Below are positions 1 to 64,000 of a stretch of DNA of 64,000 nt, piece after piece. The DNA lies in NCBI RefSeq assembly GCF_035994945.1, contig NZ_CP108677.1, positions 1,178,001 through 1,242,000 of the forward strand, written 5' to 3'. The DNA comes from Streptomyces sp. NBC_01216. Its GTDB lineage: Bacteria > Actinomycetota > Actinomycetes > Streptomycetales > Streptomycetaceae. The notes under the pieces are model-generated. The model saw only the letters and a program-made list of their open reading frames with translations. It had not been told where the DNA came from and did no database searches. Position 1 is the stretch's first letter, and each line of letters opens with the position of its first letter. The position numbers were made by a program, and so were the translations under genes.

Positions 1-783
1 CCGGTCCTTGATGTACGCGGTCAGGGCGTCGGGCACCATGCCGGAGTGCTCGCCGTAGCGGGCGACCAGGTCGGCGACGTGGTTGCCGACCATGCCGCCG
101 AACCACCGGCACTGGTCGCGGGCGTGGGCGAGGGCCTCCGGCGAGTCGTCGACGGTGACATAGGCGGGGGCGGCGACGCAGATGGTGAGCGCGTCGGGGT
201 CGCGGCCGGCGTCGGTGGCGGCCTGGCGGACGGCCTTGACCATCCATTCGGTGAGGAAGGGGTCGGCGAGCTGGAGGATGAAGCCGTCGGCCTTCTGTCC
301 GGCGAGGGCGAGGGCCTTCGGCCCGTAGGCGGCCATCCAGACGGGGAGTCTCCCGTCGCGGACCCATGGCAGACGGATCGGGTTGCCGTCCACGACGGCT
401 TCCCGTCCTTCCGCGAGGTCGCGGATGACCTCGATGGCCTCCCCCAGCCGGGCCAGGGTGTTCGGTTTGCGGCCGGCGACCCGCATGGCGGAGTCGCCGC
501 GGCCGATGCCGCACACGGTCCGGTTGCCGTACATCTCGTTGAGGGTGGCGAAGGTGGAGGCCGTCACCTCCCAGGTGCGGGTTCCCGGGTTGGTGACCAT
601 CGGGCCCACGTGCAGCCTGGTGGTGTGTTCCAGGATCCTGCTGTAGATGACGAAGGGCTCCTGCCACAGCACGGCGGAGTCGAAGGTCCAGCCGTAGCGG
701 AAGCCGTTGCGCTCCGCCCGGCGCATCAGGCCGACGACCTGCGAGGCGGGCGGGTCGGTCTGCAGGACGAGTCCGAAGTCCAC
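1..783 (-). CDS. LLM-class F420-dependent oxidoreductase (3' end cut by window edge)
   Basis: About 261 N-terminal codons are visible; the rest lies left of the window. The protein is a luciferase-like (TIM-barrel) flavin/F420 oxidoreductase of the subfamily that often accompanies hydantoinase genes (TIGR03842 type). Supporting stretches are VDFGLVLQTD at the start, CGIGRGDSAM at residues 91-100 and VWMAAYGPKA at 148-157, which is typical for the F420-binding face. The GTG start at 781-783 is chosen because GGAGG lies 8 nt upstream. It begins 45 nt after the hydantoinase stop and is therefore probably the last gene of the pyrimidine-degradation operon. Its substrate is unknown; oxidation of a pyrimidine or hydantoin derivative is only an inference from position. 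Confidence 0.85.
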   Translation of the reverse strand, partial: MDFGLVLQTDPPASQVVGLMRRAERNGFRYGWTFDSAVLWQEPFVIYSRILEHTTRLHVGPMVTNPGTRTWEVTASTFATLNEMYGNRTVCGIGRGDSAMRVAGRKPNTLARLGEAIEVIRDLAEGREAVVDGNPIRLPWVRDGRLPVWMAAYGPKALALAGQKADGFILQLADPFLTEWMVKAVRQAATDAGRDPDALTICVAAPAYVTVDDSPEALAHARDQCRWFGGMVGNHVADLVARYGEHSGMVPDALTAYIKDR

Positions 784-828
784 GCGGGACCTCCAAGTTC
801 GAGTCGGTGCGATGAGGCCCTGGGTGCT

Positions 829-2220
829 TCAGCCCAGGTACTGGCAGGTGGAACGCGGTACGAACGTGCCGTGGCCGGCGTGGCCGGCGTACGTGCGCCG
901 GTCGATGACGACCTCGCCGCGGGAGAGGACGGTCTCGACCTGCCCGGTGACCGTCTTTCCCTCGTACGCCGAGTAGTCGACGTTCATGTGGTGGGTGGTG
1001 GCCGAGAGGGTCTGGGTGGCGTGCGGGTCGTAGATCACGACGTCGGCGTCGGCACCGGGGACGATGGTGCCCTTCTGCGGATACAGGCCGAACATCCGTG
1101 CCGGGGAGGCGCAGGCGATCTCGATCCAGCGGCGCCGGGAGATGTGACCGTCCACGACCGCCTGGTGGAGCAGGTCCATGCGGTTCTCGACGCCGGGCAG
1201 CCCGTTCGGGATCTTGGAGAAGTCGCCGCGGCCCAGTTCCTTCTGCCCCTTGAAGCAGAAGGGGCAGTGGTCGGTGGAGACGACCTGGAGGTCGTTCGTG
1301 CGCAGCCCGCGCCAGAGGGCGGCCTGGTGCTCCTCGGGGCGCAGTGGTGTGGAGCAGACGTACTTGGCGCCCTCGAAGTCCGGCTCGGCCAGGTTGTCGG
1401 TGGAGAGGAAGAGGTACTGGGGGCAGGTCTCCCCGAACACGGGAAGCCCCTTGTCCCGGGCCGCCGCCAGCTCCGCGACGGCCTCCTCGGCCGACACGTG
1501 GACGACGTAGAGCGGCGCTCCGGCTACCCGTGAGAGCTGGATCGCGCGGTGGGTGGCCTCGGCTTCCAGGACGGCCTTGCGGACCTCCCCGTGGTAGCGG
1601 GGGTCGGTCTCTCCCCGGGCCAGAGCCTGCTCCACCAGGACGTCGATCGCGATGCCGTTCTCCGCGTGCATCATGATCAGACCGCCGGTGTCGCCGGCCT
1701 TCTGCATCGCCCGCAGGATCTGGCCGTCGTCCGAGTAGAAGACCCCCGGATACGCCATGAACAGTTTGAAGGAGGTCACGCCGTGCTCGATGAGCTTCGG
1801 CATCTCCTTGAGCGTCGACTCGTTCACGTCCGACATGATCATGTGGAACGCGTAGTCGATCGCGCATTTCCCGTCGGCCTTCTGGTGCCAGGCGTCAAGG
1901 CCGGCCTGGAGCGCCTGGCCTTTCGACTGCACCGCGAAGTCGACGATCGTGGTCGTCCCGCCCCATGCCGCCGCCCGTGTGCCCGTCTCGAAGGTGTCCG
2001 AGGCGAACGTGCCGCCGAACGGCAGTTCCATATGGGTGTGCGCGTCGACCCCGCCCGGGATCACGTACTTCCGCGACGCGTCGATCACCCGATCGGCCGT
2101 CCACGGCTGGGTACCCGGCGCGGCCAGGGCGACCACCCGGCCGTGCTCGATCAGCACGTCCGCGTGCACCTCGTCCGCGGCCGTGATCACGAGCCCGCCG
2201 GTAATCAGAGTCCGAGTCAT
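829..2220 (-). CDS. hydA: Dihydropyrimidinase / D-hydantoinase
   Basis: A 463-residue cyclic amidohydrolase, the normal length for the family. It opens dihydrouracil or dihydrothymine to N-carbamoyl-beta-amino acids in the cytoplasm. The binuclear zinc site is complete: DAHTHM with H61 and H63, carboxylated lysine K152 in TSFKLF, H185 in MMHAEN, H241 in VVHVSA and D317 in STDHCP. It lies downstream of the aminotransferase and nitrilase genes on the same strand, so the three enzymes form a reductive pyrimidine pathway (ring opening, carbamoyl removal, transamination). Some family members prefer 5-substituted hydantoins, so the exact substrate is not fixed by sequence. A palindromic repeat separates it from the aminotransferase by about 210 nt. 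Confidence 0.93.
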   Translation of the reverse strand: MTRTLITGGLVITAADEVHADVLIEHGRVVALAAPGTQPWTADRVIDASRKYVIPGGVDAHTHMELPFGGTFASDTFETGTRAAAWGGTTTIVDFAVQSKGQALQAGLDAWHQKADGKCAIDYAFHMIMSDVNESTLKEMPKLIEHGVTSFKLFMAYPGVFYSDDGQILRAMQKAGDTGGLIMMHAENGIAIDVLVEQALARGETDPRYHGEVRKAVLEAEATHRAIQLSRVAGAPLYVVHVSAEEAVAELAAARDKGLPVFGETCPQYLFLSTDNLAEPDFEGAKYVCSTPLRPEEHQAALWRGLRTNDLQVVSTDHCPFCFKGQKELGRGDFSKIPNGLPGVENRMDLLHQAVVDGHISRRRWIEIACASPARMFGLYPQKGTIVPGADADVVIYDPHATQTLSATTHHMNVDYSAYEGKTVTGQVETVLSRGEVVIDRRTYAGHAGHGTFVPRSTCQYLG

Positions 2221-2395
2221 GTGCCAGAAATCCCTTCACACCGCTTCCAGTGAATGGCGGGGCCGACGGCCCGCCGCACTCCCGCCCCCACACCGTCGAC
2301 CGCCGTGCGCCCGGTGCGGAGGGCGGCTTCTCGCCGTGCGGGGCGCCGGGTCCGGGGCGCCGGGTGCCGGTCCGCCCCGGACGGCGGGGCCTCCG

Positions 2396-2436
2396 CTCAG
2401 AGCCTGTCGGGTGGCCTTCGATCGACAGGCTCTCAG
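2396..2436 (+). repeat. Dispersed 3'-end palindrome, copy 1
   Basis: Arms AGAGCCTGTCG (2399-2409) and CGACAGGCTCT (2423-2433) flank a conserved loop GGTGGCCTTCGAT. The aminotransferase stop codon (2433-2435) lies inside the right arm. Seven other copies occur in the window. It can form a GC-rich hairpin but has no following T run. Confidence 0.9.
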
Positions 2437-3713
2437 AGGGCGCGGAGGGCCGCTTCGAGGATCGAGGCGCCCTCCTCGGCCTCGGCGACGGTGAGCGAGA
2501 GCGGTGGGGCCACACGCAGACAGCTGGTGTTGTGTCCGCCGCCCTTGCCGATCAGCAGTCCGGCTCCCCGGGCGGCCTCCAGGACGGCCCCGGCCGCCGC
2601 CGGGTCGGCCTCGTCGGTGCCGGGCCGGGTGAGTTCGATCCCGATCATCAGGCCGCGTCCGCGGACCTCGCGTACGGCGTCGACTCCGGCCGCGGCGCCC
2701 CGGAGGCGTTCGAGGAGCAGCCCTCCGACGCGGCGGGCGTTGCCCTGGAGGTCGTGTTCGAGCAGATATCCGAGGTTGGCGAGGCCCGCCGCCATGGTGA
2801 CGGGCGAACCACCGAACGTCGAGATGGAGTTGGCGTCCAGGCAGTTCATGACCTCGGCGCGGGCGACGACACCGCCGACGGACATGCCGTTGCCGATGCC
2901 CTTGGCGAAGGTGAGCATGTCCGGCGGGCCGGCCGCGCCGTGTGCCTGCCATCCCCAGAAGTGCTCGCCGGTGCGGCCCCAGCCGGTCTGCACCTCGTCG
3001 GAGATCCAGAGGATGCCGTGCCGGTCGAGGACCCGGCGGAAGGCCGCGTAGAGACCGTCGGGCGGGGAGGTGAAGCCTCCGACGCCCTGGATGGGTTCGG
3101 CGATCAGGGCGGCGACGTCGCGGGTGTGGCCGAGGAGGTCCTCCAAGTCGGCGACGCACGCGTCGATGAACTCCGCGTCGTCCAGGTGGGCGTAGGGGCC
3201 GCGGGTGCGGACGCCGCCGTGTACGTACAGGGTCTGGAGCGGCGAGAGGCTCGTGGGTGACCAGGCCCGGTTGCCGGTGACGGAGACCGTGGAGAAGGAG
3301 CGGCCGTGGTAGCTGTTGCGCATCGCCAGGATCTGCTGGGAGCGGCGATGGGCGGTGGCGAGGAGCAGGGCCGTGTCGTTGGCCTCGGTGCCGGAGGTGG
3401 TGAAGAAGACGCGGGCGTCGGGGATGCCGGAGAGCCTCGCGATCCGTTCGGCCAGCTCCACCATGGGGCGGTTGAGGTAGAGGGTGGAGGAGTGGACGAT
3501 GCGCCCGGCCTGCTCGCTGATCGCCTTGGTGACCTCGGGCAGGGCGTGCGCGGTCATGGTGGTGAGGATGCCACCGAAGAAGTCGAGGTACCGGCGCCCC
3601 TCGGCGTCCCAGACGTACCGTCCCTCGCCGTGGGTGATCTCCAGGGGGTCCTGGTAGTAGAGGGCGACCCAGTCGGGGATGACGGCGCGGTGCCGGTCAT
3701 GGAGGCCGCTCAC
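2433..3713 (-). CDS. Class III (PLP-dependent) omega-aminotransferase
   Basis: 426 residues of the AGXT2/beta-alanine-pyruvate aminotransferase group. The PLP lysine sits in TFAKGIGNGMSVGG, preceded by the aspartate region ISDEVQTGWGRTG; TTSGTEAND and NSYHGRS are cofactor-binding turns. The likely role is transamination of beta-alanine or beta-aminoisobutyrate released by the adjacent ureidopropionase, giving a semialdehyde; a GABA-type substrate cannot be excluded. The GTG at 3711-3713 is chosen because it overlaps the nitrilase stop (GTGA), indicating translational coupling; a longer upstream reading would run deep into the nitrilase gene. Its stop codon is part of a dispersed palindrome. 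Confidence 0.88.
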   Translation of the reverse strand: MSGLHDRHRAVIPDWVALYYQDPLEITHGEGRYVWDAEGRRYLDFFGGILTTMTAHALPEVTKAISEQAGRIVHSSTLYLNRPMVELAERIARLSGIPDARVFFTTSGTEANDTALLLATAHRRSQQILAMRNSYHGRSFSTVSVTGNRAWSPTSLSPLQTLYVHGGVRTRGPYAHLDDAEFIDACVADLEDLLGHTRDVAALIAEPIQGVGGFTSPPDGLYAAFRRVLDRHGILWISDEVQTGWGRTGEHFWGWQAHGAAGPPDMLTFAKGIGNGMSVGGVVARAEVMNCLDANSISTFGGSPVTMAAGLANLGYLLEHDLQGNARRVGGLLLERLRGAAAGVDAVREVRGRGLMIGIELTRPGTDEADPAAAGAVLEAARGAGLLIGKGGGHNTSCLRVAPPLSLTVAEAEEGASILEAALRAL

Positions 3714-4552
3714 GGGCGCACCAGCCCGTCGTACGCGTCGGGCCGGCGGTCCCGGTAGAACGCCCACTGCTGCCGGACCTCCTCGATGAGGCCGAAGTCG
3801 AGGTCACGGACGACCAGTTCCTCAGCCTTGTCGGAGGCGACCTCGCCGACGAACCGGCCGCGCGGGTCGACGAAGTAGCTGGTGCCGTAGAAGTCGTTGT
3901 CCCCGTACTCCTCCTGGCCCACGCGGTTGATGGCGGCGACGAAGTATTCGTTGGCGACGGCCGCGGCGGGCTGTTCCAGTTGCCAGAGATAGCTGGACAG
4001 GCCGCGTGAGGTGGCGGACGGGTTGTAGACCAACTGGGCTCCGTTGAGTCCGAGTTGGCGCCACCCTTCGGGGAAGTGCCGGTCGTAGCAGATGTAGACG
4101 CCGATCTTGCCGACGGCGGTGTCGAAGACCGGCCAGCCGGCGTTGCCGGGCCGGAAGTAGTACTTCTCCCAGAACCCCCTGACCTGCGGGATGTGGTGCT
4201 TGCGGTACTTGCCGAGGTAGCTGCCGTCGGCGTCGATGACGGCGGCGGTGTTGTAGTAGAAGCCGGAGTCCTCGATCTCGAAGACGGGGACGACGACGAC
4301 CATGCCGGTCTCGCGGGCGAGTTCGCTCATCCGGCGGACGGTCGGCCCGTCCGGGACGGGCTCGGCCCAGCGGTAGTGTTCCGGTTCCTGCACCTGGCAG
4401 AAGTAGGGGGCGTTGAAGACCTCCTGGAATCCGATGACCTTGGCACCCTGCCGGGCCGCCTCGCGGGCGTGCTCCTCATGCTTGGCGATCATGGATTCGG
4501 TGTCGCCGGTCCAGGTCGCCTGGACGAGTGCGGCGCGTACGACGTCGGTCAT
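3710..4552 (-). CDS. Nitrilase-superfamily beta-ureidopropionase (N-carbamoyl-beta-alanine amidohydrolase)
   Basis: 280 residues, CN-hydrolase fold. The catalytic triad is visible: E44 in FQEVFNAPYF, K118 in YRKHHIP and C155 in YICYDRHFPEGWR. The FNAPYF and HHIPQV context matches N-carbamoyl-beta-alanine amidohydrolases better than aliphatic nitrilases. It would remove the carbamoyl group (as ammonia and CO2) from the product of the hydantoinase. AAGGAG lies before the ATG. It is the first gene of the minus-strand operon, with a GTGA overlap to the aminotransferase. N-carbamoyl-putrescine amidohydrolase is the main alternative, but the operon context argues against it. Confidence 0.9.
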   Translation of the reverse strand: MTDVVRAALVQATWTGDTESMIAKHEEHAREAARQGAKVIGFQEVFNAPYFCQVQEPEHYRWAEPVPDGPTVRRMSELARETGMVVVVPVFEIEDSGFYYNTAAVIDADGSYLGKYRKHHIPQVRGFWEKYYFRPGNAGWPVFDTAVGKIGVYICYDRHFPEGWRQLGLNGAQLVYNPSATSRGLSSYLWQLEQPAAAVANEYFVAAINRVGQEEYGDNDFYGTSYFVDPRGRFVGEVASDKAEELVVRDLDFGLIEEVRQQWAFYRDRRPDAYDGLVRP

Positions 4553-4584
4553 GAGCTGCTCCTTCGGCGCGGCGTCAGAGAGCC

Positions 4585-4598
4585 TCTACGCCCGTAGA
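4585..4598. promoter_or_regulatory. Candidate operator palindrome TCTAC-GCCC-GTAGA upstream of the hydantoin operon
   Basis: A perfect 5-bp inverted repeat with 4-bp spacer lies 33-46 nt upstream of the nitrilase start, followed at 4606-4610 by another CGTAG. It is unlike the allantoin-regulon boxes elsewhere in the window, so a separate regulator is implied. No regulator gene is adjacent. Confidence 0.4.
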
Positions 4599-4741
4599 CA
4601 CGGTGCGTAGGAGGTAGAACGTAAGCCCCGTCACATCGCGGAGCAAGACCGCCGCCGTGAACCGCCGGAGTCGATCATGTTTCATACCCGAGTGGTCCAC
4701 GTCGGACACACACCGACACGTCCGGATCCCTTCCGGTTGCG

Positions 4742-6073
4742 TCAGGACGCGACGAGCCCGGCGACTCTCAACGCGTGCGCCAGGTCCCGCTCACGGGCCA
4801 CGGAGACGGCGCGGGCGGCGGCGAGGAGCCGCGGGACGATCCCCTGTGGATCGGCGGCGGCCAGCGTGGCGCCCTCCTCGGCGGAACGCGCCCGGACGAA
4901 CGCGACGAGAAGGGCGTGCGCCTCCCGGTCGTGGCCGTCGGCGCGCAGGGCCGCGCAGGCCCCGGCCAGCTCCTCGACCGGGCGGGCCACACCCTGGCGC
5001 AGCAGCTGCTCGCAGTCCCGCTCGCGGCCCGCGTCGGCGAGCGCCCCGGCGACGGAGGCGAGACGCTCCGGCGGCAGGGAGGCGGCCTCCCACAGCAGGG
5101 TGGCCCAGTCGGGTCCGAGGCCGGCGCGGTGCAGCTCGGCCGCGAGGGCGGGGAGCCGGCTCGGCGGCCCGGCGAGCGCCTCGCAGAGCAGTGCGTGCGC
5201 CTCGCCGCTACGCCCCTGGGCGCGCAGGCGCCGCAGCGCGTAGACAGCGTTCACGGCGGCCCGCGCGGCCTCGGCGGGACCCTCGTCCGGCGTGGCCGGC
5301 CGGGGCGCGGCCGCGGGCTCCGCGGCGCCCCCGAACCGTGCGCCGCGGGGTGCCACCCCGGCCTGGGGCAGTGTGGGCACGGCGACGACCTCCTGCGCGC
5401 CCTCCGCCTCGTCGAGCCAGGCGTACCGGGCCCCGCGGGGCCGCCGCCGGGGAGCCTCCCACCGCGCGTCCTCCGGCCGTTCCGCGGGGTGCCGTTCGGT
5501 CGGCTGCCGCGTCGCCTCCCGGCGCTCCGGGCCCCCTCGGGTCGTCTCCGCGCCGGCGGCGGGCGAGGCTCCGCCGTCAGCCGCCGCCGGGGTCAGGGCG
5601 GCCAGCCGGCCCGCCAGTTCCGCGACGCGCGCGGTCGCGCGGGCGTGGTCGTCGCGGCACCAGGCCAGTTCGTTGTCGAGCCTGGCCGCGTCCGGGGCGG
5701 CGGGCGTCTCGCGCAACCGTCCGGCGAGCTCGTGGCCCCGGCGCTGCGCGTCCCACCGCTCCCGCTCCATCGCGGCCAGCCGCCTGCGCAGTTCCTCCGC
5801 GCCGCCCGGCCGCCGATCGTGGGCGGCCGCGGCCGCGTCGTACAGGACCCTGGCGCGCAGCGCCCCCGGTCCCGCCTCGCCGAGATCCCGGAGCAGGGAT
5901 TCGACGACGTCCCAGGGCAGTATCTCGGTACCCTCCAGGCAGGCCCGCAGCCCGTCCGGGTCACGCTGCAGGAAGACCCCGTACCAGCCTTCACCCGGCT
6001 CCATACGAGCCGTCAGATCCCGCAGGAAGCGCGCGAAAGCGCCCACCGCCGCAGGGAGTTGATACACCGCCAT
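4742..6073 (-). CDS. Conserved actinobacterial protein with alanine/arginine-rich helical repeats
   Basis: 443 residues, function not recognised. The first ~65 residues (FARFLRDLTARMEPGEGWYG, then a WDVVESLLRDLG helix) resemble N-terminal modules found on several Streptomyces proteins of unknown role. Residues ~85-160 are charged heptad-like helices that could form a coiled coil. Residues ~165-260 are low-complexity and probably disordered. The C-terminal ~170 residues contain repeated ALRADGHDREAHALL-like helical units reminiscent of TPR/solenoid repeats. No signal peptide or membrane segment is visible. It is transcribed alone on the minus strand. Confidence 0.75.
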   Translation of the reverse strand: MAVYQLPAAVGAFARFLRDLTARMEPGEGWYGVFLQRDPDGLRACLEGTEILPWDVVESLLRDLGEAGPGALRARVLYDAAAAAHDRRPGGAEELRRRLAAMERERWDAQRRGHELAGRLRETPAAPDAARLDNELAWCRDDHARATARVAELAGRLAALTPAAADGGASPAAGAETTRGGPERREATRQPTERHPAERPEDARWEAPRRRPRGARYAWLDEAEGAQEVVAVPTLPQAGVAPRGARFGGAAEPAAAPRPATPDEGPAEAARAAVNAVYALRRLRAQGRSGEAHALLCEALAGPPSRLPALAAELHRAGLGPDWATLLWEAASLPPERLASVAGALADAGRERDCEQLLRQGVARPVEELAGACAALRADGHDREAHALLVAFVRARSAEEGATLAAADPQGIVPRLLAAARAVSVARERDLAHALRVAGLVAS

Positions 6074-6206
6074 ACCGTCCGCACCGCCCGTGCACTCGAC
6101 TGGGCCCTTCCGGTCCGCGGATATTGGACCCCAGTCGTGTTACGGCGCGACTACGGACTGTTTTCAAGCGGAGCCCGTCTCGCGGTGAACGGAGGAGAAC
6201 ACCGGT

Positions 6207-6587
6207 TCACACGGTGATCTCGATACCGGTGTGGGGGCGCTTGCCGCGCCGGACGACCATCGCCGGCCAGTCCACGAGCCAGAACTGCCAGGTGTACTTA
6301 CGCGCGAGAAGCCTGCGCACCCGGCCCAGCTCGTCCCCCTCCAGCAGACGCGCCGTGCCCTCGGCGCGCAGCGCGCCCTCGGCGACGTTGCCGCGCACGT
6401 CGCAGACGGCCACGACGGCCCGTGGATCGTTGCGCAGCCGCTTGACCTTCCACGAGTCGGTGCGCGTCCAGGCGTACAGCACCTCGCCCTCCACCGCGTA
6501 CCAGACGGGCGTCGCCACCCCGGTGCCGTTCTTGCGGAAGGTGGTCAGACTGACGTAGCGGCCTCGCCGCAGTTCCTCGGGCATCAT
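6207..6587 (-). CDS. PPOX-class F420-dependent oxidoreductase
   Basis: 126 residues of the split beta-barrel PPOX family (flavin/F420-binding, pyridoxamine-oxidase-like). Characteristic segments are GRYVSLTTFRKNGTGVATPVW near the start, VLYAWTRTDSWKVKRLRNDP in the middle and the C-terminal FWLVDWPAMVVRRG. Such proteins reduce unknown cytoplasmic substrates with F420H2. The gene is monocistronic and divergent from the GNAT gene that follows. Length and motifs match complete family members. Confidence 0.85.
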   Translation of the reverse strand: MMPEELRRGRYVSLTTFRKNGTGVATPVWYAVEGEVLYAWTRTDSWKVKRLRNDPRAVVAVCDVRGNVAEGALRAEGTARLLEGDELGRVRRLLARKYTWQFWLVDWPAMVVRRGKRPHTGIEITV

Positions 6588-6765
6588 GCGGCGAGACTAC
6601 GACGACCGGACGCCCCGACGCCCGCACGGCCCGGCCGGCGGAGGCGACGGCCGCTACGCGGCGGACGGCCTGTGCCGGATCAGGGGCGACGCTCTCCCTG
6701 GTGGCGGTCGCGACCGCGGTGCGAGGGCGATGCCGCCCGAAGCCGGCGCGTGGGAAGCTGTTCCC

Positions 6766-7236
6766 ATGCCTGTAACCCTCCGCCGCATGGACGCCCTGCG
6801 TTTTCCTGCCTGGCTTGAGCGCAGTCGAGCCGAGTACGCCCGTGATCTCGTCTCCGCGGGGCAGGCACCCGAGGCCGCCCACCGACACGCGGACGAGAGC
6901 ATGGCCCTCTCCTTTCCCTCCGGCGCGCCGACCCCGGGACACGTGGTCTTCGACGTGGTCGACGACACCGGGGCGGCCGTCGGCTACCTCTGGATCGGAC
7001 CGGACACGAGCGACGACGCCGGCGCCTGGTGGATCTGGGACATCCTGATCGACACCGACAAGCGGGGCCGGGGCTTCGGACGAAGGACCATGGCCCTCGG
7101 TGAGGAATACGCCCGGACGCAGGGCGCGCACACCCTTGGCCTCAGTGTCTTCGGGTTCAACACGGGTGCGCGCGGGCTGTACGAGTCGCTCGGCTACGAG
7201 ACGACCTCGGTCAAGATGCTCAAGACACTCGACTGA
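6766..7236 (+). CDS. GNAT-family N-acetyltransferase
   Basis: 156 residues. The acetyl-CoA motif region is IDTDKRGRGFGRRTMALGE (RGRGFGRR is the phosphate loop), followed by GLSVFGFNTGARGLYESLGY, the usual motif B. The substrate is not predictable. The ATG at 6766 is preferred over upstream in-frame starts because the family N-terminus (MPVTLRRMDALRF) begins there. Its stop codon TGA (7234-7236) touches the left arm of a dispersed palindrome. Confidence 0.87.
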   Translation: MPVTLRRMDALRFPAWLERSRAEYARDLVSAGQAPEAAHRHADESMALSFPSGAPTPGHVVFDVVDDTGAAVGYLWIGPDTSDDAGAWWIWDILIDTDKRGRGFGRRTMALGEEYARTQGAHTLGLSVFGFNTGARGLYESLGYETTSVKMLKTLD

Positions 7237-7498
7237 GCGCCTGTCGGGTGGTCTTCGGCCGACAGGCGGAGGCGGTCTGGTGCGTGCGATTCCAAGACGC
7301 CGGGATGCCGCTCTGACGGAGCCACCGGGGCATGTCGGCTGTATTGCCCTGCCGACGACAGCGCGTAGGCGCCGGTCGCAGGTGCTTCATCAGACGCGAC
7401 TCCAGACCGGCGGGACCCCCGTGCCGGTATCGCCGCAGCACCCTGCGCCCATCCAGGGCATACACATCGGCGTCCCGACCCCGCGCGATCAACTCCAT
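7220..7498 (-). pseudogene. Truncated N-terminal fragment of an aminoglycoside-phosphotransferase-like kinase
   Basis: On the minus strand the first ~35 codons read MELIARGRDADVYALDG then RRVLRRYRHGG, the glycine-rich nucleotide-binding start of Streptomyces phosphotransferase/choline-kinase-like proteins. After LMKHL the homology stops. The frame then runs through unrelated sequence and the palindromic repeat to a stop inside the GNAT gene's antisense strand. Intact relatives are ~250 residues, so about 85% is missing. The repeat copy lies near the truncation point, which suggests a deletion endpoint there. Confidence 0.7.
7234..7268 (+). repeat. Dispersed 3'-end palindrome, copy 2 (diverged outer arms)
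   Basis: Arms GCGCCTGTCGG and CCGACAGGCG flank the loop GTGGTCTTCG. It begins at the GNAT stop codon. One loop base and the outer arm bases differ from the consensus. Confidence 0.8.
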
Positions 7499-7580
7499 GC
7501 GATACAGCCTGTCTTGACAGTCAAGCCCGCGCCAACAGAGCGGGCGTTGCCTGACGCCGCGCCGGCCGCCGCGGCGCCGG

Positions 7581-9377
7581 CTAGCGCGCGGGCCGCACCA
7601 CCATCGCGGAGCCGCCACCCCGGCGGACGGGCTCCGCGGCGGCCAGCCACCGTCCGTCCGGCAGCCGTTGCACGCCCGTCGCCGCGCCGATCTCGGGGCT
7701 CTGCCGGAATCCGTGCCCGAGGGCTTCGAGTTCCCCACGCAGCGGACTGTTCCACAGCGCTGGTTCGAGCTCCGTCGTGGTCTGGTTCCGCTGACTGGCG
7801 CGGGGGGCCGCGATCGCCTCGCCGAGCGGCAGACCGCGGTCGACGACGCCGGTCAGGGTCTGGAGCACGGTGGTGATGATCGTCGCTCCGCCCGGGGAGC
7901 CCAGCGCCAGGACCGGGCGGTCGTGCCGGTCGAGGACGATCGTCGGGGAGATCGAGGACCGCGGGCGCTTCCCGGGCCCCGGCAGGTTGGGATCGTGGAC
8001 GGACGGGTCGGCCGGCGTGAAGGAGAAGTCGGTGAGTTCGTTGTTGAGCAGGAAGCCCCGCCCCGGAACGGTGATCCCGCTGCCGCCGGTGGACTCGATC
8101 GTCAGCGTGTAGGCGACGACGTTGCCCCACCTGTCGGCCACGGTGAGGTGCGTCGTGTTCTCGCCCTCGTAGGTGGTCGGCGCCGCCCGGCCGGCGACCG
8201 CGCACGGGGCGGGGCGGCGCGGGTCACCCGGCGCGAGCGGGCTGCTCAGGACCGCGTCGTCGCGGATCAGGCAGGCGCGGGAGTCGGCGTAGCGCTGTGA
8301 GAGCAGCGCCCTGACGGGAACGTCCTCGAAGGCGGGGTCGCCGACCCAGCGGCCCCGGTCGGCGAAGGCGATGCGGCTGGCCTCGACGTACCGGTGGAGG
8401 TAGCCGGCGGGCGACGCGGCGGACAGGTCCGTGCCCTCCAGGATGTTGAGCGCCTCGCCGACGCTGGTGCCGCCCGAGGAGGAGGAGGGGGCGATGCCGT
8501 ACACGTCGAGGCCCCGGTAGGAGACCTTGGTGGGCCGACGCCGCTCCGTCCGGTAGGCCGCGAGGTCGCGGGCGGTCAGGTCGCCGGAGCGGACGATCCG
8601 GGTCGCGCCGTCCCGGACCGGGGGCGTGCGGACGGTGTTGACGACGTCCCTGGCCAGCGGCCCGCGGTAGAGCGCCCCGATGCCCTTCCGGCCGAGTTCA
8701 TCGTAGGTACGGGCCAGGTCGGGGTTGGTGAACACCGATCCCACGGCGGGCAGTCGCCCGCCCGGTAGGAAGAGGTCCGCGGAGGCCGGGAAGTCCCGGA
8801 AGCGGGCCTCGTTCGACGCCGTCTGGGCGCGGAAGGTGGCGTCGACCCTGAAGCCCTCGCGGGCCAGGCGGCTCGCGGGTTCGAGGAGCCGGGGCAGCGG
8901 CTTGCTGCCCCAGGCGTCCAGGGCGGTCTCCCAGGTGGCGGGGGTACCCGGCACGCCGACGCCCCGGCCGCTGGTCATGCCTTCCGCGAAGGGGATCGGA
9001 CGTCCGTCCTCGACGAAGAGGTGCTCGTCCGCCGAGAGCGGGGCGGTCTCGCGGCCGTCGATCGTGTGGACGGTGCGGCTCCGGGCGTCGTAGTAGACGA
9101 AGTAACCGCCTCCGCCGATGCCCGCGGAGTAGGGCTCCGTGACACCGAGGGCGGCGGCCGTCGCGACGGCCGCGTCCACGGCGTTGCCTCCCTTGCGGAG
9201 CACCTCGATGCCGGCCGCCGAGGCGTCGGCGTCGACGCTGGCGACGGCTCCGCCGTACCCGGCGGCGACGGGCTGCTTGACGGGCGGCCGGGTCACCGTC
9301 GGCGGCGCGGCGGCCCCCACCGAGAGCACGGCGGCGACGGCCAGAATCGGCACGGTCCGTGTGGCGGATCGACTCAT
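7581..9377 (-). CDS. ggt: Gamma-glutamyltransferase (glutathione/peptide hydrolase), secreted
   Basis: 598-residue precursor with a signal peptide (residues ~1-24, hydrophobic ILAVAAVLSVGAAA). The autoprocessing and catalytic threonine is T408 in GENTTHLTVAD, so cleavage gives a ~407-residue large and a ~190-residue small subunit, the normal sizes. Supporting motifs: GGNAVDAAVATAAALGV, EPYSAGIGGGGYFVYYD, the substrate loop SSSSGGTSVGEALNILEG, and GSPGGATIITTVLQTL. It hydrolyses or transfers gamma-glutamyl groups outside the cell. It is a single gene, divergent from the membrane-anchored protein at 9481. Confidence 0.94.
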   Translation of the reverse strand: MSRSATRTVPILAVAAVLSVGAAAPPTVTRPPVKQPVAAGYGGAVASVDADASAAGIEVLRKGGNAVDAAVATAAALGVTEPYSAGIGGGGYFVYYDARSRTVHTIDGRETAPLSADEHLFVEDGRPIPFAEGMTSGRGVGVPGTPATWETALDAWGSKPLPRLLEPASRLAREGFRVDATFRAQTASNEARFRDFPASADLFLPGGRLPAVGSVFTNPDLARTYDELGRKGIGALYRGPLARDVVNTVRTPPVRDGATRIVRSGDLTARDLAAYRTERRRPTKVSYRGLDVYGIAPSSSSGGTSVGEALNILEGTDLSAASPAGYLHRYVEASRIAFADRGRWVGDPAFEDVPVRALLSQRYADSRACLIRDDAVLSSPLAPGDPRRPAPCAVAGRAAPTTYEGENTTHLTVADRWGNVVAYTLTIESTGGSGITVPGRGFLLNNELTDFSFTPADPSVHDPNLPGPGKRPRSSISPTIVLDRHDRPVLALGSPGGATIITTVLQTLTGVVDRGLPLGEAIAAPRASQRNQTTTELEPALWNSPLRGELEALGHGFRQSPEIGAATGVQRLPDGRWLAAAEPVRRGGGSAMVVRPAR

Positions 9378-9480
9378 CCCTACCTCCAGTCAACAGCCGT
9401 CCGCGCAGAGTAACTTCCCACCGTCCCCGCCGTCAGGACCGCCTCGAACATCCGGCCGTACCCCGCTACCATGCCGGGCC

Positions 9481-10227
9481 ATGAGCGAAGACCTGCGGAA
9501 TCTGGTGCTGGGCGTCGTGGCCGCGGGGGTCGGCGCCACCCTGGGCTGGCTCACCCGCGCCTACCTCTGGCGCCGCCGGCTCCGCCGCAAGCAGTCCTTC
9601 TTCGGTCTGCCGGGAGGTACGGCCTGCCTGCTCGTGGTGCACCAGGGAGCGGGCGACGACGGGGCCGTGCACCGCTTCGACGTGTCCGCGCTGCTCGAAC
9701 TCGCCGCTCTCGTCAAGGACTGCGGGGCGCAGGCCGAGGTCGTCCGGCACGATCTCGCGCGACAGGGCTTCGGCGACCGGACGGAGTTCTGCCTCGGCGG
9801 GCCCTCCTCGAACCAGCGGATGGCGGCGCATCTGCGCTCGCTGCTGCCCGGAGTGGCCATGGACGCGGGGACCGACCCGAAGCGTCGCGACCGCGGGTCC
9901 CTCGTGATCGGCTCGGAGTCCTACCCGCCGGAGAAGGGCATGACGGAGTACGTCGTCCTCGCCCGGCTGCCGGGCGGCGAGGGCGGGCGGCCGGTGTTCC
10001 TGTTCTGCGGACAGCACCCGATCACCCATCAGGCCGCCACCCGCTATCTGTCCCGGCATTACGAGAAGCTGGCGCGCAAGTACGGCGGGGGGCCCTTCGT
10101 CCTGCTCCTGAAGGTGGTCAACTCCGAGGCGTACGGGCCCGATGTGGTGGAGCTGGTCGCCGATGTCACGCGCGCCGCGCGCACCGCACCCGCACCCGCG
10201 CCCGAACCAGAGCCGGCGGCGAGCTGA
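9481..10227 (+). CDS. Membrane-anchored conserved protein of unknown function
   Basis: 248 residues. One N-terminal transmembrane helix (VLGVVAAGVGATLGWLTRAY, residues ~8-27) is followed by an RRRLRRK stop-transfer patch, so the rest is probably cytoplasmic. The soluble part contains LPGGTACLLVVHQGAG, LGGPSSNQRMAAHLRSLLPG, and FLFCGQHPITHQAATRYLSRHY. The last two suggest a Rossmann-like alpha/beta domain, but no catalytic family is recognised. The tail is Pro/Ala/Glu-rich. The divergent arrangement with ggt leaves about 100 nt for both promoters. Confidence 0.75.
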   Translation: MSEDLRNLVLGVVAAGVGATLGWLTRAYLWRRRLRRKQSFFGLPGGTACLLVVHQGAGDDGAVHRFDVSALLELAALVKDCGAQAEVVRHDLARQGFGDRTEFCLGGPSSNQRMAAHLRSLLPGVAMDAGTDPKRRDRGSLVIGSESYPPEKGMTEYVVLARLPGGEGGRPVFLFCGQHPITHQAATRYLSRHYEKLARKYGGGPFVLLLKVVNSEAYGPDVVELVADVTRAARTAPAPAPEPEPAAS

Positions 10228-10283
10228 CGCCACCGCGCTGGCGGCGGCCGTGCCGTGGGGGACGGCGCGGCGGTCCCGGCGCG

Positions 10284-10964
10284 TCAGGCGGCCGGTGACC
10301 GCGCGAGGCGGAAGCCGACGTCGTCGACCCGGTAGCTCGGATGGCTGCGGCGGCGTGCGGAGGCGCGGCAGCTCCAGTGCTCGTCGAACCAGCCGCCCCC
10401 GCGCAGCACCCGGTAGTCGCCGTAGACCTCGGCGTCGTAGACGTCCCAGCACCAGTTCCAGACGTTGCCGAGCATGTCGTACAGCCCCCAGGCGTTGGGC
10501 AGCTTGCCGCCGACGTCATGGAGGCGCTCGCCGGAGTTGTCGCGGTACCAGGCGATGTCGTCGAGCGGACCGTAGTGCGGACCGTCGGTGCCGGCCCGGC
10601 AGGCGTACTCCCATTCGGCTTCGGTGGGCAGGCGGTAGCCGTCGGCGGATGCCTCCCACAGGAGGGACTCGCCGTCACCGTGGACGCGGTAGGCGGGTGT
10701 GAGGCCGTCCCGCGCGGACAGAGCGTTGCAGAACCGGACGGCGTCCCACCAGGAGACGCTCTCCACGGGCCGGCGGTCTCCGGCGCCCTCCCCCGGCCGG
10801 AGGCCCGTGACCTCGGCGTACGACCGCCGGGTGACCGGGACCTCCGCGATCTCGTACGCGGCGACCTCGACCGGCCAGCTCCGCCGCGTCCGCCGGTCCG
10901 TCAGCGTCACGCGACCCGGCGGGACTGCGATCATCCTGTGCTGCGCGCGCGCCTCCATGATCAC
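10284..10964 (-). CDS. SUMF1/formylglycine-generating-enzyme-like protein, probably non-FGE
   Basis: 226 residues with the FGE-sulfatase fold signatures: VTRRSYAEVTG, PVESVSWWDAVRFCNALS, YRLPTEAEWEYACRAG, GLYDMLGNVWNWCWD and VLRGGGWF. True FGEs carry two active-site cysteines after the RGG motif (RGGS-x-x-C-x4-C). Here the sequence is RGGGWFDEHWSC, so the first cysteine is Asp and only the second remains. The protein is also shorter than bacterial FGEs (~300). It therefore probably has another function (EgtB/ligand-binding-like C-type lectin fold). The start may be the second or third methionine. No sulfatase gene is nearby. Confidence 0.8.
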   Translation of the reverse strand: MIMEARAQHRMIAVPPGRVTLTDRRTRRSWPVEVAAYEIAEVPVTRRSYAEVTGLRPGEGAGDRRPVESVSWWDAVRFCNALSARDGLTPAYRVHGDGESLLWEASADGYRLPTEAEWEYACRAGTDGPHYGPLDDIAWYRDNSGERLHDVGGKLPNAWGLYDMLGNVWNWCWDVYDAEVYGDYRVLRGGGWFDEHWSCRASARRRSHPSYRVDDVGFRLARSPAA

Positions 10965-11226
10965 GTGAGCCTACAGGCCGTTCATCCTGCCCGGCAGGCC
11001 GGCGGGCGGCGTCGGACGCGGCGCGTCACCTCGCGGGCGCGGGTGCCGGCGGCCGGACCGTATACGGCGGGCTCTGGTCACCGGGCGGCCCCGGGCACCG
11101 CGCGGACGGGCGCGAGGCGCCGTGAGGCCGCGACAGGCAGCCCGGTCCGGGGGCGGAGGCGGCGCCGAGAGGGGAGAGCGGCCCGGGGCGGGCACGGGGC
11201 AGGCGCGTCCATGGGTGCACCCAATC

Positions 11227-11280
11227 GTTACCCGCACGTAACTTACCGACCAGTTACCGAAGGTAAGGCGACGAGGTTAC
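11227..11280. promoter_or_regulatory. Cluster of GTTAC/GGTAA repeats upstream of the secreted hydrolase
   Basis: Within 54 bp are an inverted repeat GTTAC-N6-GTAAC (11227-11242), a second inverted repeat CTTACC-N14-GGTAAG (11242-11267), direct repeats TTACCGA at 11243 and 11254 (11-bp period), and GGTTACC near 11275-11281. The cluster lies 55-105 nt before the start codon and looks like a multi-site operator, possibly for a TetR-type repressor. Confidence 0.5.
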
Positions 11281-11333
11281 CGTCGGGTCACTTTCACTGC
11301 CCCCCATCAGTGACCCCCCAGTGAGGAGTGCCC

Positions 11334-12896
11334 GTGCGCACAGCTCCGGTCTTCGCCGTCTCGGCCGCCCTCGTGGCCGGAACGACCCTCGGACTCGCCC
11401 CCGTCGCCCACGCGTCCGGTTCGGCCGCCACCGGCACGACCATCCGCTTCGTCGACATCGCGGGCGACGGCGGTACCGTCCTCAAGGCCAACGTCGTCAC
11501 CCCCGCCGGCTCCGGCGGGTCGGCCCGCCATCCCGTGATCGTGCTTCCCACCAGCTGGGCCCTGCCCCAGGTCGAGTACCTCGCCCAGGCCCGGAAACTC
11601 GCCGACTCCGGTTATGTCGTGGTGAGTTACAACTCGCGCGGCTTCTGGCAGTCCGGCGGCGTGATCGAGACGGCCGGCCCCAAGGACATCGCCGACGCCT
11701 CCCTCGTCATCGACTGGGCACTCGCACACACTCCCGCCGACCCCGACAAGGTCGGCATGGCGGGTGTCTCCTACGGCGCGGGCATCAGCCTGCTCGCCGC
11801 CGCTCACGACAGCCGGATCAAGGCCGTCGCGGCACTGAGCGGCTGGGCCGACCTCATCGAGTCCATCTACAGCGGACGCACCCAGCACCTCCAGGCCGCC
11901 GCGGTACTCGGCGGCGCCGGCTACCTCACCGGGCGCCCCGGCCCCGAACTCCGCGAGATCCTGGGCGACTTCCTCTCCTCCGACCTGAGCAAGGAGGACG
12001 AGATGATCGCCTGGGGCCGCGCGCGGTCGGCCGGCGAACAGGTGGACAGGATCAACGCCAACGGCACCGCGGTCATGCTGGGCAACGCCTGGGGCGACAC
12101 CATCTTCCCGCCCAACCAGTACGCGTCCTTCTACGAGAAACTGCGGGGCCCCAAGCGCCTGGAGTTCCGCCCGGGCGACCACGCCACCGCCGAGGCAACC
12201 GGTCTGCTCGGCCTGCCGAACGACACCTGGACCAGCGCCCACCGCTGGTTCGACCACTACCTCAAGGGCGCCGACAACGGCGTCGACCGCGAGCAGCCCG
12301 TCCAGCTGAAGCCCCGCTCCGACGGTGGGTACGAGGGCTACCCCGACTGGAAGTCCGTGCACGCCGACGAGCGGAAGATCGCCCTCGGAGGCACCAAGCG
12401 GATCTGGACCGGAATCGACTCGGGCGCCAACGGCGGCGTCGTCTTCCTCTCCAACGTCCTGGACCAGTTCGCCCAGGCCCCGCCGACCGCCGCCATCCCC
12501 CTGCTCCCGCGCGCCTTCGCCGGAGTCTGGCAGTCGGAGCGCTCCGCCAAGCCCCGGAAGGTGCGCGGCACGGCGAAGCTCCACACCACGGTCACCCCCA
12601 CCAAGGAGAGCGGCACCCTCGTCGCCTACCTCTACGACGTGGGCCCGCTCGGCCTCGGCAAGTTGGTCAGCAATGCCCCGTACACCTTCCACGGGAAGAC
12701 GCCCAGGAAGCCGTTCACGGTCGACCTGGAGCTGTTCTCCACGGCCTACGACGTTCCGGCCGGCCACCGTCTCGCCGTGGTCGTCGACACCGTCGACCCT
12801 CTCTACATCGAGCACAACCCGACCGGCGCACAGCTGACCTTCTCCTCCCCCGCGGGCGACCCGTCGTACCTGTCGGTCCCGCTGCGAGTGGAGTGA
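11334..12896 (+). CDS. Secreted alpha/beta hydrolase, X-Pro dipeptidyl-peptidase (S15)-like
   Basis: 520 residues. A Sec signal peptide with AHA-type cleavage site is at ~25-28 (GLAPVAHASG). The nucleophile elbow is GVSYGAG with S146; the domain order (alpha/beta hydrolase, then a C-terminal jelly-roll ending PAGHRLAVVVDTVDPLY) is that of CocE/S15 acyl or peptidyl hydrolases. The second GTG (11334) is chosen because GAGGAG at 11323-11328 is 5 nt away; it abuts the earlier GTG at 11328 with no spacing. It is probably an extracellular peptidase or esterase. An elaborate repeat cluster precedes the gene. Confidence 0.88.
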   Translation: MRTAPVFAVSAALVAGTTLGLAPVAHASGSAATGTTIRFVDIAGDGGTVLKANVVTPAGSGGSARHPVIVLPTSWALPQVEYLAQARKLADSGYVVVSYNSRGFWQSGGVIETAGPKDIADASLVIDWALAHTPADPDKVGMAGVSYGAGISLLAAAHDSRIKAVAALSGWADLIESIYSGRTQHLQAAAVLGGAGYLTGRPGPELREILGDFLSSDLSKEDEMIAWGRARSAGEQVDRINANGTAVMLGNAWGDTIFPPNQYASFYEKLRGPKRLEFRPGDHATAEATGLLGLPNDTWTSAHRWFDHYLKGADNGVDREQPVQLKPRSDGGYEGYPDWKSVHADERKIALGGTKRIWTGIDSGANGGVVFLSNVLDQFAQAPPTAAIPLLPRAFAGVWQSERSAKPRKVRGTAKLHTTVTPTKESGTLVAYLYDVGPLGLGKLVSNAPYTFHGKTPRKPFTVDLELFSTAYDVPAGHRLAVVVDTVDPLYIEHNPTGAQLTFSSPAGDPSYLSVPLRVE

Positions 12897-13602
12897 TCAC
12901 CGGCTGCCGCCGGACGGGTATGGCTCCTTGCGGGCTGCTCCGCGTCGGCCGGCCGCCGAGCGGGGGGGAGCAGCGTCTGGTGCGGCCGGAGCGACATCGC
13001 CGGCCCGTGCCCTGGTACTGCGCCACTCCCTCCTGGCCACCCGGGGGCGAACCGGGAGAGCCGCACGCGCATCCCGGCACGCTCCGGCGAGAGCTCGCCG
13101 ACGCGACGGGGATGAAGGGCAGATCGTAGTCGAGAGGCGACCCGATCGGTGGGGCCCGCTCTCCGGAAATCGGCCCCGGAGGCGAGGAATCCGGGCGCGG
13201 CGACCGCTCAGCGCGACGGGCTGACGGCCGGTCGCGGGTGAGTGCCGCGGAGTGCCCGGTGCCGGGGGCCGGGCGGCGCCGGGCGGCCCGCGCCGGGGCG
13301 GCGACGGCAGGCCGGACACCGTCGGGAGACGGGCACCCGGGGGCCTGAGAGCCCCGCCGCCCCGCCGCGGCCGGCGAGGTGATCGGAGCCCTGCGGAACG
13401 CGCCGGGCGCCGAAGCGCCCGCCGACGTCACGCGGTTCGGTCAACGGAACGGCGACGGCCATGCGCTGCCCTGCCCCCTTCTCGGCGATGTCGCGGTCAG
13501 CGCAAACTATTCACCACGGGAAGGGACTTCGCGACTGACACGCATAAAAAGGGCATAAGCCGTATTTACTGCAAGGGGGTGGCCGGGCGTACGGCCGGGC
13601 GT
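12897..13602. other. 706-nt region between convergent genes, no supported gene
   Basis: Several short frames exist on both strands but none has a recognisable family or clear Streptomyces coding bias. The last part (13497-13575) is strikingly less GC-rich than its surroundings and contains GCATAAAAAGGGCATAAGCC and CGTATTTACTGC. This is unusual for a site between two gene 3' ends, and it may hold a promoter, a small RNA or a remnant of foreign DNA. Confidence 0.5.
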
Positions 13603-14046
13603 TCAGAACTCGGCGGCCTCGGCGTAGACCTGCGAGAGCTCAGGCGAGCCACTCACGGCCCAGTCGAGCCCGGCCTCGACCACGTTGATCTCGCGACCCG
13701 ACGCCAGCCGGACCACCGGCTGGCCCCCCGGCCAGACCTGCCAGGTCGCTCCGGGAACCGTCCGAACGATGACCGTGCCCAGATAGAGACCCGCGTCGTT
13801 ACCCAGCCAGGGAAGCTCCTCGGGCGCGTCCCGCCACCGGGGCGGCAGTTGGTCGATCCGCTCCAGGGAACGCGGGGTGTCGTCGAGCTCGACCCCGGAG
13901 TCCTGGACGACGGCACGCAGCAGCTCGCACTCGGCGAGCAGATCCGCCACCCCCTCGGGGTCCCGGTCGAAGGCCGAGGCCAGCGGAGCCGCGGACGGTT
14001 CGACCTCGCGCCTCTTGCGCCAGTTGTCCAGGAATGGGATGTTCAT
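13603..14046 (-). CDS. DUF6278-like small conserved Streptomyces protein
   Basis: 147 residues beginning MNIPFLDNWRKRR, a start I associate with the actinobacterial DUF6278 group (from memory, not verified). An acidic central helix ADLLAECELLRAVVQDSG precedes a beta-rich C-terminal half with TWQVWPGGQPVVRLASGREI. No signal peptide or membrane segment is present, and the function is unknown. Monocistronic, minus strand, downstream of a short gap from the exonuclease III gene. Confidence 0.7.
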   Translation of the reverse strand: MNIPFLDNWRKRREVEPSAAPLASAFDRDPEGVADLLAECELLRAVVQDSGVELDDTPRSLERIDQLPPRWRDAPEELPWLGNDAGLYLGTVIVRTVPGATWQVWPGGQPVVRLASGREINVVEAGLDWAVSGSPELSQVYAEAAEF

Positions 14047-14162
14047 CGGACCAGCGTCGCACCTCCCCCGGTCACCGCACCACCAGGCGCGCGGAGATCA
14101 CCCGGGGCGCGCGCTGCCGCCCGGGAACCCCTCGCCGACCCGCCTCGCCCTCGCCGGTGCGG

Positions 14163-14203
14163 CTGAGAGCCTGTCGGCCGAAGGCCACCCGACAGGCTCT
14201 GAG
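14163..14203 (-). repeat. Dispersed 3'-end palindrome, copy 3
   Basis: Read on the minus strand it matches copy 1 with arms CAGAGCCTGTCGG and CCGACAGGCTCTCAG around GTGGCCTTCGG. It starts 5 nt after the exonuclease III stop codon (14208-14210), in position to act as its terminator. Confidence 0.9.
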
Positions 14204-14207
14204 AGCC

Positions 14208-14987
14208 TCAGACCTCCAGGTCGACGACGACCGGAGCGTGGTCGGACGCGCCCTTGCCCTTGCGCTCCTCGCGGTCGACGTAGCTGTCACGGACCGCGTC
14301 GGCGAACGGCTTGTTGCCGTACACGAGGTCGATGCGCATGCCCCGGTTCTTCGGGAAGCAGAGCTGGCGGTAGTCCCAGTAGGTGAAGGGGTGGTCGTAC
14401 TTGAGGGGGCGCGGGACCACGTCCGCGAGTCCGGCCTCGCGCAGCCCGGCGAGCGCGGCCCGCTCGGGCTCGGTGACGTGGGTGGAGCCCTCGAAGACGC
14501 CGATGTCCCACACGTCCTCGTCGGCCGGGGCGATGTTGTAGTCCCCGAGGACCGCGAAGGGCCGCTCCCCCGCCGCGTCCTCGGCGACGGCCGACGTGAG
14601 CGCCTCCAGCCACCGCAGCTTGTACGCGTAGTGCTCGTGGGCGACCTCGCGTCCGTTGGGCACGTACACCGACCAGACCCGGACCGGGCCGCAGGTCGCG
14701 GAGATCGCCCGGGGCTCCCGCACGTCCTCGTACGCCGGGCCGCCCGGCAGACCGGTGACGACGTCGCTCAGACCGACCTTGGAGAGCAGGGCGACGCCGT
14801 TCCACCGTCCGGTGGCGTTGACCGCCGACTCGTACCCCAGCTCGCGCAGTTCGTCGGTGGGGAACTGCTCGGCGGTGCACTTGGTCTCCTGGATGCACAG
14901 CACGTCGGTGCCGCTGCCTTCCAGCCAGGCCAGGAGGCGGGGCAGCCGGGCGGTGATGGAGTTGACGTTCCAGGTGGCGATACGCAT
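14208..14987 (-). CDS. xth: Exodeoxyribonuclease III / AP endonuclease
   Basis: 259 residues, the normal length of the ExoIII/APE1 family. Catalytic residues are in place: N7 (TWNVNS), E34 (IQETK), Y108 (VYVPNG), D149 and N151 (GDYNIAP), D220 (RIDLV), D249-H250 (SDHAPV). It incises DNA at abasic sites and removes 3' blocking groups in cytoplasmic base-excision repair. Single gene, ending in a dispersed palindrome. Confidence 0.95.
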   Translation of the reverse strand: MRIATWNVNSITARLPRLLAWLEGSGTDVLCIQETKCTAEQFPTDELRELGYESAVNATGRWNGVALLSKVGLSDVVTGLPGGPAYEDVREPRAISATCGPVRVWSVYVPNGREVAHEHYAYKLRWLEALTSAVAEDAAGERPFAVLGDYNIAPADEDVWDIGVFEGSTHVTEPERAALAGLREAGLADVVPRPLKYDHPFTYWDYRQLCFPKNRGMRIDLVYGNKPFADAVRDSYVDREERKGKGASDHAPVVVDLEV

Positions 14988-15031
14988 GGGGAGAGCCTAT
15001 CGGCGGGGTACGACAGTCGCCGGTACGCCCG

Positions 15032-15664
15032 TCACAGGTCGGTGGAGGCGCCGGGGGCCAGTCGGCTGTGGTCCGTGCCGCCGAGATCTCCGATCTGCCG
15101 GTCGTAGATCGGCCGGGCGAGGTCGGTGAGCAGGGCGTCGTGCACATCGATGGCCCGGCGCGGTCCGAGCTCGCGGACGTAGTCGATGACCTCGGAGATC
15201 TTGCTCCAGGGTGCCATCACCGGGAGCAGCAGCGTGTCCACCGGCTCCCCGGGGACGGTCAGGGCGTCCCCGGGGTGGAAGACGGAACCGTCGACCAGGT
15301 AGCCGACGTTCGTGATCCGGGGGATGTCCGGGTGGATGACCGCGTGCAGTTCGCCGTACACCTGGACGTCGAAGCCGGCCGCGCTGAAGGTGTCGCCGTG
15401 CCCCACCGTGTGGACCCGGCCGGGGTAGGCGGCCGCGAGCCGTCCGGCGACGCTCCGGAGCGTCCAGAGCTCCGCCGCCGGGTCGGCGTCCAGGCAGGCC
15501 CTGAGCCTGGCCTCGTCGTAGTGGTCCGGGTGCTCGTGGGTCACGAGCAGGACGTCGGCACCGAGGGCGGCGTCCTCCTCGCTGAAGCCGCCCGGGTCGA
15601 TGACGAGCGTGCGCCCGTCCTTCTCCAGACGGACGCAGGCGTGCGACTTCTTCGTCAGCTTCAC
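15032..15664 (-). CDS. MBL-fold metallo-hydrolase
   Basis: About 210 residues. The metallo-beta-lactamase motif THEHPDHYD follows a DPGGFSEED strand. FHPGDALTVPG carries the later Asp ligand, and DVHDALLTD near the C-terminus may supply a final His. It belongs to the UlaG-like/beta-lactamase-like group with unknown small-molecule substrates. An in-frame GTG 15 nt upstream (15679) is possible; I prefer 15664 because GAGG lies 9 nt before it and the homologous part starts KLTKKSHACVRL. Located 44 nt upstream of xth on the same strand, possibly cotranscribed. Confidence 0.83.
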   Translation of the reverse strand: MKLTKKSHACVRLEKDGRTLVIDPGGFSEEDAALGADVLLVTHEHPDHYDEARLRACLDADPAAELWTLRSVAGRLAAAYPGRVHTVGHGDTFSAAGFDVQVYGELHAVIHPDIPRITNVGYLVDGSVFHPGDALTVPGEPVDTLLLPVMAPWSKISEVIDYVRELGPRRAIDVHDALLTDLARPIYDRQIGDLGGTDHSRLAPGASTDL

Positions 15665-15724
15665 GGCACTCGACCTCACGACGGCGCGGACGGACCCCGG
15701 GGCCGTGCCCGGCCCCCGGCCAGC

Positions 15725-16999
15725 CTACGCCTGGGGCGTGGTGTCCTCCCGGATCACCCGGCGCACGACGCTCAGCGCGCTGTCGGCGGCGGGCAGCCCG
15801 CAGTAGACGGCGGTCTGGAGGACGATCTCCCCGAGTTCGTCCGGGGTGAGTCCGCTACGCAGGGCGGCCCGGGTGTGCTCGGCCAGCGCGTCGTGGTGTC
15901 CGCCCGCGATCAGGACGCCGAGCGTGACGGCGCTGCGGGTGCGGCGGTCCAGCGTCTCCCTGCTCCACACCTCGCCGAAGGCGTAGCGGGTGACCAGCGA
16001 CTGGAAGTCCCGGTCGAGACCGTCGGCCGGCGCCCGGTCCGCATGGGCGTCGCCCAGGATCTCGCGGCGCAGGGCCAGGCCCCGCTCGTACGCGTCGGGG
16101 CGCTCCCCACCGCCCTCCGTACCGGGCGTGGTCGGGTCCGGGGCGCCCGCCGGCGGCGCGGAGACGACCGGCGCGGAGACGGGCGGCATCGCCGGCGCCT
16201 GCGGGACGCTCTGGGGGTCGTGCGCGGCTCCCGCGAAGTGGCCGACGAGCAGCTCCGTGACGGCGGCGGGCTGTTCCACCGGCGTGAGGTGCGAGGCGCC
16301 GGGGACGACGGCGAGCCGGGCGTCGGGTATCCCCGCGACCAGGGTGCGCGCCTCTGCGGGGCCCGTTACCTGGTCCTCCTCACCGACGACCACGAGCGCG
16401 GGGACGCCGACGCGGCCGAGCGCCTCACGGACGTCGAAGACGGCGAGCGCCTCGCAGGCGGCGACGTAGCAGCCGGGGTCGGTCGTTCGGACCATCTGCA
16501 CGGCCCATTCGACGATCGCGGGTTGGGCGGCGGCGAAGCCCGGAGTGAACCACCACTCGGGGGCGCTGCGGGCCATCGGCTCCAACCCGTTGGCCCGGAC
16601 GATCACCCCGCGCCGGTGGTACTCGTCGGGGGTGCCGAAACGAGGCGAGGTGGCGACCAGCGCCAGCGAGGCGAGCCGGTGCGGTGCCCGCAGCGCGAGG
16701 TCGAGGCCGACCGCGCCGCCGATCGAGGAGCCGGCGTAGCCGAAACGCCCCACACCGAGCTCGTCGAGGGTAGCGAGCACCCGGTCACCGAGTTCGGCGA
16801 CGGAACCGAAGGGGTGGGCGGGCGCGCCTCCGTGCCCCGGCAGGTCGAAGCGGACGACCCGCCACTGGCGGGCCAGTTCGGGAACCTGCCGGTCCCACAT
16901 GTGCCAGGTGGTGCCCAGCGAGGGACCCAGGACGAGCACGGGGGCGTCGTCCTGACCTTCGACACGGCATTGCAGGGTGTTCGGTGGTGTCTCGCTCAT
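15725..16999 (-). CDS. pcaL: Fused 3-oxoadipate enol-lactonase / 4-carboxymuconolactone decarboxylase
   Basis: 424 residues made of two beta-ketoadipate-pathway enzymes. Residues ~1-260 are an alpha/beta hydrolase (nucleophile S92 in YAGSSIGG, oxyanion GPSLGTTW, catalytic His in GASHLTP), the PcaD enol-lactonase. A Pro/Ala linker (~265-305) follows. Residues ~310-424 are the PcaC decarboxylase (RTRSAVTLGVLIAGGHHDAL, then LQTAVYCGLPAA). The two act in succession after protocatechuate ring cleavage. Such fusions are known in Streptomyces. No other pca gene is in the window, so this copy is isolated from its pathway here. The ATG at 16997-16999 starts the conserved N-terminus. Confidence 0.92.
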   Translation of the reverse strand: MSETPPNTLQCRVEGQDDAPVLVLGPSLGTTWHMWDRQVPELARQWRVVRFDLPGHGGAPAHPFGSVAELGDRVLATLDELGVGRFGYAGSSIGGAVGLDLALRAPHRLASLALVATSPRFGTPDEYHRRGVIVRANGLEPMARSAPEWWFTPGFAAAQPAIVEWAVQMVRTTDPGCYVAACEALAVFDVREALGRVGVPALVVVGEEDQVTGPAEARTLVAGIPDARLAVVPGASHLTPVEQPAAVTELLVGHFAGAAHDPQSVPQAPAMPPVSAPVVSAPPAGAPDPTTPGTEGGGERPDAYERGLALRREILGDAHADRAPADGLDRDFQSLVTRYAFGEVWSRETLDRRTRSAVTLGVLIAGGHHDALAEHTRAALRSGLTPDELGEIVLQTAVYCGLPAADSALSVVRRVIREDTTPQA

Positions 17000-17169
17000 C
17001 CTTCCGACCCTCTCATCCCCCACGAGATTCCACATCGGCGGGTCGGGCGTGCGTTCCGGAACGCGGCCCCGCCTCGGCCCGCCACGCCGACGCCGAACCG
17101 TGGCGGTCCCGCACCTCCGCCCTGGGGCCCGTGCGCCGGCCCCTCGTCCCGGGCCGGGTGTTCCTCCGG

Positions 17170-17210
17170 CTCAGAGCCTGTCGGCCGAAGGCCACCCGAC
17201 AGGCTCTCAG
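17170..17210 (-). repeat. Dispersed 3'-end palindrome, copy 4
   Basis: Minus-strand copy with near-perfect arms and the conserved loop. The stop codon of the cold-shock protein gene (17207-17209) lies inside the first arm (CTGAGAGCC). Confidence 0.9.
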
Positions 17211-17659
17211 CCCTCGACCCATCCGTGGTTCTTGGCGAACCGCAGCATCCCCAGGCGCACCTGGAGGATGTGCTCGGCGGTCAGCGAAGGCGCGGATTCC
17301 AGCAGGACCTCGGTGACGTCCCGCAGGTACTCCGCGGAGTCGAGCACGTCGCACAACACGTCCTCGCCGTCGCCGTCCACGGCCTGCCCGCTCGGGGACT
17401 CGGAGCGCCCGGGGAAGCCGGTCGCCGCACCTCCCGTCGGCCTGCCGCCGGGGATGCCGCCGGCGAGACGGACCGATGACGCCTTCAGGCCCCGGTCTCC
17501 CTGCTCGATCTCGAACTCGACCCTCAGGCCCTGCCTGATGGAGCTCTCGGGGACACGGAGGTCGTTCACATGCAGGAAGACGTCCTCGCCGCCGTGCTCG
17601 GGAGCGATGAACCCATAGCCCTTGACACTGTCGAACCGCACCACACGCCCGATGACCAT
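17207..17659 (-). CDS. Cold-shock-domain protein with C-terminal extension
   Basis: 150 residues. The N-terminal ~65 residues are a cold-shock domain: RNP1 KGYGFI (13-18) and RNP2 DVFLHV (26-31) bind single-stranded RNA or DNA. Ordinary CspA proteins stop at ~67 residues. This one continues with a Gly/Pro linker and a helical C-terminal module (EYLRDVTEVLLESAPSLTAE, residues ~110-130) of unknown function, a type found in Streptomyces. GGGAGG precedes the ATG at 17659. An upstream in-frame ATG (17749) lacks a ribosome site. Confidence 0.88.
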   Translation of the reverse strand: MVIGRVVRFDSVKGYGFIAPEHGGEDVFLHVNDLRVPESSIRQGLRVEFEIEQGDRGLKASSVRLAGGIPGGRPTGGAATGFPGRSESPSGQAVDGDGEDVLCDVLDSAEYLRDVTEVLLESAPSLTAEHILQVRLGMLRFAKNHGWVEG

Positions 17660-18007
17660 CACAGCAAACCTCCCGACGAACCCCCGGACCCCTGCCCGGG
17701 ATACCCCTGCCGGAGGGCGGCCCGGACCTCGGGACCGCTCCGGACACACCTCACGGCACGACCGCCCGGCCCTCGACGTCCCGTTGTCGGTGCCTCGCGG
17801 GTCACACCTGGGCCCATGGGTACTCGCGGGACAGCATAAGCGTCCCGCGGGTCCGGTGACCCGGTCACCGGGGAATCGCGGGACTCTCCCGCGCCGGGAG
17901 CCGGGAGCACGGGCGGCCGCGGCGGGAAGGCGGCGGTGGCCGACGGCTCCGCGCGCGTCGGTGTACGTGTCCGGGGCCGCGAGTCCGCCGTGCGGTCCGG
18001 AGCCCCG
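17660..18007. other. 348-nt gap: leader of the cold-shock gene plus two hairpins
   Basis: No gene is visible. Two inverted repeats lie close together: CGCGGGAC-N9-GTCCCGCG (17825-17849) and CCGGTGAC-CCG-GTCACCGG (17853-17871). They lie about 140 nt downstream of the gene ending at 18008 and could terminate its transcript, or fold in the leader of the cold-shock mRNA. No T run follows either. Confidence 0.45.
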
Positions 18008-18583
18008 TCAGGGGGTCGTGGTGGAGACGACGTACACCCGGGGTGCGGCCGGGTCGGTGAGGTCGACGGTGATGTCGTGGCCAGGGCGGGGCTTGTCCCG
18101 GCCGAGGGAGAGAGCCGACCAGTCCCGGTCCGACGGGAAGCGCCAGCCGACGATGCCCGCGTCCCGGTCGCTGACGGTGACGCTGCCCGGTTCCAGCCGG
18201 GAGCGGCTGGTGCCCACGTCCTCCAGGAAGGCGTCGAGCCGGTCGGCGCTGGTGGTGAACTGGACGTAGAGCCGGCTCGTCTTCCAGTTGCTGGTCTCGT
18301 AGTAGGCGACGTCCGTGGCGCGGCCGGGAATCGGCACCTCGAAGATGCGGCGCTTCATCTGGGAAGGCCAGTTGTCCTGGAGCCCGCCCGCCGAGGACTC
18401 GCGTTCCTTGTCCCGGCCGCTGTCGCGGCTCTGGCCGGCGGAGATCACCAGATAGCCGGCCGGGATGCCGACGAGCAGCACGATGGTGAGCGCCGTCAGG
18501 AACCGGCGGCGGATCATGTGGGGCCGGTTCTCGGGGAGCTTGCCGCACGGGTCGAGGGTGGCGGTCTCTGAGGGCACGGTCAT
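18008..18583 (-). CDS. Membrane-anchored protein of unknown function, coupled to the ROK kinase
   Basis: 191 residues. A basic patch (MIRRR) precedes one transmembrane helix at ~28-45 (FLTALTIVLLVGIPAGYL); the rest is probably extracellular. The exported part is beta-rich (VYVVSTTTP at the end) with DVAYYETSNWKTSRLYVQF, without a recognised family. The ATG overlaps the ROK kinase stop as ATGA, so it is translated from the same mRNA. It may be a sensor or assembly factor for the transport system, but the sequence does not show this. Confidence 0.75.
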   Translation of the reverse strand: MTVPSETATLDPCGKLPENRPHMIRRRFLTALTIVLLVGIPAGYLVISAGQSRDSGRDKERESSAGGLQDNWPSQMKRRIFEVPIPGRATDVAYYETSNWKTSRLYVQFTTSADRLDAFLEDVGTSRSRLEPGSVTVSDRDAGIVGWRFPSDRDWSALSLGRDKPRPGHDITVDLTDPAAPRVYVVSTTTP

Positions 18584-19782
18584 GAGTTCGGGTCCTGGGG
18601 GGTGCGGGGGGTGCGGCCCTCGGCGCCGCCGCGCAGGGCCTGGGCGTACCGTTCGTACCGTTCGTAGCGCTCGAGGCGGCGCCGGTTGGCGCGGCGGAAG
18701 CGGCGGGCGACGAGCCGGGCCAGGTCGGCGGCGCCGACCATGCCGGCCTCGGGGCCCAGCTGGGCCTTGGCGATCCGGGCCTCCGGACGGTAGCCGCGAC
18801 CGGTGAGGTGACGGCGGAAGGAATCCCGTGCCGGGCCGATCAGCAGGTCGTCGGCGGCGCTGACACCCCCGCCGATGACGAAGCAGGAGGGATCGAGGGC
18901 GGCGGCGAGATTGGCGATGCCGACGCCGAGCCACTGGCCGATGTCCTGGAGCAGTTCGACACACATGGCGTCGCCCTCGCGGGCCAGCTCGGTGATGAGT
19001 GGGCCGGTGATCTCGGGAACATGGCCTTTGACCCGCTCGATGATGCCGTAGGCGACCGGGGAGTCGGCCGCGGCCAGTTCACGGGCCTCGCGGACCAGGG
19101 CGTTGCCGGAGCTGTACTGCTCCCAGCAGCCGCGGTTGCCGCAGGGACAGCGGTGCCCGCCGGGGACGACCTGCATGTGGCCGAACTCGCCGGCCACGCC
19201 GTACTTGCCGCGCTTGACCTGGCCGTCCTCGAGGATCGCGCCGCCGATGCCGGTGCCGAGCGTGATCATGACGAGGTGCTCCTCACCGCGGCCCGCGCCG
19301 AAGCGCCACTCGGCCCAGGCCGCGGTGTTGGCGTCGTTGTCGACCATGACGGGGACGGCGAGGCGTGCCTGGAGGGAGTCGCGGAGCGGCTCGTTGCGCC
19401 AGGCGAGGTGCGGGGCGAAGAGCACGGTGGCCCGCTCGGCGTCGACCCAGCCGGCCGCGCCGATGCCGACGGCGTGGACGTCGTGCCGGTCGGAGAGGTC
19501 CAGGACCAGTTCGACGATGGTGTCCTCGACCACCTGGGGGCTCTTGGACTTGTCGGGCGTCTCGGCGCGGACCTTCTCCAGGATGGTGCCGTCGGCGTCG
19601 ACCACCCCGGCCATGACCTTCGTACCGCCGATGTCGATGCCCACGGTGGGCACCCGGGGGGCCGTGAGGTGGGAGCGGCGCTCGCGCGTGCCGACGGTCC
19701 GCAGCACGGTGGCGCGGGCGGCGCCGGGGGCGCCACCGGCTCGCAGCGCGCGCGGGAGGGTGCGGTCGCGGTAGGTACTCAT
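18580..19782 (-). CDS. ROK-family sugar kinase (glucokinase-like)
   Basis: 400 residues. The phosphate loop VGIDIGGTKV is at ~47-56 and the catalytic aspartate is D150 in VDNDAN. The ROK zinc signature GHRCPCGNRGCWEQYSSG (~209-226) supplies the Cys ligands C212, C214 and C219. A ~40-residue basic N-terminal extension and an Arg/Tyr-rich C-terminus flank the core, as in Streptomyces glucokinase paralogues. It would phosphorylate the sugar imported by the upstream ABC transporter. It starts 77 nt after the ATPase gene and overlaps the next gene as ATGA. Exact sugar unknown. Confidence 0.9.
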   Translation of the reverse strand: MSTYRDRTLPRALRAGGAPGAARATVLRTVGTRERRSHLTAPRVPTVGIDIGGTKVMAGVVDADGTILEKVRAETPDKSKSPQVVEDTIVELVLDLSDRHDVHAVGIGAAGWVDAERATVLFAPHLAWRNEPLRDSLQARLAVPVMVDNDANTAAWAEWRFGAGRGEEHLVMITLGTGIGGAILEDGQVKRGKYGVAGEFGHMQVVPGGHRCPCGNRGCWEQYSSGNALVREARELAAADSPVAYGIIERVKGHVPEITGPLITELAREGDAMCVELLQDIGQWLGVGIANLAAALDPSCFVIGGGVSAADDLLIGPARDSFRRHLTGRGYRPEARIAKAQLGPEAGMVGAADLARLVARRFRRANRRRLERYERYERYAQALRGGAEGRTPRTPQDPNS

Positions 19783-19859
19783 CGGCTCGATTCTGCCAGG
19801 TGCGGTGCCGGGGAGCCGGTCACGACGGCGACCGCGTCGTGACCGGTGACGCGCCGCTG

Positions 19860-20669
19860 CTACGGGGGCGTGGGGCGCTCCAGCTCGTGCCGGAGATCGT
19901 CCAGTTCGCTGCCGCCCGCCATCTGCCGGGTCAACTCGTCGAGAGTGACCGAGTCCTTGGTGTGGCCGGCGGCCATCACACCGCGTTTGAGCAGCACGAA
20001 CCGGTCGCCGACCAGGAAGGCGTGGTGCGGGTTGTGGGTGATGAGTACCACTCCGAGGCCCTGGTCACGTGCGGCAGCCACATACTTCAGCACCACGCCG
20101 GACTGCTTCACGCCGAGGGCGGCGGTCGGCTCGTCGAGGACGAGGACCCTGGCTCCGAAGTGGACGGCGCGGGCGATGGCGACGCACTGCCGTTCGCCGC
20201 CCGAGAGGGTGCCGATCGGCTGGTCGACGTCGCGCAGGTCGATGCCCATGCGCAAGAGCTCGGTCCGGGTGGTCTCCCGCATCAGGCCGACATCGAGGCG
20301 CCTGAAGGGGCCGGTGCCCCTGGTCGGCTCGGAGCCGAGGAAGAAGTTCCGCCAGACCGGCATGAGGGGGACGACTGCCAGGTCCTGGTAGACGGTGGCG
20401 ATCCCGCGGTCGAGGGCTTCGCGGGGGCTGGCCAGGGCGACCTCCTTCCCTTCGATCCGGAAGGTGCCGGCGTCGTGCCGGTGCAGCCCAGCGATGATCT
20501 TGATGAGGGTGGACTTGCCGGCGCCGTTGTCCCCGAGGACGCAGGTGATCTCGCCGGCCCGGACCTCCAGGGAGACCCCTTCGAGGGCCCGGATGTTGCC
20601 GTAGTGCTTGCTGACGCCGTCCAGTTCCACCAGCGGGGTGGGAGGGGCGGTCTGCGGCTCGGTGCTCAT
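19860..20669 (-). CDS. CUT2-type sugar ABC transporter, ATP-binding protein
   Basis: 269 residues with a single nucleotide-binding domain: Walker A GDNGAGKS (46-53), signature LSGGERQ (~150), Walker [11 protein letters not shown], and H-loop LITHNPHHA. Most ribose/xylose (CUT2) ATPases carry two fused domains of ~500 residues; the single-domain form resembles the fructose FrcA type. It begins with an ATGA overlap to the permease stop, so it belongs to the SBP-permease-ATPase-kinase operon. Confidence 0.92.
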
Positions 20670-21715
20670 TTCACGGCCTCCACACGCCGGCGGATCCAGG
20701 CGTTCAGCAGCGTCGCCAGGAGGAGCATCGCCCCCAGGAAGAACTTGAACCAGTCCGGATTCCACTCCGCGTACACGATGCCCTTGCTGGTCATGCCGAA
20801 GATGAGCGCGCCGACCGCGGAGCCGATGGCCGAGCCGTAGCCGCCGGTGATCAGGCAGCCGCCGATGACGGCCGCGATGATGTAGATCAGTTCGTTGCCG
20901 ACACCCTCGCCTGACTGGACGACCTCGAAGGAGAAGAGCAGGTGCTGGCCGGAGATCCAGGCGCAGAAGGCCACGCCCATGTAGAGCCCGGTCTTCGTCC
21001 GGAAGACCGGCACCCCGACCGCCCGGGCCGCGTCGGCGCCCCCGCCGACGGCGAAGATCCAGTTGCCGGCGCGGGTACGCAGCAGGACCCAGGTGGCCAC
21101 GGCCACCAGGGCGATCCACCACAGGATGGTGACCTTCAGCTCGACGCCGCCGACGGTCCACTGGGAGGCGAAGAGCTTCCGGGCGGACGGGAAGCCCTCC
21201 ATGTCGGCGATCGACTTGGTGGAGACCGTTCCGCTGATCAGCTTGGTGAAACCGAGGTTGAGACCGGTCAGCATCAGGAAGGTGCCCAGGGTGATGATGA
21301 AGCTGGGCAGTCCGGTGCGGGACAGCAGGAACCCGTTGAAGACCCCGACGGCGAGGGTGACGAGCAGCGAGACTCCGACACCGACCCAGACGTTGGCGGT
21401 CATCTGGTAGCTGAACATCGCCGAGACCAGTGCCGAGGTCGTGACCAGGACGCCGGCCGACAGGTCGAACTCGCCGCCGATCATCAGGAGGGCGACGGGC
21501 ACGGCCATGATGCCGATGGTGGAGGCCGCGTAGAGGACCGTACCGAGGCTGGAACCGCGCAGGAAGCCGTCCGCGACGACCGAGAAGAACAGGAAGACTG
21601 CGATCGCGCCCACCACCGAGCCCAGCTCGGGGCGGGCCAGCAGCTTCTTCAGCCGCGAGGTGCGCAGCAGCCGCTCGTCGACGTGGTCGGTCGCCGGTGG
21701 GGCGGCGGCGCTCAT
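20666..21715 (-). CDS. CUT2-type sugar ABC transporter, permease
   Basis: 349 residues, about ten hydrophobic helices, BPD_transp_2 family. Typical motifs are [39 protein letters not shown] and [19 protein letters not shown], the conserved regions of RbsC/FrcB-type permeases. It overlaps the binding-protein gene (ATGA at its start) and the ATPase gene (ATGA at its end), giving tight translational coupling across the transporter. Confidence 0.93.
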
Positions 21716-22731
21716 CGGGTGCCCCGCTCGGTGTACTCCCGGAGCGCGGCGGCGTCGTCCTTGGTGATGATCTGTGGCCCGGTGAGCACGGGCAGGCCCC
21801 CGCCGAGGACGTCGGCGTTGTACCTGTACAGCCAGAGCAGGTCCACCGCCTCGTAGCCCTGCAGGTAGGGCTGCTGGTCGACGGCGAACCCGAGGGTCCC
21901 GGCGGCGAGCGCGCCGGCGACCTTGGCGTTGAGGTCGAAGGTGTCGACCTCGGCCGTGCTCCCTGCGGACTTCCTGGCCTGGACGGCGGCGTCCGCGAAG
22001 GGAGCTCCGAGGGTGACGACCGCGTCGACGGACGGGTCGGCCTGCAGTTTGGCGAGGATGGACGCCTGGACGTCGGGCATGTTGGTGCCGTCGACGTAGA
22101 GGTTCACCAGTTCGCCGCCGAAGGTCTTCTTCGCACCGGCGCACCGCTGCTCGTGGCCGATGTTGCCCTGCTCGTGCAGGACGCAGAGGGCCTTCTTGCG
22201 GCCCCGCTTGTCGAGTTCCTCGCCTACGGCCTCGCCCGCAACGGTCTCGTCCTGGCCGATGTGGGTGAGCGCGCCGTACGCCTTCGAGCGGTCGGCCCCG
22301 GAGTTGACGGTGATCACCGGGATGCCGGCCTTCACGGCCTTCTCGACGGCGGCCCTCATCGCGTCGGGCTTGGCGAGGGTGACGATCAGCCCGTCGACCC
22401 CCTTCGCGACGTACGAGTCGACGAGCTGCGCCTGCTGCTGGGCCTCGTCGCTGTGTGCGTAGAGGAAGTTGACGTTGTCCTTGACGGCCGCCTGCTCGGC
22501 GCCGTTCTGGACGATGTCCCAGAAGGTGTCGCCATCGCCGGAGTGGGTCACCATGGCGAAGGTCCACCTGGGGGTGTTCACGGCCGCCCGGCCCTGAGCG
22601 GCTGCCGCCTTGCGGGCGTCCTCGGCACGTTTGCCTCCGGTGCTGCTGCACCCCGCGAGCGTGGCGCCGAGCACCACCGCGAGCACGGCGCCGATCGCCG
22701 CGCGTACCCCTCCTGTCCGAACCCTGGTCAC
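21712..22731 (-). CDS. Sugar-binding lipoprotein of the CUT2 ABC transporter
   Basis: About 339 residues. A lipoprotein signal with lipobox LAGC puts the lipidated Cys at residue 28. The periplasmic-binding-protein type I fold follows ([48 protein letters not shown]). An in-frame ATG lies at 22782, but AAAGGAGG stands before the GTG at 22731 and gives a standard signal peptide. I therefore choose the GTG. Similarity is to fructose/inositol/ribose binding proteins. The divergent Gfo/Idh dehydrogenase makes a polyol such as inositol attractive, but this is inference. Confidence 0.9.
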
Positions 22732-22819
22732 GAGGCCGTGCCCTCCTTTGTGTCCTTCTGCGTGCATTGCAGTATCGGTCATGGGGGTAGCACGGATCGT
22801 CAGCGGGTCGGGGGACAGC

Positions 22820-23578
22820 TCAGGGGCGGGCGAGCAGCTGGAATTCGAAGGAGTAGCGGGACGCGCGGTACAGGTGCGAGGCGAACTCGACGGCGCGGCC
22901 GGTGTCGTCGAACGTGGTGCGTTCCATCGTCAGCAAGGGGGCGTGCCGTTGCTCGGCCAGCGGTTCCGCCTCCGCCGGGGTCGCCGCTCGGGCGCCGATC
23001 GTCTGCCGGGCGCTGTGGAGGGTGACACCGGCGCCGCGCAGGAGCCGGTAGAGGCCGGTGACCTCCAGGCTCCCGCCGTCCGGGTCGAGGAGCCCGGCCG
23101 GCAGGTGGTTGCGCAGCAGGGCCATCGGCGCGCCGTGCGCCGTGCGCAGCCGTTCCAGTCGGTGGACATCGCTGCCCTCCGGTATGCCGAGGGCGGCGGC
23201 GACCCGGGCGTCAGCCGGTTCGGTGTGGCTGGCGAGGACGACGGTGGCGGGGCACTGTCCGGCCGCCTCCAGGTCGTCGTAGAGGCTGCTCGGCTCCAGG
23301 GGGCGCCGGACCCTGCTGTGCAGGACCTGGGTGCCGACTCCCCGGCGGCGTACGAGCAGGCCCTTGTCGACGAGCGACTGGATGGCCTGGCGGACCGTGG
23401 GCCGGGACAGTCCGAGGCGGGCGGCGAGGTCGATCTCGTTCCCGAGCAGGCTGCCGGGCGTCAGCACCCCGTCCTCGATCGCCGCCTCCAGCTGCCGGGC
23501 GAGCTGGTGGTAGAGCGGGACCGGGCTGGAGCGGTCCACGGAGAACGGCGGGAGAACGGCGGACGACGGCTTGGACAC
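22820..23578 (-). CDS. GntR-family (HutC-type) transcriptional regulator
   Basis: 252 residues. An N-terminal winged helix (VPLYHQLARQLEAAIEDG, then RLGLSRPTVRQAIQSLVDKG, ~20-85) is followed by a UTRA effector domain (ASHTEPADARVAAALGI to the C-terminal FEFQLLARP). It lies 88 nt upstream of the sugar-binding protein on the same strand and divergent from the Gfo/Idh gene, so it very likely controls both. A TTGTC-CT-GACAA palindrome in the divergent gap is the likely operator. The GTG start at 23578 has no clear ribosome site; a leaderless transcript is possible. Confidence 0.9.
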   Translation of the reverse strand: MSKPSSAVLPPFSVDRSSPVPLYHQLARQLEAAIEDGVLTPGSLLGNEIDLAARLGLSRPTVRQAIQSLVDKGLLVRRRGVGTQVLHSRVRRPLEPSSLYDDLEAAGQCPATVVLASHTEPADARVAAALGIPEGSDVHRLERLRTAHGAPMALLRNHLPAGLLDPDGGSLEVTGLYRLLRGAGVTLHSARQTIGARAATPAEAEPLAEQRHAPLLTMERTTFDDTGRAVEFASHLYRASRYSFEFQLLARP

Positions 23579-23627
23579 GCAGGGGAGCGTAGCCGCAGGG
23601 GCGGACGGCAGGAAGGGGTACGTCCGG

Positions 23628-23639
23628 TTGTCCTGACAA
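23628..23639. promoter_or_regulatory. Candidate GntR operator TTGTC-CT-GACAA and -35 element
   Basis: A perfect 5-bp inverted repeat lies between the divergent gntR and gfo genes, 50 nt from each. It is followed at 23643-23648 by TTGACA, a consensus -35 hexamer for the plus-strand gene. A -10 17 bp later (CACCTT) would place the transcript start at or near the ATG at 23678, suggesting a leaderless mRNA. Confidence 0.6.
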
Positions 23640-23677
23640 TCCTTGACAGGGCGCCGTCCCGGCACCACCTTGGGGCC

Positions 23678-24703
23678 ATGCGCATCGGACTGATCGGAAC
23701 GGGCCGTATCGGGGCCTTCCACGCGGGTGCACTCGCCCGCCATCCCGCGGTCGGGTCGCTGGTCCTGGCGGACGCCGACACGCCGCGGGCCGCCCGGGTC
23801 GCGGGGGCGCTGGGCGCTCAGGCCGTCCCGACCGTCGACGCCCTGCTCGGTGACGCCCTCGACGCCGTCGTGATCACCTCCGCCACCGCCACCCACGCCG
23901 GACTCATCGCCCTTGCCGCCCGCGCCGGGCTCCCCGCCTTCTGCGAGAAGCCGATCGCCCTGGACGTGCCCGGCACGCTGGGCGCGCTCCGGGCCGTGGA
24001 GAGCGCGGGCACCGAACTCCAACTGGGATTCATGCGCCGCTTCGACGCCGGCTACCGGGCGGCCCGTGAGTCGGTGCGCACGGGGCGGCTCGGACGGCTG
24101 CACACGGTCCGCACCGTGTCCTCCGACCCGGCCCCGCCGCCCGCCGGGTATCTCCCGCTCTCCGGTGGCCTCTACCGGGACTGTCTGGTGCACGACTTCG
24201 ACATCCTGCGCTGGGTGACCGGCCGCGAGGTCGTCGAGGTGTACGCGAGTGGCTCGGACGCCGGGCCCCCGGTGTTCCGCGAAGCCGGTGACGTCGGGAC
24301 GGCCGCGGCCCTGCTCACCCTCGACGACGGGACGCTCGCCACCGCCACGGCGACCCGTTGCAACGGCGCCGGGTACGACGTGCGGATGGAGCTGGCCGGG
24401 GAGCGGGACCAGATCGCCGTGGGCCTGGACGACCGCACTCCGCTGACTTCGGTGGAACCGCAGGGCCCGCCGGCCGCCGTCAAGCCGTGGCCCGGATTCC
24501 TGGAGCGGTTCGCCCCGGCGTACGAAGCCGAACTCGACGCGTTCGTCCGCCTGGTGCGCGGTGAGCGGGCCAACCCGTGCGACGGCCGTGAGGCGCTGGA
24601 GGCACTGCGGGTCGCCGAGGCGTGCGAGCTCTCCCGCCGTGAGCGGCGCCCGGTCGCCCTGGCCGAGATCCCTCCGGGCGGGGGCCCGGAGCCTGTCGGG
24701 TGA
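23678..24703 (+). CDS. Gfo/Idh/MocA oxidoreductase (inositol 2-dehydrogenase-like)
   Basis: 341 residues. The NAD(P)-binding motif GLIGTGRIGAFHAG is at the N-terminus, followed by the family catalytic lysine in FCEKPIALDV and the substrate-site signature YRDCLVHDFDILRW, with conserved Asp and His as in myo-inositol dehydrogenases. LGFMRRFD is another IolG-like segment. It would oxidise a sugar or cyclitol imported by the adjacent transporter. The last codons (PEPVG) and the stop TGA are formed by half of a dispersed palindrome, so the C-terminus may have been altered. Confidence 0.88.
   Translation: MRIGLIGTGRIGAFHAGALARHPAVGSLVLADADTPRAARVAGALGAQAVPTVDALLGDALDAVVITSATATHAGLIALAARAGLPAFCEKPIALDVPGTLGALRAVESAGTELQLGFMRRFDAGYRAARESVRTGRLGRLHTVRTVSSDPAPPPAGYLPLSGGLYRDCLVHDFDILRWVTGREVVEVYASGSDAGPPVFREAGDVGTAAALLTLDDGTLATATATRCNGAGYDVRMELAGERDQIAVGLDDRTPLTSVEPQGPPAAVKPWPGFLERFAPAYEAELDAFVRLVRGERANPCDGREALEALRVAEACELSRRERRPVALAEIPPGGGPEPVG
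24688..24703 (+). repeat. Half copy of the dispersed palindrome (copy 5)
   Basis: GAGCCTGTCGGGTG matches the left arm and loop start of the full element, then the match ends abruptly at the border of the IS200-like relic. The right half is not found on the far side of the relic, where only GACAGG near 25230 is similar. Confidence 0.7.
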
Positions 24704-24744
24704 CCCACGAGGTCGTACGCACGGATCATCCGGCCCACCCCCTT

Positions 24745-25134
24745 TCCTGGTCGTCGTATACGACCTTCATGCTCACTTGGTTTTCGGCACGAGGTACCGG
24801 CGGGAAGTCTTCGACGACGACATGCTGACGCGCTGCGAAGCGATGATGCGGGAGGTCTGCGCCGACTTCGTAGGCCGAGCTGGTCGAGTTCGACGGTGAG
24901 GAGGACCACGTGCACCTCCTTGTCCACTACCCGCCGAAGGTCGCCCTGTCGAAGCTGGTCAACAGCCTCAAGGGCGTCAGCTCCCGGTACCTGCGAGCCG
25001 AGTACACCGGGCGGATCAACCCGATCGGCATGGGGTCGGTGTTCTGGTCCGGCTCCTACTTCGCCGGGTCCTGCGGTGGCGCACCGCCGGCCGTCGTCAC
25101 GGAGTACATCGAGAGCCACAAGCGCCCAGACTGA
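24745..25134 (+). pseudogene. tnpA: IS200/IS605-family transposase tnpA relic, frameshifted
   Basis: Two overlapping frames together give a Y1 HUH transposase of ~130 residues. Frame A reads VVYDLHAHLVFGTRYRREVF and then MLTRCEAMMREVCADF. After one extra base near 24873 the homology continues in frame B as ELVEFDGEEDHVHLLVHYPP, then KVALSKLVNSLKGVSSRYL and ends VVTEYIESHKRPD. The HUH pair is present (DHVHLLVHY); the catalytic Tyr region SYFAGSCGG is retained. The N-terminal start codon and left end are missing. The single-base frameshift makes it inactive unless ribosomes slip, for which no slippery site is seen. Confidence 0.88.
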
Positions 25135-25144
25135 CCGTCACCCC

Positions 25145-25217
25145 GGAGCCGAAGCGAACTCCGCCGCTTCGCGGCTCCGGGCCGAGGATCGCATTCCCGC
25201 CCGGCCTCAAGGCCGGG
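25145..25217 (+). mobile_element. Hairpins at the right end of the IS200-like relic
   Basis: Directly after tnpA come two stem-loops: GGAGCCG...CGGCTCC (25145-25179) and CCCGGCCTCAAGGCCGGG (25200-25217), the latter flanked by ATTCCCG and ATTCCCTGCGAA. Subterminal hairpins of this type are the TnpA recognition structures of IS200/IS605 elements. The matching left-end hairpin is not visible. Confidence 0.65.
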
Positions 25218-25241
25218 ATTCCCTGCGAAGACAGGATGGCG

Positions 25242-26420
<1,179 letters not shown>

Positions 26421-26747
26421 CGACCCACCGTATGCGGGGCGCCGCCCCTCCGGCACGCCCGTGCCGGAGGGGGTGAGTGATCCGGACACGGGCACCGGAG
26501 GCGCCCGCGGCCGGAATCCGTGGCGGAAGGCCCGCTTCGGGAACGGCGGGAACGGCGGGGGCGGTGGGGCGGCGAGGGCCGGGGAGTCCGCAGGGCGGCA
26601 CCGTCACGCCGACACGGACGACCACGCCGGTGGCCGCGTTCCGCCCGCCGGACCCGTTCTCGGAGACCCTGGAGCGGTGTCCCTCCCCCATGTCCCGCAC
26701 CGCGCCGCCCACGCCGCGCGGCCGACCCGTCCCGGAGGTCCCTCCCC
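26421..26747. other. Divergent promoter region between P450 and PL8 lyase, with a 12-bp palindrome
   Basis: No gene is visible in these 327 nt. A perfect inverted repeat CCCCTCCGGCAC-GCCC-GTGCCGGAGGGG (26445-26472) lies 25 nt upstream of the P450 start. It could be an operator, or a barrier between the divergent transcripts. Confidence 0.5.
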
Positions 26748-29183
26748 GTGCACCCCCGCGTCCCCGTCTCCCCACTGTCACGGCGCGCCCTGCTGCGCGC
26801 GGCGCTGAGCGCCGCGGTGCTCGCTCCGGCGACGCTGCCGGGCGCCGTCCCGCCCGCGCACGCCGCCGACGCCTACGGCTCCCTGCGCCGCACCTGGCGC
26901 GAACTGATCCTCGGCACGGGCTTCCCGCCGGCCGCCGCACCCTTCGCTTCGAAACTCTCGGAGCTCGGCGACACGGCCCGCGGCCTGCGCGCCTCGATGG
27001 TCCCGGCAGCCGGTTCCCTGTGGCCCGACCTGCCGTACGCGGACCCCGACCCGGACACCGACGCCGAGTCGTACGCCTTCTCCGGAAACCTGGCCGTCAG
27101 CTACCGGCGGCTGCGTACCCTCGCCGAGGCGTACGCGCAGCCCGGTACCGGCCTCACCGGTGACGCCGACCTGCGGGCGGACCTGCTGGCCGGGCTCGAC
27201 CAGCTGCACGACGAGGCGTACCACGCGGGCCAGGCCCGCTACGGCGACTGGTACGACTGGCAGGTCGGCATCCCGCAGACGCTGCTCGACATCGACGTCC
27301 TGCTGTACGACGCGCTCGGCCCGGCCCGGATCAGCCGGCACTGCGCCGCCGTCGACCGCTTCGTGCCGGACAGCGCCGTCGCCCGCTACAGCGGCACGTC
27401 CACCGCGGCCAACCGGGTCGACCTGTGCCGGGTGTTCGCGCTGCGGGGCGTCGTCGGCGGGTCCGCCGCCAAACTGTCCCTCGCCCGCGACGCGCTCTCG
27501 CCCGTGTTCCCCTATGTCACGGCCGGCGACGGTCTCCACGCCGACGGCAGCTTTGTGCAGCACACCTGCGTCCCTTACGCCGGCGCGTACGGGGCCGTCA
27601 TGCTCGGCGGTCTGTCGCTGCTGCTCGCCCTGCTCAGGGGTTCGGCCTGGGAGGTCACGGACAGCGGACGCCAGGCCGTGTTCGACTCCGTCGAGAAGGC
27701 GTACGCGCCGTTCCTCTTCAACGGCCTGGCGATGGACACGGTGTCGGGGCGCGCGGTCAGCCGCGGAGTGCGGACGTCGGACACGCGCGGTGTCCGGCAG
27801 GACGACCATCTGCGGGGTCACGCGGTCATGGCGTGTGTGGCCCTGCTCGCGCGGAGCGCCTCCGGGGCCGAGAGGGCACGCTGGGAGGGCCTGCTCAAGG
27901 GCTGGATCGCCCGCGACCGGGTCAGTCCGGTGCTGGACAGCCCGGCCCTCGGTGTCGCCGCGCTCGCCCGGCTCAAGAGCGTCGCCGACGGCACGGCCGC
28001 CGCGAGCCCCGAACCGTCCGGGCACCGGCTGTTCCCCGGCATGGACCGCGCGGTGCACCGCCGTCCCGGCTGGGCGGCCGGCCTGTCCATGGCCTCGCAC
28101 CGGATCACGTACTACGAGAACGGCAACGGCGAGAACCTGCGCGGCTGGCACAGCGGTTCGGGAATGCTCTACTGGTGGGGCGACACCTTCGCCAACGACC
28201 AGTACACGGACGACTTCTGGCCGACGGTCGACCCCTACCGGCTGCCCGGCACCACCGCGTCCCGCAAGCCGCTCGCCGACGGAGAGGGGGGCGCCTGGGG
28301 CGCGGCCCGGCCTGACGTGCGCTGGGTCGGGGGGACGACCGACGGGACCTACGCGGCGGTCGGCCAGCACCTGAAGGGCCTGTCCTCCACCCTGCTGGCC
28401 AGGAAGTCCTGGTTCTTCCTGGACGATTGCGTCGTCTGCCTGGGCTCCGGCATCCGGGGCCGTGACGGCACGGGGGTCGAATCGGTCGTCGACAACCGCA
28501 ACCTGGGTGCGGACGGCGTCCACGCCTTCACCGTGGACGGTGCCGTCCAGCCCGCCGAGCCGGGCTGGACCGCCTCCCTCACCGGGGCCCGCTGGGCTCA
28601 TCTCGCCGGACACGCCGGATACGTCTTCCCCGGCGGAGCCGCCTCCCTGAAGGCGCTGCGGGAGACCCGTACGGGACGGTGGTCCGACATCAACCGGGGC
28701 TCCGTGACCGATCCGATCACCCGGAGGTACCTCACGCTCTGGTTCGACCACGGCACCGACCCGACAGGAGCGGCGTACGCCTACCTCCTGATGCCGGGCG
28801 CCGGGCGGGACCGGACGGCGGCCCGCGCCGCCGACACCGGCTGGCTCACCGTCCTCGCCAACACCGCCGAAGGGCAGGGTGTCCGCGTGCCGTCGCTGGG
28901 CTTCACCGGGATCAGCCTGTGGTCCGCGGGCACGGTGGGCGAGGTCACGACGACCGCTCCGGCGTCCGTGCTGATCCGTGAGTCCGGTGCCACGGCCACC
29001 GTCTGCGTCTCGGGTCCGACGCGCGACGGCGCGACGATCGACCTCACCTGGAACCGTCCGGTGTCCTCGGTGACGTCGAGCGACCCGGGCGTCCGGGTGC
29101 GGGGGACGGGCTCCGCGCTCCGGCTGCGCATCGCCCCGGGCGCGCTCGGTGCCACCCACCGGTCGGTGGTCGCCCTGACGTGA
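26748..29183 (+). CDS. Polysaccharide lyase family 8 (hyaluronate/chondroitin/xanthan lyase-like), exported
   Basis: 811 residues. A twin-arginine-like signal (SRRALLRAALSAAVLAPATL) ends AHA-ADA near residue 40. An alpha/alpha toroid domain (~45-380) is followed by beta-sandwich domains (~390-811). Catalytic-region motifs are WYDWQVGIPQTL, DGSFVQHTCVPYAGAYG (His and Tyr) and SGRAVSRG; YYENGNGENLRGWHSGSGM is the hallmark of PL8 enzymes. It cleaves uronic-acid polysaccharides outside the cell by beta-elimination. The GTG start at 26748 has GGAGG 9 nt upstream. The exact polymer is not predictable. Confidence 0.92.
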   Translation: MHPRVPVSPLSRRALLRAALSAAVLAPATLPGAVPPAHAADAYGSLRRTWRELILGTGFPPAAAPFASKLSELGDTARGLRASMVPAAGSLWPDLPYADPDPDTDAESYAFSGNLAVSYRRLRTLAEAYAQPGTGLTGDADLRADLLAGLDQLHDEAYHAGQARYGDWYDWQVGIPQTLLDIDVLLYDALGPARISRHCAAVDRFVPDSAVARYSGTSTAANRVDLCRVFALRGVVGGSAAKLSLARDALSPVFPYVTAGDGLHADGSFVQHTCVPYAGAYGAVMLGGLSLLLALLRGSAWEVTDSGRQAVFDSVEKAYAPFLFNGLAMDTVSGRAVSRGVRTSDTRGVRQDDHLRGHAVMACVALLARSASGAERARWEGLLKGWIARDRVSPVLDSPALGVAALARLKSVADGTAAASPEPSGHRLFPGMDRAVHRRPGWAAGLSMASHRITYYENGNGENLRGWHSGSGMLYWWGDTFANDQYTDDFWPTVDPYRLPGTTASRKPLADGEGGAWGAARPDVRWVGGTTDGTYAAVGQHLKGLSSTLLARKSWFFLDDCVVCLGSGIRGRDGTGVESVVDNRNLGADGVHAFTVDGAVQPAEPGWTASLTGARWAHLAGHAGYVFPGGAASLKALRETRTGRWSDINRGSVTDPITRRYLTLWFDHGTDPTGAAYAYLLMPGAGRDRTAARAADTGWLTVLANTAEGQGVRVPSLGFTGISLWSAGTVGEVTTTAPASVLIRESGATATVCVSGPTRDGATIDLTWNRPVSSVTSSDPGVRVRGTGSALRLRIAPGALGATHRSVVALT

Positions 29184-29225
29184 CGCCCGCCGGGGCGGGC
29201 GCGCGGGGCGTGGGCGCCCGGGCCG

Positions 29226-30143
29226 CTAATCGTCGACGGCGCGGCGGCCCCAGGCGGTCCCCGAGAGGACCAGGACGGCGCCCGCGACGCCGAGCGCGCC
29301 CAGGCGGTCGCCGCCGAGCGCGATACCGGTGGCGGCGGCCCACAGCGGTTCGGTGCCCAGCAGGAGGCTGACGCGGGACGGGGAGGTGCGGCGTACGGAC
29401 CACATCTGCACGAAGAAGGCGACGAGGGTGCAGAACACCGAGAGGAAGAGCAGCCCGGCCCATTCCGCGGGGCCGAAGCCCGCCGCCACCGCCCAGGGGG
29501 CGGCGCCGGTCCCCGGGACGGCGACGAGGAGCGCGAAGACGGCGACGGCGGAGCCGAGCTGGACTGTGGTGAGGGACAGCGAGTCGGCACCCCGAACCGC
29601 CTTGATGCGGGACATGGCGAGGACGTGAACGGTACGGGCGAGGGCCGCGAGGAGCATCAGCAGATCACCGAGGGAGGGTGCGGTGAAACCGCCGCCCTGC
29701 GTCAGCAGTACCACGCCCGCCACCGACAGCGCGGCGGCGGCCAGGAAGGCGCGGGGCGGGCGGACGCGGGTGACGGCGGCCTCGGCGAGCGGGGTGAAGA
29801 TCATGGTGAGGCTGATGATCAGCCCCGCGTTGGTGGCGGAGGTGTGGACGACCCCGTATGTCTCCAGCAGGAAGATGCCGCTGAGGACCAGGCCGAGCAG
29901 ACCCGCGCCGCGCCACTGTGCGGCGGTGAGCGCCCGCAGCCCGCGCCACCCCGCCACGGCGAGCACCGGCAGCACCACGGCGAACCGCAGGACCAGGACC
30001 GCGATCACGGTGTGGCTGGTGGTGATGCCCTTGGCCGCGAGATAGCTGGCGCCCCAGACCACGGCGACGAGGAGGACCGGAAGATCGGTCAGCCAGGCGC
30101 GGCGCGGGGCACCGAGGGGGACGGGAACGGCGGTCGAGGACAT
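29226..30143 (-). CDS. EamA/DMT-family transporter
   Basis: About 305 residues with ten predicted transmembrane helices in two EamA repeats. Examples are LLVAVVWGASYLAAKGITTS at the start and LLFLSVFCTLVAFFVQMWSV in the second half. Members export amino acids or metabolites. The ATG at 30143 is preferred; an in-frame GTG at 30194 would add 17 unconserved residues. It converges on the PL8 lyase gene. Confidence 0.87.
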   Translation of the reverse strand: MSSTAVPVPLGAPRRAWLTDLPVLLVAVVWGASYLAAKGITTSHTVIAVLVLRFAVVLPVLAVAGWRGLRALTAAQWRGAGLLGLVLSGIFLLETYGVVHTSATNAGLIISLTMIFTPLAEAAVTRVRPPRAFLAAAALSVAGVVLLTQGGGFTAPSLGDLLMLLAALARTVHVLAMSRIKAVRGADSLSLTTVQLGSAVAVFALLVAVPGTGAAPWAVAAGFGPAEWAGLLFLSVFCTLVAFFVQMWSVRRTSPSRVSLLLGTEPLWAAATGIALGGDRLGALGVAGAVLVLSGTAWGRRAVDD

Positions 30144-30416
30144 GGCGGCCTGCTCCGACTCGTACGACGGGGTGGAGGCGTCGGCGGCTCGCACGCGGGA
30201 CGATCACCGTACCCGGACGGGCGGATGGTGGCTACACCTTTCCGCCGGGCGGGACCGGAATCCGAGGTGCCGTCGCCGCCACCGGGCCGGCCGGGCGGGT
30301 GACCGGGCGTCCTCGTGACGGGTGGCCGGGCGTGACCTCCGGCCGGGGAGGGGTCCGAGGCCGCCCCCGGCGATCCGGCCCGGCGGGGGGCGGCCCGAGC
30401 TGTCTCGCGTCCGGGA

Positions 30417-31028
30417 TCAGTAGTCGCCGTACGAGGGCCGACCCGCGAGCGCGTACGTGTGGATGCCGACCCCCGCGCCCGTGGTACTCGCCTCGATGTG
30501 CCGGAAGGCGGTGGGACGGGCACCGTCGGCGAAGAGACGACGGCCCTTCCCGAGGACGACGGGGAAGACGAGCAGGTGCAGCGTGTCGATCAGGTCGTGC
30601 TCCATGAGGGACCGGGCGAGGCCACCACTGCCGTGCATCTGGATCTCGCCGTCGGTGCGCTCCTTGAGCGTGGCGACCTCCTTGGCCACGTCGCCGCCGA
30701 GGAGGGTGCTGCCCGCCCAGTCGGCGGTGTCGAGTGTGTTCGAGGCGACGTACTTGGGGAGGGTGTTGAGTTTGCCGGCGACCGGGTCCGCGGGGTCGGT
30801 CTGCTTCGGCCAGTAGCTCGCGAAGATCTCGTAGGTGCGCCGGCCGAGGAGGAACGCCGTGGGCCGCTCGAACACCTCGGACACGAAGCGGCCGAAGTCC
30901 TCGTCCCCGTACGGCACGGACCAGCCACCCAGGTCGAAGCCGTCGCTGGGGTCCTCCTGTGAGCCCCCGGGGGCCTGGCAGACGCCGTCGAGCGTGAGGA
31001 ACTGGGTGAGGCTGAGCGTGGCGGCCAT
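30417..31028 (-). CDS. Dihydrofolate-reductase-fold protein (RibD C-terminal family)
   Basis: 203 residues. RibD_C/DHFR-like motifs: LDGVCQAPGG near the start, AFLLGRRTYEIFASYWP, YVASNTL, IQMHGSGGLARSLMEHDLID and LLVFPVVLGKGRRLF. These small NADPH-binding reductases (YwjB-like) have no firmly known substrate; true folate reduction is unlikely. Monocistronic, minus strand. Confidence 0.88.
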   Translation of the reverse strand: MAATLSLTQFLTLDGVCQAPGGSQEDPSDGFDLGGWSVPYGDEDFGRFVSEVFERPTAFLLGRRTYEIFASYWPKQTDPADPVAGKLNTLPKYVASNTLDTADWAGSTLLGGDVAKEVATLKERTDGEIQMHGSGGLARSLMEHDLIDTLHLLVFPVVLGKGRRLFADGARPTAFRHIEASTTGAGVGIHTYALAGRPSYGDY

Positions 31029-31154
31029 GACGACTTCCTCTCGGTTTGTCCGGGAATACCGGGTCCATGGTGTCTCAGATGCTCTGACTCCACCGCCCGG
31101 CGGAACTCATCGGAGTCACCTCGGATGCCGTGCGCCGCCGCCCCGGCCCCCGGC

Positions 31155-31190
31155 CCCGCCCGTCCTCACCGGCCGGAGAGGACGGGCGGG
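31155..31190 (-). terminator. Hairpin downstream of allantoicase
   Basis: CCCGCCCGTCCTC (31155-31167) pairs perfectly with GAGGACGGGCGGG (31178-31190), 69 nt after the alc stop. There is no T run, as is common for Streptomyces terminators. Confidence 0.6.
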
Positions 31191-31258
31191 AGAGATACGC
31201 GGGAGGCGTACCGGTGCTGTCGGGCCGGTGCGCCCCCCGCGTGCCGAGCGGGGTGTCG

Positions 31259-32374
31259 TCACCCGCCCAGTTCCTGATGGCGGGCGGTCAGCCGCGCCGA
31301 ACCCGCTTCGGTCAGGGAGCCGAAGAGGCGGAGGCGGGAGATTCCGCCGTCGGGGTAGATGTCGACCCGGACCCGCGAGCCGACCGCCGGGGTGTCCAGC
31401 ACGAAGCGGTGGTCGGTGTCGGGCTGGAGGCGGGTCCGGGGCAGGATCTCGGTCCACTCCTCGGAGCCTTCGGCCGCGACGGACAGGGCCGCCCAGCCGG
31501 CGCTGTTGCCCTTGAGATAGGCGGTGTCGATCTCGACGGCGCGGATCTCGGCCTGGGCGACCAGGCTGTAGCGGATCCAGTCGTTGCCCCGGTCGCGGCG
31601 CCGCCGGGTCTCCCAGCCGTCGTCCATCTTGCGGGAACGGCCGGGCTGGATGGTGTTGGTCGCGGGCGAGTAGAACCGGTCCGAGGCGTCCTCGACCTGG
31701 CCGCCGTTGACCAGCGCGGCGAGGTCGAAGGTGCCGAGGACACCGAGCCATCTGGGGTCCGGGGCCACCTCGCCGTGGACACGCAGCCGCGCGATGCCGC
31801 CGTCCGGGTGCTGGTTGACCCTGAGGTGGGTGAAGCGCCGCTCGACGTCCACGACGAAGCCGTTCGCCGCGTGACCGCCGATCGCGGTGCGCGGCACGAG
31901 AGTCGTCCATGTGACGTCCCCGGCGAGGAGTTCCTCCGGGGAGGGGACGCCCGGGACGGACGCCGCCTCGACCGAGACGGCCTGGGGGTAGTTGCCGCGG
32001 AAGTGCGCGGTGTCGACGACGACGCCGCGGACGACTCCGGGCGCTCCGAGGCGTACCAGGGCCCAGTCGTGGTCCTCGGCGGTGGGGTGCGGCTCCCGGG
32101 CGGAGACGCCACGGCGGCGGCGGGTCTCCCAGCCGTCCATGATCTTGCCTTTGTGGCCGAAGTGCTCCGGGTCGAACTCCGCGGCCTCCGGCTTGAGCAT
32201 GTTCTCGCGCTCGGCGAAGAACTCGTCGTTCGCGGCGATCACGCCGGCGCCGAGCCGCCGGTCGGCGAGGTCGGCGTAGCGGGTGAAGGGGAAGTCCGCG
32301 GTGCGGTAGTCGGCGTACGGGTCGCCGCCGCGGTAGGGGCTGGCGTCGCCGGTGAAGGAGGGTATGCCGGTCAC
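31259..32374 (-). CDS. alc: Allantoicase
   Basis: 371 residues made of two jelly-roll allantoicase domains. The signature MDGWETRRRRG occurs in the first (residue ~79) and MDDGWETRRRRD in the second (~250); each has a matching VDTAHFRGNYP / IDTAYLKGN strand and a R-x-x-HPDGGIARLR / IYPDGGISRLR end. The enzyme splits allantoate to ureidoglycolate and urea. It starts 3 nt after the allantoinase stop, with AAAGGA inside the allB end, so allB and alc form an operon behind the AllR-type boxes. A downstream ureidoglycolate-cleaving enzyme is not in this window. Confidence 0.95.
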   Translation of the reverse strand: MTGIPSFTGDASPYRGGDPYADYRTADFPFTRYADLADRRLGAGVIAANDEFFAERENMLKPEAAEFDPEHFGHKGKIMDGWETRRRRGVSAREPHPTAEDHDWALVRLGAPGVVRGVVVDTAHFRGNYPQAVSVEAASVPGVPSPEELLAGDVTWTTLVPRTAIGGHAANGFVVDVERRFTHLRVNQHPDGGIARLRVHGEVAPDPRWLGVLGTFDLAALVNGGQVEDASDRFYSPATNTIQPGRSRKMDDGWETRRRRDRGNDWIRYSLVAQAEIRAVEIDTAYLKGNSAGWAALSVAAEGSEEWTEILPRTRLQPDTDHRFVLDTPAVGSRVRVDIYPDGGISRLRLFGSLTEAGSARLTARHQELGG

Positions 32375-32377
32375 GGG

Positions 32378-33712
32378 TCAGTCGTTCCTTTCGAGGAGGC
32401 GGCCGGAGGGCTCTGCGAGGGTGCCGTCGACGGCGACGCGCGCGCCGCGCAGCCAGGTCGAGCGCACCACTCCGTGCAGGGTCCGGCCGGCGTAGGCGGT
32501 GACCCGGTTGCGGTGTTCCAGCTCGGCGGGGTCCACGGTGAAGGTCGCGTCGGGGTCGACGACGGCGAAGTCCGCGTCCCGGCCGGCCTCGATCGCGCCC
32601 TTGCGGTCCAGCCCGGCGAGCCGGGCCGGGCCTTCGGACATCCAGCGGGCGACGTCCTCCAGGCCGTGGCCGCGGCGGCGGGCCTCGGTCCAGATGGCGG
32701 GCAGGCCGAGCTGGAGGGAGGAGATCCCGCCCCAGGCGGACGCGAAGTCGGACGTCTTGAGGTCGGCCGTGGAGGGCGAGTGGTCGGAGACGACGCAGTC
32801 GATCGTGCCGTCGGCCAGGCCCTGCCACAGGGCGTCCTGGTTGGCCGCCTCGCGGATCGGCGGGCAGCACTTGAACTCGGTGGCGCCGTCGGGGACCTCC
32901 TCGGCCGTGAGGGTGAGGAAGTGGGGGCAGGACTCGACGGTGACGGAGAGCCCCTCGGCCTTGGCGGCGGCGATCATCGGCAGCGCGTCCGACGAGGACA
33001 GGTGCAGGACGTGGACCCGGGCGTCGAGGCGGCGGGCCTGGTCGATGAGGTTGCCGATGGCGGTGTTCTCGGCGCCCCGGGGCCGGGAAGCGAGGAAGTC
33101 GGAGTACCGGCCGCCGCTCTTCTGCGGGGCGGCGGCCAGGTGGTGCGGGTCCTCGGCGTGCACGATCATCAGCCCGCCGAAGCCGGCGATCTCGGCGAGG
33201 GAGTTCGCCAGCCGCTCCTGGTCGAGTTCGGGGAACTCCTCCACGCCGGACGGCGACAGGAAGCACTTGAAGCCGAAGACCCCGGCGTCGTGGAGGGGGC
33301 GCAGGTCCTTCACGTTGTCGGGCAGCGCGCCGCCCCAGAAGCCGACGTCGATGTGGACCTTGGACCGGGCGACCTCCTGCTTGGTCCGCAGGTGCTCGAC
33401 GGTGGTGGTCGGGGGGAGGGAGTTGAGCGGCATGTCGAGGAGGGTCGTGATGCCGCCGGCCGCGGCGGCGCGGGTGGCGGTCCAGAAGCCCTCCCACTCG
33501 GTGCGGCCGGGGTCGTTCACGTGCACGTGCGTGTCGACGAGCCCGGGGAGCACGACGTCGTCGCCGACGTCCTCGAGCCGGGTGCCGGCCGGCACCTCGG
33601 CGTCGTGCGGCAGCACCGCGGCGATGGTTCCGCCGGAGACGGCGATCGACGCGGGGCGTGCCCCCTCGGGGGTGATGACGCGTGTCGAGCGCAGTACCAG
33701 GTTGACGTCCAC
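32378..33712 (-). CDS. allB: Allantoinase
   Basis: 444 residues (E. coli AllB has 453). Dinuclear metal site: H62 and H64 ([11 protein letters not shown]), carboxylated K149 (FGFKCFL), H185 (VHAED), H237 (VLHLSS), D310 (SDHSPS). It opens allantoin to allantoate in the cytoplasm. The GTG at 33712 is chosen because the conserved N-terminus starts [12 protein letters not shown] and an AAGGGG lies upstream; the longer reading from 33733 is less likely. It is divergent from the IclR regulator gene; regulatory boxes of two kinds lie between them. Confidence 0.95.
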
Positions 33713-33744
33713 CCGTACCCCTTCTTCTTCCACCCAGCAGAAAA

Positions 33745-33761
33745 TTCAACGAACTGTTGAA
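33745..33761. promoter_or_regulatory. TTCAAC-N5-GTTGAA palindrome upstream of allB
   Basis: A perfect palindrome TTCAAC-GAACT-GTTGAA, 33 nt before the allB start. Three relatives occur upstream of the OHCU operon, malate synthase and catalase. No convincing -10 follows here, so this copy may act within the leader or at a second promoter. Confidence 0.65.
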
Positions 33762-33848
33762 GGAGTCTTCACTCAGGACGACATGCCGTCAAGGGCACAC
33801 TCCCAGGATGGCCCGACCCCGGCCGGACGCGACCGGACTCCTTGGATG

Positions 33849-33886
33849 TTTCCATGAAGTGGAATATATTTTTCGTAAGGTAGAAC
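33849..33886. promoter_or_regulatory. Paired AllR-type boxes in the allB-allR divergent region
   Basis: Box 1 is TTTCCA-TGAAG-TGGAAT (33849-33865) and box 2 TTTTCG-TAAGG-TAGAAC (33870-33886), 21 bp apart. Between them is an AT-rich AATATATTTTT that contains a TATATT -10-like hexamer for allB (minus strand). The same 21-bp pairing occurs at gcl, hyi and malate synthase. Confidence 0.7.
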
Positions 33887-34047
33887 GTAGCTCCGCACAT
33901 GCGGCCCGGAGCCGGACACCTCCGGGTGGCCGCCGACGCCGGACAAACACCCCCTGACCGGCCCGGACAGCGGGCCCGTGGCCGTGTGTCCCACGGGACC
34001 GCCCGGTAGGCTGCAGCCTTGCCCGCCCGCCTCGAAAGGACCTCGAC

Positions 34048-34857
34048 GTGCCGACGTCCAGCGCCAGCGCCACCGACTCCGCCAAGCCCGCTGCCGCGAG
34101 CGGCGGCGTCCAGTCCCTTGAGCGTGCCTTCGATCTCCTGGAGCGGATGGCCGACGCCGGCGGCGAGGTCGGACTGAGCGAGCTCTCCGCCAGCAGCGGG
34201 CTGCCGCTGCCCACCATCCACCGGCTGATGCGGACCCTGGTGGCCTGCGGCTACGTGCGCCAGCAGCCCAACCGCAGGTACGCGCTGGGCCCCCGGCTCA
34301 TCCGGCTCGGGGAGTCCGCCTCCCGGCTGCTCGGGACCTGGGCCCGCCCCTACCTGGCGCGGCTCGTCGAGGAGACGGGCGAGACCGCGAACATGGCGTT
34401 GCTCGACGGCGACGAGATCGTCTACGTCGCCCAGGTGCCGTCCAAGCATTCGATGCGCATGTTCACCGAGGTCGGGCGGCGCGTGCTGCCCCACTCGACG
34501 GGCGTGGGCAAGGCGCTGCTCGCGCACACCCCGGCGGACGAGGTCCGCGCGCTGCTGGCCCGCACGGGCATGCCGGCCGCGACGGACAAGACGATCACCA
34601 CGCCGGAGGGATTCCTGGACGCGCTGGCCGTCGTACGCGACGCCGGGTACGCGGTCGACGACAACGAGCAGGAGATCGGGGTCCGGTGCCTCGCGGTGTC
34701 GGTGCCCGATTCCCCGACGGCGGCGGCGATCTCCATCTCCGGGCCGGCGGGCCGGGTGACGGAGGCGGCGACGGAGAAGATCGTCCCCCTCCTCCTGGAG
34801 GTCGCGCGGGAACTGTCGACGGCGCTCGCGAACCCCGCGGGCAACGGCCAGGTCTGA
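34048..34857 (+). CDS. allR: IclR-family repressor of allantoin/glyoxylate genes
   Basis: 269 residues. The IclR winged helix is at ~22-85 (VGLSELSASSGLPLPTIHRL is the HTH), then a GAF-like effector domain with LGTWARPYLARLVEETGETA, VGRRVLPHSTGVGKALLAH and EIGVRCLAVSVPDSPTAAA. Known biology: the orthologous AllR of Streptomyces coelicolor represses allantoin and glyoxylate genes and is released by pathway intermediates. Position (divergent from allB) and the paired boxes at four promoters in this window fit that role. A ~20-residue Ser/Ala-rich N-terminus is atypical but common in Streptomyces. Confidence 0.92.
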   Translation: MPTSSASATDSAKPAAASGGVQSLERAFDLLERMADAGGEVGLSELSASSGLPLPTIHRLMRTLVACGYVRQQPNRRYALGPRLIRLGESASRLLGTWARPYLARLVEETGETANMALLDGDEIVYVAQVPSKHSMRMFTEVGRRVLPHSTGVGKALLAHTPADEVRALLARTGMPAATDKTITTPEGFLDALAVVRDAGYAVDDNEQEIGVRCLAVSVPDSPTAAAISISGPAGRVTEAATEKIVPLLLEVARELSTALANPAGNGQV

Positions 34858-34858
34858 G

Positions 34859-34899
34859 CTGAGAGCCTGTCGGCCGAAGGCCACCCGACGGGCTTCGAG
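34859..34899 (-). repeat. Dispersed 3'-end palindrome, copy 6
   Basis: Begins 2 nt after the allR stop codon. Left arm CTGAGAGCCTGTCGG is intact; the right arm CCGACGGGCTTCGAG carries mismatches. The loop is the reverse complement of GGCCTTCGG. Confidence 0.85.
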
Positions 34900-34960
34900 G
34901 ACCGCCCCGCCCGCCCCGCCCGGGACGGCGGGCGGGGAACGGCCGCCCCGGGCGGGCCCG

Positions 34961-35641
34961 TCAGGCCGCCGCCGGCGCCGACAGCCGGCCGTCGCGGACC
35001 AGCACCGTCCGGTCCGTGCGGTCCAGGTGCGCACGGTCGTGGGTCACCAGGACCGTCGCCGTCCCCCGGCGCGCGGTCAGCGCCACCAGCAGGTCGACGA
35101 CCGCCGCGCCCCGCTCGTGGTCCAACGCACTGGTCGGCTCGTCGACGAGCAGGACGGCCGGCTGGTTCATGAGGGCACGGGCGATGTTGACGCGCTGGCG
35201 CTGACCGCCCGAGAGCTGGTGGGGGCGGCGGCCCGCCAGGTCCGCGAGCCCGACCGCGTCGAGCAGCTCCCGGGCCCGCTCCCGCGCCGCCTGCGGACGG
35301 CCGCCCGAGAGGTGGGCCATGACCTGGAGCTGTTCCAGCGCCGTCAGCGAGGGCAGCAGGTTCGGCTGCTGGAAGACGATCCCGATCCGCTCCCGCCGCA
35401 GCGCCGCCCTGGCCCCGGGGGCCAGCGTCCCCGTGTCCGTCCCGGCCACGACCACCCGCCCCCGGTCCGGCGCCACGAGCGTCGCCGCGACCGCGAGCAG
35501 ACTGGACTTGCCGGAACCGGAGGGCCCCACGACCGCCGTGACGCTGCCGGCCGGCACCTCGAGGCCCACGGAGTCGAGGGCGGTCAGCCGCCCGTCTCCG
35601 TCCGGGTAGGTCAGCGTCACGTCTTCGAGGATCAGGCTCAT
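34961..35641 (-). CDS. ABC transporter ATP-binding protein (MacB/LolD type)
   Basis: 226 residues. Walker A GPSGSGKS, Q-loop VFQQPNLLPSLT, signature LSGGQRQR, Walker B VLLVDEPTSALD, H-loop VTHDRAHLDR. The family pairs with FtsX-like permeases to export or sense peptides and lipids. Its ATG overlaps the permease stop (ATGA). It is transcribed away from the neighbouring two-component system, which is a common arrangement for stress or antibiotic-responsive exporters. Confidence 0.92.
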   Translation of the reverse strand: MSLILEDVTLTYPDGDGRLTALDSVGLEVPAGSVTAVVGPSGSGKSSLLAVAATLVAPDRGRVVVAGTDTGTLAPGARAALRRERIGIVFQQPNLLPSLTALEQLQVMAHLSGGRPQAARERARELLDAVGLADLAGRRPHQLSGGQRQRVNIARALMNQPAVLLVDEPTSALDHERGAAVVDLLVALTARRGTATVLVTHDRAHLDRTDRTVLVRDGRLSAPAAA

Positions 35642-36723
35642 CGGGCACTCCCGAGTGCGGTGAGGGGGTCGACGGCGGTGATCCGCCGGATGGACAGGGC
35701 CGCGCCGAGCATGCCGAGAGCGATCATCACGGCGGCCGGACCGAGCACGGTGAGCGGTTCCAGGACGAAGGGCACGTTCCCGCCGCTCACCACCGCACCG
35801 ACGGCGACCGCGAGTGCGGTGCCCAGCACGGTGCCCGCGCCGAGCATCAGCACCGCCTGCCCCAGCGCGTCCTTCAGCAGGTAGGGAGTCGAGGCCCCGA
35901 GGGCCTTCAGGACGGCCACGTCGGCGCTGCGCTGGATCGTCCAGACCGTGAAGAAGGCGCCTATGACGAGCGCGGAGATGGCGAAGAGGAAGCCTCGCAT
36001 CAGCTGCAGGGAGCCGTTCTCCGCCTGGTAGGACCCTATGGCGGTGAGCGCGGCGTCGACCGTCCGCGTCCGCGTCCCCAGGGACTCGTCGCCGGCCCCG
36101 AAGGCGGTGCCGTCTTCCGCCGTGAGCGCGACGACGGTGGCCACCCGCTCGGTGGCGGCGCCCTCCCGGCCGAGTGTCTGCCAGTCGTCGAGCGAGGTCC
36201 ACACGACCGGCGTGTGGCTGTACGAGGCGTCGCCGGCGACGGCCGCCACGGTCGCCTCCAGCGGGCCGAGGCGTACCGTGCCGCCCACGCCGGTCCCCAG
36301 CTCCTCGGCGGCCGACTCCGACAGCACGACCCGGCCGGGCCCGAGCCGCCCGCTCTCCGGGGCGAGACCCGACCCGGACTCCGTGCCGAAGGCCGACAGG
36401 GCGGCCGTCCGGTCCCCCGCGGCGCCGTTGACGGTCCGGATGCCCAGCGGCTCCGCCCTCGTCACCCCGGGCCGCTCCGCCCATCGCCGCCACTGCCGCT
36501 CGGTCACCGTGGACTCGGTGAAGGAGACCGACCGGCCGGCGGGCGGGGCGGCGAAGGCGAGCCGGTCGGCCGGCAGACCGGTGATCGCCGAGGTGTTCTC
36601 CCGGGCGAGTCCGGCGGTCAGCCCGGACAGCAGTCCGACGAGCAGTGTGATCAGCACGATCACGGTGCCCATCAGGGTGAATCGCCCTCGGGCGAATCTC
36701 AGGTCTCTCCATGCCACGAACAT
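35638..36723 (-). CDS. FtsX-like ABC transporter permease
   Basis: 361 residues. One N-terminal transmembrane helix (LMGTVIVLITLLVGLLSGL, ~17-35) is followed by a ~200-residue extracellular MacB-type domain. The C-terminus has three helices (FLFAISALVIGAFFTVWTI; the region around GQAVLMLGAGTVLGTALAV; AAVMIALGMLGAALSI) and ends with the FtsX motif VDPLTALG. Forms an exporter or mechanotransmission complex with the downstream ATPase. The divergent gap to the histidine kinase gene is 111 nt. Confidence 0.9.
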   Translation of the reverse strand: MFVAWRDLRFARGRFTLMGTVIVLITLLVGLLSGLTAGLARENTSAITGLPADRLAFAAPPAGRSVSFTESTVTERQWRRWAERPGVTRAEPLGIRTVNGAAGDRTAALSAFGTESGSGLAPESGRLGPGRVVLSESAAEELGTGVGGTVRLGPLEATVAAVAGDASYSHTPVVWTSLDDWQTLGREGAATERVATVVALTAEDGTAFGAGDESLGTRTRTVDAALTAIGSYQAENGSLQLMRGFLFAISALVIGAFFTVWTIQRSADVAVLKALGASTPYLLKDALGQAVLMLGAGTVLGTALAVAVGAVVSGGNVPFVLEPLTVLGPAAVMIALGMLGAALSIRRITAVDPLTALGSAR

Positions 36724-36834
36724 GGACCAAGACTGCGGGCCGGACCCGGGGCGCGACATCGCGCCACGGATGGCTCCGCAATCAAACTTTCGGTTGAGTG
36801 CGGACCGTCCGCTCCCGCCTACGCTGGAGAGATC

Positions 36835-38025
36835 ATGGACCCGCGTTCCCTCACCCCCGCCCTGCGCGTGCTGCGCCTCTGCCTGCACCTGCTGATGGCG
36901 GGCCTGCTCGTCCTGGCGGCGGTCCGGGCGGACTCGGCGGCAGGGGTCACCGCGGCCGCCGTGACCGGCGCGGTCTACGCGGCCGGTTCGCTGCTGCCGC
37001 CGGTGCGCGCCTCGCAGCGGTCCGCCGGGCTCTGGCTGGTGGCGCTGTGCGCGTCCTGGCTGGTGCTGCTGTGGCTGACGCCGGAGGGCCTGTGGGTGGC
37101 GTTCCCGCTGTACTTCCTCCAGCTGCACCTGCTGCCCGCCCGCTGGTCGCTGCCCGCGGTCGCGCTCACCGCCTGCGCCGCCATCCTGTCCTACCTGCGC
37201 CACGGGGACGAGCTCAGCCCGGGAGTGTTCATCGGGCCACTGCTCGGCGCGGCGGTGGCCGTGGCGACGGTGCTCGGATACCAGACCCTGTACCGGGAGA
37301 GCGAGCGGCGGCGTCGGCTGATCGAAGAGCTGCTGTCGACGCGGGCGGAGCTGGCGGCGGCCGAGCGGCACGCCGGGACGCTGGCGGAACGGGAGCGTCT
37401 GGCGCGGGAGATCCACGACACGCTGGCGCAGGGCCTCTCCTCGATCCAGTTGCTGCTGCGGGCCGCGCAGCGGACGCTGCCGGAAGGCTCCCCGGCCTCC
37501 GGGCACGTCGAGCGGGCGCGTCGCGCCGCTCAGGACAATCTGGCCGAGGCCCGGCGCTTCGTCCGGGCGCTGACGCCGCCGGACCTGGAGCACGGCTCGC
37601 TCGCGGCGGCGCTGGAGCGGCTGTGCGAGCAGGACCCGCAAGGCTTGTCCGCGGCGGGGCAGGAGGGCCCGCCGCGGGCCCGATTCACGCTGAGCGGCAC
37701 TCCGGTGGAGCTGCCGACGCCCTACGAGGTGGCGCTGCTGCGCATCGCCCAGTCGGCGCTCGCCAACACGGTGCGGCACGCGGACGCCTCGCGGGCGGAG
37801 ATCACGCTCTCGTTCATGGACGCCTCGGTGACGCTGGACGTGGTGGACGACGGCCGGGGATTCGAGCCCGCGCGGCTCACGGCTCCGGCACAGGGCGGCT
37901 TCGGTCTGCCGGCGATGCGCTCGCGGGCGCATTCGCTCGGCGGCACGTTCACGGTCGAGTCCGCCCCTGGTCAGGGCACGGCCGTCGCCGTGTCCCTCCC
38001 TCTGCCCGCCGGAGCGCCGGAATGA
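36835..38025 (+). CDS. Sensor histidine kinase (NarL/LiaS-type, HisKA_3)
   Basis: 396 residues. Four to five N-terminal transmembrane helices (~12-150), a linker coiled coil (RRRLIEELLSTRAELAAAE), dimerisation/phosphoacceptor box REIHDTLAQGLSSIQ with H194, and an HATPase domain with VDDGRGFEP and GGFGLPAMRSRA. No large extracellular sensor domain exists, so signals are probably sensed within the membrane. The stop overlaps the response regulator start (ATGA). Likely controls the divergent ABC exporter. Confidence 0.93.
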   Translation: MDPRSLTPALRVLRLCLHLLMAGLLVLAAVRADSAAGVTAAAVTGAVYAAGSLLPPVRASQRSAGLWLVALCASWLVLLWLTPEGLWVAFPLYFLQLHLLPARWSLPAVALTACAAILSYLRHGDELSPGVFIGPLLGAAVAVATVLGYQTLYRESERRRRLIEELLSTRAELAAAERHAGTLAERERLAREIHDTLAQGLSSIQLLLRAAQRTLPEGSPASGHVERARRAAQDNLAEARRFVRALTPPDLEHGSLAAALERLCEQDPQGLSAAGQEGPPRARFTLSGTPVELPTPYEVALLRIAQSALANTVRHADASRAEITLSFMDASVTLDVVDDGRGFEPARLTAPAQGGFGLPAMRSRAHSLGGTFTVESAPGQGTAVAVSLPLPAGAPE

Positions 38026-38648
38026 CGATCCGTCTTCTTCTGGCCGATGATCACCCGGTGGTCCGGGCGGGGCTGCGCGCGGTTCTCGACACGGAGCCGG
38101 ACTTCACCGTCGTCGGCGAGGCTGCGACGGCCGAGCGCGCGGTGGAACTGGCCGCGGCGGGAGGGGTGGACGTGGTGCTGATGGACCTCCAGTTCGGGCC
38201 CGGCATGCATGGCTCGGAGGCGACCGCGGCGATCACGTCCGTACCGGACGGGCCCCGGGTCCTGGTGCTGACCACCTACGACACCGACGCCGACATCCTG
38301 GCGGCGGTGGCGGCGGGCGCCGCCGGATACCTGCTGAAGGACGCGCCGCCGGAGGAGCTGGCGGCGGCGGTGCGTACGGCGGCGGCCGGCCAGTCGGCGC
38401 TCGCCCCGACGGTGGCCCACCGGCTGATGGACCGGATGCGGACACCGGCCCAGGCTCTGACGAAGCGGGAACTCGAGGTGCTCCAGCTGGTGGGCGAGGG
38501 CCTGTCGAACCAGCAGATCAGCAAGCGGCTCTTCCTGAGTCAGGCGACGGTCAAGTCCCACCTGGTGCACGTCTTCGCCAAGCTGGGCGTGGACTCACGC
38601 ACGGCGGCGGTGGCGGCGGCGACGGCGCGACGGCTGATCAGGCGCTAG
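38022..38648 (+). CDS. NarL/FixJ-family response regulator
   Basis: 208 residues. Receiver domain with acidic pair D9/D10, phosphoacceptor D55 (VLMDLQFG), T/K switch residues in LTTYDTD and YLLKDAPP. The LuxR-type HTH (~140-205) reads LTKRELEVLQLVGEGLSNQQ and SQATVKSHLVHVFAKLGV. Cognate partner of the kinase immediately upstream (ATGA overlap). A hairpin about 40 nt downstream probably ends the operon. Confidence 0.94.
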   Translation: MTIRLLLADDHPVVRAGLRAVLDTEPDFTVVGEAATAERAVELAAAGGVDVVLMDLQFGPGMHGSEATAAITSVPDGPRVLVLTTYDTDADILAAVAAGAAGYLLKDAPPEELAAAVRTAAAGQSALAPTVAHRLMDRMRTPAQALTKRELEVLQLVGEGLSNQQISKRLFLSQATVKSHLVHVFAKLGVDSRTAAVAAATARRLIRR

Positions 38649-38674
38649 AAGAATGATGAACGTACTGATGAAGG

Positions 38675-39111
38675 TCACCTCGATCGAGAGGCTGTCCGCC
38701 CGGAGGCCGGGCAGCCCCTGGTGGTCATGTGCCGGCTGAGGTCGAGGGCGGCTGCTCGGGTGTGGAGTGGACGCCTGTCCCACCGCCCGATGCGGCGACG
38801 GAGTGCTTCGGCCAGGCGCCGGGGTGCTTCGTCGGCGTAGGCGAGAAAGAGGAAGGGCTCGATCAGCTCGGCTTCGACCACGAGTGGGCGCCCCGACCCG
38901 TCGCGGATCAGGTCGATCCTGGCGTAGAGGGGGTGTCCGGGTCGGGGAGACTGTCGAGGACCTGCCGGGCTGTGGCGAGGTGGTCGGTGTCCGGGGCGCA
39001 GGGGTGGGCTGTCCCGTCGGCCCCGGGTTCGGGGAGCAGGATGTCGGTGCGCAGGGAGTCCGCCGCCAGGTGGCGGTCGGCGCGGTGCCCTCCGGGCGGG
39101 CTCGCGGTCAT
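38675..39111 (-). pseudogene. Frameshifted C-terminal fragment of an ATP-grasp protein
   Basis: On the minus strand one frame reads HLATARQVLDSLPDPDTP. After a shift near 38930 another frame continues PLYARIDLIRDGSGRPLVVE, AELIEPFLFLAYADEAPRRL and AEALRRRI. Together this is the typical C-terminal metal/ATP-binding end of Streptomyces ATP-grasp ligase-like proteins (ARxDL ... ExELxEPxLFL). The N-terminal ~200 residues are absent and the shift breaks what remains, so it is a relic. It overlaps the stop region of the DUF5955-like gene upstream. Confidence 0.72.
38690..38716 (+). terminator. Hairpin after the two-component operon
   Basis: Nested stems GGCTG...CAGCC and CCCGG-AGG-CCGGG lie 42 nt downstream of the response regulator stop. 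No T run. Confidence 0.5.
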
Positions 39112-39401
39112 TCCCCCCGCGATGCCTCTCCGAAGAGTTCCACGGCGTCACGAACCCCCGTGAGGGCGTTCGACAGGGCGCTGACCGAGCCGACCGCTCC
39201 CGCGACCAGCAGCAGGGACCGGCGCAGCCGCCGGATCTCCGGTTCTCCGCCGGCGGCCATCGCGTCCAGCGAGGCGAGCTCGTCCTCGGCGATGCCGCGG
39301 TCGGCGAAATCGGCGCGGTGACCGGCCAGTTCACGTCGGAGCCGGGACACGGCGGCGCGCAGCTCCGCCACTCTCGGGTCCTCGTCACCGCCGGTCGTCA
39401 C
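39108..39401 (-). CDS. DUF5955-like small protein
   Basis: 97 residues. The sequence DPRVAELRAAVSRLRREL forms a coiled coil, followed by ADRGIAEDELASLDAM and a hydrophobic segment LLLVAGAVGSVSALSNALTG (~65-85) that may insert in the membrane, ending AVELFGE. This layout matches the actinobacterial DUF5955 group (recognised from memory). Function unknown. The start could be the GTG at 39401 or a slightly earlier GTG at 39416. Confidence 0.7.
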   Translation of the reverse strand: MTTGGDEDPRVAELRAAVSRLRRELAGHRADFADRGIAEDELASLDAMAAGGEPEIRRLRRSLLLVAGAVGSVSALSNALTGVRDAVELFGEASRGE

Positions 39402-39606
39402 ACGCCTCTGCCCCACACTCCGTAACAAGGTTCCCCCTTCGCGCGGTGGCGCGCGTCGCACTCCACACCCCGGCCCGGCCCCGTCGTGCCGCGGCCGGGC
39501 ACCGGGAGACGCGGGCCAGTTAACGCCATCGCGCGGGCGGCGCGCCACTCCGCGGACGTGATTGCGGGCATCCGTGTCCCCCGCCCCATGGGGTATGCAC
39601 GTCCTT

Positions 39607-40221
39607 ATGACGGATACACGCGACACCCGGCCCCTGGTGGCCGGTCTCCTGCTCGCCGCGGGGGGCGGACGGCGCCTCGGCGGGCGGCCCAAGGCCCTGC
39701 TTCCGCACCGAGGGCGGCCCTTGGTCGAGCATGCGGTGCGGGAGCTGCGGGAGGGCGGCTGCGAGGTGGTCCACGTGGTGCTCGGCGCCTCGGCCGGGCT
39801 GGTGCGCGAACGGGCGCTCCTGCCCGGCTGCGTCCTGGTGGACAACCCGGACTGGGCCGAGGGGATGGGCTCGTCACTGCGCGCCGGTCTGGGATCGCTG
39901 GCCGCCGAGGCCCTGCCGGTGGACGCGGCGCTGGTGAGCCTGGTGGACCAGCCGGGAATCGGGGCGCGGGCGGTGGACCGGGTCCGTTCGGCGTACCGCT
40001 CGCGCGCGTCGCTGGTGGCCGCCTCGTATCACGGGGAACGGGGCCATCCGGTGCTCTTCGGCGCGGACCGCTGGGCCCGGGTGGCGGCGTCGGCGGTCGG
40101 CGACCGGGGAGCGCGCGACTACCTGCGGGCGCACCGGGATGCGATCACGCTGGTGGACTGTTCGGATGTGGCCGAGCCCTACGACATCGACACGGAGGCC
40201 GACCTGGCGCACCTTGAGTGA
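39607..40221 (+). CDS. MobA/MocA-like molybdenum-cofactor nucleotidyltransferase
   Basis: 204 residues. N-terminal nucleotide-binding loop LLLAAGGGRRLGGRPKALL, then DNPDWAEGMGSSLRAGL, the acidic VSLVDQPGIG, GHPVLFG and a C-terminal YDIDTEADL. This is the MocA/MobA type that adds CMP or GMP to molybdopterin. Xanthine dehydrogenase, the enzyme missing between guanine deaminase and uricase here, needs such a cofactor, which may explain the placement before malate synthase. No clear ribosome site precedes the ATG; an earlier in-frame ATG exists at 39595. Confidence 0.83.
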   Translation: MTDTRDTRPLVAGLLLAAGGGRRLGGRPKALLPHRGRPLVEHAVRELREGGCEVVHVVLGASAGLVRERALLPGCVLVDNPDWAEGMGSSLRAGLGSLAAEALPVDAALVSLVDQPGIGARAVDRVRSAYRSRASLVAASYHGERGHPVLFGADRWARVAASAVGDRGARDYLRAHRDAITLVDCSDVAEPYDIDTEADLAHLE

Positions 40222-40269
40222 AAGGGGTGGCACTCAGCGCCACGGTCTGTCGATCCGGAGAATCTCGAC

Positions 40270-40286
40270 ATCAACAAACCATTGAA
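40270..40286. promoter_or_regulatory. TTCAAC-type palindrome (ATCAAC-AAACC-ATTGAA) at the aceB promoter
   Basis: Imperfect member of the 17-bp motif family. Its right half ATTGAA overlaps the proposed -35 hexamer TTGAAC (40282-40287), the same register as at the catalase and OHCU promoters. Confidence 0.65.
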
Positions 40287-40310
40287 CTTCCACTATGAGG
40301 AAACTACTAT
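40282..40310 (+). promoter_or_regulatory. Predicted malate synthase promoter
   Basis: TTGAAC (40282-40287), 17-bp spacer, TACTAT (40305-40310). Start codon 139 nt downstream. Both regulatory motifs overlap it. Confidence 0.6.
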
Positions 40311-40324
40311 CCACTGTTCAGAAG
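40287..40324. promoter_or_regulatory. Paired AllR-type boxes at the aceB promoter
   Basis: Box 1 CTTCCA-CTATG-AGGAAA (40287-40303) fills the promoter spacer; box 2 TATCCA-CTGTT-CAGAAG (40308-40324) overlaps the -10. Centres are 21 bp apart, as at gcl, hyi and allB. Confidence 0.68.
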
Positions 40325-40448
40325 CGCCTGCTACCTCTGACGGCGCTCGCGGCCGTATCCCGGCACCGTGGCACGCAGTGCCGCTTCCGTGACGCCCGGC
40401 GGTCGCAAAGGCATCGCCCGTGAAGCCCGCTGAAGGAAGTGACCGTTC

Positions 40449-42080
<1,632 letters not shown>

Positions 42081-42144
42081 TCGCACGGCGGCCGAGCGGC
42101 GACGCACCCGTTCGGGGCGCCGCGTACGCACCTCCGCGGACGGG

Positions 42145-42186
42145 CTCCGCCCCCGGTGACGCAGGTCACCGGGGGCGGAGCATTTT
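42145..42186 (+). terminator. Strong intrinsic terminator after aceB
   Basis: A perfect 16-bp stem CTCCGCCCCCGGTGAC / GTCACCGGGGGCGGAG with a GCAG tetraloop is followed by CATTTTCG. It lies 65 nt after the stop codon and is the most canonical terminator in the window. Confidence 0.88.
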
Positions 42187-42331
42187 CGCTCCCGTGCGTT
42201 TCACAGGGCATGTGACGCAACCGAGATACGCAGCTACCTAGCGGTAACAAGCCACGGCATGCGAGATTCCGCCATGCCACCGGCCGGCGGCTGTCCCCCA
42301 CTCCTCTGCACCGACGCAGGAGAACACAGCC

Positions 42332-43498
42332 ATGCCCTCCACCCCCCCACGCGCGCTCCACAGACTCATCGGCACCGCGCTCGCGCTGCCGCTCGTCCTC
42401 GGCGGGCTGCTCGGACCGGGCGTCTCCCCCGCCGCCGCGAGCCCCGGCTCCGGGTCCACCACCGTCGTGACCATGGGCGACAGCTACATCTCCGGCGAGG
42501 CCGGACGCTGGCGGGGCAACAGCCTCACCAACAGCGGCAGCCGCAACGGCACCGACCGGGCATGGACGGGCGGCGCGTACGACCCCGCTCGCGTCTACGG
42601 ATCCACCGCCGCCAACGGCTGCCACCGCTCCGACTCGGCCGAGGTGCACAGCGCCGGGGCGATCGCCTCCCAGCTGATCAATCTGGCCTGCTCCGGAGCC
42701 ACCACGAAGAACGTCTTCCGGGCGGCGAACGGCGGACAGTCCTACAAGGGCGAAGCCCCCCAGGCCGACCGTCTGGCGGCGGTCGCCTCGGCGCACGACG
42801 TCAGGATGGTCGTGCTGTCCGTCGGCGGCAACGACCTGGGCTTCTCCGACATCATCCGGACCTGCGCGACGGACTACATCGTCTGGTACTCGTACTGCCA
42901 CGACGACCAGCAGGACGCGGTCGACGCGAAGATCGACGGCGCCATGGCGAACGTCGCCAAGTCGGTCGATGAGATCCGCGCGGTGATGTCCGGCGCCGGC
43001 TACGCCTCCTCCGACTACCGGATCGTCCTCCAGTCGTACCCGTCACCCATCCCTCGCGCCGCGGAGAACCGCTACCCGGAGAGCGGCTGGAGCCGTGTCA
43101 CCACGGGCGGCTGCCCGTTCTGGAACCGCGACGCCGACTGGGCGCGGGACTCGCTGGTCCCCCAGGTCGCGAACCGCCTGAAGGCCGTCGCCGCCGCCAA
43201 GGGCACCCAGTTCCTGGACCTCCGCGACCTGCTGCAGGGCCGCGAGGTGTGCGCGAAGTCGTCGAAGCTGGTGACCGCCTCGGTGCCGCCGTCGGCCGCG
43301 GGCAGCGAGTGGGCGCGCTGGATCGACAGCAACGGGACCCAGGGCCCGGTGCAGGAGTCGGTCCACCCCAACTACTACGGCCAGCTCGCCCTCGGCCGGT
43401 GTCTGGGGCTCATCCACGCCCGGCCCACCGGCGACTACAGCTGCCGCAACACGGCGGGGGCGGGGACGTCGGGCGTCTACCTGTCGTCGCTCTCCTGA
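42332..43498 (+). CDS. Secreted SGNH/GDSL lipase-esterase
   Basis: 388 residues. Signal peptide ~1-36 (ALALPLVLGGLLGPGVSPAAA). Block I TMGDSYISGEAGRW carries the nucleophile S51; block III is VLSVGGNDLGF; the catalytic His is in ESVHPNYYGQ, where the usual DxxH is SxxH. Six or more cysteines suggest disulfides typical of Streptomyces extracellular lipases. Hydrolyses lipid or aryl esters outside the cell. Own promoter after the aceB terminator. Confidence 0.9.
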   Translation: MPSTPPRALHRLIGTALALPLVLGGLLGPGVSPAAASPGSGSTTVVTMGDSYISGEAGRWRGNSLTNSGSRNGTDRAWTGGAYDPARVYGSTAANGCHRSDSAEVHSAGAIASQLINLACSGATTKNVFRAANGGQSYKGEAPQADRLAAVASAHDVRMVVLSVGGNDLGFSDIIRTCATDYIVWYSYCHDDQQDAVDAKIDGAMANVAKSVDEIRAVMSGAGYASSDYRIVLQSYPSPIPRAAENRYPESGWSRVTTGGCPFWNRDADWARDSLVPQVANRLKAVAAAKGTQFLDLRDLLQGREVCAKSSKLVTASVPPSAAGSEWARWIDSNGTQGPVQESVHPNYYGQLALGRCLGLIHARPTGDYSCRNTAGAGTSGVYLSSLS

Positions 43499-43549
43499 GC
43501 GTCCTCCGCGCGCACGGCCGTCCTCTCCCCCTCACGCCCCCCACGGGGT

Positions 43550-45397
43550 TCAGCGGGCGCGGCGCCTTCCCCGGCGCCGTGCCCGCCGCTCCGTGCGCGC
43601 CTGCGCGCGGGCGACGCCGAGGCGGTGCAGGACGCGATCGGCCCGGTACGGATCGGCCGCCGTCATCTCCTTGGTCAGTGCGGCGGCGCCGCCGGGCCAG
43701 CCCGCGGCGGCGGTGTCGAAGGTGGTGCGATGCGGCGACCGGGCCAGCTGGTCGAGCACGGCGACGGCGTAGGCGGACAGGGGCACCGCGCCCTCGTCGG
43801 CCTCCTCGTCCCGGTCCAGCAGCATCTCGCGCGCGTACGCGCCGATGACGGGGTCGGCGAGGGCGCCGCGCAGGGCGTCGACGGGGGCGCCGGCGGTGTC
43901 CAGGACGGCGAGGAGTCCACGGGTGCCGGCGGCGTGGATGGTACCCGCGTTGACGGTGCCGAGAGCGGCGAAAAGCCGGGCCCAGGCGTCCGCGGATCCG
44001 TCGCGCGCGCGGAGCCAGCCGGCGAGGATCCGCGCGGCCGCCGGGGCGGACCAGCCCTCCGCGGCGGCGACCACCGTCGTGGCGTCCCATGCGGCGGTCT
44101 CGGCCGCGTCGGGCGCCGCGATCCTGCCGACGCGCAGCAGGTACCGGACGACCCCGGCGCCCCGCGGGGTGAGTCCGAAGGCGTCGCCGACCCGGAAGAC
44201 CATCGCGGTCCCGGCGAGCCGGTCCACCGTCTCGGCCATGGCGCGCGCCGAGGGCGCGAGGGCGGCCCGCTCCTCCTCGGTGACCGGCGTGCCCAACAGG
44301 CGGGACAGCTCGTCGGCGGGCGGCACCACATACGTCTCACCGGCCGGGACGGAAGCCACCACCGGGGCGTCCTCAAGGGCCGGGTCGACCTCCCACGCCT
44401 CGAACTCCGCCACTCTGCGGGCGACCGACTCGGGACAGGACCCCCGCTGGTAGAGGGCGTACAGCAGATGGGCCGCCTCGCCGTCGTAGGGCCCGCCGGT
44501 CTCGCTCCGCATCTCCTCGACGGCGGCGGCCAGCAGGTCGGCGGCGGCCTCGACCTCCCGCTGCGGCTCGTGGACCTCCTCGGGCGGCGGAGGCACGGGG
44601 GTCCAGGAGTCGCCGTAATAGTCGAGGTGCTCGTCGACGAGGATGTCGGCGAGGACGAGATGGGGGAAGGCGTCGGGGCCGGGCGCCAGCCGGATGTGGG
44701 GCCCCTCGAGCTGCTCGGCCAGCCCGGCGGCGGTCCAGCGGTCGACGAGCGCGCCCGCCAGCCTGCCCACGCCGTGGGACACGTCCGCGTCGGTCAGCAG
44801 CGGACCGGCGGGCGAGGGCTTCTCGGCGTCCCGGACGTACGCACCGGTCAGCAGTTCGGCGAGGACCATGTCCGCGAGGACGCTCCGGTTCATCAGATCG
44901 GCCCGCCGCAGACCGTCCGGCGGTGTCACCGCCTGATGGGCGGCCAGCCACTCCCGTACGGCCGCGGGGTCCCGGGGGTCGGTGCCGTCGGCCCGCAGCA
45001 GCGAGGCGTACCAGCGCTGCCAGGTCAGGTTCCCCGGGTCGTTCATCGCACGTTCGAAGTCGGGCACGGTCTCCTCGACCGCCGCCACGATCCGGGCCTG
45101 CCGCTTCCCGTTGAGCCGGCCGGCCTCGCGCACCCGGGCGGCCAGGTCCACCAGCACGGCCGGGTAGTCCGCCAGTTCACCGGGCGCGGCGTACACGAAG
45201 GCGGGCACGTCCTCGACGAGCAGGTGCCGCACCAGTTCGACGGTCGGCTCGGGCAGTCCGCTGCGCCGGTCCGCCCCGCGGAGCGCGAGCAGCCCGAGGA
45301 CGGCATCGGCCGCCCGCAGGTAGGAGGGATCACGGCGACCTGGGTTTCCGTCGAGGAACGCGTCGAGCCCGGTGTTGGAGAGCACGGTGACAGCCAC
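43550..45397 (-). CDS. Large conserved Streptomyces protein of unknown function
   Basis: 615 residues, largely helical and acidic in the middle, basic at the C-terminus (RRARRRGRRRAR). Recognisable but unassigned segments are TWQRWYASLLRADG, YDGEAAHLLYALYQRGSCP and FGLTPRGAGVVRYLLRVGR; the last looks like a winged-helix fragment. No signal peptide or membrane segment. It may be a plasmid/helicase-accessory-like helical protein, but I recognise no family. GGAGG stands before the GTG start. Convergent with the GDSL lipase gene. Confidence 0.78.
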   Translation of the reverse strand: MAVTVLSNTGLDAFLDGNPGRRDPSYLRAADAVLGLLALRGADRRSGLPEPTVELVRHLLVEDVPAFVYAAPGELADYPAVLVDLAARVREAGRLNGKRQARIVAAVEETVPDFERAMNDPGNLTWQRWYASLLRADGTDPRDPAAVREWLAAHQAVTPPDGLRRADLMNRSVLADMVLAELLTGAYVRDAEKPSPAGPLLTDADVSHGVGRLAGALVDRWTAAGLAEQLEGPHIRLAPGPDAFPHLVLADILVDEHLDYYGDSWTPVPPPPEEVHEPQREVEAAADLLAAAVEEMRSETGGPYDGEAAHLLYALYQRGSCPESVARRVAEFEAWEVDPALEDAPVVASVPAGETYVVPPADELSRLLGTPVTEEERAALAPSARAMAETVDRLAGTAMVFRVGDAFGLTPRGAGVVRYLLRVGRIAAPDAAETAAWDATTVVAAAEGWSAPAAARILAGWLRARDGSADAWARLFAALGTVNAGTIHAAGTRGLLAVLDTAGAPVDALRGALADPVIGAYAREMLLDRDEEADEGAVPLSAYAVAVLDQLARSPHRTTFDTAAAGWPGGAAALTKEMTAADPYRADRVLHRLGVARAQARTERRARRRGRRRAR

Positions 45398-45479
45398 GCC
45401 TCCAGGGTAGTTCCGCGGGGTGCGGGAAGCGGTTCGCCGGGCCCGGGTGTCGGTGCCCCGCGCGCCGTGTGGCGGCCGG

Positions 45480-46442
45480 TCACCCGGCGGTGTCGCCCAC
45501 CACCACCGTGCGCTGCGCCGAGAAGTCGCCCCAGGTGCCGTCGGGGAGCCTGGCGCGGAGTTTGACGCTGTAACGGGTGCCCGGTGGGTCGGTGACCGCG
45601 AAGGTGTAGGTGGCGCGGCCGGCCGGGGGCGTTGCGCCCCAGATGACGGTCGTGGCGAAGGCGCCGTTGAGATAGAGCTGGTGGCGGTCCACCGGCCCGT
45701 CGGTCTTCGGCGGGTTCCAGGTGAGGGTGATCTCGCCCCGGCCGGCCGTCACGCGCAGGTCCGTGGGGGCGGTGTCGGGGGGTGCGCCGGGCGACGGCGC
45801 GGTCGTGAGGTCGAGGGTGCCGCTGTCGGCCGAGGAGTTCTCGGCGGCGTCGCGGGCCCGGACGGTGAAGGAGTAGATCGTGCCGGGGCTGAGCATGGTG
45901 AGGCGGGTGGTGGTGACGGTGCCGGGGACCGTGTGGACGCGCGTGTCGGCATGGTAGATGTCGTATGCCGTGACCTTCGTGTCGTCGCGGGACGGGGTCC
46001 AGGTCAGGGTGGCGGCGCGGCTGCCGTCGGCGGCGCCGCGCAGGTGCGTCGGCGTGGTCGGGGGCGTGGTGTCCGCCGTGGTGGCGGCGAGGGTGGTGGC
46101 GGGGACGGGAGCGCTGTGCGGGGAGCGGTTGCCGGCGGCGTCGCGGGCTCGGACGGTGAAGGTGTAGGGGGTGGCCGGGGTGAGGCGCACGATGTCCGTC
46201 ATGAGGGTCGTGGCGGGCAGGTCCCGGACCTTGCGGCCCTGTGCGTAGACCTCGTACCCGGTGACGGCGCGGTCGTCGGCGGCGGCACTCCACATGACGT
46301 GGACGGTGGTCGCGCTGCCGGAGGTCGCGGTCACGCCGGTGGGGACGGTGGGGCTCCGGGTGTCCTTGCCGGGGCCGGTCGAGCAGGCCGCCACGCAAAG
46401 CAGGGCGAGGGTCAACAGGCTTGTGGCGAGTGGGCGTTGCAT
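45480..46442 (-). CDS. Lipoprotein with three fibronectin type III domains
   Basis: 320 residues. Lipoprotein signal with VAAC lipobox, Cys at residue 20. Three ~90-residue FnIII repeats follow, each marked by a VTGYEVYAQG / VTAYDIYHAD / VDRHQLYLNG strand and an endpoint like TPYTFTVRARDAAGN. No catalytic domain, so it is a cell-surface binding or spacer protein. GGAGG stands before the ATG at 46442; an upstream in-frame methionine at 46505 is less likely because the lipoprotein signal starts here. Confidence 0.87.
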   Translation of the reverse strand: MQRPLATSLLTLALLCVAACSTGPGKDTRSPTVPTGVTATSGSATTVHVMWSAAADDRAVTGYEVYAQGRKVRDLPATTLMTDIVRLTPATPYTFTVRARDAAGNRSPHSAPVPATTLAATTADTTPPTTPTHLRGAADGSRAATLTWTPSRDDTKVTAYDIYHADTRVHTVPGTVTTTRLTMLSPGTIYSFTVRARDAAENSSADSGTLDLTTAPSPGAPPDTAPTDLRVTAGRGEITLTWNPPKTDGPVDRHQLYLNGAFATTVIWGATPPAGRATYTFAVTDPPGTRYSVKLRARLPDGTWGDFSAQRTVVVGDTAG

Positions 46443-46585
46443 GGGAATACCTCCTCCCTCGACATGGTCCAGACCTTTATGGCACCTCGGTGCGCGGGAG
46501 GGCAAGGGGGCGACCCGAGGGTGTTGTCAGTGGGGTGCGCTTCACTGGAGTCGTCACTCTACGTAACCAACCCTGGGAGGGAATC

Positions 46586-47164
46586 GTGACGGAGTGCACG
46601 ACCTATGTGACGCTCGGCGGACTGCGGGAGCGGGGCTGGTCCGATGCGATGGTGCGGGACCTGTTGGGCCAGGCCGACGTCCAGGGGCGGGACCCCCGGC
46701 GGTGGTCGCCCGCGCCGGTCCGCCTCTACCGAGTGTCGCGGGTGGAGGCCGTCGAGCGGACGCCGGAGTTCATGCGGTGCGCGGCGGACTCGGGGCGCAG
46801 GTCGGCCGCCGCGACCGCGGGCGCCGAACGGAGGCGGCGGGCGGTGCTCGCGGCGATCCGGGCACAGCCGATCGACGTGCCCCGGCTGCCCGCCCCGGAG
46901 CTGGAGCGCAGGGCGGTACGTCACCGGCACCTGCTCGGCGCCCGGGCCCCGGGCGGAGTGGCGTCCGGCGCACTGGTGCGGTGGCAGGTCGGCTATCTCC
47001 GTCACGCGCTCTCGCGGTACGAGACGCTGCTCGACGGACTGTACGGGGCGACCGGACGGGCCGAGGCCGAACGCCTCCTGAACAGAAGGCTGTACGAGGC
47101 GATCGCCGAGACCTACCCGGGGCTGACGACGGAGTGCCTGCGCCGGATCGGGAGCGAGCGATGA
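46586..47164 (+). CDS. Conserved Streptomyces protein of unknown function
   Basis: 192 residues, Arg-rich, soluble. The N-terminus TLGGLRERGWSDAMVRDLLG resembles a short helix-turn-helix or DNA-binding module and is followed by YRVSRVEAVERTPEF, a pattern seen in proteins that select nucleic-acid partners. The C-terminal half is helical (YLRHALSRYETLLDGLYG). No family recognised. GGGAGG precedes the GTG start at 46586. Divergent from the FnIII lipoprotein. Confidence 0.72.
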   Translation: MTECTTYVTLGGLRERGWSDAMVRDLLGQADVQGRDPRRWSPAPVRLYRVSRVEAVERTPEFMRCAADSGRRSAAATAGAERRRRAVLAAIRAQPIDVPRLPAPELERRAVRHRHLLGARAPGGVASGALVRWQVGYLRHALSRYETLLDGLYGATGRAEAERLLNRRLYEAIAETYPGLTTECLRRIGSER

Positions 47165-47215
47165 ACAGCGGGCGGCCCTGGGCACCGTGCGCCGTCTGGC
47201 CGGCCCCCGGGCCGG

Positions 47216-47452
47216 TCAGGCACGGCCCGGACCGCATGCCTCCACGGTGCCGGAGCGCCGGGCCGGGCGGGGCGGGGCCCTCCGGAGCCCCGGCGCGGCG
47301 GGGGCCGGAGGGCGGATCCGGCGGCAGGCGGCCGGGACCGGCTCGATCACCCGTGTCCCGAAGCGGGCACGCAGGCACTCGGCCGCTTCGCCGAGCGGCC
47401 CGCCCCCGATGACGACGGCCCGGACCTCGCGGCGTCCGCGGGGACCGGGCCG
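47216..47452 (-). pseudogene. C-terminal remnant of an Asp/Glu (hydantoin/allantoin-type) racemase
   Basis: Directly after the purine permease stop the minus strand reads EVRAVVIGGGPLGEAAECL and then RARFGTRVIEPVPAACRRI. This is the conserved C-terminal substrate-binding end of Asp/Glu/hydantoin racemase-family proteins. The N-terminal ~170 residues and any start codon are missing, and downstream the frame drifts into Pro/Arg-rich sequence. The deletion joins the permease 3' end to the racemase tail. Confidence 0.72.
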
Positions 47453-47474
47453 GCGGGGGCCGGGTGTGGCGTGC

Positions 47475-48929
47475 TCAGTGGACGTGCGCCGCCTTCCCCG
47501 TCCGGGCGCCGGAAATCTCCTCACCGGGCTCCATGGGCGCGGTGACCATGTCGTCGTCCCGGCCGCGCCCCAGGTGGTTGAAGACCAGGTTCAGCAGCAC
47601 GGCGGCGACACAGCCGGTGGAGATACCCGAGTCCAGGATGATCTTCGCGGTCTCCGGGAACGCGTGGTAGAACTCCGGCTCCGCGATCGGGATGATGCCG
47701 ACGGCCAGCGACACCGCCACGATCAGCACGTTGTTGTCCTTCTCCAAGCCCGCCTTCACCAGCGTCTGGATGCCGCTGGCGGCGACGGAACCGAAGAGGA
47801 CGACGCCCGCGCCGCCCAGCACCGGCCGTGGGACGACGGAGATGAGCGAGGCGGCGATGGGCGACAGGCCCATCAGGACGAGGAATCCTCCACCGCACGC
47901 CACCACGAAGCGGCTGCGGATCCTCGTCATCGCCACCAGGCCGATGTTCTGCGCGAAAGCGCTGCACATGAAGCCGTTGAAGAGCGGGCTGAGAGCCGAA
48001 CCGAGGGTGTCGGCCCGCAGCCCGGCCGCGATCGTCCGCTCGTCCGCCGGCCGTTCCACGATCTCGCCGAGGGCCAGCATGTCCGCGGTCGACTCGGTCA
48101 TCGACACCAGCATGACCACGCACATGGAGACGATCGCGGCGAGTGCGAACCGGGGCGCGCCGAAGTGGAACGGGCTCGGGAAGCCCACGACGGCCGCCTC
48201 GGTCACCGGGCTGAAGTCCGTCACGCCGAAGGGGACGGCTATCAGCGTGCCGACGGCCAGGCCGACGAGCACGGCGATCTGCTTGAGGAAGCCGCGGGTG
48301 AAGCGTCGCAGCACCAGGACCACGACGAGGGTGAGGGCTGCGAGGGTGAGGAAGGTGGTGGAACCGTAGTCCTCCGCCCGGGGGTCGGGCCCCTGGGCCC
48401 AGCCGAAGGCGACCGGCAGCAGCGAGACGCCGATGAGGGTGATCACGGTGCCGGTGACGACCGGCGGGAAGAAGCGGACCAGCTTCGAGAAGTAGGGAGC
48501 GGCGACGAAGCCGAGCATCCCGGCGACGATGATCGCCCCGAAGATGATCGGCAGGGCGTCGGACTTGTCGTCCGTGGTGTCGACGATCGCGAGCATCGGG
48601 GCGACGCCGGCGAAGGTCACTCCGTTGACGAAGGGAAGCCGGGCGCCGATCTTCCAGATCCCGAGTGTCTGGAGGAAGGTGGCGAGTCCGGCGGTGAAGA
48701 GGCTGGCTCCGGTGAGGAAGGTCAGTTCGGTGCCGGAGAGCCCGACGGCCGATCCGACGATCAACGGCGGGGCCACCACCCCCGCGTACATGGCGGCCAC
48801 GTGCTGGAGGCCGCTGGTGAACATCTTCAGGGGCGGCAGCGTCTCGTCGACCGGATGCTCCCGGTCCTCGGAGTCGGCGGCGGCGCTTTCATCGTGAGCA
48901 TCATTGCGAAACCTGGGCTGGGTGGCCAC
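47475..48929 (-). CDS. Purine (xanthine/uric acid) permease, NCS2 family
   Basis: 484 residues with about 12-14 helices. NCS2 motif and transport residues appear in MTESTADMLALGEI, QNIGLVAMTRIRSRFV and GVTFAGVAPMLAIV; the N-terminal HVAAMYAGVVAPPLIVGSA is typical of XanQ/UacT-type transporters. Symports xanthine or urate with protons. The GTG at 48929 has GGAGG 9 nt upstream; a longer reading to 49172 has no such support. It follows the guanine deaminase gene on the same strand, after a hairpin. Confidence 0.93.
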   Translation of the reverse strand: MATQPRFRNDAHDESAAADSEDREHPVDETLPPLKMFTSGLQHVAAMYAGVVAPPLIVGSAVGLSGTELTFLTGASLFTAGLATFLQTLGIWKIGARLPFVNGVTFAGVAPMLAIVDTTDDKSDALPIIFGAIIVAGMLGFVAAPYFSKLVRFFPPVVTGTVITLIGVSLLPVAFGWAQGPDPRAEDYGSTTFLTLAALTLVVVLVLRRFTRGFLKQIAVLVGLAVGTLIAVPFGVTDFSPVTEAAVVGFPSPFHFGAPRFALAAIVSMCVVMLVSMTESTADMLALGEIVERPADERTIAAGLRADTLGSALSPLFNGFMCSAFAQNIGLVAMTRIRSRFVVACGGGFLVLMGLSPIAASLISVVPRPVLGGAGVVLFGSVAASGIQTLVKAGLEKDNNVLIVAVSLAVGIIPIAEPEFYHAFPETAKIILDSGISTGCVAAVLLNLVFNHLGRGRDDDMVTAPMEPGEEISGARTGKAAHVH

Positions 48930-49238
48930 GGGCGGTTCCTCCGGTCGGTTACACGTCGGCGGTGACGCGGATGTCAGGGAGGTGGTGCAAAGTGGTGCGA
49001 TCGTGCGCCTCACGACGTGCGGCTCATGAGGAGGTGCGGGCCTGCGTGGTGGGGGGTCCGGTCGCGCGGCGCGAGGTGCCGTGCCGGGTGTCCCGGGAGG
49101 AGGACGTCGATCACCGTCCGGGGGGCGCCTGTGCGTGGTGTTCGTACGGGCGCCCCCCGGTCCGGCTGCCACGGACCCCGCTCGGGTCCGCGGCGTCCGA
49201 CCGAGGGCCGTCCCCCTCGGTCGGACGTGGTGGGGAGG
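48930..49238. other. 309-nt gap upstream of the purine permease
   Basis: Holds the terminator-like hairpin of the deaminase gene (49194-49226) and presumably the permease promoter. Neither the TTCAAC motif nor the paired AllR-type boxes is visible here, so the permease may depend on read-through or a different regulator. Confidence 0.5.
49194..49226 (-). terminator. Hairpin after the guanine deaminase gene
   Basis: CGTCCGACCGAGGG (49194-49207) pairs with CCCTCGGTCGGACG (49213-49226), 14-bp stem, 13 nt after the stop codon. Confidence 0.68.
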
Positions 49239-50627
49239 TCAGCCCTGGGCCGCGATGCGGGCCAGACGCTGTGCCTCGGCGCGCGCGTCACGCGCGATCG
49301 CCTCTTCGTCGGCGAGGAGCAGGCGGTTGTTCTCGACGATCTGCCGGCCGTTGACGAACGAGGCGGTCACGGGGGCGGCGGCCCCGAACACGATCGCGGT
49401 GACCGGGTCGGCGATCGAGGAATGGCCGAGGCCGTCGATCTTCCAGAGGACGAAGTCCGCGAGCTTGCCGGCCTCCAGCGAGCCGATCGAGTCGGCGCGG
49501 CCGAGGACCTGGGCGCCCCCGTACGTGCCGAGACGCAGGGCCTGACGGGCGTTGAGCGCGGCCTCGCGGTGGGCGCCGAGCCGGTTGATGAGCAGCGCGT
49601 TGCGCAGTTCGGTGTGCAGTTCGCCCGACTCGTTGGAGGCGGTGCCGTCCACGCCGAGGCCGACCGGGACGCCCGCCCTGAGCATGTCGGGGACCCGGGC
49701 GATACCGGCGGCGAGGCGCGCGTTGGAGGAGGGGCAGTGGGCCACACCGGTCTTCGTCCGGGCGAAGGCGGCGATGTCGGAGTCGTTCATGTGGACGCAG
49801 TGCGCCATCCACACGTCCTCGCCGAGGAAGCCGGTCGACTCGAAGTAGTCCGTGGGGCCCATGCCGAAGAGCTCGTGGCAGAACTTCTCCTCCTCCACGG
49901 TCTCCGAGCCGTGCGTGTGCATCCGCACGCCGAGACGGCGGCCGAGGGCCGCGCCCTCCCGCAGCAGGTCGGTGGAGATGGAGAACGGGGAGCAGGGGGC
50001 GACGGCGACCTGGGTCATGGCGTCGAAGGAGCCGTCGTGGTGCTTCCGGACCGTCTCCTCGGTCGCGGCGAGCGCGCCCTCGGTGGTCTCGACGGCGAAG
50101 TCCGGCGGCAGACCGCCGTCCTTCTCGCTGCGGTCCATCGAGCCGCGGGCGAGGGTGAAGCGGACACCCATGTCGGAGGCCGCCCCGATGATGGCACCGG
50201 ACAGGTCGCCGGAGCCCTTCGGGTAGACGTAGTGGTGGTCCATGGCGGTGGTGACACCGCCGCGGGCCATCATGGCCAGCGACCCCTGGGCGGCGACGCG
50301 GACCATCGCCTCGTCGATACGGGCCCAGGTCGGGTAGAGCGCGACCAGCCAGTCGAAGAGGTTGTGATCGGTGGCCAGGCCCCGGGTGATCCACTGGTAG
50401 AAGTGGTGGTGGGTGTTGACCAGGCCGGGCGTCACCAGGTGACCGGTGGCGTCGATCCGGCGGACCACGTTCTCCAGCCCTTCGGGCGCCTTGCCGGCGC
50501 CGATGGACTCGATCCGGTTGCCGGCGACGACGAGGTACCCGGAGGCGTACTCGGTGTCGTCGGCGTCCACGGTGGCGATCGCGCAGTTCTCGATGACGAT
50601 GCGCTGGGGTGCCGAAGGTGCTGCCAT
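49239..50627 (-). CDS. 8-oxoguanine/guanine deaminase (amidohydrolase)
   Basis: 462 residues of the ATZ/TRZ-chlorohydrolase-like amidohydrolases. Zinc site: THHH at 72-75 (LVNTHHHFYQW), MHTHGSETVEEE, WMAHCVHMND, and GLGVDGTASNESGEL with the catalytic Asp. NTHHHFYQW is characteristic of the 8-oxoguanine deaminase group, but guanine deamination to xanthine fits the purine-degradation context equally. The ATG at 50627 has GAAGGA upstream. It lies between a permease relic and the active permease. Confidence 0.88.
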   Translation of the reverse strand: MAAPSAPQRIVIENCAIATVDADDTEYASGYLVVAGNRIESIGAGKAPEGLENVVRRIDATGHLVTPGLVNTHHHFYQWITRGLATDHNLFDWLVALYPTWARIDEAMVRVAAQGSLAMMARGGVTTAMDHHYVYPKGSGDLSGAIIGAASDMGVRFTLARGSMDRSEKDGGLPPDFAVETTEGALAATEETVRKHHDGSFDAMTQVAVAPCSPFSISTDLLREGAALGRRLGVRMHTHGSETVEEEKFCHELFGMGPTDYFESTGFLGEDVWMAHCVHMNDSDIAAFARTKTGVAHCPSSNARLAAGIARVPDMLRAGVPVGLGVDGTASNESGELHTELRNALLINRLGAHREAALNARQALRLGTYGGAQVLGRADSIGSLEAGKLADFVLWKIDGLGHSSIADPVTAIVFGAAAPVTASFVNGRQIVENNRLLLADEEAIARDARAEAQRLARIAAQG

Positions 50628-50675
50628 GGCGGTGGTTCCTTCATTCCTCTTCGGTGGTGTGGGCACGGCAGGACC

Positions 50676-50951
50676 CTAGGAGGATTTGAGTGCCGGGGCC
50701 TGGTGGCGGCTCCGGGTGCCGAGATGGTGGAAGAACAGGTCGAGCAGGACGGCGACGAGCGCGCCCGCGCTGGTGCCGGCTCTGAGGGTCCGTCCGTCGG
50801 TGCGGCGTCCGCGGATCTCGCCGAGGGCGAGCGTGCCGGCGCTGGACTCGGTCATCACGACCAGCACCACATCCACGGGGTGGACCGGGGCCCCCGCGGG
50901 GTCGGAACACGGACCTTCGGTGGATGCCGGCCCCGTCGCAGGCTGTGCCAT
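50676..50951 (-). pseudogene. NCS2 purine permease relic with large in-frame internal deletion
   Basis: 91 codons with an intact ATG, GGAGGG ribosome site and stop. The readable part VVMTESSAGTLALGEI matches MTESTADMLALGEI of the neighbouring permease, continues GRRTDGRTLRAGTSAG like ADERTIAAGLRAD, and then jumps directly to LVAVLLDLFFHHLG, which matches the permease C-terminus VAAVLLNLVFNHLG. About 180 internal residues and the N-terminal ~240 are gone. It is a former second permease gene between uricase and the deaminase; whether the short product is still made is unknown. Confidence 0.82.
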
Positions 50952-51019
50952 GGTGGATTCCCTCCGGACTGGTGGCGGCCCCGCCCGACTGCGGGCGGGC
51001 GGGGCCGCGCTCAGGGCCG

Positions 51020-51061
51020 CTGAGAGCCTGTCGGGTGGCCTTCGACCGACGGGGCTCTCAG
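51020..51061 (+). repeat. Dispersed 3'-end palindrome, copy 7
   Basis: Arms GAGAGCCTGTCGG and CCGACGGGGCTCTC with one extra base flank the conserved GTGGCCTTCG loop. The uricase stop codon (51058-51060) lies inside the right arm. Confidence 0.87.
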
Positions 51062-51981
51062 AGGTTGGTCATGTCGACCGGGATGTGCGCCGTGGCTCCG
51101 TCACGCAGCACGGTGGCCTCGATGAGCCCGTACATGCGGTCGGCGGCGTAGTAGACCTCGTTGTCGTTCTTGAGCCCGAAGGGCTCCAGGTCGACGAGGA
51201 AGTGGTGCTTGTTCGGGAGCGAGAAGCGGACCTCGTCGATCTCCGAACGGTGGTTGATGATGCGCGAGGCCATCTGGTAGAGCGTCTGCTGCAGCGAGAG
51301 GGAGTACGTTTCGGCGAATGCCTGCAGCATGTGCTTCCTGGTCTCGGCGTACGACTTCTCCCAGTTGGGCATCCGCTGGTCGTCGTCGGTCCAGTTGAAG
51401 CGCCACAGGCCGGAGACCTGGGTGGCCAGAATGCGGTCGTACGCCTCCTGGAGCGTGGTGTACTTGTCCTTGATGTAGCCCCAGAACTCCGAGTTGGTGG
51501 AGTTCATGACGACGAGGTCCTTGAGGCCGGAGATGACCTCCCACTTCTCGCCGTCGTAGGTGATCTGGCTGACCCGCGTCTCCTGGCCCTTACGGACGAA
51601 GGAGTGGTTGACCTCGTCGGAGCCGATGAACCGGGAGTTGGAGTCCGAGGAGGCGATCCGCTCCCAGGAGTACTCCTCGATCCTGATCCGGGCCCGGTGG
51701 ATGGGCTCCTGGCTGGTCACGAAGTGGCGGGCCAGGTGGATGCCGAATTGTTCGGCCGACGCGATCCCGTGTTCCTTGGCGAAGGCGAACACGGTGTTCT
51801 TGGTCGTGTCGGTCGGCAGGCAGTGGGCGTTGGAGCCCGAGAGGTGGACGTCGTCGAGGTCGCCGGAGAGCGCGACGGAGACGTTCAGGTCCTTGATGTG
51901 GTGGGTGTCGCCGTCCCGCGTGATCTTGACGACGCGGTTCTCTGCTTTGCCGTACTGGTTCTGGCCGAGAATCGTGGGCAT
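51058..51981 (-). CDS. uox: Urate oxidase (uricase)
   Basis: 307 residues. Cofactor-free urate oxidase with the catalytic lysine K11 (NQYGKAENR) and threonine T57 in LPTDTTKNTVF, plus NKHHFLVDLEPFGL near the C-terminus (the conserved His). Oxidises urate to 5-hydroxyisourate and H2O2. It starts 5 nt after the HIU hydrolase stop, and GAGGGAG precedes the ATG. The peroxide produced gives a functional reason for the catalase gene that carries the same upstream motif. Confidence 0.96.
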   Translation of the reverse strand: MPTILGQNQYGKAENRVVKITRDGDTHHIKDLNVSVALSGDLDDVHLSGSNAHCLPTDTTKNTVFAFAKEHGIASAEQFGIHLARHFVTSQEPIHRARIRIEEYSWERIASSDSNSRFIGSDEVNHSFVRKGQETRVSQITYDGEKWEVISGLKDLVVMNSTNSEFWGYIKDKYTTLQEAYDRILATQVSGLWRFNWTDDDQRMPNWEKSYAETRKHMLQAFAETYSLSLQQTLYQMASRIINHRSEIDEVRFSLPNKHHFLVDLEPFGLKNDNEVYYAADRMYGLIEATVLRDGATAHIPVDMTNL

Positions 51982-51986
51982 GTCTG

Positions 51987-52376
51987 CTAGCTCCCTCGGT
52001 ATACGGAGTAGCCGAACGGGTTGAGCAGCAGCGGTACGTGGTAGTGCTCGCCCGGTGTGACGGCGAACGTGATCGCCACCTCCGGGAAGAACGCACCGCT
52101 GTCCCTTACGCGGGGGGCGTCCTGCTGCGCCTCGGCTTGCTTCTTGGAGAAGTACGCCTCGGTATCGAAGTCGAGACGTACGTGGGTGGTGCCTTCCGGC
52201 AGCGCCGGAAGGTCCTTGCAACGCCCGTCCAGGTCGGTGGCCGAGCCGCCCAGCGTGACCCAGGCCGCGTCGGAGCCGGCCCGGGCCGCGAGCGTGACGG
52301 CCACGGCTCCGGCCGGTCGTCCGACGCTGGTGTCCAGGATGTGGGTGGACACCGATGCGGTGGTGTCGGTGCTCAT
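51987..52376 (-). CDS. 5-Hydroxyisourate hydrolase (transthyretin-like)
   Basis: 129 residues. N-terminal THILDTSVGRPA and the C-terminal tetrapeptide YRGS, which distinguishes HIU hydrolases from transthyretins, are both present; catalytic His H12 and EHYHVPLLLNPFGY are visible. Hydrolyses 5-hydroxyisourate to OHCU, the second step after uricase. Its ATG overlaps the OHCU decarboxylase stop (ATGA). Confidence 0.95.
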   Translation of the reverse strand: MSTDTTASVSTHILDTSVGRPAGAVAVTLAARAGSDAAWVTLGGSATDLDGRCKDLPALPEGTTHVRLDFDTEAYFSKKQAEAQQDAPRVRDSGAFFPEVAITFAVTPGEHYHVPLLLNPFGYSVYRGS

Positions 52377-52888
52377 GCGGCGCTCTCTTCCTCTACGAGA
52401 CGGCTCAGGCGGATGCGGTTGATCTTGCCCAGTTCGGTGCGGACGATCTCCCGCTCCTGTTCGGGCGAGTGCGCGATCCGTTCCCGGACCGCGTCGCGCA
52501 TCTGCTCCCCGGTCCGGCCGGTGGCACAGATCAGGAAGACGTGCCCGAACCTCTCCTGGTAGGCCAGGTTGAGTTCGAGCATCTCGGCTCTGAGCGCGTC
52601 GGAGGCGCCGGCCATCCCGCTCTGCTCGCGGGAGGAGGTCGGGTCCCCTGCCTTCGGACGACCGATCGGCGGGTGGCCCGCCATCGCCTCGGCCAGGTCC
52701 TCGACGGTCAGCTCGGCCATGGCGGCGTCGCTTGCGAGGAAGAGGGCTTCGGCGGTGGCGTACGGGCGCTGGGCGAGAATCCTGCTCCCCCACGCCGAAC
52801 TGGAACACACCTCGTGGAGGGCGGCGACGGTGTCGCCGTCCGCCGAGGTGTTGAAGCGGGCGAGGCCCGGTGTCGTACCTGAAGTCAC
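52373..52888 (-). CDS. OHCU decarboxylase (2-oxo-4-hydroxy-4-carboxy-5-ureidoimidazoline decarboxylase)
   Basis: 171 residues, all-helical family. Catalytic H72 in MAGHPPIGRP, E88 in SSREQSGM, and FGHVFLICATGRT with the conserved Arg. Decarboxylates OHCU stereospecifically to S-allantoin. First gene of the OHCU-HIUase-uricase operon. GGAGG precedes the GTG at 52888. Its promoter region carries the TTCAAC palindrome. Confidence 0.94.
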   Translation of the reverse strand: MTSGTTPGLARFNTSADGDTVAALHEVCSSSAWGSRILAQRPYATAEALFLASDAAMAELTVEDLAEAMAGHPPIGRPKAGDPTSSREQSGMAGASDALRAEMLELNLAYQERFGHVFLICATGRTGEQMRDAVRERIAHSPEQEREIVRTELGKINRIRLSRLVEEESAA

Positions 52889-52937
52889 GGGAAGCCTCCG
52901 TGGCTGTTTTTCGCTGTGCGTCGGACGGGCTGCGGAT

Positions 52938-52966
52938 AGCTAACGCCCTCCACCACACAACGTCAA
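52938..52966 (-). promoter_or_regulatory. Predicted promoter of the uricase operon
   Basis: On the minus strand TTGACG (52966-52961), 17-bp spacer, TTAGCT (52943-52938). The -35 overlaps the downstream half of the TTCAAC palindrome. Start codon 50 nt downstream of the -10. Confidence 0.6.
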
Positions 52967-52978
52967 CACTTTGTTGAA
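52962..52978. promoter_or_regulatory. TTCAAC-N5-GTTGAC palindrome upstream of the uricase operon
   Basis: On the plus strand GTCAAC-ACTTT-GTTGAA; minus-strand reading TTCAAC-AAAGT-GTTGAC. It lies 74 nt before the OHCU decarboxylase start, between that gene and the terminator of the HTH operon. Confidence 0.7.
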
Positions 52979-52994
52979 AAGTCGGCCGACAGGA

Positions 52995-53026
52995 GAGCCG
53001 TCGTCCCGACATCCGGACGACGGCTC
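52995..53026 (-). terminator. Hairpin ending the HTH operon
   Basis: GAGCCGTCGTCC (52995-53006) pairs with GGACGACGGCTC (53015-53026). It lies 109 nt after the HTH gene stop and just before the uricase-operon promoter, so the two operons are separate. Confidence 0.65.
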
Positions 53027-53134
53027 GTGGCCCCCGTGATCAACCAGTGCCGCATCAGGCGATGTTCGCCCGTCGAGGAGCGGCGTCCGGTGCACTGGAC
53101 CGCAAGGCGCCGGATTCACCTCATTGACGCGGCA

Positions 53135-53533
53135 CTAGCCGTTCTCGGCGGCCTTTTCCCTGCTCAGAGCGGTCTCCCTGTTCAGGTAGTTGTACACGGT
53201 GAAGCGGCTGACACCCAGCGCTCCGGCCACCGTCTCCACCCCGTGTCGCACCGAGAAGGCGCCGCGCGCCTCCAGGGTCCGCACGGCCTCCTGCTTCGTC
53301 TTACGGTCGAGCTCGGACAGCGGCCTCCCGTGCCGACGCTCCATCGCGGCCAGGATGTGGTCCAGGGACTCGGAGAGCTGCGGCAGCCGCACGGCGCACA
53401 CATCCTCCCCCTCCCAGGCGAGGACCACGTCTTCGGCCCCGGCCTGACCAGGGCCGAGTATCTCGGCGCCCATCGCGTCGACCAGCGGCTTCACCGCGGC
53501 GACCAGCGGGTGCCCCAGGGGCTGCTCGGTCAC
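53135..53533 (-). CDS. Helix-turn-helix protein (HTH_22/YheO-like C-terminal type), candidate purine regulator
   Basis: 132 residues. The C-terminal HTH (~98-119) reads GVETVAGALGVSRFTVYNYL, preceded by LDRKTKQEAVRTLEARGAFS, a layout seen at the end of DauR/YheO-type regulators. The N-terminal ~65 residues (AAVKPLVDAMGAEIL ... VCAVRLPQLSESLDH) replace their PAS domain and could bind a ligand. The GTG overlaps the preceding gene stop (GTGA). Placed directly upstream of the uricase operon, it is a candidate for binding the TTCAAC motif; nothing in the sequence proves this. Confidence 0.82.
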   Translation of the reverse strand: MTEQPLGHPLVAAVKPLVDAMGAEILGPGQAGAEDVVLAWEGEDVCAVRLPQLSESLDHILAAMERRHGRPLSELDRKTKQEAVRTLEARGAFSVRHGVETVAGALGVSRFTVYNYLNRETALSREKAAENG

Positions 53534-53784
53534 TTCCGACCCTCCCCGACCACGTTGACCTGGAGCGAGACGCGGGTGGCACCCGCCGCCAGAGACCTGC
53601 GCAGCAGCGCGTCCACGGCCGTCAGCACCGCGTCGGCGCCGCCTTCCGCCGTGTTGCCGAAGGGGCCGACGTCCACGGCGTCCAGCTCGGCCGCCTGGAT
53701 GACCTCACGGGCCACGACCGCGTGCGCCGGCGCCTCGTCGAGGTCGAACGGCTCGGTCGTGAACTCCACTCTCAAACGCTCCAT
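53530..53784 (-). CDS. Thiamine-binding/MTH1187-YkoF-like small protein
   Basis: 84 residues. The sequence LRVEFTTEPF ... DAVDVGPFGNTAEGGADAVL and GATRVSLQVNVVGEG follows the ferredoxin-like MTH1187/YkoF fold (DUF77) known to bind thiamine pyrimidines and possibly other heterocycles. It is the first gene of a two-gene operon with the HTH protein (overlapping GTGA), so it may bind a small-molecule signal for that regulator. This is inference. It is divergent from hyi. Confidence 0.7.
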   Translation of the reverse strand: MERLRVEFTTEPFDLDEAPAHAVVAREVIQAAELDAVDVGPFGNTAEGGADAVLTAVDALLRRSLAAGATRVSLQVNVVGEGRK

Positions 53785-53841
53785 GCCCCCACGCTACTGG
53801 CCCGGTACCAGCCCGCGGCAGCCCCGGCCCGACGAACCCCC

Positions 53842-53871
53842 TTGACAAGCGAGCCGCTCGACTTGCAGCAT
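53842..53871 (+). promoter_or_regulatory. Predicted hyi promoter
   Basis: TTGACA (53842-53847), 18-bp spacer, CAGCAT (53866-53871). The first AllR-type box begins at 53870, overlapping the end of the -10, so an occupied box would block initiation. Confidence 0.55.
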
Positions 53872-53907
53872 TCCGTCAGACAGAAACTTACTTCCGCGAT
53901 ACGGAAG
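53870..53907. promoter_or_regulatory. Paired AllR-type boxes upstream of hyi
   Basis: Box 1 ATTCCG-TCAGA-CAGAAA (53870-53886) and box 2 CTTCCG-CGATA-CGGAAG (53891-53907, a perfect palindrome), 21 bp apart. Box 2 ends 14 nt before the start codon and overlaps the ribosome site. Confidence 0.75.
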
Positions 53908-53921
53908 GAGCGCCGCCCCTC

Positions 53922-54755
53922 ATGGGATACACGGACCAGCGCTTCGATGTGAACCTGTCGATCCTCTTCACGGAACTCCCGCTCCTGGAGCGCCCCGCGG
54001 CCGCCGCCGCGGCGGGCTTCACCGCGGTCGAGCTGTGGTGGCCCTGGATCGACACCGCCACCCCTGACCAGAGTGAGCTCGACGCTCTCAAGCAGGCCCT
54101 GGACACCGCCGGCACCCGGCTGGTGGGCCTCAACTTCTACGCCGGACAGCTGCCCGGCCCGGACCGCGGCGCGCTCTCCGTGCCCGGCGAGGAGTCGGAC
54201 CGCTTCCGCGCCAACATCGAGGTGGCGGCCGACTTCGCCGCCTCGGTCGGCTGCACGGCACTCAACGCGCTGTACGGCAACCGCGTGGAAGGCGTCGACC
54301 CACGGCTCCAGGACGCCCTCGCCCTGGAGAACCTGGTCCTGGCCGCCCGCGCGGCCGACCGGATCGGCGCGATCCTGCTGGTCGAGACCCTCAACAAGCC
54401 GGAGTCGCCGCTCTATCCGCTGGTGAGCGCCCCCTCGGCGATCGAGGTCGTCGACAAGGTCAACGCGGCCACCGGGCTCGGCAACGCCAAGTTCCTCCTC
54501 GACATCTACCACCTGTCGATGAACGGCGAGGACGTCGCCGAGGTCATCGCGCGGTACGCCGACAAGACCGGTCACGTCCAGATCGCGGACAACCCGGGCC
54601 GTGGCACGCCGGGCACCGGGGCCCTCCCGCTGGAGCGGCTCCTCGACGAGCTCAGAAAGGCCGGCTACGACGGCTGGGTCGGCCTGGAGTACAAGGCCGC
54701 CGACGCCGCCTCGTCCTTCGAGTGGCTTCCGGCCGAGGCACGCGCGGCCCTCTGA
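53922..54755 (+). CDS. hyi: Hydroxypyruvate isomerase
   Basis: 277 residues (E. coli Hyi 258). TIM-barrel AP-endonuclease-2-like fold. Metal ligands are in LLVETLNKPESPLYPL (first Glu), FLLDIYHLSMNGED (Asp, His), HVQIADNPGRGTPGTG (His) and WVGLEYK (last Glu). Interconverts hydroxypyruvate and tartronate semialdehyde. GGAAGGAG before the ATG is part of an AllR-type box. The tartronate semialdehyde reductase gene follows 41 nt later in the same operon. Confidence 0.94.
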   Translation: MGYTDQRFDVNLSILFTELPLLERPAAAAAAGFTAVELWWPWIDTATPDQSELDALKQALDTAGTRLVGLNFYAGQLPGPDRGALSVPGEESDRFRANIEVAADFAASVGCTALNALYGNRVEGVDPRLQDALALENLVLAARAADRIGAILLVETLNKPESPLYPLVSAPSAIEVVDKVNAATGLGNAKFLLDIYHLSMNGEDVAEVIARYADKTGHVQIADNPGRGTPGTGALPLERLLDELRKAGYDGWVGLEYKAADAASSFEWLPAEARAAL

Positions 54756-54796
54756 CTTCTTCCCGTACCACCAGATTTCCGAGAGGCACCCTCCCC

Positions 54797-55711
54797 ATGA
54801 GCAACCCCGCTGGCTCCTCCCAGCCCACCCGTCCCTCGATCGCCTGGATCGGCCTCGGCATCATGGGTTCGCCCATGTCCGAGAACCTGCTGAAGGCCGG
54901 CTACCAGGTCACCGGCTTCACCCTGGAGCAGGACAAGCTGGACCGTCTGGCCGCGGCCGGCGGCACGGCCGCCGGATCGATCGCCGAGGCCGTCGGGGAC
55001 GCCGACGTGATCATCACGATGGTCCCGGCCTCCCCGCAGGTCGAGGCGATCTCGTACGGCCCCGAGGGCATCCTGGAGAACGCGAGGTCCGGCGCGCTGA
55101 TCATCGACATGTCGTCGATCACCCCGCAGACCTCCGTCGACCTGGCCGGGAACGCCGCCGAGAAGGACATCCGCGTCATCGACGCCCCGGTCTCCGGCGG
55201 CGAGGCCGGCGCCATCGAGGCCGTCCTGTCCATCATGGTGGGCGGCGAGCAGGCCGACTTCGACGAGGCCCTGCCGATCCTCGAGGCGCTGGGCAAGACC
55301 ATCGTGCTCTGCGGCCCGCACGGCTCCGGTCAGACGGTGAAGGCCGCCAACCAGCTCATCGTCGCGGTCAACATCCAGGCATGCGCCGAGGCCGTCGTCT
55401 TCCTGGAGAAGTCCGGCGTGAACCTCCAGGCCGCCCTGGACGTCCTCAACGGCGGACTGGCCTGCTCCACGGTACTGACCCGCAAGAAGGACAACTTCCT
55501 GAACCGGGACTTCAAGCCCGGCTTCCGGATCGATCTGCACCACAAGGACATGGGCATCGTCACCGACGCCGCCCGCAACGTCGGCGCGGCCCTCCCGGTC
55601 GGCTCCGTCGTCGCCCAGCTCGTCGCCTCCCTGCGCGCGCAGGGTGACGGCGGCCTGGACCACTCGGCCCTGCTGCGCGCCGTCGAGCGTCTCTCCGGCC
55701 GGCAGGTCTGA
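54797..55711 (+). CDS. glxR: 2-Hydroxy-3-oxopropionate (tartronate semialdehyde) reductase
   Basis: 304 residues of the beta-hydroxyacid dehydrogenase family. NAD(P) motif AWIGLGIMGSPMSENLLKAG, substrate motif DAPVSGGEAGAIEA, catalytic lysine in GQTVKAANQ, and the C-terminal DLHHKDMGIVTDAARNVG. Reduces tartronate semialdehyde to D-glycerate. The ATG at 54797 is preceded by GAGAGG. Follows hyi and shares its promoter; gcl, which makes the substrate, is 2.7 kb away on the opposite strand under equivalent boxes. Confidence 0.94.
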   Translation: MSNPAGSSQPTRPSIAWIGLGIMGSPMSENLLKAGYQVTGFTLEQDKLDRLAAAGGTAAGSIAEAVGDADVIITMVPASPQVEAISYGPEGILENARSGALIIDMSSITPQTSVDLAGNAAEKDIRVIDAPVSGGEAGAIEAVLSIMVGGEQADFDEALPILEALGKTIVLCGPHGSGQTVKAANQLIVAVNIQACAEAVVFLEKSGVNLQAALDVLNGGLACSTVLTRKKDNFLNRDFKPGFRIDLHHKDMGIVTDAARNVGAALPVGSVVAQLVASLRAQGDGGLDHSALLRAVERLSGRQV

Positions 55712-55794
55712 CCCAGATCTCCGGGCGGCGGCGGCGCTGACACCTGTCCTGTCGCGCCCAGGCGTCGCCGCCGCCCGGAGCACCACACTTCAAT

Positions 55795-55811
55795 TTCAAC
55801 AAACTGTTGAC
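55795..55811. promoter_or_regulatory. TTCAAC-AAACT-GTTGAC palindrome upstream of catalase
   Basis: 68 nt before the catalase start. Its right half is the -35 hexamer of the predicted promoter, the same geometry as at the uricase operon and aceB. Confidence 0.7.
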
Positions 55812-55835
55812 GTCGCTCCAGGGGCTCCTTACGCT
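55807..55835 (+). promoter_or_regulatory. Predicted catalase promoter
   Basis: TTGACG (55807-55812), 17-bp spacer, TACGCT (55830-55835), 43 nt before the start codon. Confidence 0.6.
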
Positions 55836-55878
55836 CCAGAGCACCCCCAGCAGTGCAGCTCCCGTACGGAAGGTCACG

Positions 55879-57336
55879 ATGTCGAAGCGCGTGCTCACGA
55901 CCGAGTCCGGCGCCCCTGTCGCCGACAACCAGAACTCCGCCACCGCCGGCGTCGGTGGACCCCTCCTGCTTCAGGACCAGCAGCTGCTGGAGAAGCTGGC
56001 ACGCTTCAACCGTGAGCGCATCCCGGAGCGAGTGGTCCACGCCCGCGGCTCCGGCGCGTACGGCTACTTCGAGGTGACCGACGACGTCACCGGCTTCACG
56101 AAGGCGGACTTCCTCTCCCAGGTCGGCAAGCGGACCGAGACGTTCATCCGTTTCTCGACCGTCGCCGACTCACTCGGCGGCGCGGACGCCGTCCGCGACC
56201 CGCGCGGCTTCGCGCTGAAGTTCTACACCGAGGAGGGCAACTACGACCTCGTCGGCAACAACACCCCGGTGTTCTTCATCAAGGACCCGATCAAGTTCCC
56301 CGACTTCATCCACTCCCAGAAGCGCGACCCGTTCACGGGCAAGCAGGAGCCGGACAACGTCTGGGACTTCTGGGCGCACGCCCCCGAGGCCACGCACCAG
56401 ATCACCTGGCTGATGGGCGACCGGGGCATCCCGGCCTCGTACCGTCATATGAACGGCTACGGCTCGCACACGTACCAGTGGACCAACGAGGCGGGCGAGG
56501 CGTTCTTCGTCAAGTACCACTTCAAGACGAACCAGGGCATCCGTTCGCTCTCCGCCGGGCAGGCCGCCGAACTCGTCGGCCAGGACGCCAACTCGCACCA
56601 GACGGACCTGCTGCAGGCCATCGAGCGTGGCGTGAACCCGTCCTGGACGCTGTACGTGCAGGTCATGCCCGCCGCCGAGGCGGCGGACTACCGCTTCAAC
56701 CCGTTCGACCTCACCAAGGTGTGGCCGCACGGCGACTACCCGCTGCAGCGCGTCGGCCGTCTGGTCCTCGACCGCAACCCGGACAACGTCTTCGCCGAAG
56801 TCGAGCAGGCCGCGTTCTCTCCGAACAACTTCGTCCCGGGTATCGGCCCCTCTCCCGACAAGATGCTCCAGGGCCGCCTCTTCGCCTACGCCGACGCCCA
56901 CCGGTACCGCCTCGGTGTCAACCACACCCAGCTTCCGGTGAACGCCCCGAAGGCGACCGTGGCCGAGAACTACGGCCGTGACGGCTTCATGGCCACCCGC
57001 CAGGGCTCGCGCCACGACAAGAACTACGAGCCCAACTCGTACCAGGGCCCCGCGCAGACGGACGCAGCGCTCTCCGCGCCGCTCGCCGTCCACGGCTGGA
57101 CCGGCACCCACGCGGCGCCCGAGCACGCCAAGGACGACCACTTCTTCCAGGCCGGCGAGCTCTACCGGCTGATGTCGGAGGACGAGAAGGGCCGTCTGGT
57201 CGCCAACATCGCCGGCGGCCTGTCCCAGGTCTCCCGCGAGGACGTGATCGAGAAGAACCTCGCGCACTTCGCCGCCGCCGACGCGGACTACGGCAAGCGC
57301 GTCGAGGAGGCGGTCCGCGCCCTGCGCGAGGACTGA
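55879..57336 (+). CDS. Monofunctional heme catalase
   Basis: 485 residues, small-subunit (clade 3) type. Distal His H54 ([13 protein letters not shown]), Asn N127 ([10 protein letters not shown]), proximal Tyr Y337 ([14 protein letters not shown]). Dismutates H2O2 in the cytoplasm. GGAAGG precedes the ATG at 55879. It shares the upstream palindrome with the uricase operon, which suggests co-expression to remove peroxide made by uricase. No oxidative-stress regulator gene is adjacent. Confidence 0.95.
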
Positions 57337-57643
57337 CCCCCTCGGTACCCAGACCGCGTGCGGCACATGACGGGAGGTCAGGTGTCGTACGCCGTCCGGA
57401 CCGCCGACCCGGATGAGGGGTGGCCGGTGGTACGGACAAGCGTGAGGACCGCGGCGGCGAGCGAGCCAGTGCGGTGGTAAGGACGACCGGCTCCCCTTCC
57501 AGACCTGAAGGAGGGGGCACGCGCGGAGCGTCCGTCGCCCCCGCCGCGGTCCCAGCGTCCCCTCACGGGGATTCCCCCGAGCACCGCCCGGCAGCGCGAA
57601 CGTCCTGTCGCGCCGGTCTCGCGCCGTCGGGCGGTCGACGACG
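57337..57643. other. Non-coding gap after catalase
   Basis: 307 nt without a supported gene. One GTG-initiated frame at 57381 (MSYAVRTADPDEG) has no family and no good ribosome spacing. The region ends with the strong hairpin at 57644. Confidence 0.4.
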
Positions 57644-57684
57644 AGAGCGCGGAACCAGGTTTACGGTCCCTGGTTCCGCGCTCT
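57644..57684 (+). terminator. Intrinsic-type terminator, 16-bp stem
   Basis: AGAGCGCGGAACCAGG (57644-57659) pairs perfectly with CCTGGTTCCGCGCTCT (57669-57684), 9-nt loop, then TTCGC. It lies 308 nt after the catalase stop, too far for a typical catalase terminator unless the 3' untranslated region is long or an unannotated transcript ends here. Confidence 0.7.
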
Positions 57685-58372
57685 TTCGCATGCCCGCGCC
57701 ACGGGCCCGAGGCGTCGGCAGGCCGCCGGCGCACCCGGGGACACGCCGGTGGACGGGGGTGGTGCCGTGTCGGCGGGACAGGCCGCCACCGGAACGGATC
57801 CAGGCAATCTCCGCGGCATCCAGCCTCGCAATCCGCCCGGGAAAGCCGGGAGAGCCGGGAGAGCTCGGCCCCCGCTCCCCTACCCGGGCGTCATCGGCCG
57901 GGCACCGCGCCGGTACGAAGCGTTCCCGGGGCTTCCAGGGCGTCGCCCCTCAACCCGCGGGACAAGGAGCGTGGCTGCCGGGGCCACGCTGATGCGTGGT
58001 GGTCCCACCGCCTCCGGTATCCCCGTGAGACGTGGTGGCCGCCCCGCCCGGCGGTGGCCGTCGTGCCTCACCCCGGGCGCGCCGGTCCCGCTGTCGACGC
58101 CTCTGTCCACCGCGGCGCCCGTGACCCCGTGCGGGCACCCGCCGGACCGCGGTTCCGGACATGGCGGACTCAGGCGGTGCTCGCCGTGAGCGAGAACGGA
58201 AGCCGAGAGCGCTTCAGCCCGAACCCGCCGGCCCCCGGTCCGCCGAGAACGACGGCGACGGGCAACAGGCCACGAGCCATACCCAGAGCCCCTGGGCTCC
58301 ACCGATCCTACGCATGACCAGTTCGAGCCCGCCAAGACGGTATGACGGGCAACGGGCGTGACGGGATACGGC
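57685..58372. other. 688-nt region without supported genes
   Basis: Between the hairpin at 57644 and the gcl terminator. Several overlapping frames exist on both strands but none has a recognisable family or ribosome site, and codon-position GC bias looks irregular. Likely intergenic or decayed sequence. Confidence 0.45.
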
Positions 58373-58417
58373 AGCGGCCCCCGCCCCGGTGCTTTCGCAC
58401 GCGGGGCGGGGGCCGCT
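58373..58417 (-). terminator. gcl terminator hairpin
   Basis: AGCGGCCCCCGCCCC (58373-58387) pairs with GGGGCGGGGGCCGCT (58403-58417), 15-bp stem, 15 nt downstream of the gcl stop. Confidence 0.72.
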
Positions 58418-58432
58418 CGGTGAACCGTCGGA

Positions 58433-60220
<1,788 letters not shown>

Positions 60221-60278
60221 GGGAGGGCTCCTGCTTCAGCCAGGCGGAGTCGGGTGCGCCACCGTCTCGTGGACTCCG

Positions 60279-60316
60279 ATTCCGTATTGCGGAAGTAATG
60301 TTCTGCTATGTGGAAG
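60279..60316. promoter_or_regulatory. Paired AllR-type boxes upstream of gcl
   Basis: Box 1 ATTCCG-TATTG-CGGAAG (60279-60295) and box 2 GTTCTG-CTATG-TGGAAG (60300-60316), 21 bp apart, just downstream of the predicted -10. Confidence 0.74.
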
Positions 60317-60317
60317 C

Positions 60318-60347
60318 AATGTAGGTCGGGGTGGTGAGAACCGTCAA
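60318..60347 (-). promoter_or_regulatory. Predicted gcl promoter
   Basis: Minus strand TTGACG (60347-60342), 18-bp spacer, TACATT (60323-60318). The boxes begin 2 bp downstream, where bound repressor would block initiation. Same geometry as hyi. Confidence 0.62.
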
Positions 60348-60432
60348 GGGAAAGCTCGGGGACGTTGGCCGAAGTACACCCCCTCCGGTGGCGGATTGAG
60401 AGACGATGGGGTGGAACGTCAGGGGGTTCGGA

Positions 60433-61707
60433 GTGGGTGAGTCGGTACCGGTGCGCTGCCCGGAGTGCCGCCGTACGCACGCGTACACGGCGCCCGCCTT
60501 CCCGTGCGCCTGCGGCGCCCCGGTCGCACCCCCCGTGGTCCCGGGCGCGACGTGTGAGCCGGTCACACACCGCAACTGGTCGGACGAGTGGGTCGTGGTG
60601 CCCTGCCCCGCCTGCGGGCGGGAGGACGCGTGGCCGCACCCGGAACTCGGGTGCGCCTGCGGCACGGTCCTGCGCGTGCCGGTACGGGGCGCGGGCACGA
60701 CGGAGGGCGCGCCGGGCGGCGATACGGGATCCGGCCACCGGCCGGCGGACACCTCCACCACCGCCCATGCCGCCCGGGACACCGGCGACGGAGGGGGAGG
60801 GAACGCCGGCGCCCCGCCGGAAGGCCACGGGGACGGACCCGCGCACGCCGGAACACCTCCGGGAACCCGCGCCGCCCCCGGGGCGGGCACGACCTGGGGG
60901 GCGGCACCGGAGCAGTGGACGGACACGGGGACGACGTCGGGGACGTCATCGTCCGCACCGGGCGTGTCCGGTGCGGTGCACGACGCCCGGGACGCCCGTC
61001 GGGCGGGGCCGGACCTCGGCACGGGCACCGGAACACCCGCGGAGCCCGGTCCGGACCGCCAGTGGATCTCGGACCGGACCGTCGACCGCGGCCTCGGCCC
61101 GGCCTACGGCCGAACCTCCGAACCAGCCGCGGAACCGCCGGCCGGGGGTGTCACCGGACCCGCCCGTGAGACCGGCGAAGACGGGGGCGACCCACCGCCC
61201 CCGGTCGCCCCCGGGACGGGCTACCGCGCCCCGGCACGCGCCACGGGCGGGGGCCACCGACCGTTCTCCGACCGCTACCCCGCCCACATCCCGGTGCCGC
61301 CTACCGCGCCGTACCCGCACCCCACGCGCTCCTCGTTCCGGCCGGTGACCATCCGGACCGCCCGGGACGCGGTGGCCGCGTCCGCCGGATACCTGCGTTG
61401 GCTCGGCTTCCGGGACGTGGTCCAGCCCGAGGAACGAGTGACCGGCGGGGTCGACCTGCGGGCACCCGGCCTCGTCGCCCAGGTCGACCCGAGCACCCGC
61501 CCGGCCTCGCTGCGGGCCGTGGAGTGCCTCTGGCTGAACGGTCTCAGCACCTCGGCCGTGAGCGTCTTCTTCTCACTGGCCGGCTACACCCCGGAAGCGC
61601 GGTCCCGCGCCGACGAACTAGGGGTCCCCCTCTTCGTGCTCGATCTCACCGGCACTCCACAACCGGTCAACGGCGCGGCGGGCGATCTCGCCTCCGACGG
61701 CGTCTGA
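60433..61707 (+). CDS. Zinc-ribbon protein with degenerate Mrr-like nuclease domain
   Basis: About 424 residues. Two N-terminal zinc ribbons (CPECRR ... CACGAP and CPACGR ... CACGTV, residues ~9-85) are followed by a ~200-residue Gly/Thr/Pro-rich, probably disordered linker. The C-terminal ~110 residues have the Mrr/restriction-endonuclease-like fold: AGYLRWLGFRDVV, TGGVDLRAPGLVAQVD and SVFFSLAGYTPEARSRADEL with GVPLFVLDL. Active Mrr domains have D...QxK; here the Asp remains but the lysine position is Asp (AQVD), so nuclease activity is probably lost. Start: GTG at 60433 (AGGGGG upstream) or ATG at 60406. Confidence 0.8.
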   Translation: MGESVPVRCPECRRTHAYTAPAFPCACGAPVAPPVVPGATCEPVTHRNWSDEWVVVPCPACGREDAWPHPELGCACGTVLRVPVRGAGTTEGAPGGDTGSGHRPADTSTTAHAARDTGDGGGGNAGAPPEGHGDGPAHAGTPPGTRAAPGAGTTWGAAPEQWTDTGTTSGTSSSAPGVSGAVHDARDARRAGPDLGTGTGTPAEPGPDRQWISDRTVDRGLGPAYGRTSEPAAEPPAGGVTGPARETGEDGGDPPPPVAPGTGYRAPARATGGGHRPFSDRYPAHIPVPPTAPYPHPTRSSFRPVTIRTARDAVAASAGYLRWLGFRDVVQPEERVTGGVDLRAPGLVAQVDPSTRPASLRAVECLWLNGLSTSAVSVFFSLAGYTPEARSRADELGVPLFVLDLTGTPQPVNGAAGDLASDGV

Positions 61708-61851
61708 GAAAAGCCTCCGGCACCCTTTCCGCCGGGCCGCGCGCGGTGCGCCGACGGCCGTCGCCGGCAGCTCAAATCTCCCTCAGAATTCGGCCATTCA
61801 CGCGTGATGATCACGGTTCCCCGGGCACAACATCTTCGGGGGTGGGGCTCC

Positions 61852-62694
61852 ATGCCGACGGAGATGTGGTGGTTCATCGGTGCGGCCTGCGGGCAACTGC
61901 TGTGCGCCGTGGCCTTGTTGCGAACGCGCAGCATGGACTGGGGGAACCTGGCTCCGCAGGCGCTCGCGCTGCTCCGGGGCGGACGGCGGGCGGCCGTCAC
62001 CGTGGCACTCGTCGCCCTGCACCAGCGGGGTGCCGTGGCGGCGGGCCGCAGGGGCACGATTCGGGCCAACGGCGGGCCCGGGAAGACCCGGGACCCACTC
62101 CAGCTCGGGGTGCACGGTTCGCTGCACCGCGCCCTGGGCATAGGGGTGCTGACCACGCGCCCCCGGGCGCGGCAGGCCCTCGACGCCCTGCGGGCGGAAC
62201 TCGGCATGGCGGGACTGGTCCGCCCCGTCGGCCGGCTGTGGACCGCGCGCGTGCTGCTCGTCGGCGCTGTCGCGACGGTGCCGGCCGGGCTGCTGGTGAC
62301 CGAGCCGTCGCGCACGGGACTCGCCCTCGCCCTGGGCCTCGCCGCGGTGCCCGGCGCGGTCGCGCTCGTCCTGCTGCGGCTGCCCGTGACGACCCGCGCC
62401 GCCCGCCGGCTCCTGCGAGGACTGCGCGAGCGGCATCCACTGCCCGCCCACCGCGGCGAGGTCACCGACGGCGAACTCGTCCAGTTGTACGTCGCGCTCT
62501 ACGGCGATCCGGCGCTCGCTCTCTTCCTACCGCGTTTCTCACGCGACGGCGGCCTGCTCGGGCACGGCGGCCGGACCGACGACCACGTCACCGGGCGCGG
62601 CTGGTACTCGGCCCGGCACGACGGACCCGGGGACGGAACGGCGGGCGGAGGCGGGAGCTGGAGTGAGGGTGAGGGTGGGGGCGGTTCCGGCTGA
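61852..62694 (+). CDS. TIGR04222-like membrane protein
   Basis: 280 residues. Transmembrane helices near the N-terminus (MWWFIGAACGQLLCAVALL) and in the middle (VLLVGAVATVPAGLLVT; LALGLAAVPGAVALVLLRLP). Between them is a soluble segment with LGVHGSLHRALGIGV and TRPRARQALDALRAELG. The C-terminus is Gly-rich (AGGGGSWSEGEGGGGSG), as is usual in this actinobacterial family. Function unknown. The ATG at 61852 is chosen over 61804 for its GGGG-type ribosome site and conserved N-terminus. Confidence 0.78.
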   Translation: MPTEMWWFIGAACGQLLCAVALLRTRSMDWGNLAPQALALLRGGRRAAVTVALVALHQRGAVAAGRRGTIRANGGPGKTRDPLQLGVHGSLHRALGIGVLTTRPRARQALDALRAELGMAGLVRPVGRLWTARVLLVGAVATVPAGLLVTEPSRTGLALALGLAAVPGAVALVLLRLPVTTRAARRLLRGLRERHPLPAHRGEVTDGELVQLYVALYGDPALALFLPRFSRDGGLLGHGGRTDDHVTGRGWYSARHDGPGDGTAGGGGSWSEGEGGGGSG

Positions 62695-62713
62695 CTCCGC
62701 GCCATACTGGGTC

Positions 62714-63259
62714 ATGCGCATCCGAGCGGCCGCACCGGCCGAACTCCCGCTGCTCCAGGACATCGAACGAGCGGCGGGCGACCCCTTCCGCTCCCTCGGC
62801 ATGACGGCCGTCGCCGACGACGAGCCCCTGCCCCTGGACGTTCTCGACGCCTACCGCCTGGCCGGACGTGCCTGGGTGGCCGTCGACCCGGGCGACCGGC
62901 CGGTCGCCTACCTGCTGACGGACACGGTCGACGGAGCGGCCCACATCGAACAGGTCTCGGTGCATCCGGTCGCCGCCCGGCGTGGCATCGGCCGGGCACT
63001 GATCGAGCATCTGGCTGCCGGTGCGGCGGCGCGCGGCCTGACCGCGCTGACGCTGACCACCTTCAACGACGTCCCGTGGAACGCTCCGTACTACCGGCGG
63101 CTCGGCTTCCGCGACCTGGCCGCGTCGGATCCGGAACTGACCGAGGGCCTGCGCGCCATCCAGCGGGCCGAGGCCGCGCACGGACTGGCCACCTGGCCGC
63201 GGATCTGCATGCGCCGCGACCTGGTGCCGGTCCCCCGGCTCCAGCCCTCGGACGGCTGA
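62714..63259 (+). CDS. GNAT-family N-acetyltransferase
   Basis: 181 residues. Acetyl-CoA loop [21 protein letters not shown] and motif B TLTTFNDVPWNAPYYRRLGF. N-terminal MRIRAAAPAELPLLQDIERAA is typical. Probable substrate amines are unknown. The ATG at 62714 follows the previous gene by 19 nt, suggesting cotranscription. The stop codon lies inside a dispersed palindrome. Confidence 0.88.
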   Translation: MRIRAAAPAELPLLQDIERAAGDPFRSLGMTAVADDEPLPLDVLDAYRLAGRAWVAVDPGDRPVAYLLTDTVDGAAHIEQVSVHPVAARRGIGRALIEHLAAGAAARGLTALTLTTFNDVPWNAPYYRRLGFRDLAASDPELTEGLRAIQRAEAAHGLATWPRICMRRDLVPVPRLQPSDG

Positions 63260-63296
63260 GAGCCTGTCGGGCGAAGGCCACCCGACAGGCTCCGAG
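63256..63296 (-). repeat. Dispersed 3'-end palindrome, copy 8
   Basis: Arms GAGAGCCTGTCGG and CCGACAGGCTCCGAG (plus-strand reading) with the conserved loop in reverse orientation. The GNAT stop codon (63257-63259) is inside the left arm. Confidence 0.88.
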
Positions 63297-63388
63297 CCGG
63301 GCGTCGGCGTACGACACTGTCCCGCGGGTACCGGCCGCGGGACCGCGTCGTACGCCGGCCGACGACCCTGGCGCGCACCGGCCGGGCC

Positions 63389-64000
63389 TCAGGCTTCGCC
63401 GTACCGCTGCCTCAGTTCGATCTTGCGCACCTTGCCGCTGACCGTCATCGGGAACTCGTCGAGGATCTCCACCGCGCGCGGGATCTTGTAGTGCGCCAGC
63501 CGGCCGCGGCAGAAGGCGGTGATCTCGTCCAGGGCCGGCGGGTCCGCCGGGTCGCGCGGGATCACGCAGGCGAGGATCTCCTCGCCGTAGCGGGCGTCGG
63601 GAACGCCGACGACCTGCACGTCGGCGATCTTCTCGTGGCCGTGCAGGAACTCCTCGATCTCCCTCGGGTACACGTTCTCACCACCCCGGATGATCATGTC
63701 CTTGATGCGGCCGACGATCCGGACGTAGCCGTCCTCGCGGAGCACCGCCAGATCCCCGGTGTGCATCCAGCGGCTCGCGTCGACGGCCTCCGCGGTCTTC
63801 TCCGGCTCGTTCCAGTAGCCGAGCATCACTCCGTAGCCGCGGGTGCACAGCTCGCCGGCCGTGCCGCGCTCCACCGTGAGGCCGGTGACCGGGTCGACGA
63901 CCTTCACCTCGACGTGCGGCATGACCCGCCCGACGGTGCCCGTGCGCCGCTCCAGGTCGTCGTCGCGCCGGGTCTGGGTGGACACGGGTGAGGTCTCGGT
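63389..64000 (-). CDS. AMP-binding acyl-CoA synthetase, C-terminal part (N-terminus beyond window)
   Basis: The last 203 codons of an ANL-superfamily enzyme; the start lies right of the window. Motif A5 [20 protein letters not shown], hinge [20 protein letters not shown], and the catalytic lysine in [12 protein letters not shown] identify fatty- or aryl-CoA ligases (FadD-like). Activates a carboxylic acid as acyl-AMP then acyl-CoA. Reading frame is open to the edge. Confidence 0.92.

Follow-up and report, generated by a model that had tools for sequence, protein, structure and literature searches.

How can one repressor be placed over several catabolic promoters, and why should its binding boxes come in pairs that are imperfect near the very point where transcription is expected to start? 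This question is raised by the window analysed here, a stretch of 64,000 nucleotides from Streptomyces sp. NBC_01216, in which four promoters of allantoin and glyoxylate genes each carry two similar palindromic boxes.

Paired boxes at the allantoin and glyoxylate genes

The genes next to the boxes, with their best family matches, are:

32378..33733, minus strand: allB, allantoinase (TIGR03178, 629 bits)
34048..34857, plus strand: allR, IclR-family regulator with HTH_IclR (PF09339) and IclR_C (PF01614)
40449..42080, plus strand: aceB, malate synthase A (TIGR01344, 830.6 bits)
53922..54755, plus strand: hyi, hydroxypyruvate isomerase (TIGR03234, 302.9 bits, under the cut-off of 353.45)
58433..60220, minus strand: gcl, glyoxylate carboligase (TIGR01504, 1139.1 bits)

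Hydroxypyruvate isomerase is the top match of the hyi reading frame in NCBIfam and Pfam, though its score stays under the curated cut-off. The same stretch also encodes allantoicase, uricase, hydroxyisourate hydrolase, an amidohydrolase, 2-hydroxy-3-oxopropionate reductase and catalase. As expected for a Streptomyces AllR regulon, genes of allantoin and glyoxylate breakdown (allB, aceB, hyi and gcl by NCBIfam, hyi below its cut-off) are thus found together with an IclR-family protein, the allR product, in which both PF09339 and PF01614 were detected. We take this regulator, which is up to 96% identical to its nearest named relatives, to be the orthologue of Streptomyces coelicolor AllR, going by gene context and by the background on that system.

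The original prediction placed two boxes at gcl, hyi, allB-allR and aceB, with start positions differing by exactly 21 bp. All four differences are indeed 21 bp. We describe the box as a 15-bp pattern, TTCY-N7-RGAA; two boxes and a 6-bp linker form an element of 36 bp with 16 specified positions. Box starts are 33850/33871 (allB-allR), 40288/40309 (aceB), 53871/53892 (hyi) and 60280/60301 (gcl), each one higher than predicted because the predicted motif begins with n. That motif, with 10 specified positions, is exact in five of the eight boxes, whereas those at 33871, 40288 and 40309 deviate from it by one mismatch each; palindromes with TTC/GAA-type half-sites are thus found at all eight places with at most one mismatch. 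The boxes of the four putative operators are:

33850..33864, plus strand: allB-allR, clean box TTCCATGAAGTGGAA, from the genome scan and found upstream of allR in relatives
33871..33885, plus strand: allB-allR, imperfect box TTTCGTAAGGTAGAA, directly 3' of the predicted allR -10
40288..40302, plus strand: aceB, upstream box TTCCACTATGAGGAA, within the -35/-10 spacer
40309..40323, plus strand: aceB, imperfect box ATCCACTGTTCAGAA
53871..53885, plus strand: hyi, imperfect box TTCCGTCAGACAGAA, beginning where the predicted -10 ends
53892..53906, plus strand: hyi, clean box TTCCGCGATACGGAA
60280..60294, minus strand: gcl, clean box, sense TTCCGCAATACGGAA
60301..60315, minus strand: gcl, imperfect box, sense TTCCACATAGCAGAA, with 2 nt between it and the preceding predicted -10

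The last hyi half-site (GGAA) overlaps the likely ribosome-binding site GGAAGGAG at 53903-53910, so that the same bases serve two purposes. A single exact box lies at the start of allB (33728-33742); exact boxes more than 270 bp upstream of allR also occur in 11 of 79 relatives' loci (12 boxes), at places that are not all identical.

Searching the whole genome (7,718,607 bases) for the 21-bp pair with at most two mismatches gave six places, and the reversed pattern, used as control under the same limit, gave no match. The four named pairs have 0 or 1 mismatch and the other two places two mismatches each, which makes the pairs at allB-allR, aceB, hyi and gcl the only ones with at most one mismatch in 7.7 Mb. 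As predicted, the pair marks allantoin and glyoxylate genes near an IclR-type regulator. If up to 2 of 10 mismatches are allowed, the boxes of the window form four pairs at 21 bp and no more than two at any other distance up to 60 bp. Chance as the origin of the 21-bp pairs is ruled out by this genome scan, by the spacing count in the window and by the counts in 150 genomes given below. Judged from sequence, each 36-bp element is very probably one putative operator, lying over a promoter, for two dimers of the neighbouring IclR-type repressor.

Predicted promoters and the imperfect half-site

Promoters were predicted for gcl, hyi, aceB and allR, not for allB, and transcription starts were likewise predicted from sequence:

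33842..33870, plus strand: predicted allR promoter TTGGAT-N17-TATATT, its -10 forming the linker between the boxes
40282..40310, plus strand: predicted aceB promoter TTGAAC-N17-TACTAT, its -10 spanning linker and second box
53842..53871, plus strand: predicted hyi promoter TTGACA-N18-CAGCAT, with a weak -10
60318..60347, minus strand: predicted gcl promoter TTGACG-N18-TACATT, from sequence and relatives

Each promoter class was aligned on the box after the -10, and distinct sequences were counted. At gcl, the predicted -10 (TANNNT) begins 8 bp before the imperfect box in 23 of 24 distinct sequences, and at aceB it begins 4 bp before it in 38/38, with the -35 at -6 relative to the upstream box and a spacer of 17 in 37/38. 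The hyi -10 begins 5 bp before the imperfect box in 21 of 25 distinct sequences as NANNNT only, TANNNT being found there in 0/25, and its -35 TTGACA lies at -29 in 20/25. For allR, 73 rows were used (87 minus the 14 without AGAA in the last half-site): the -10 begins 5 bp before the imperfect box in 41, TANNNT lies at -6 to -4 in 45, and 28 have no TANNNT at the expected place. Since only 45/73 rows show TANNNT, the allR prediction is weaker than those for gcl and aceB and the least certain of the four. Two layouts result. The claim that the pair lies directly downstream of the -10 applies to gcl and hyi, where the partner box follows 21 bp downstream of the imperfect one, but not to aceB and allR, where the -10 sits in or across the 6-bp linker and the partner box lies 21 bp upstream, within the -35/-10 spacer.

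How would such an arrangement work? Two dimers, presumably joined as a tetramer, would bind on one side of the helix with two turns between them, one over the box just downstream of the -10, at the expected transcription start, and the other on the partner box, usually the cleaner one, either downstream (gcl, hyi) or upstream over the spacer (aceB, allR). Jointly bound, they would block RNA polymerase, presumably by steric hindrance, until a pathway metabolite releases them. A half-site of slightly reduced strength, AGAA, with more than one weak site at aceB, might hold binding below its maximum and thereby keep the genes inducible.

With half-sites numbered H1 to H4 along the direction of transcription, AGAA is found within the box that follows the predicted -10 in 152 of 174 distinct operators. 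At gcl H2, AGAA occurs in 23/24 distinct sequences, AAAA in one and GGAA never; at hyi H2, AGAA occurs in 24/25. The aceB operators have AGAA at H4 in 32/38 distinct sequences and never GGAA, and their H3 is never TTCC, while allR H4 reads AGAA in 73/87. A direct search for 21-bp pairs with four perfect half-sites (TTCCR and YGGAA) found none in 150 genus genomes, the same genomes yielding 273 pairs once C/T and A/G were both allowed. A single operator of the 174, the hyi pair of locus L216, has four TTCC/GGAA half-sites; its next base deviates, which places it outside the full-motif search. No allR sequence (0/87) combines a perfect H2 with a perfect H4, where about nine would be expected from the margins, a difference that is not independent evidence because many allR rows are close kin. 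The weak half-site of the original prediction is thus real and conserved, but its place goes with the -10 and cannot be described just as the ‘second’ box. Outside the genus, weak half-sites sit elsewhere in the operators, and the rule is therefore one of this genus.

At gcl, many linker and core positions are far less informative than the A of AGAA, which therefore looks selected and not merely inherited. But, what would it be selected for? Our proposal, which we put forward as tentative, is that the operators are imperfect by design: the AGAA site at the -10 end would cover the start, a cleaner clamp would lie 21 bp to either side, a perfect operator with four half-sites would be selected against as too tight, and the number of second-best half-sites (one at gcl and hyi, two or more at aceB) would set the order in which the genes are switched on. 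AGAA could also be kept for early transcription, through promoter escape or start-site sequence, and not for repressor affinity. This reading, which we regard as rather unlikely, gains from the place of AGAA, a few bases past the predicted start in all four promoter classes, and from its A being present in 24/24 distinct gcl and 24/25 hyi sequences. On the other hand, AGAA fits the RGAA pattern and so may be simply a weaker repressor half-site, and 13 of the 87 allR sequences have GGAA at H4, all without GGAA at H2, which shows that the weak half-site is able to move to the other box.

Spacing of the boxes in relatives

Is the pair itself the conserved unit? We scanned 150 genomes of the genus for exact pairs, allowing every gap from 0 up to 28 bp. 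At a gap of 6 bp, that is 21-bp spacing, the forward counts add up to 273, against 11 over the 28 other gaps, the latter number following from 11 genomes that show one extra pair in the full scan. The number of genomes with an exact pair is 126/150 in this full scan and again 126 when only the 6-bp gap is allowed. As a control, the reversed pattern matched 3 times on the forward strand in the former scan and once in the latter. The enrichment of 21 bp over other spacings in Streptomyces genomes, which had been proposed as a check, is therefore present. In a set of 80 named loci (1.54 Mb, two of the 80 records under another genus name), the 21-bp spacing accounts for 141 pairs, and none of the other distances between 9 and 80 bp for more than 4. 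With the exception of L105, which is too short, all of these loci include 300 bp or more of sequence upstream of allR; in 77 of these 79, the 21-bp pair is found there, with one mismatch per box at most. When all spacings between 15 and 60 bp are scored, the top pair likewise sits at 21 bp in 77/79. The box profile used for this came from the four promoter classes and was made from single boxes, so that it contained no spacing of its own, but partly from the same sequences and at loci chosen by their 21-bp pair.

With at most two mismatches, the pair is carried by 23/23 gcl loci kept of 24 found (L178 was dropped at the filters) and by 26/26 hyi loci kept; the higher totals of 28/28 and 36/36 are biased, as they also count the window and loci that had been retrieved with the pair pattern. 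Under the same limit, 73 of 82 aceB upstream regions have the pair and 9 fail, and 108 of 125 allR upstream regions have it and 17 fail, the latter set being partly biased. The sequences compared are related, and their counts are not independent. Further members were sought in ten more genomes with at most one mismatch: 40 places were found (reversed control 2), and those that were assigned, by coordinates or by sequence similarity, fall into the four promoter types already described. Single matches outside these types are G020:C6, G015 at 1.16 Mb, G102 at 4.77 Mb and G076:C5.

Other spacings recurred at two mismatches: 24 bp, counted 20 times at gcl and 17 times at hyi, and, at aceB, 40 bp with 43 counts and 43 bp with 25. 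The 24-bp pairs were rejected as a second spacing, being the first box read 3 bp off frame with two mismatches, and the 40-43-bp pairs as an alternative one, being due to a weak third match upstream of the first aceB box. This box-like match (40245-40265 in the window) has mostly 2 of 8 mismatches and lies 40-43 bp before the first box in many loci; it could represent a third site of lower strength, or else a chance match within a conserved stretch. That stretch, GAGAATCTCGACATCAACAAACC (40258-40280), directly precedes the aceB -35, hardly varies among the 40 aceB loci compared (of 73) and occurs once in the genome at up to three mismatches. It may be the site of a second regulator.

At E up to 1e-60, 147/150 genomes of the genus have a close AllR relative, each of them a single one, and genomes without AllR are for that reason unusable as a negative control. 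The three concerned (G049, G072 and G129) are assemblies of 780 to 1770 contigs; G049 and G129 still have one exact pair each. An exact pair is absent from 24/150 genomes, of which 23 have AllR, and the allR upstream region was read in 20 of these (G137, G144 and G149 were left out). Ten of the 20 have a 21-bp pair with at most three mismatches, L124 among the loci having a better-matching 22-bp pair elsewhere. Profile scoring, which covered 12 of the 20, placed the best score of L117, L123 and L126 at 21 bp and above all 200 letter shuffles, with a low score for L123. A credible 21-bp pair was not found in 7/20, one with AllR at 87% identity and six (L121, L122, L132, L133, L134 and L136) with strongly diverged AllR at 77-82%; the best 21-bp pair of L136 lies inside coding sequence. 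The operator may have changed in genus genomes with such diverged regulators. For gcl, 7 of 31 genus genomes searched gave no gene.

Across the class, AllR relatives (E up to 1e-60) were found in 80 of 246 genomes, 21 of the 80 belonging to the same genus, source included. Among 29 allR upstream regions from outside the genus (20 fetched plus L158-L166), a 21-bp pair is present in 15 and absent from 14 when up to 3 of 16 mismatches are allowed. Over spacings of 12 to 45 bp, 16 pairs lie at 21 bp, the next commonest distances being 14 and 24 bp with four each. Upstream of allR, seven closely similar loci of one non-genus family (L238-L241, L243, L246 and L249) share another 21-bp pair that is well conserved; its linker and second box are spanned by TAGT-AT or TAGT-GT, at the position of the aceB -10 in Streptomyces.

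The comparison of relatives gives good support to the earlier view that the pair, and not the single box, is the operator: the pair is the conserved unit and its spacing is rigid. Two independent AllR dimers without contact would leave the 21 bp as a relic of promoter origin or a product of promoter geometry, which we consider improbable. A single box is already a full palindrome, and the aceB pair is conserved enough that ancestry alone could preserve its spacing. However, the spacing stays constant at four different promoters while linker bases and box cores vary, the pair recurs at the 15 of 29 upstream regions outside the genus, and independent sites should tolerate 20 or 22 bp. That a different IclR-family regulator binds here is very improbable, for although Streptomyces genomes hold several IclR-family proteins, one pair sits in the promoter region of the AllR gene itself, and the close AllR relative occurs once in each of the 147 genomes. 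Two contacting dimers of the neighbouring AllR thus remain our preferred reading. Four promoters in two layouts with one fixed weak half-site become directly comparable here. The genus offers a natural data set on the placement of a repressor pair at promoters, an old question, whether drift or selection has made natural operators weak, becomes testable with a handful of constructs, and a simple genome pattern flags the likely AllR regulon.

Comparison with known systems

In S. coelicolor, AllR reportedly binds its operators and is released by a pathway metabolite. The AllR study of Navone et al. 2015 (AEM 81:6649) concerns, by its title, control of the allantoin pathway genes. The window holds the same gene types as that regulon, and the 21-bp pair may already have been described in the 2015 paper. 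An IclR-family repressor is mentioned second-hand in PMC12772271.

For the IclR family as a whole, Suvorova and Gelfand 2021 (PMC8222616) give tandem sites for 94 groups, with 18-22 nt between centres, mainly 19-21, attributed to tetramers facing one side of the DNA. The window agrees in its palindromic boxes, which resemble those of group 1, and in its tandem spacing, 21 bp in all four operators; the pair is therefore a case of a kind already described there. As far as it is accessible, that text treats neither Streptomyces AllR nor the position of the -10 within the pair nor the conserved weak half-site, and the weak half-site with its place after the -10 was not found in the open-access literature.

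Among individual regulators, the window's protein was rejected as E. coli-type AllR (NF007548, 127.5 bits against a cut-off of 406) and as BhcR (NF045644, 202.8 bits against 350), though BhcR is its top NCBIfam match. According to PMC8222616, Escherichia coli AllR belongs to the same protein family and also regulates allantoin use, whereas its motif KTTGGAAWAWTWTTCCAAC has the half-sites in opposite order, GGAA before TTCC. GenR of Corynebacterium glutamicum, as given there, shares the TTCC-N7-GGAA core in its motif ATTCC-N7(5)-GGAAT but regulates 3-hydroxybenzoate and gentisate use (PMC8222616). Measured against these systems, the spacing is ordinary for the IclR family, and the fresh detail lies in where the imperfect box is placed.
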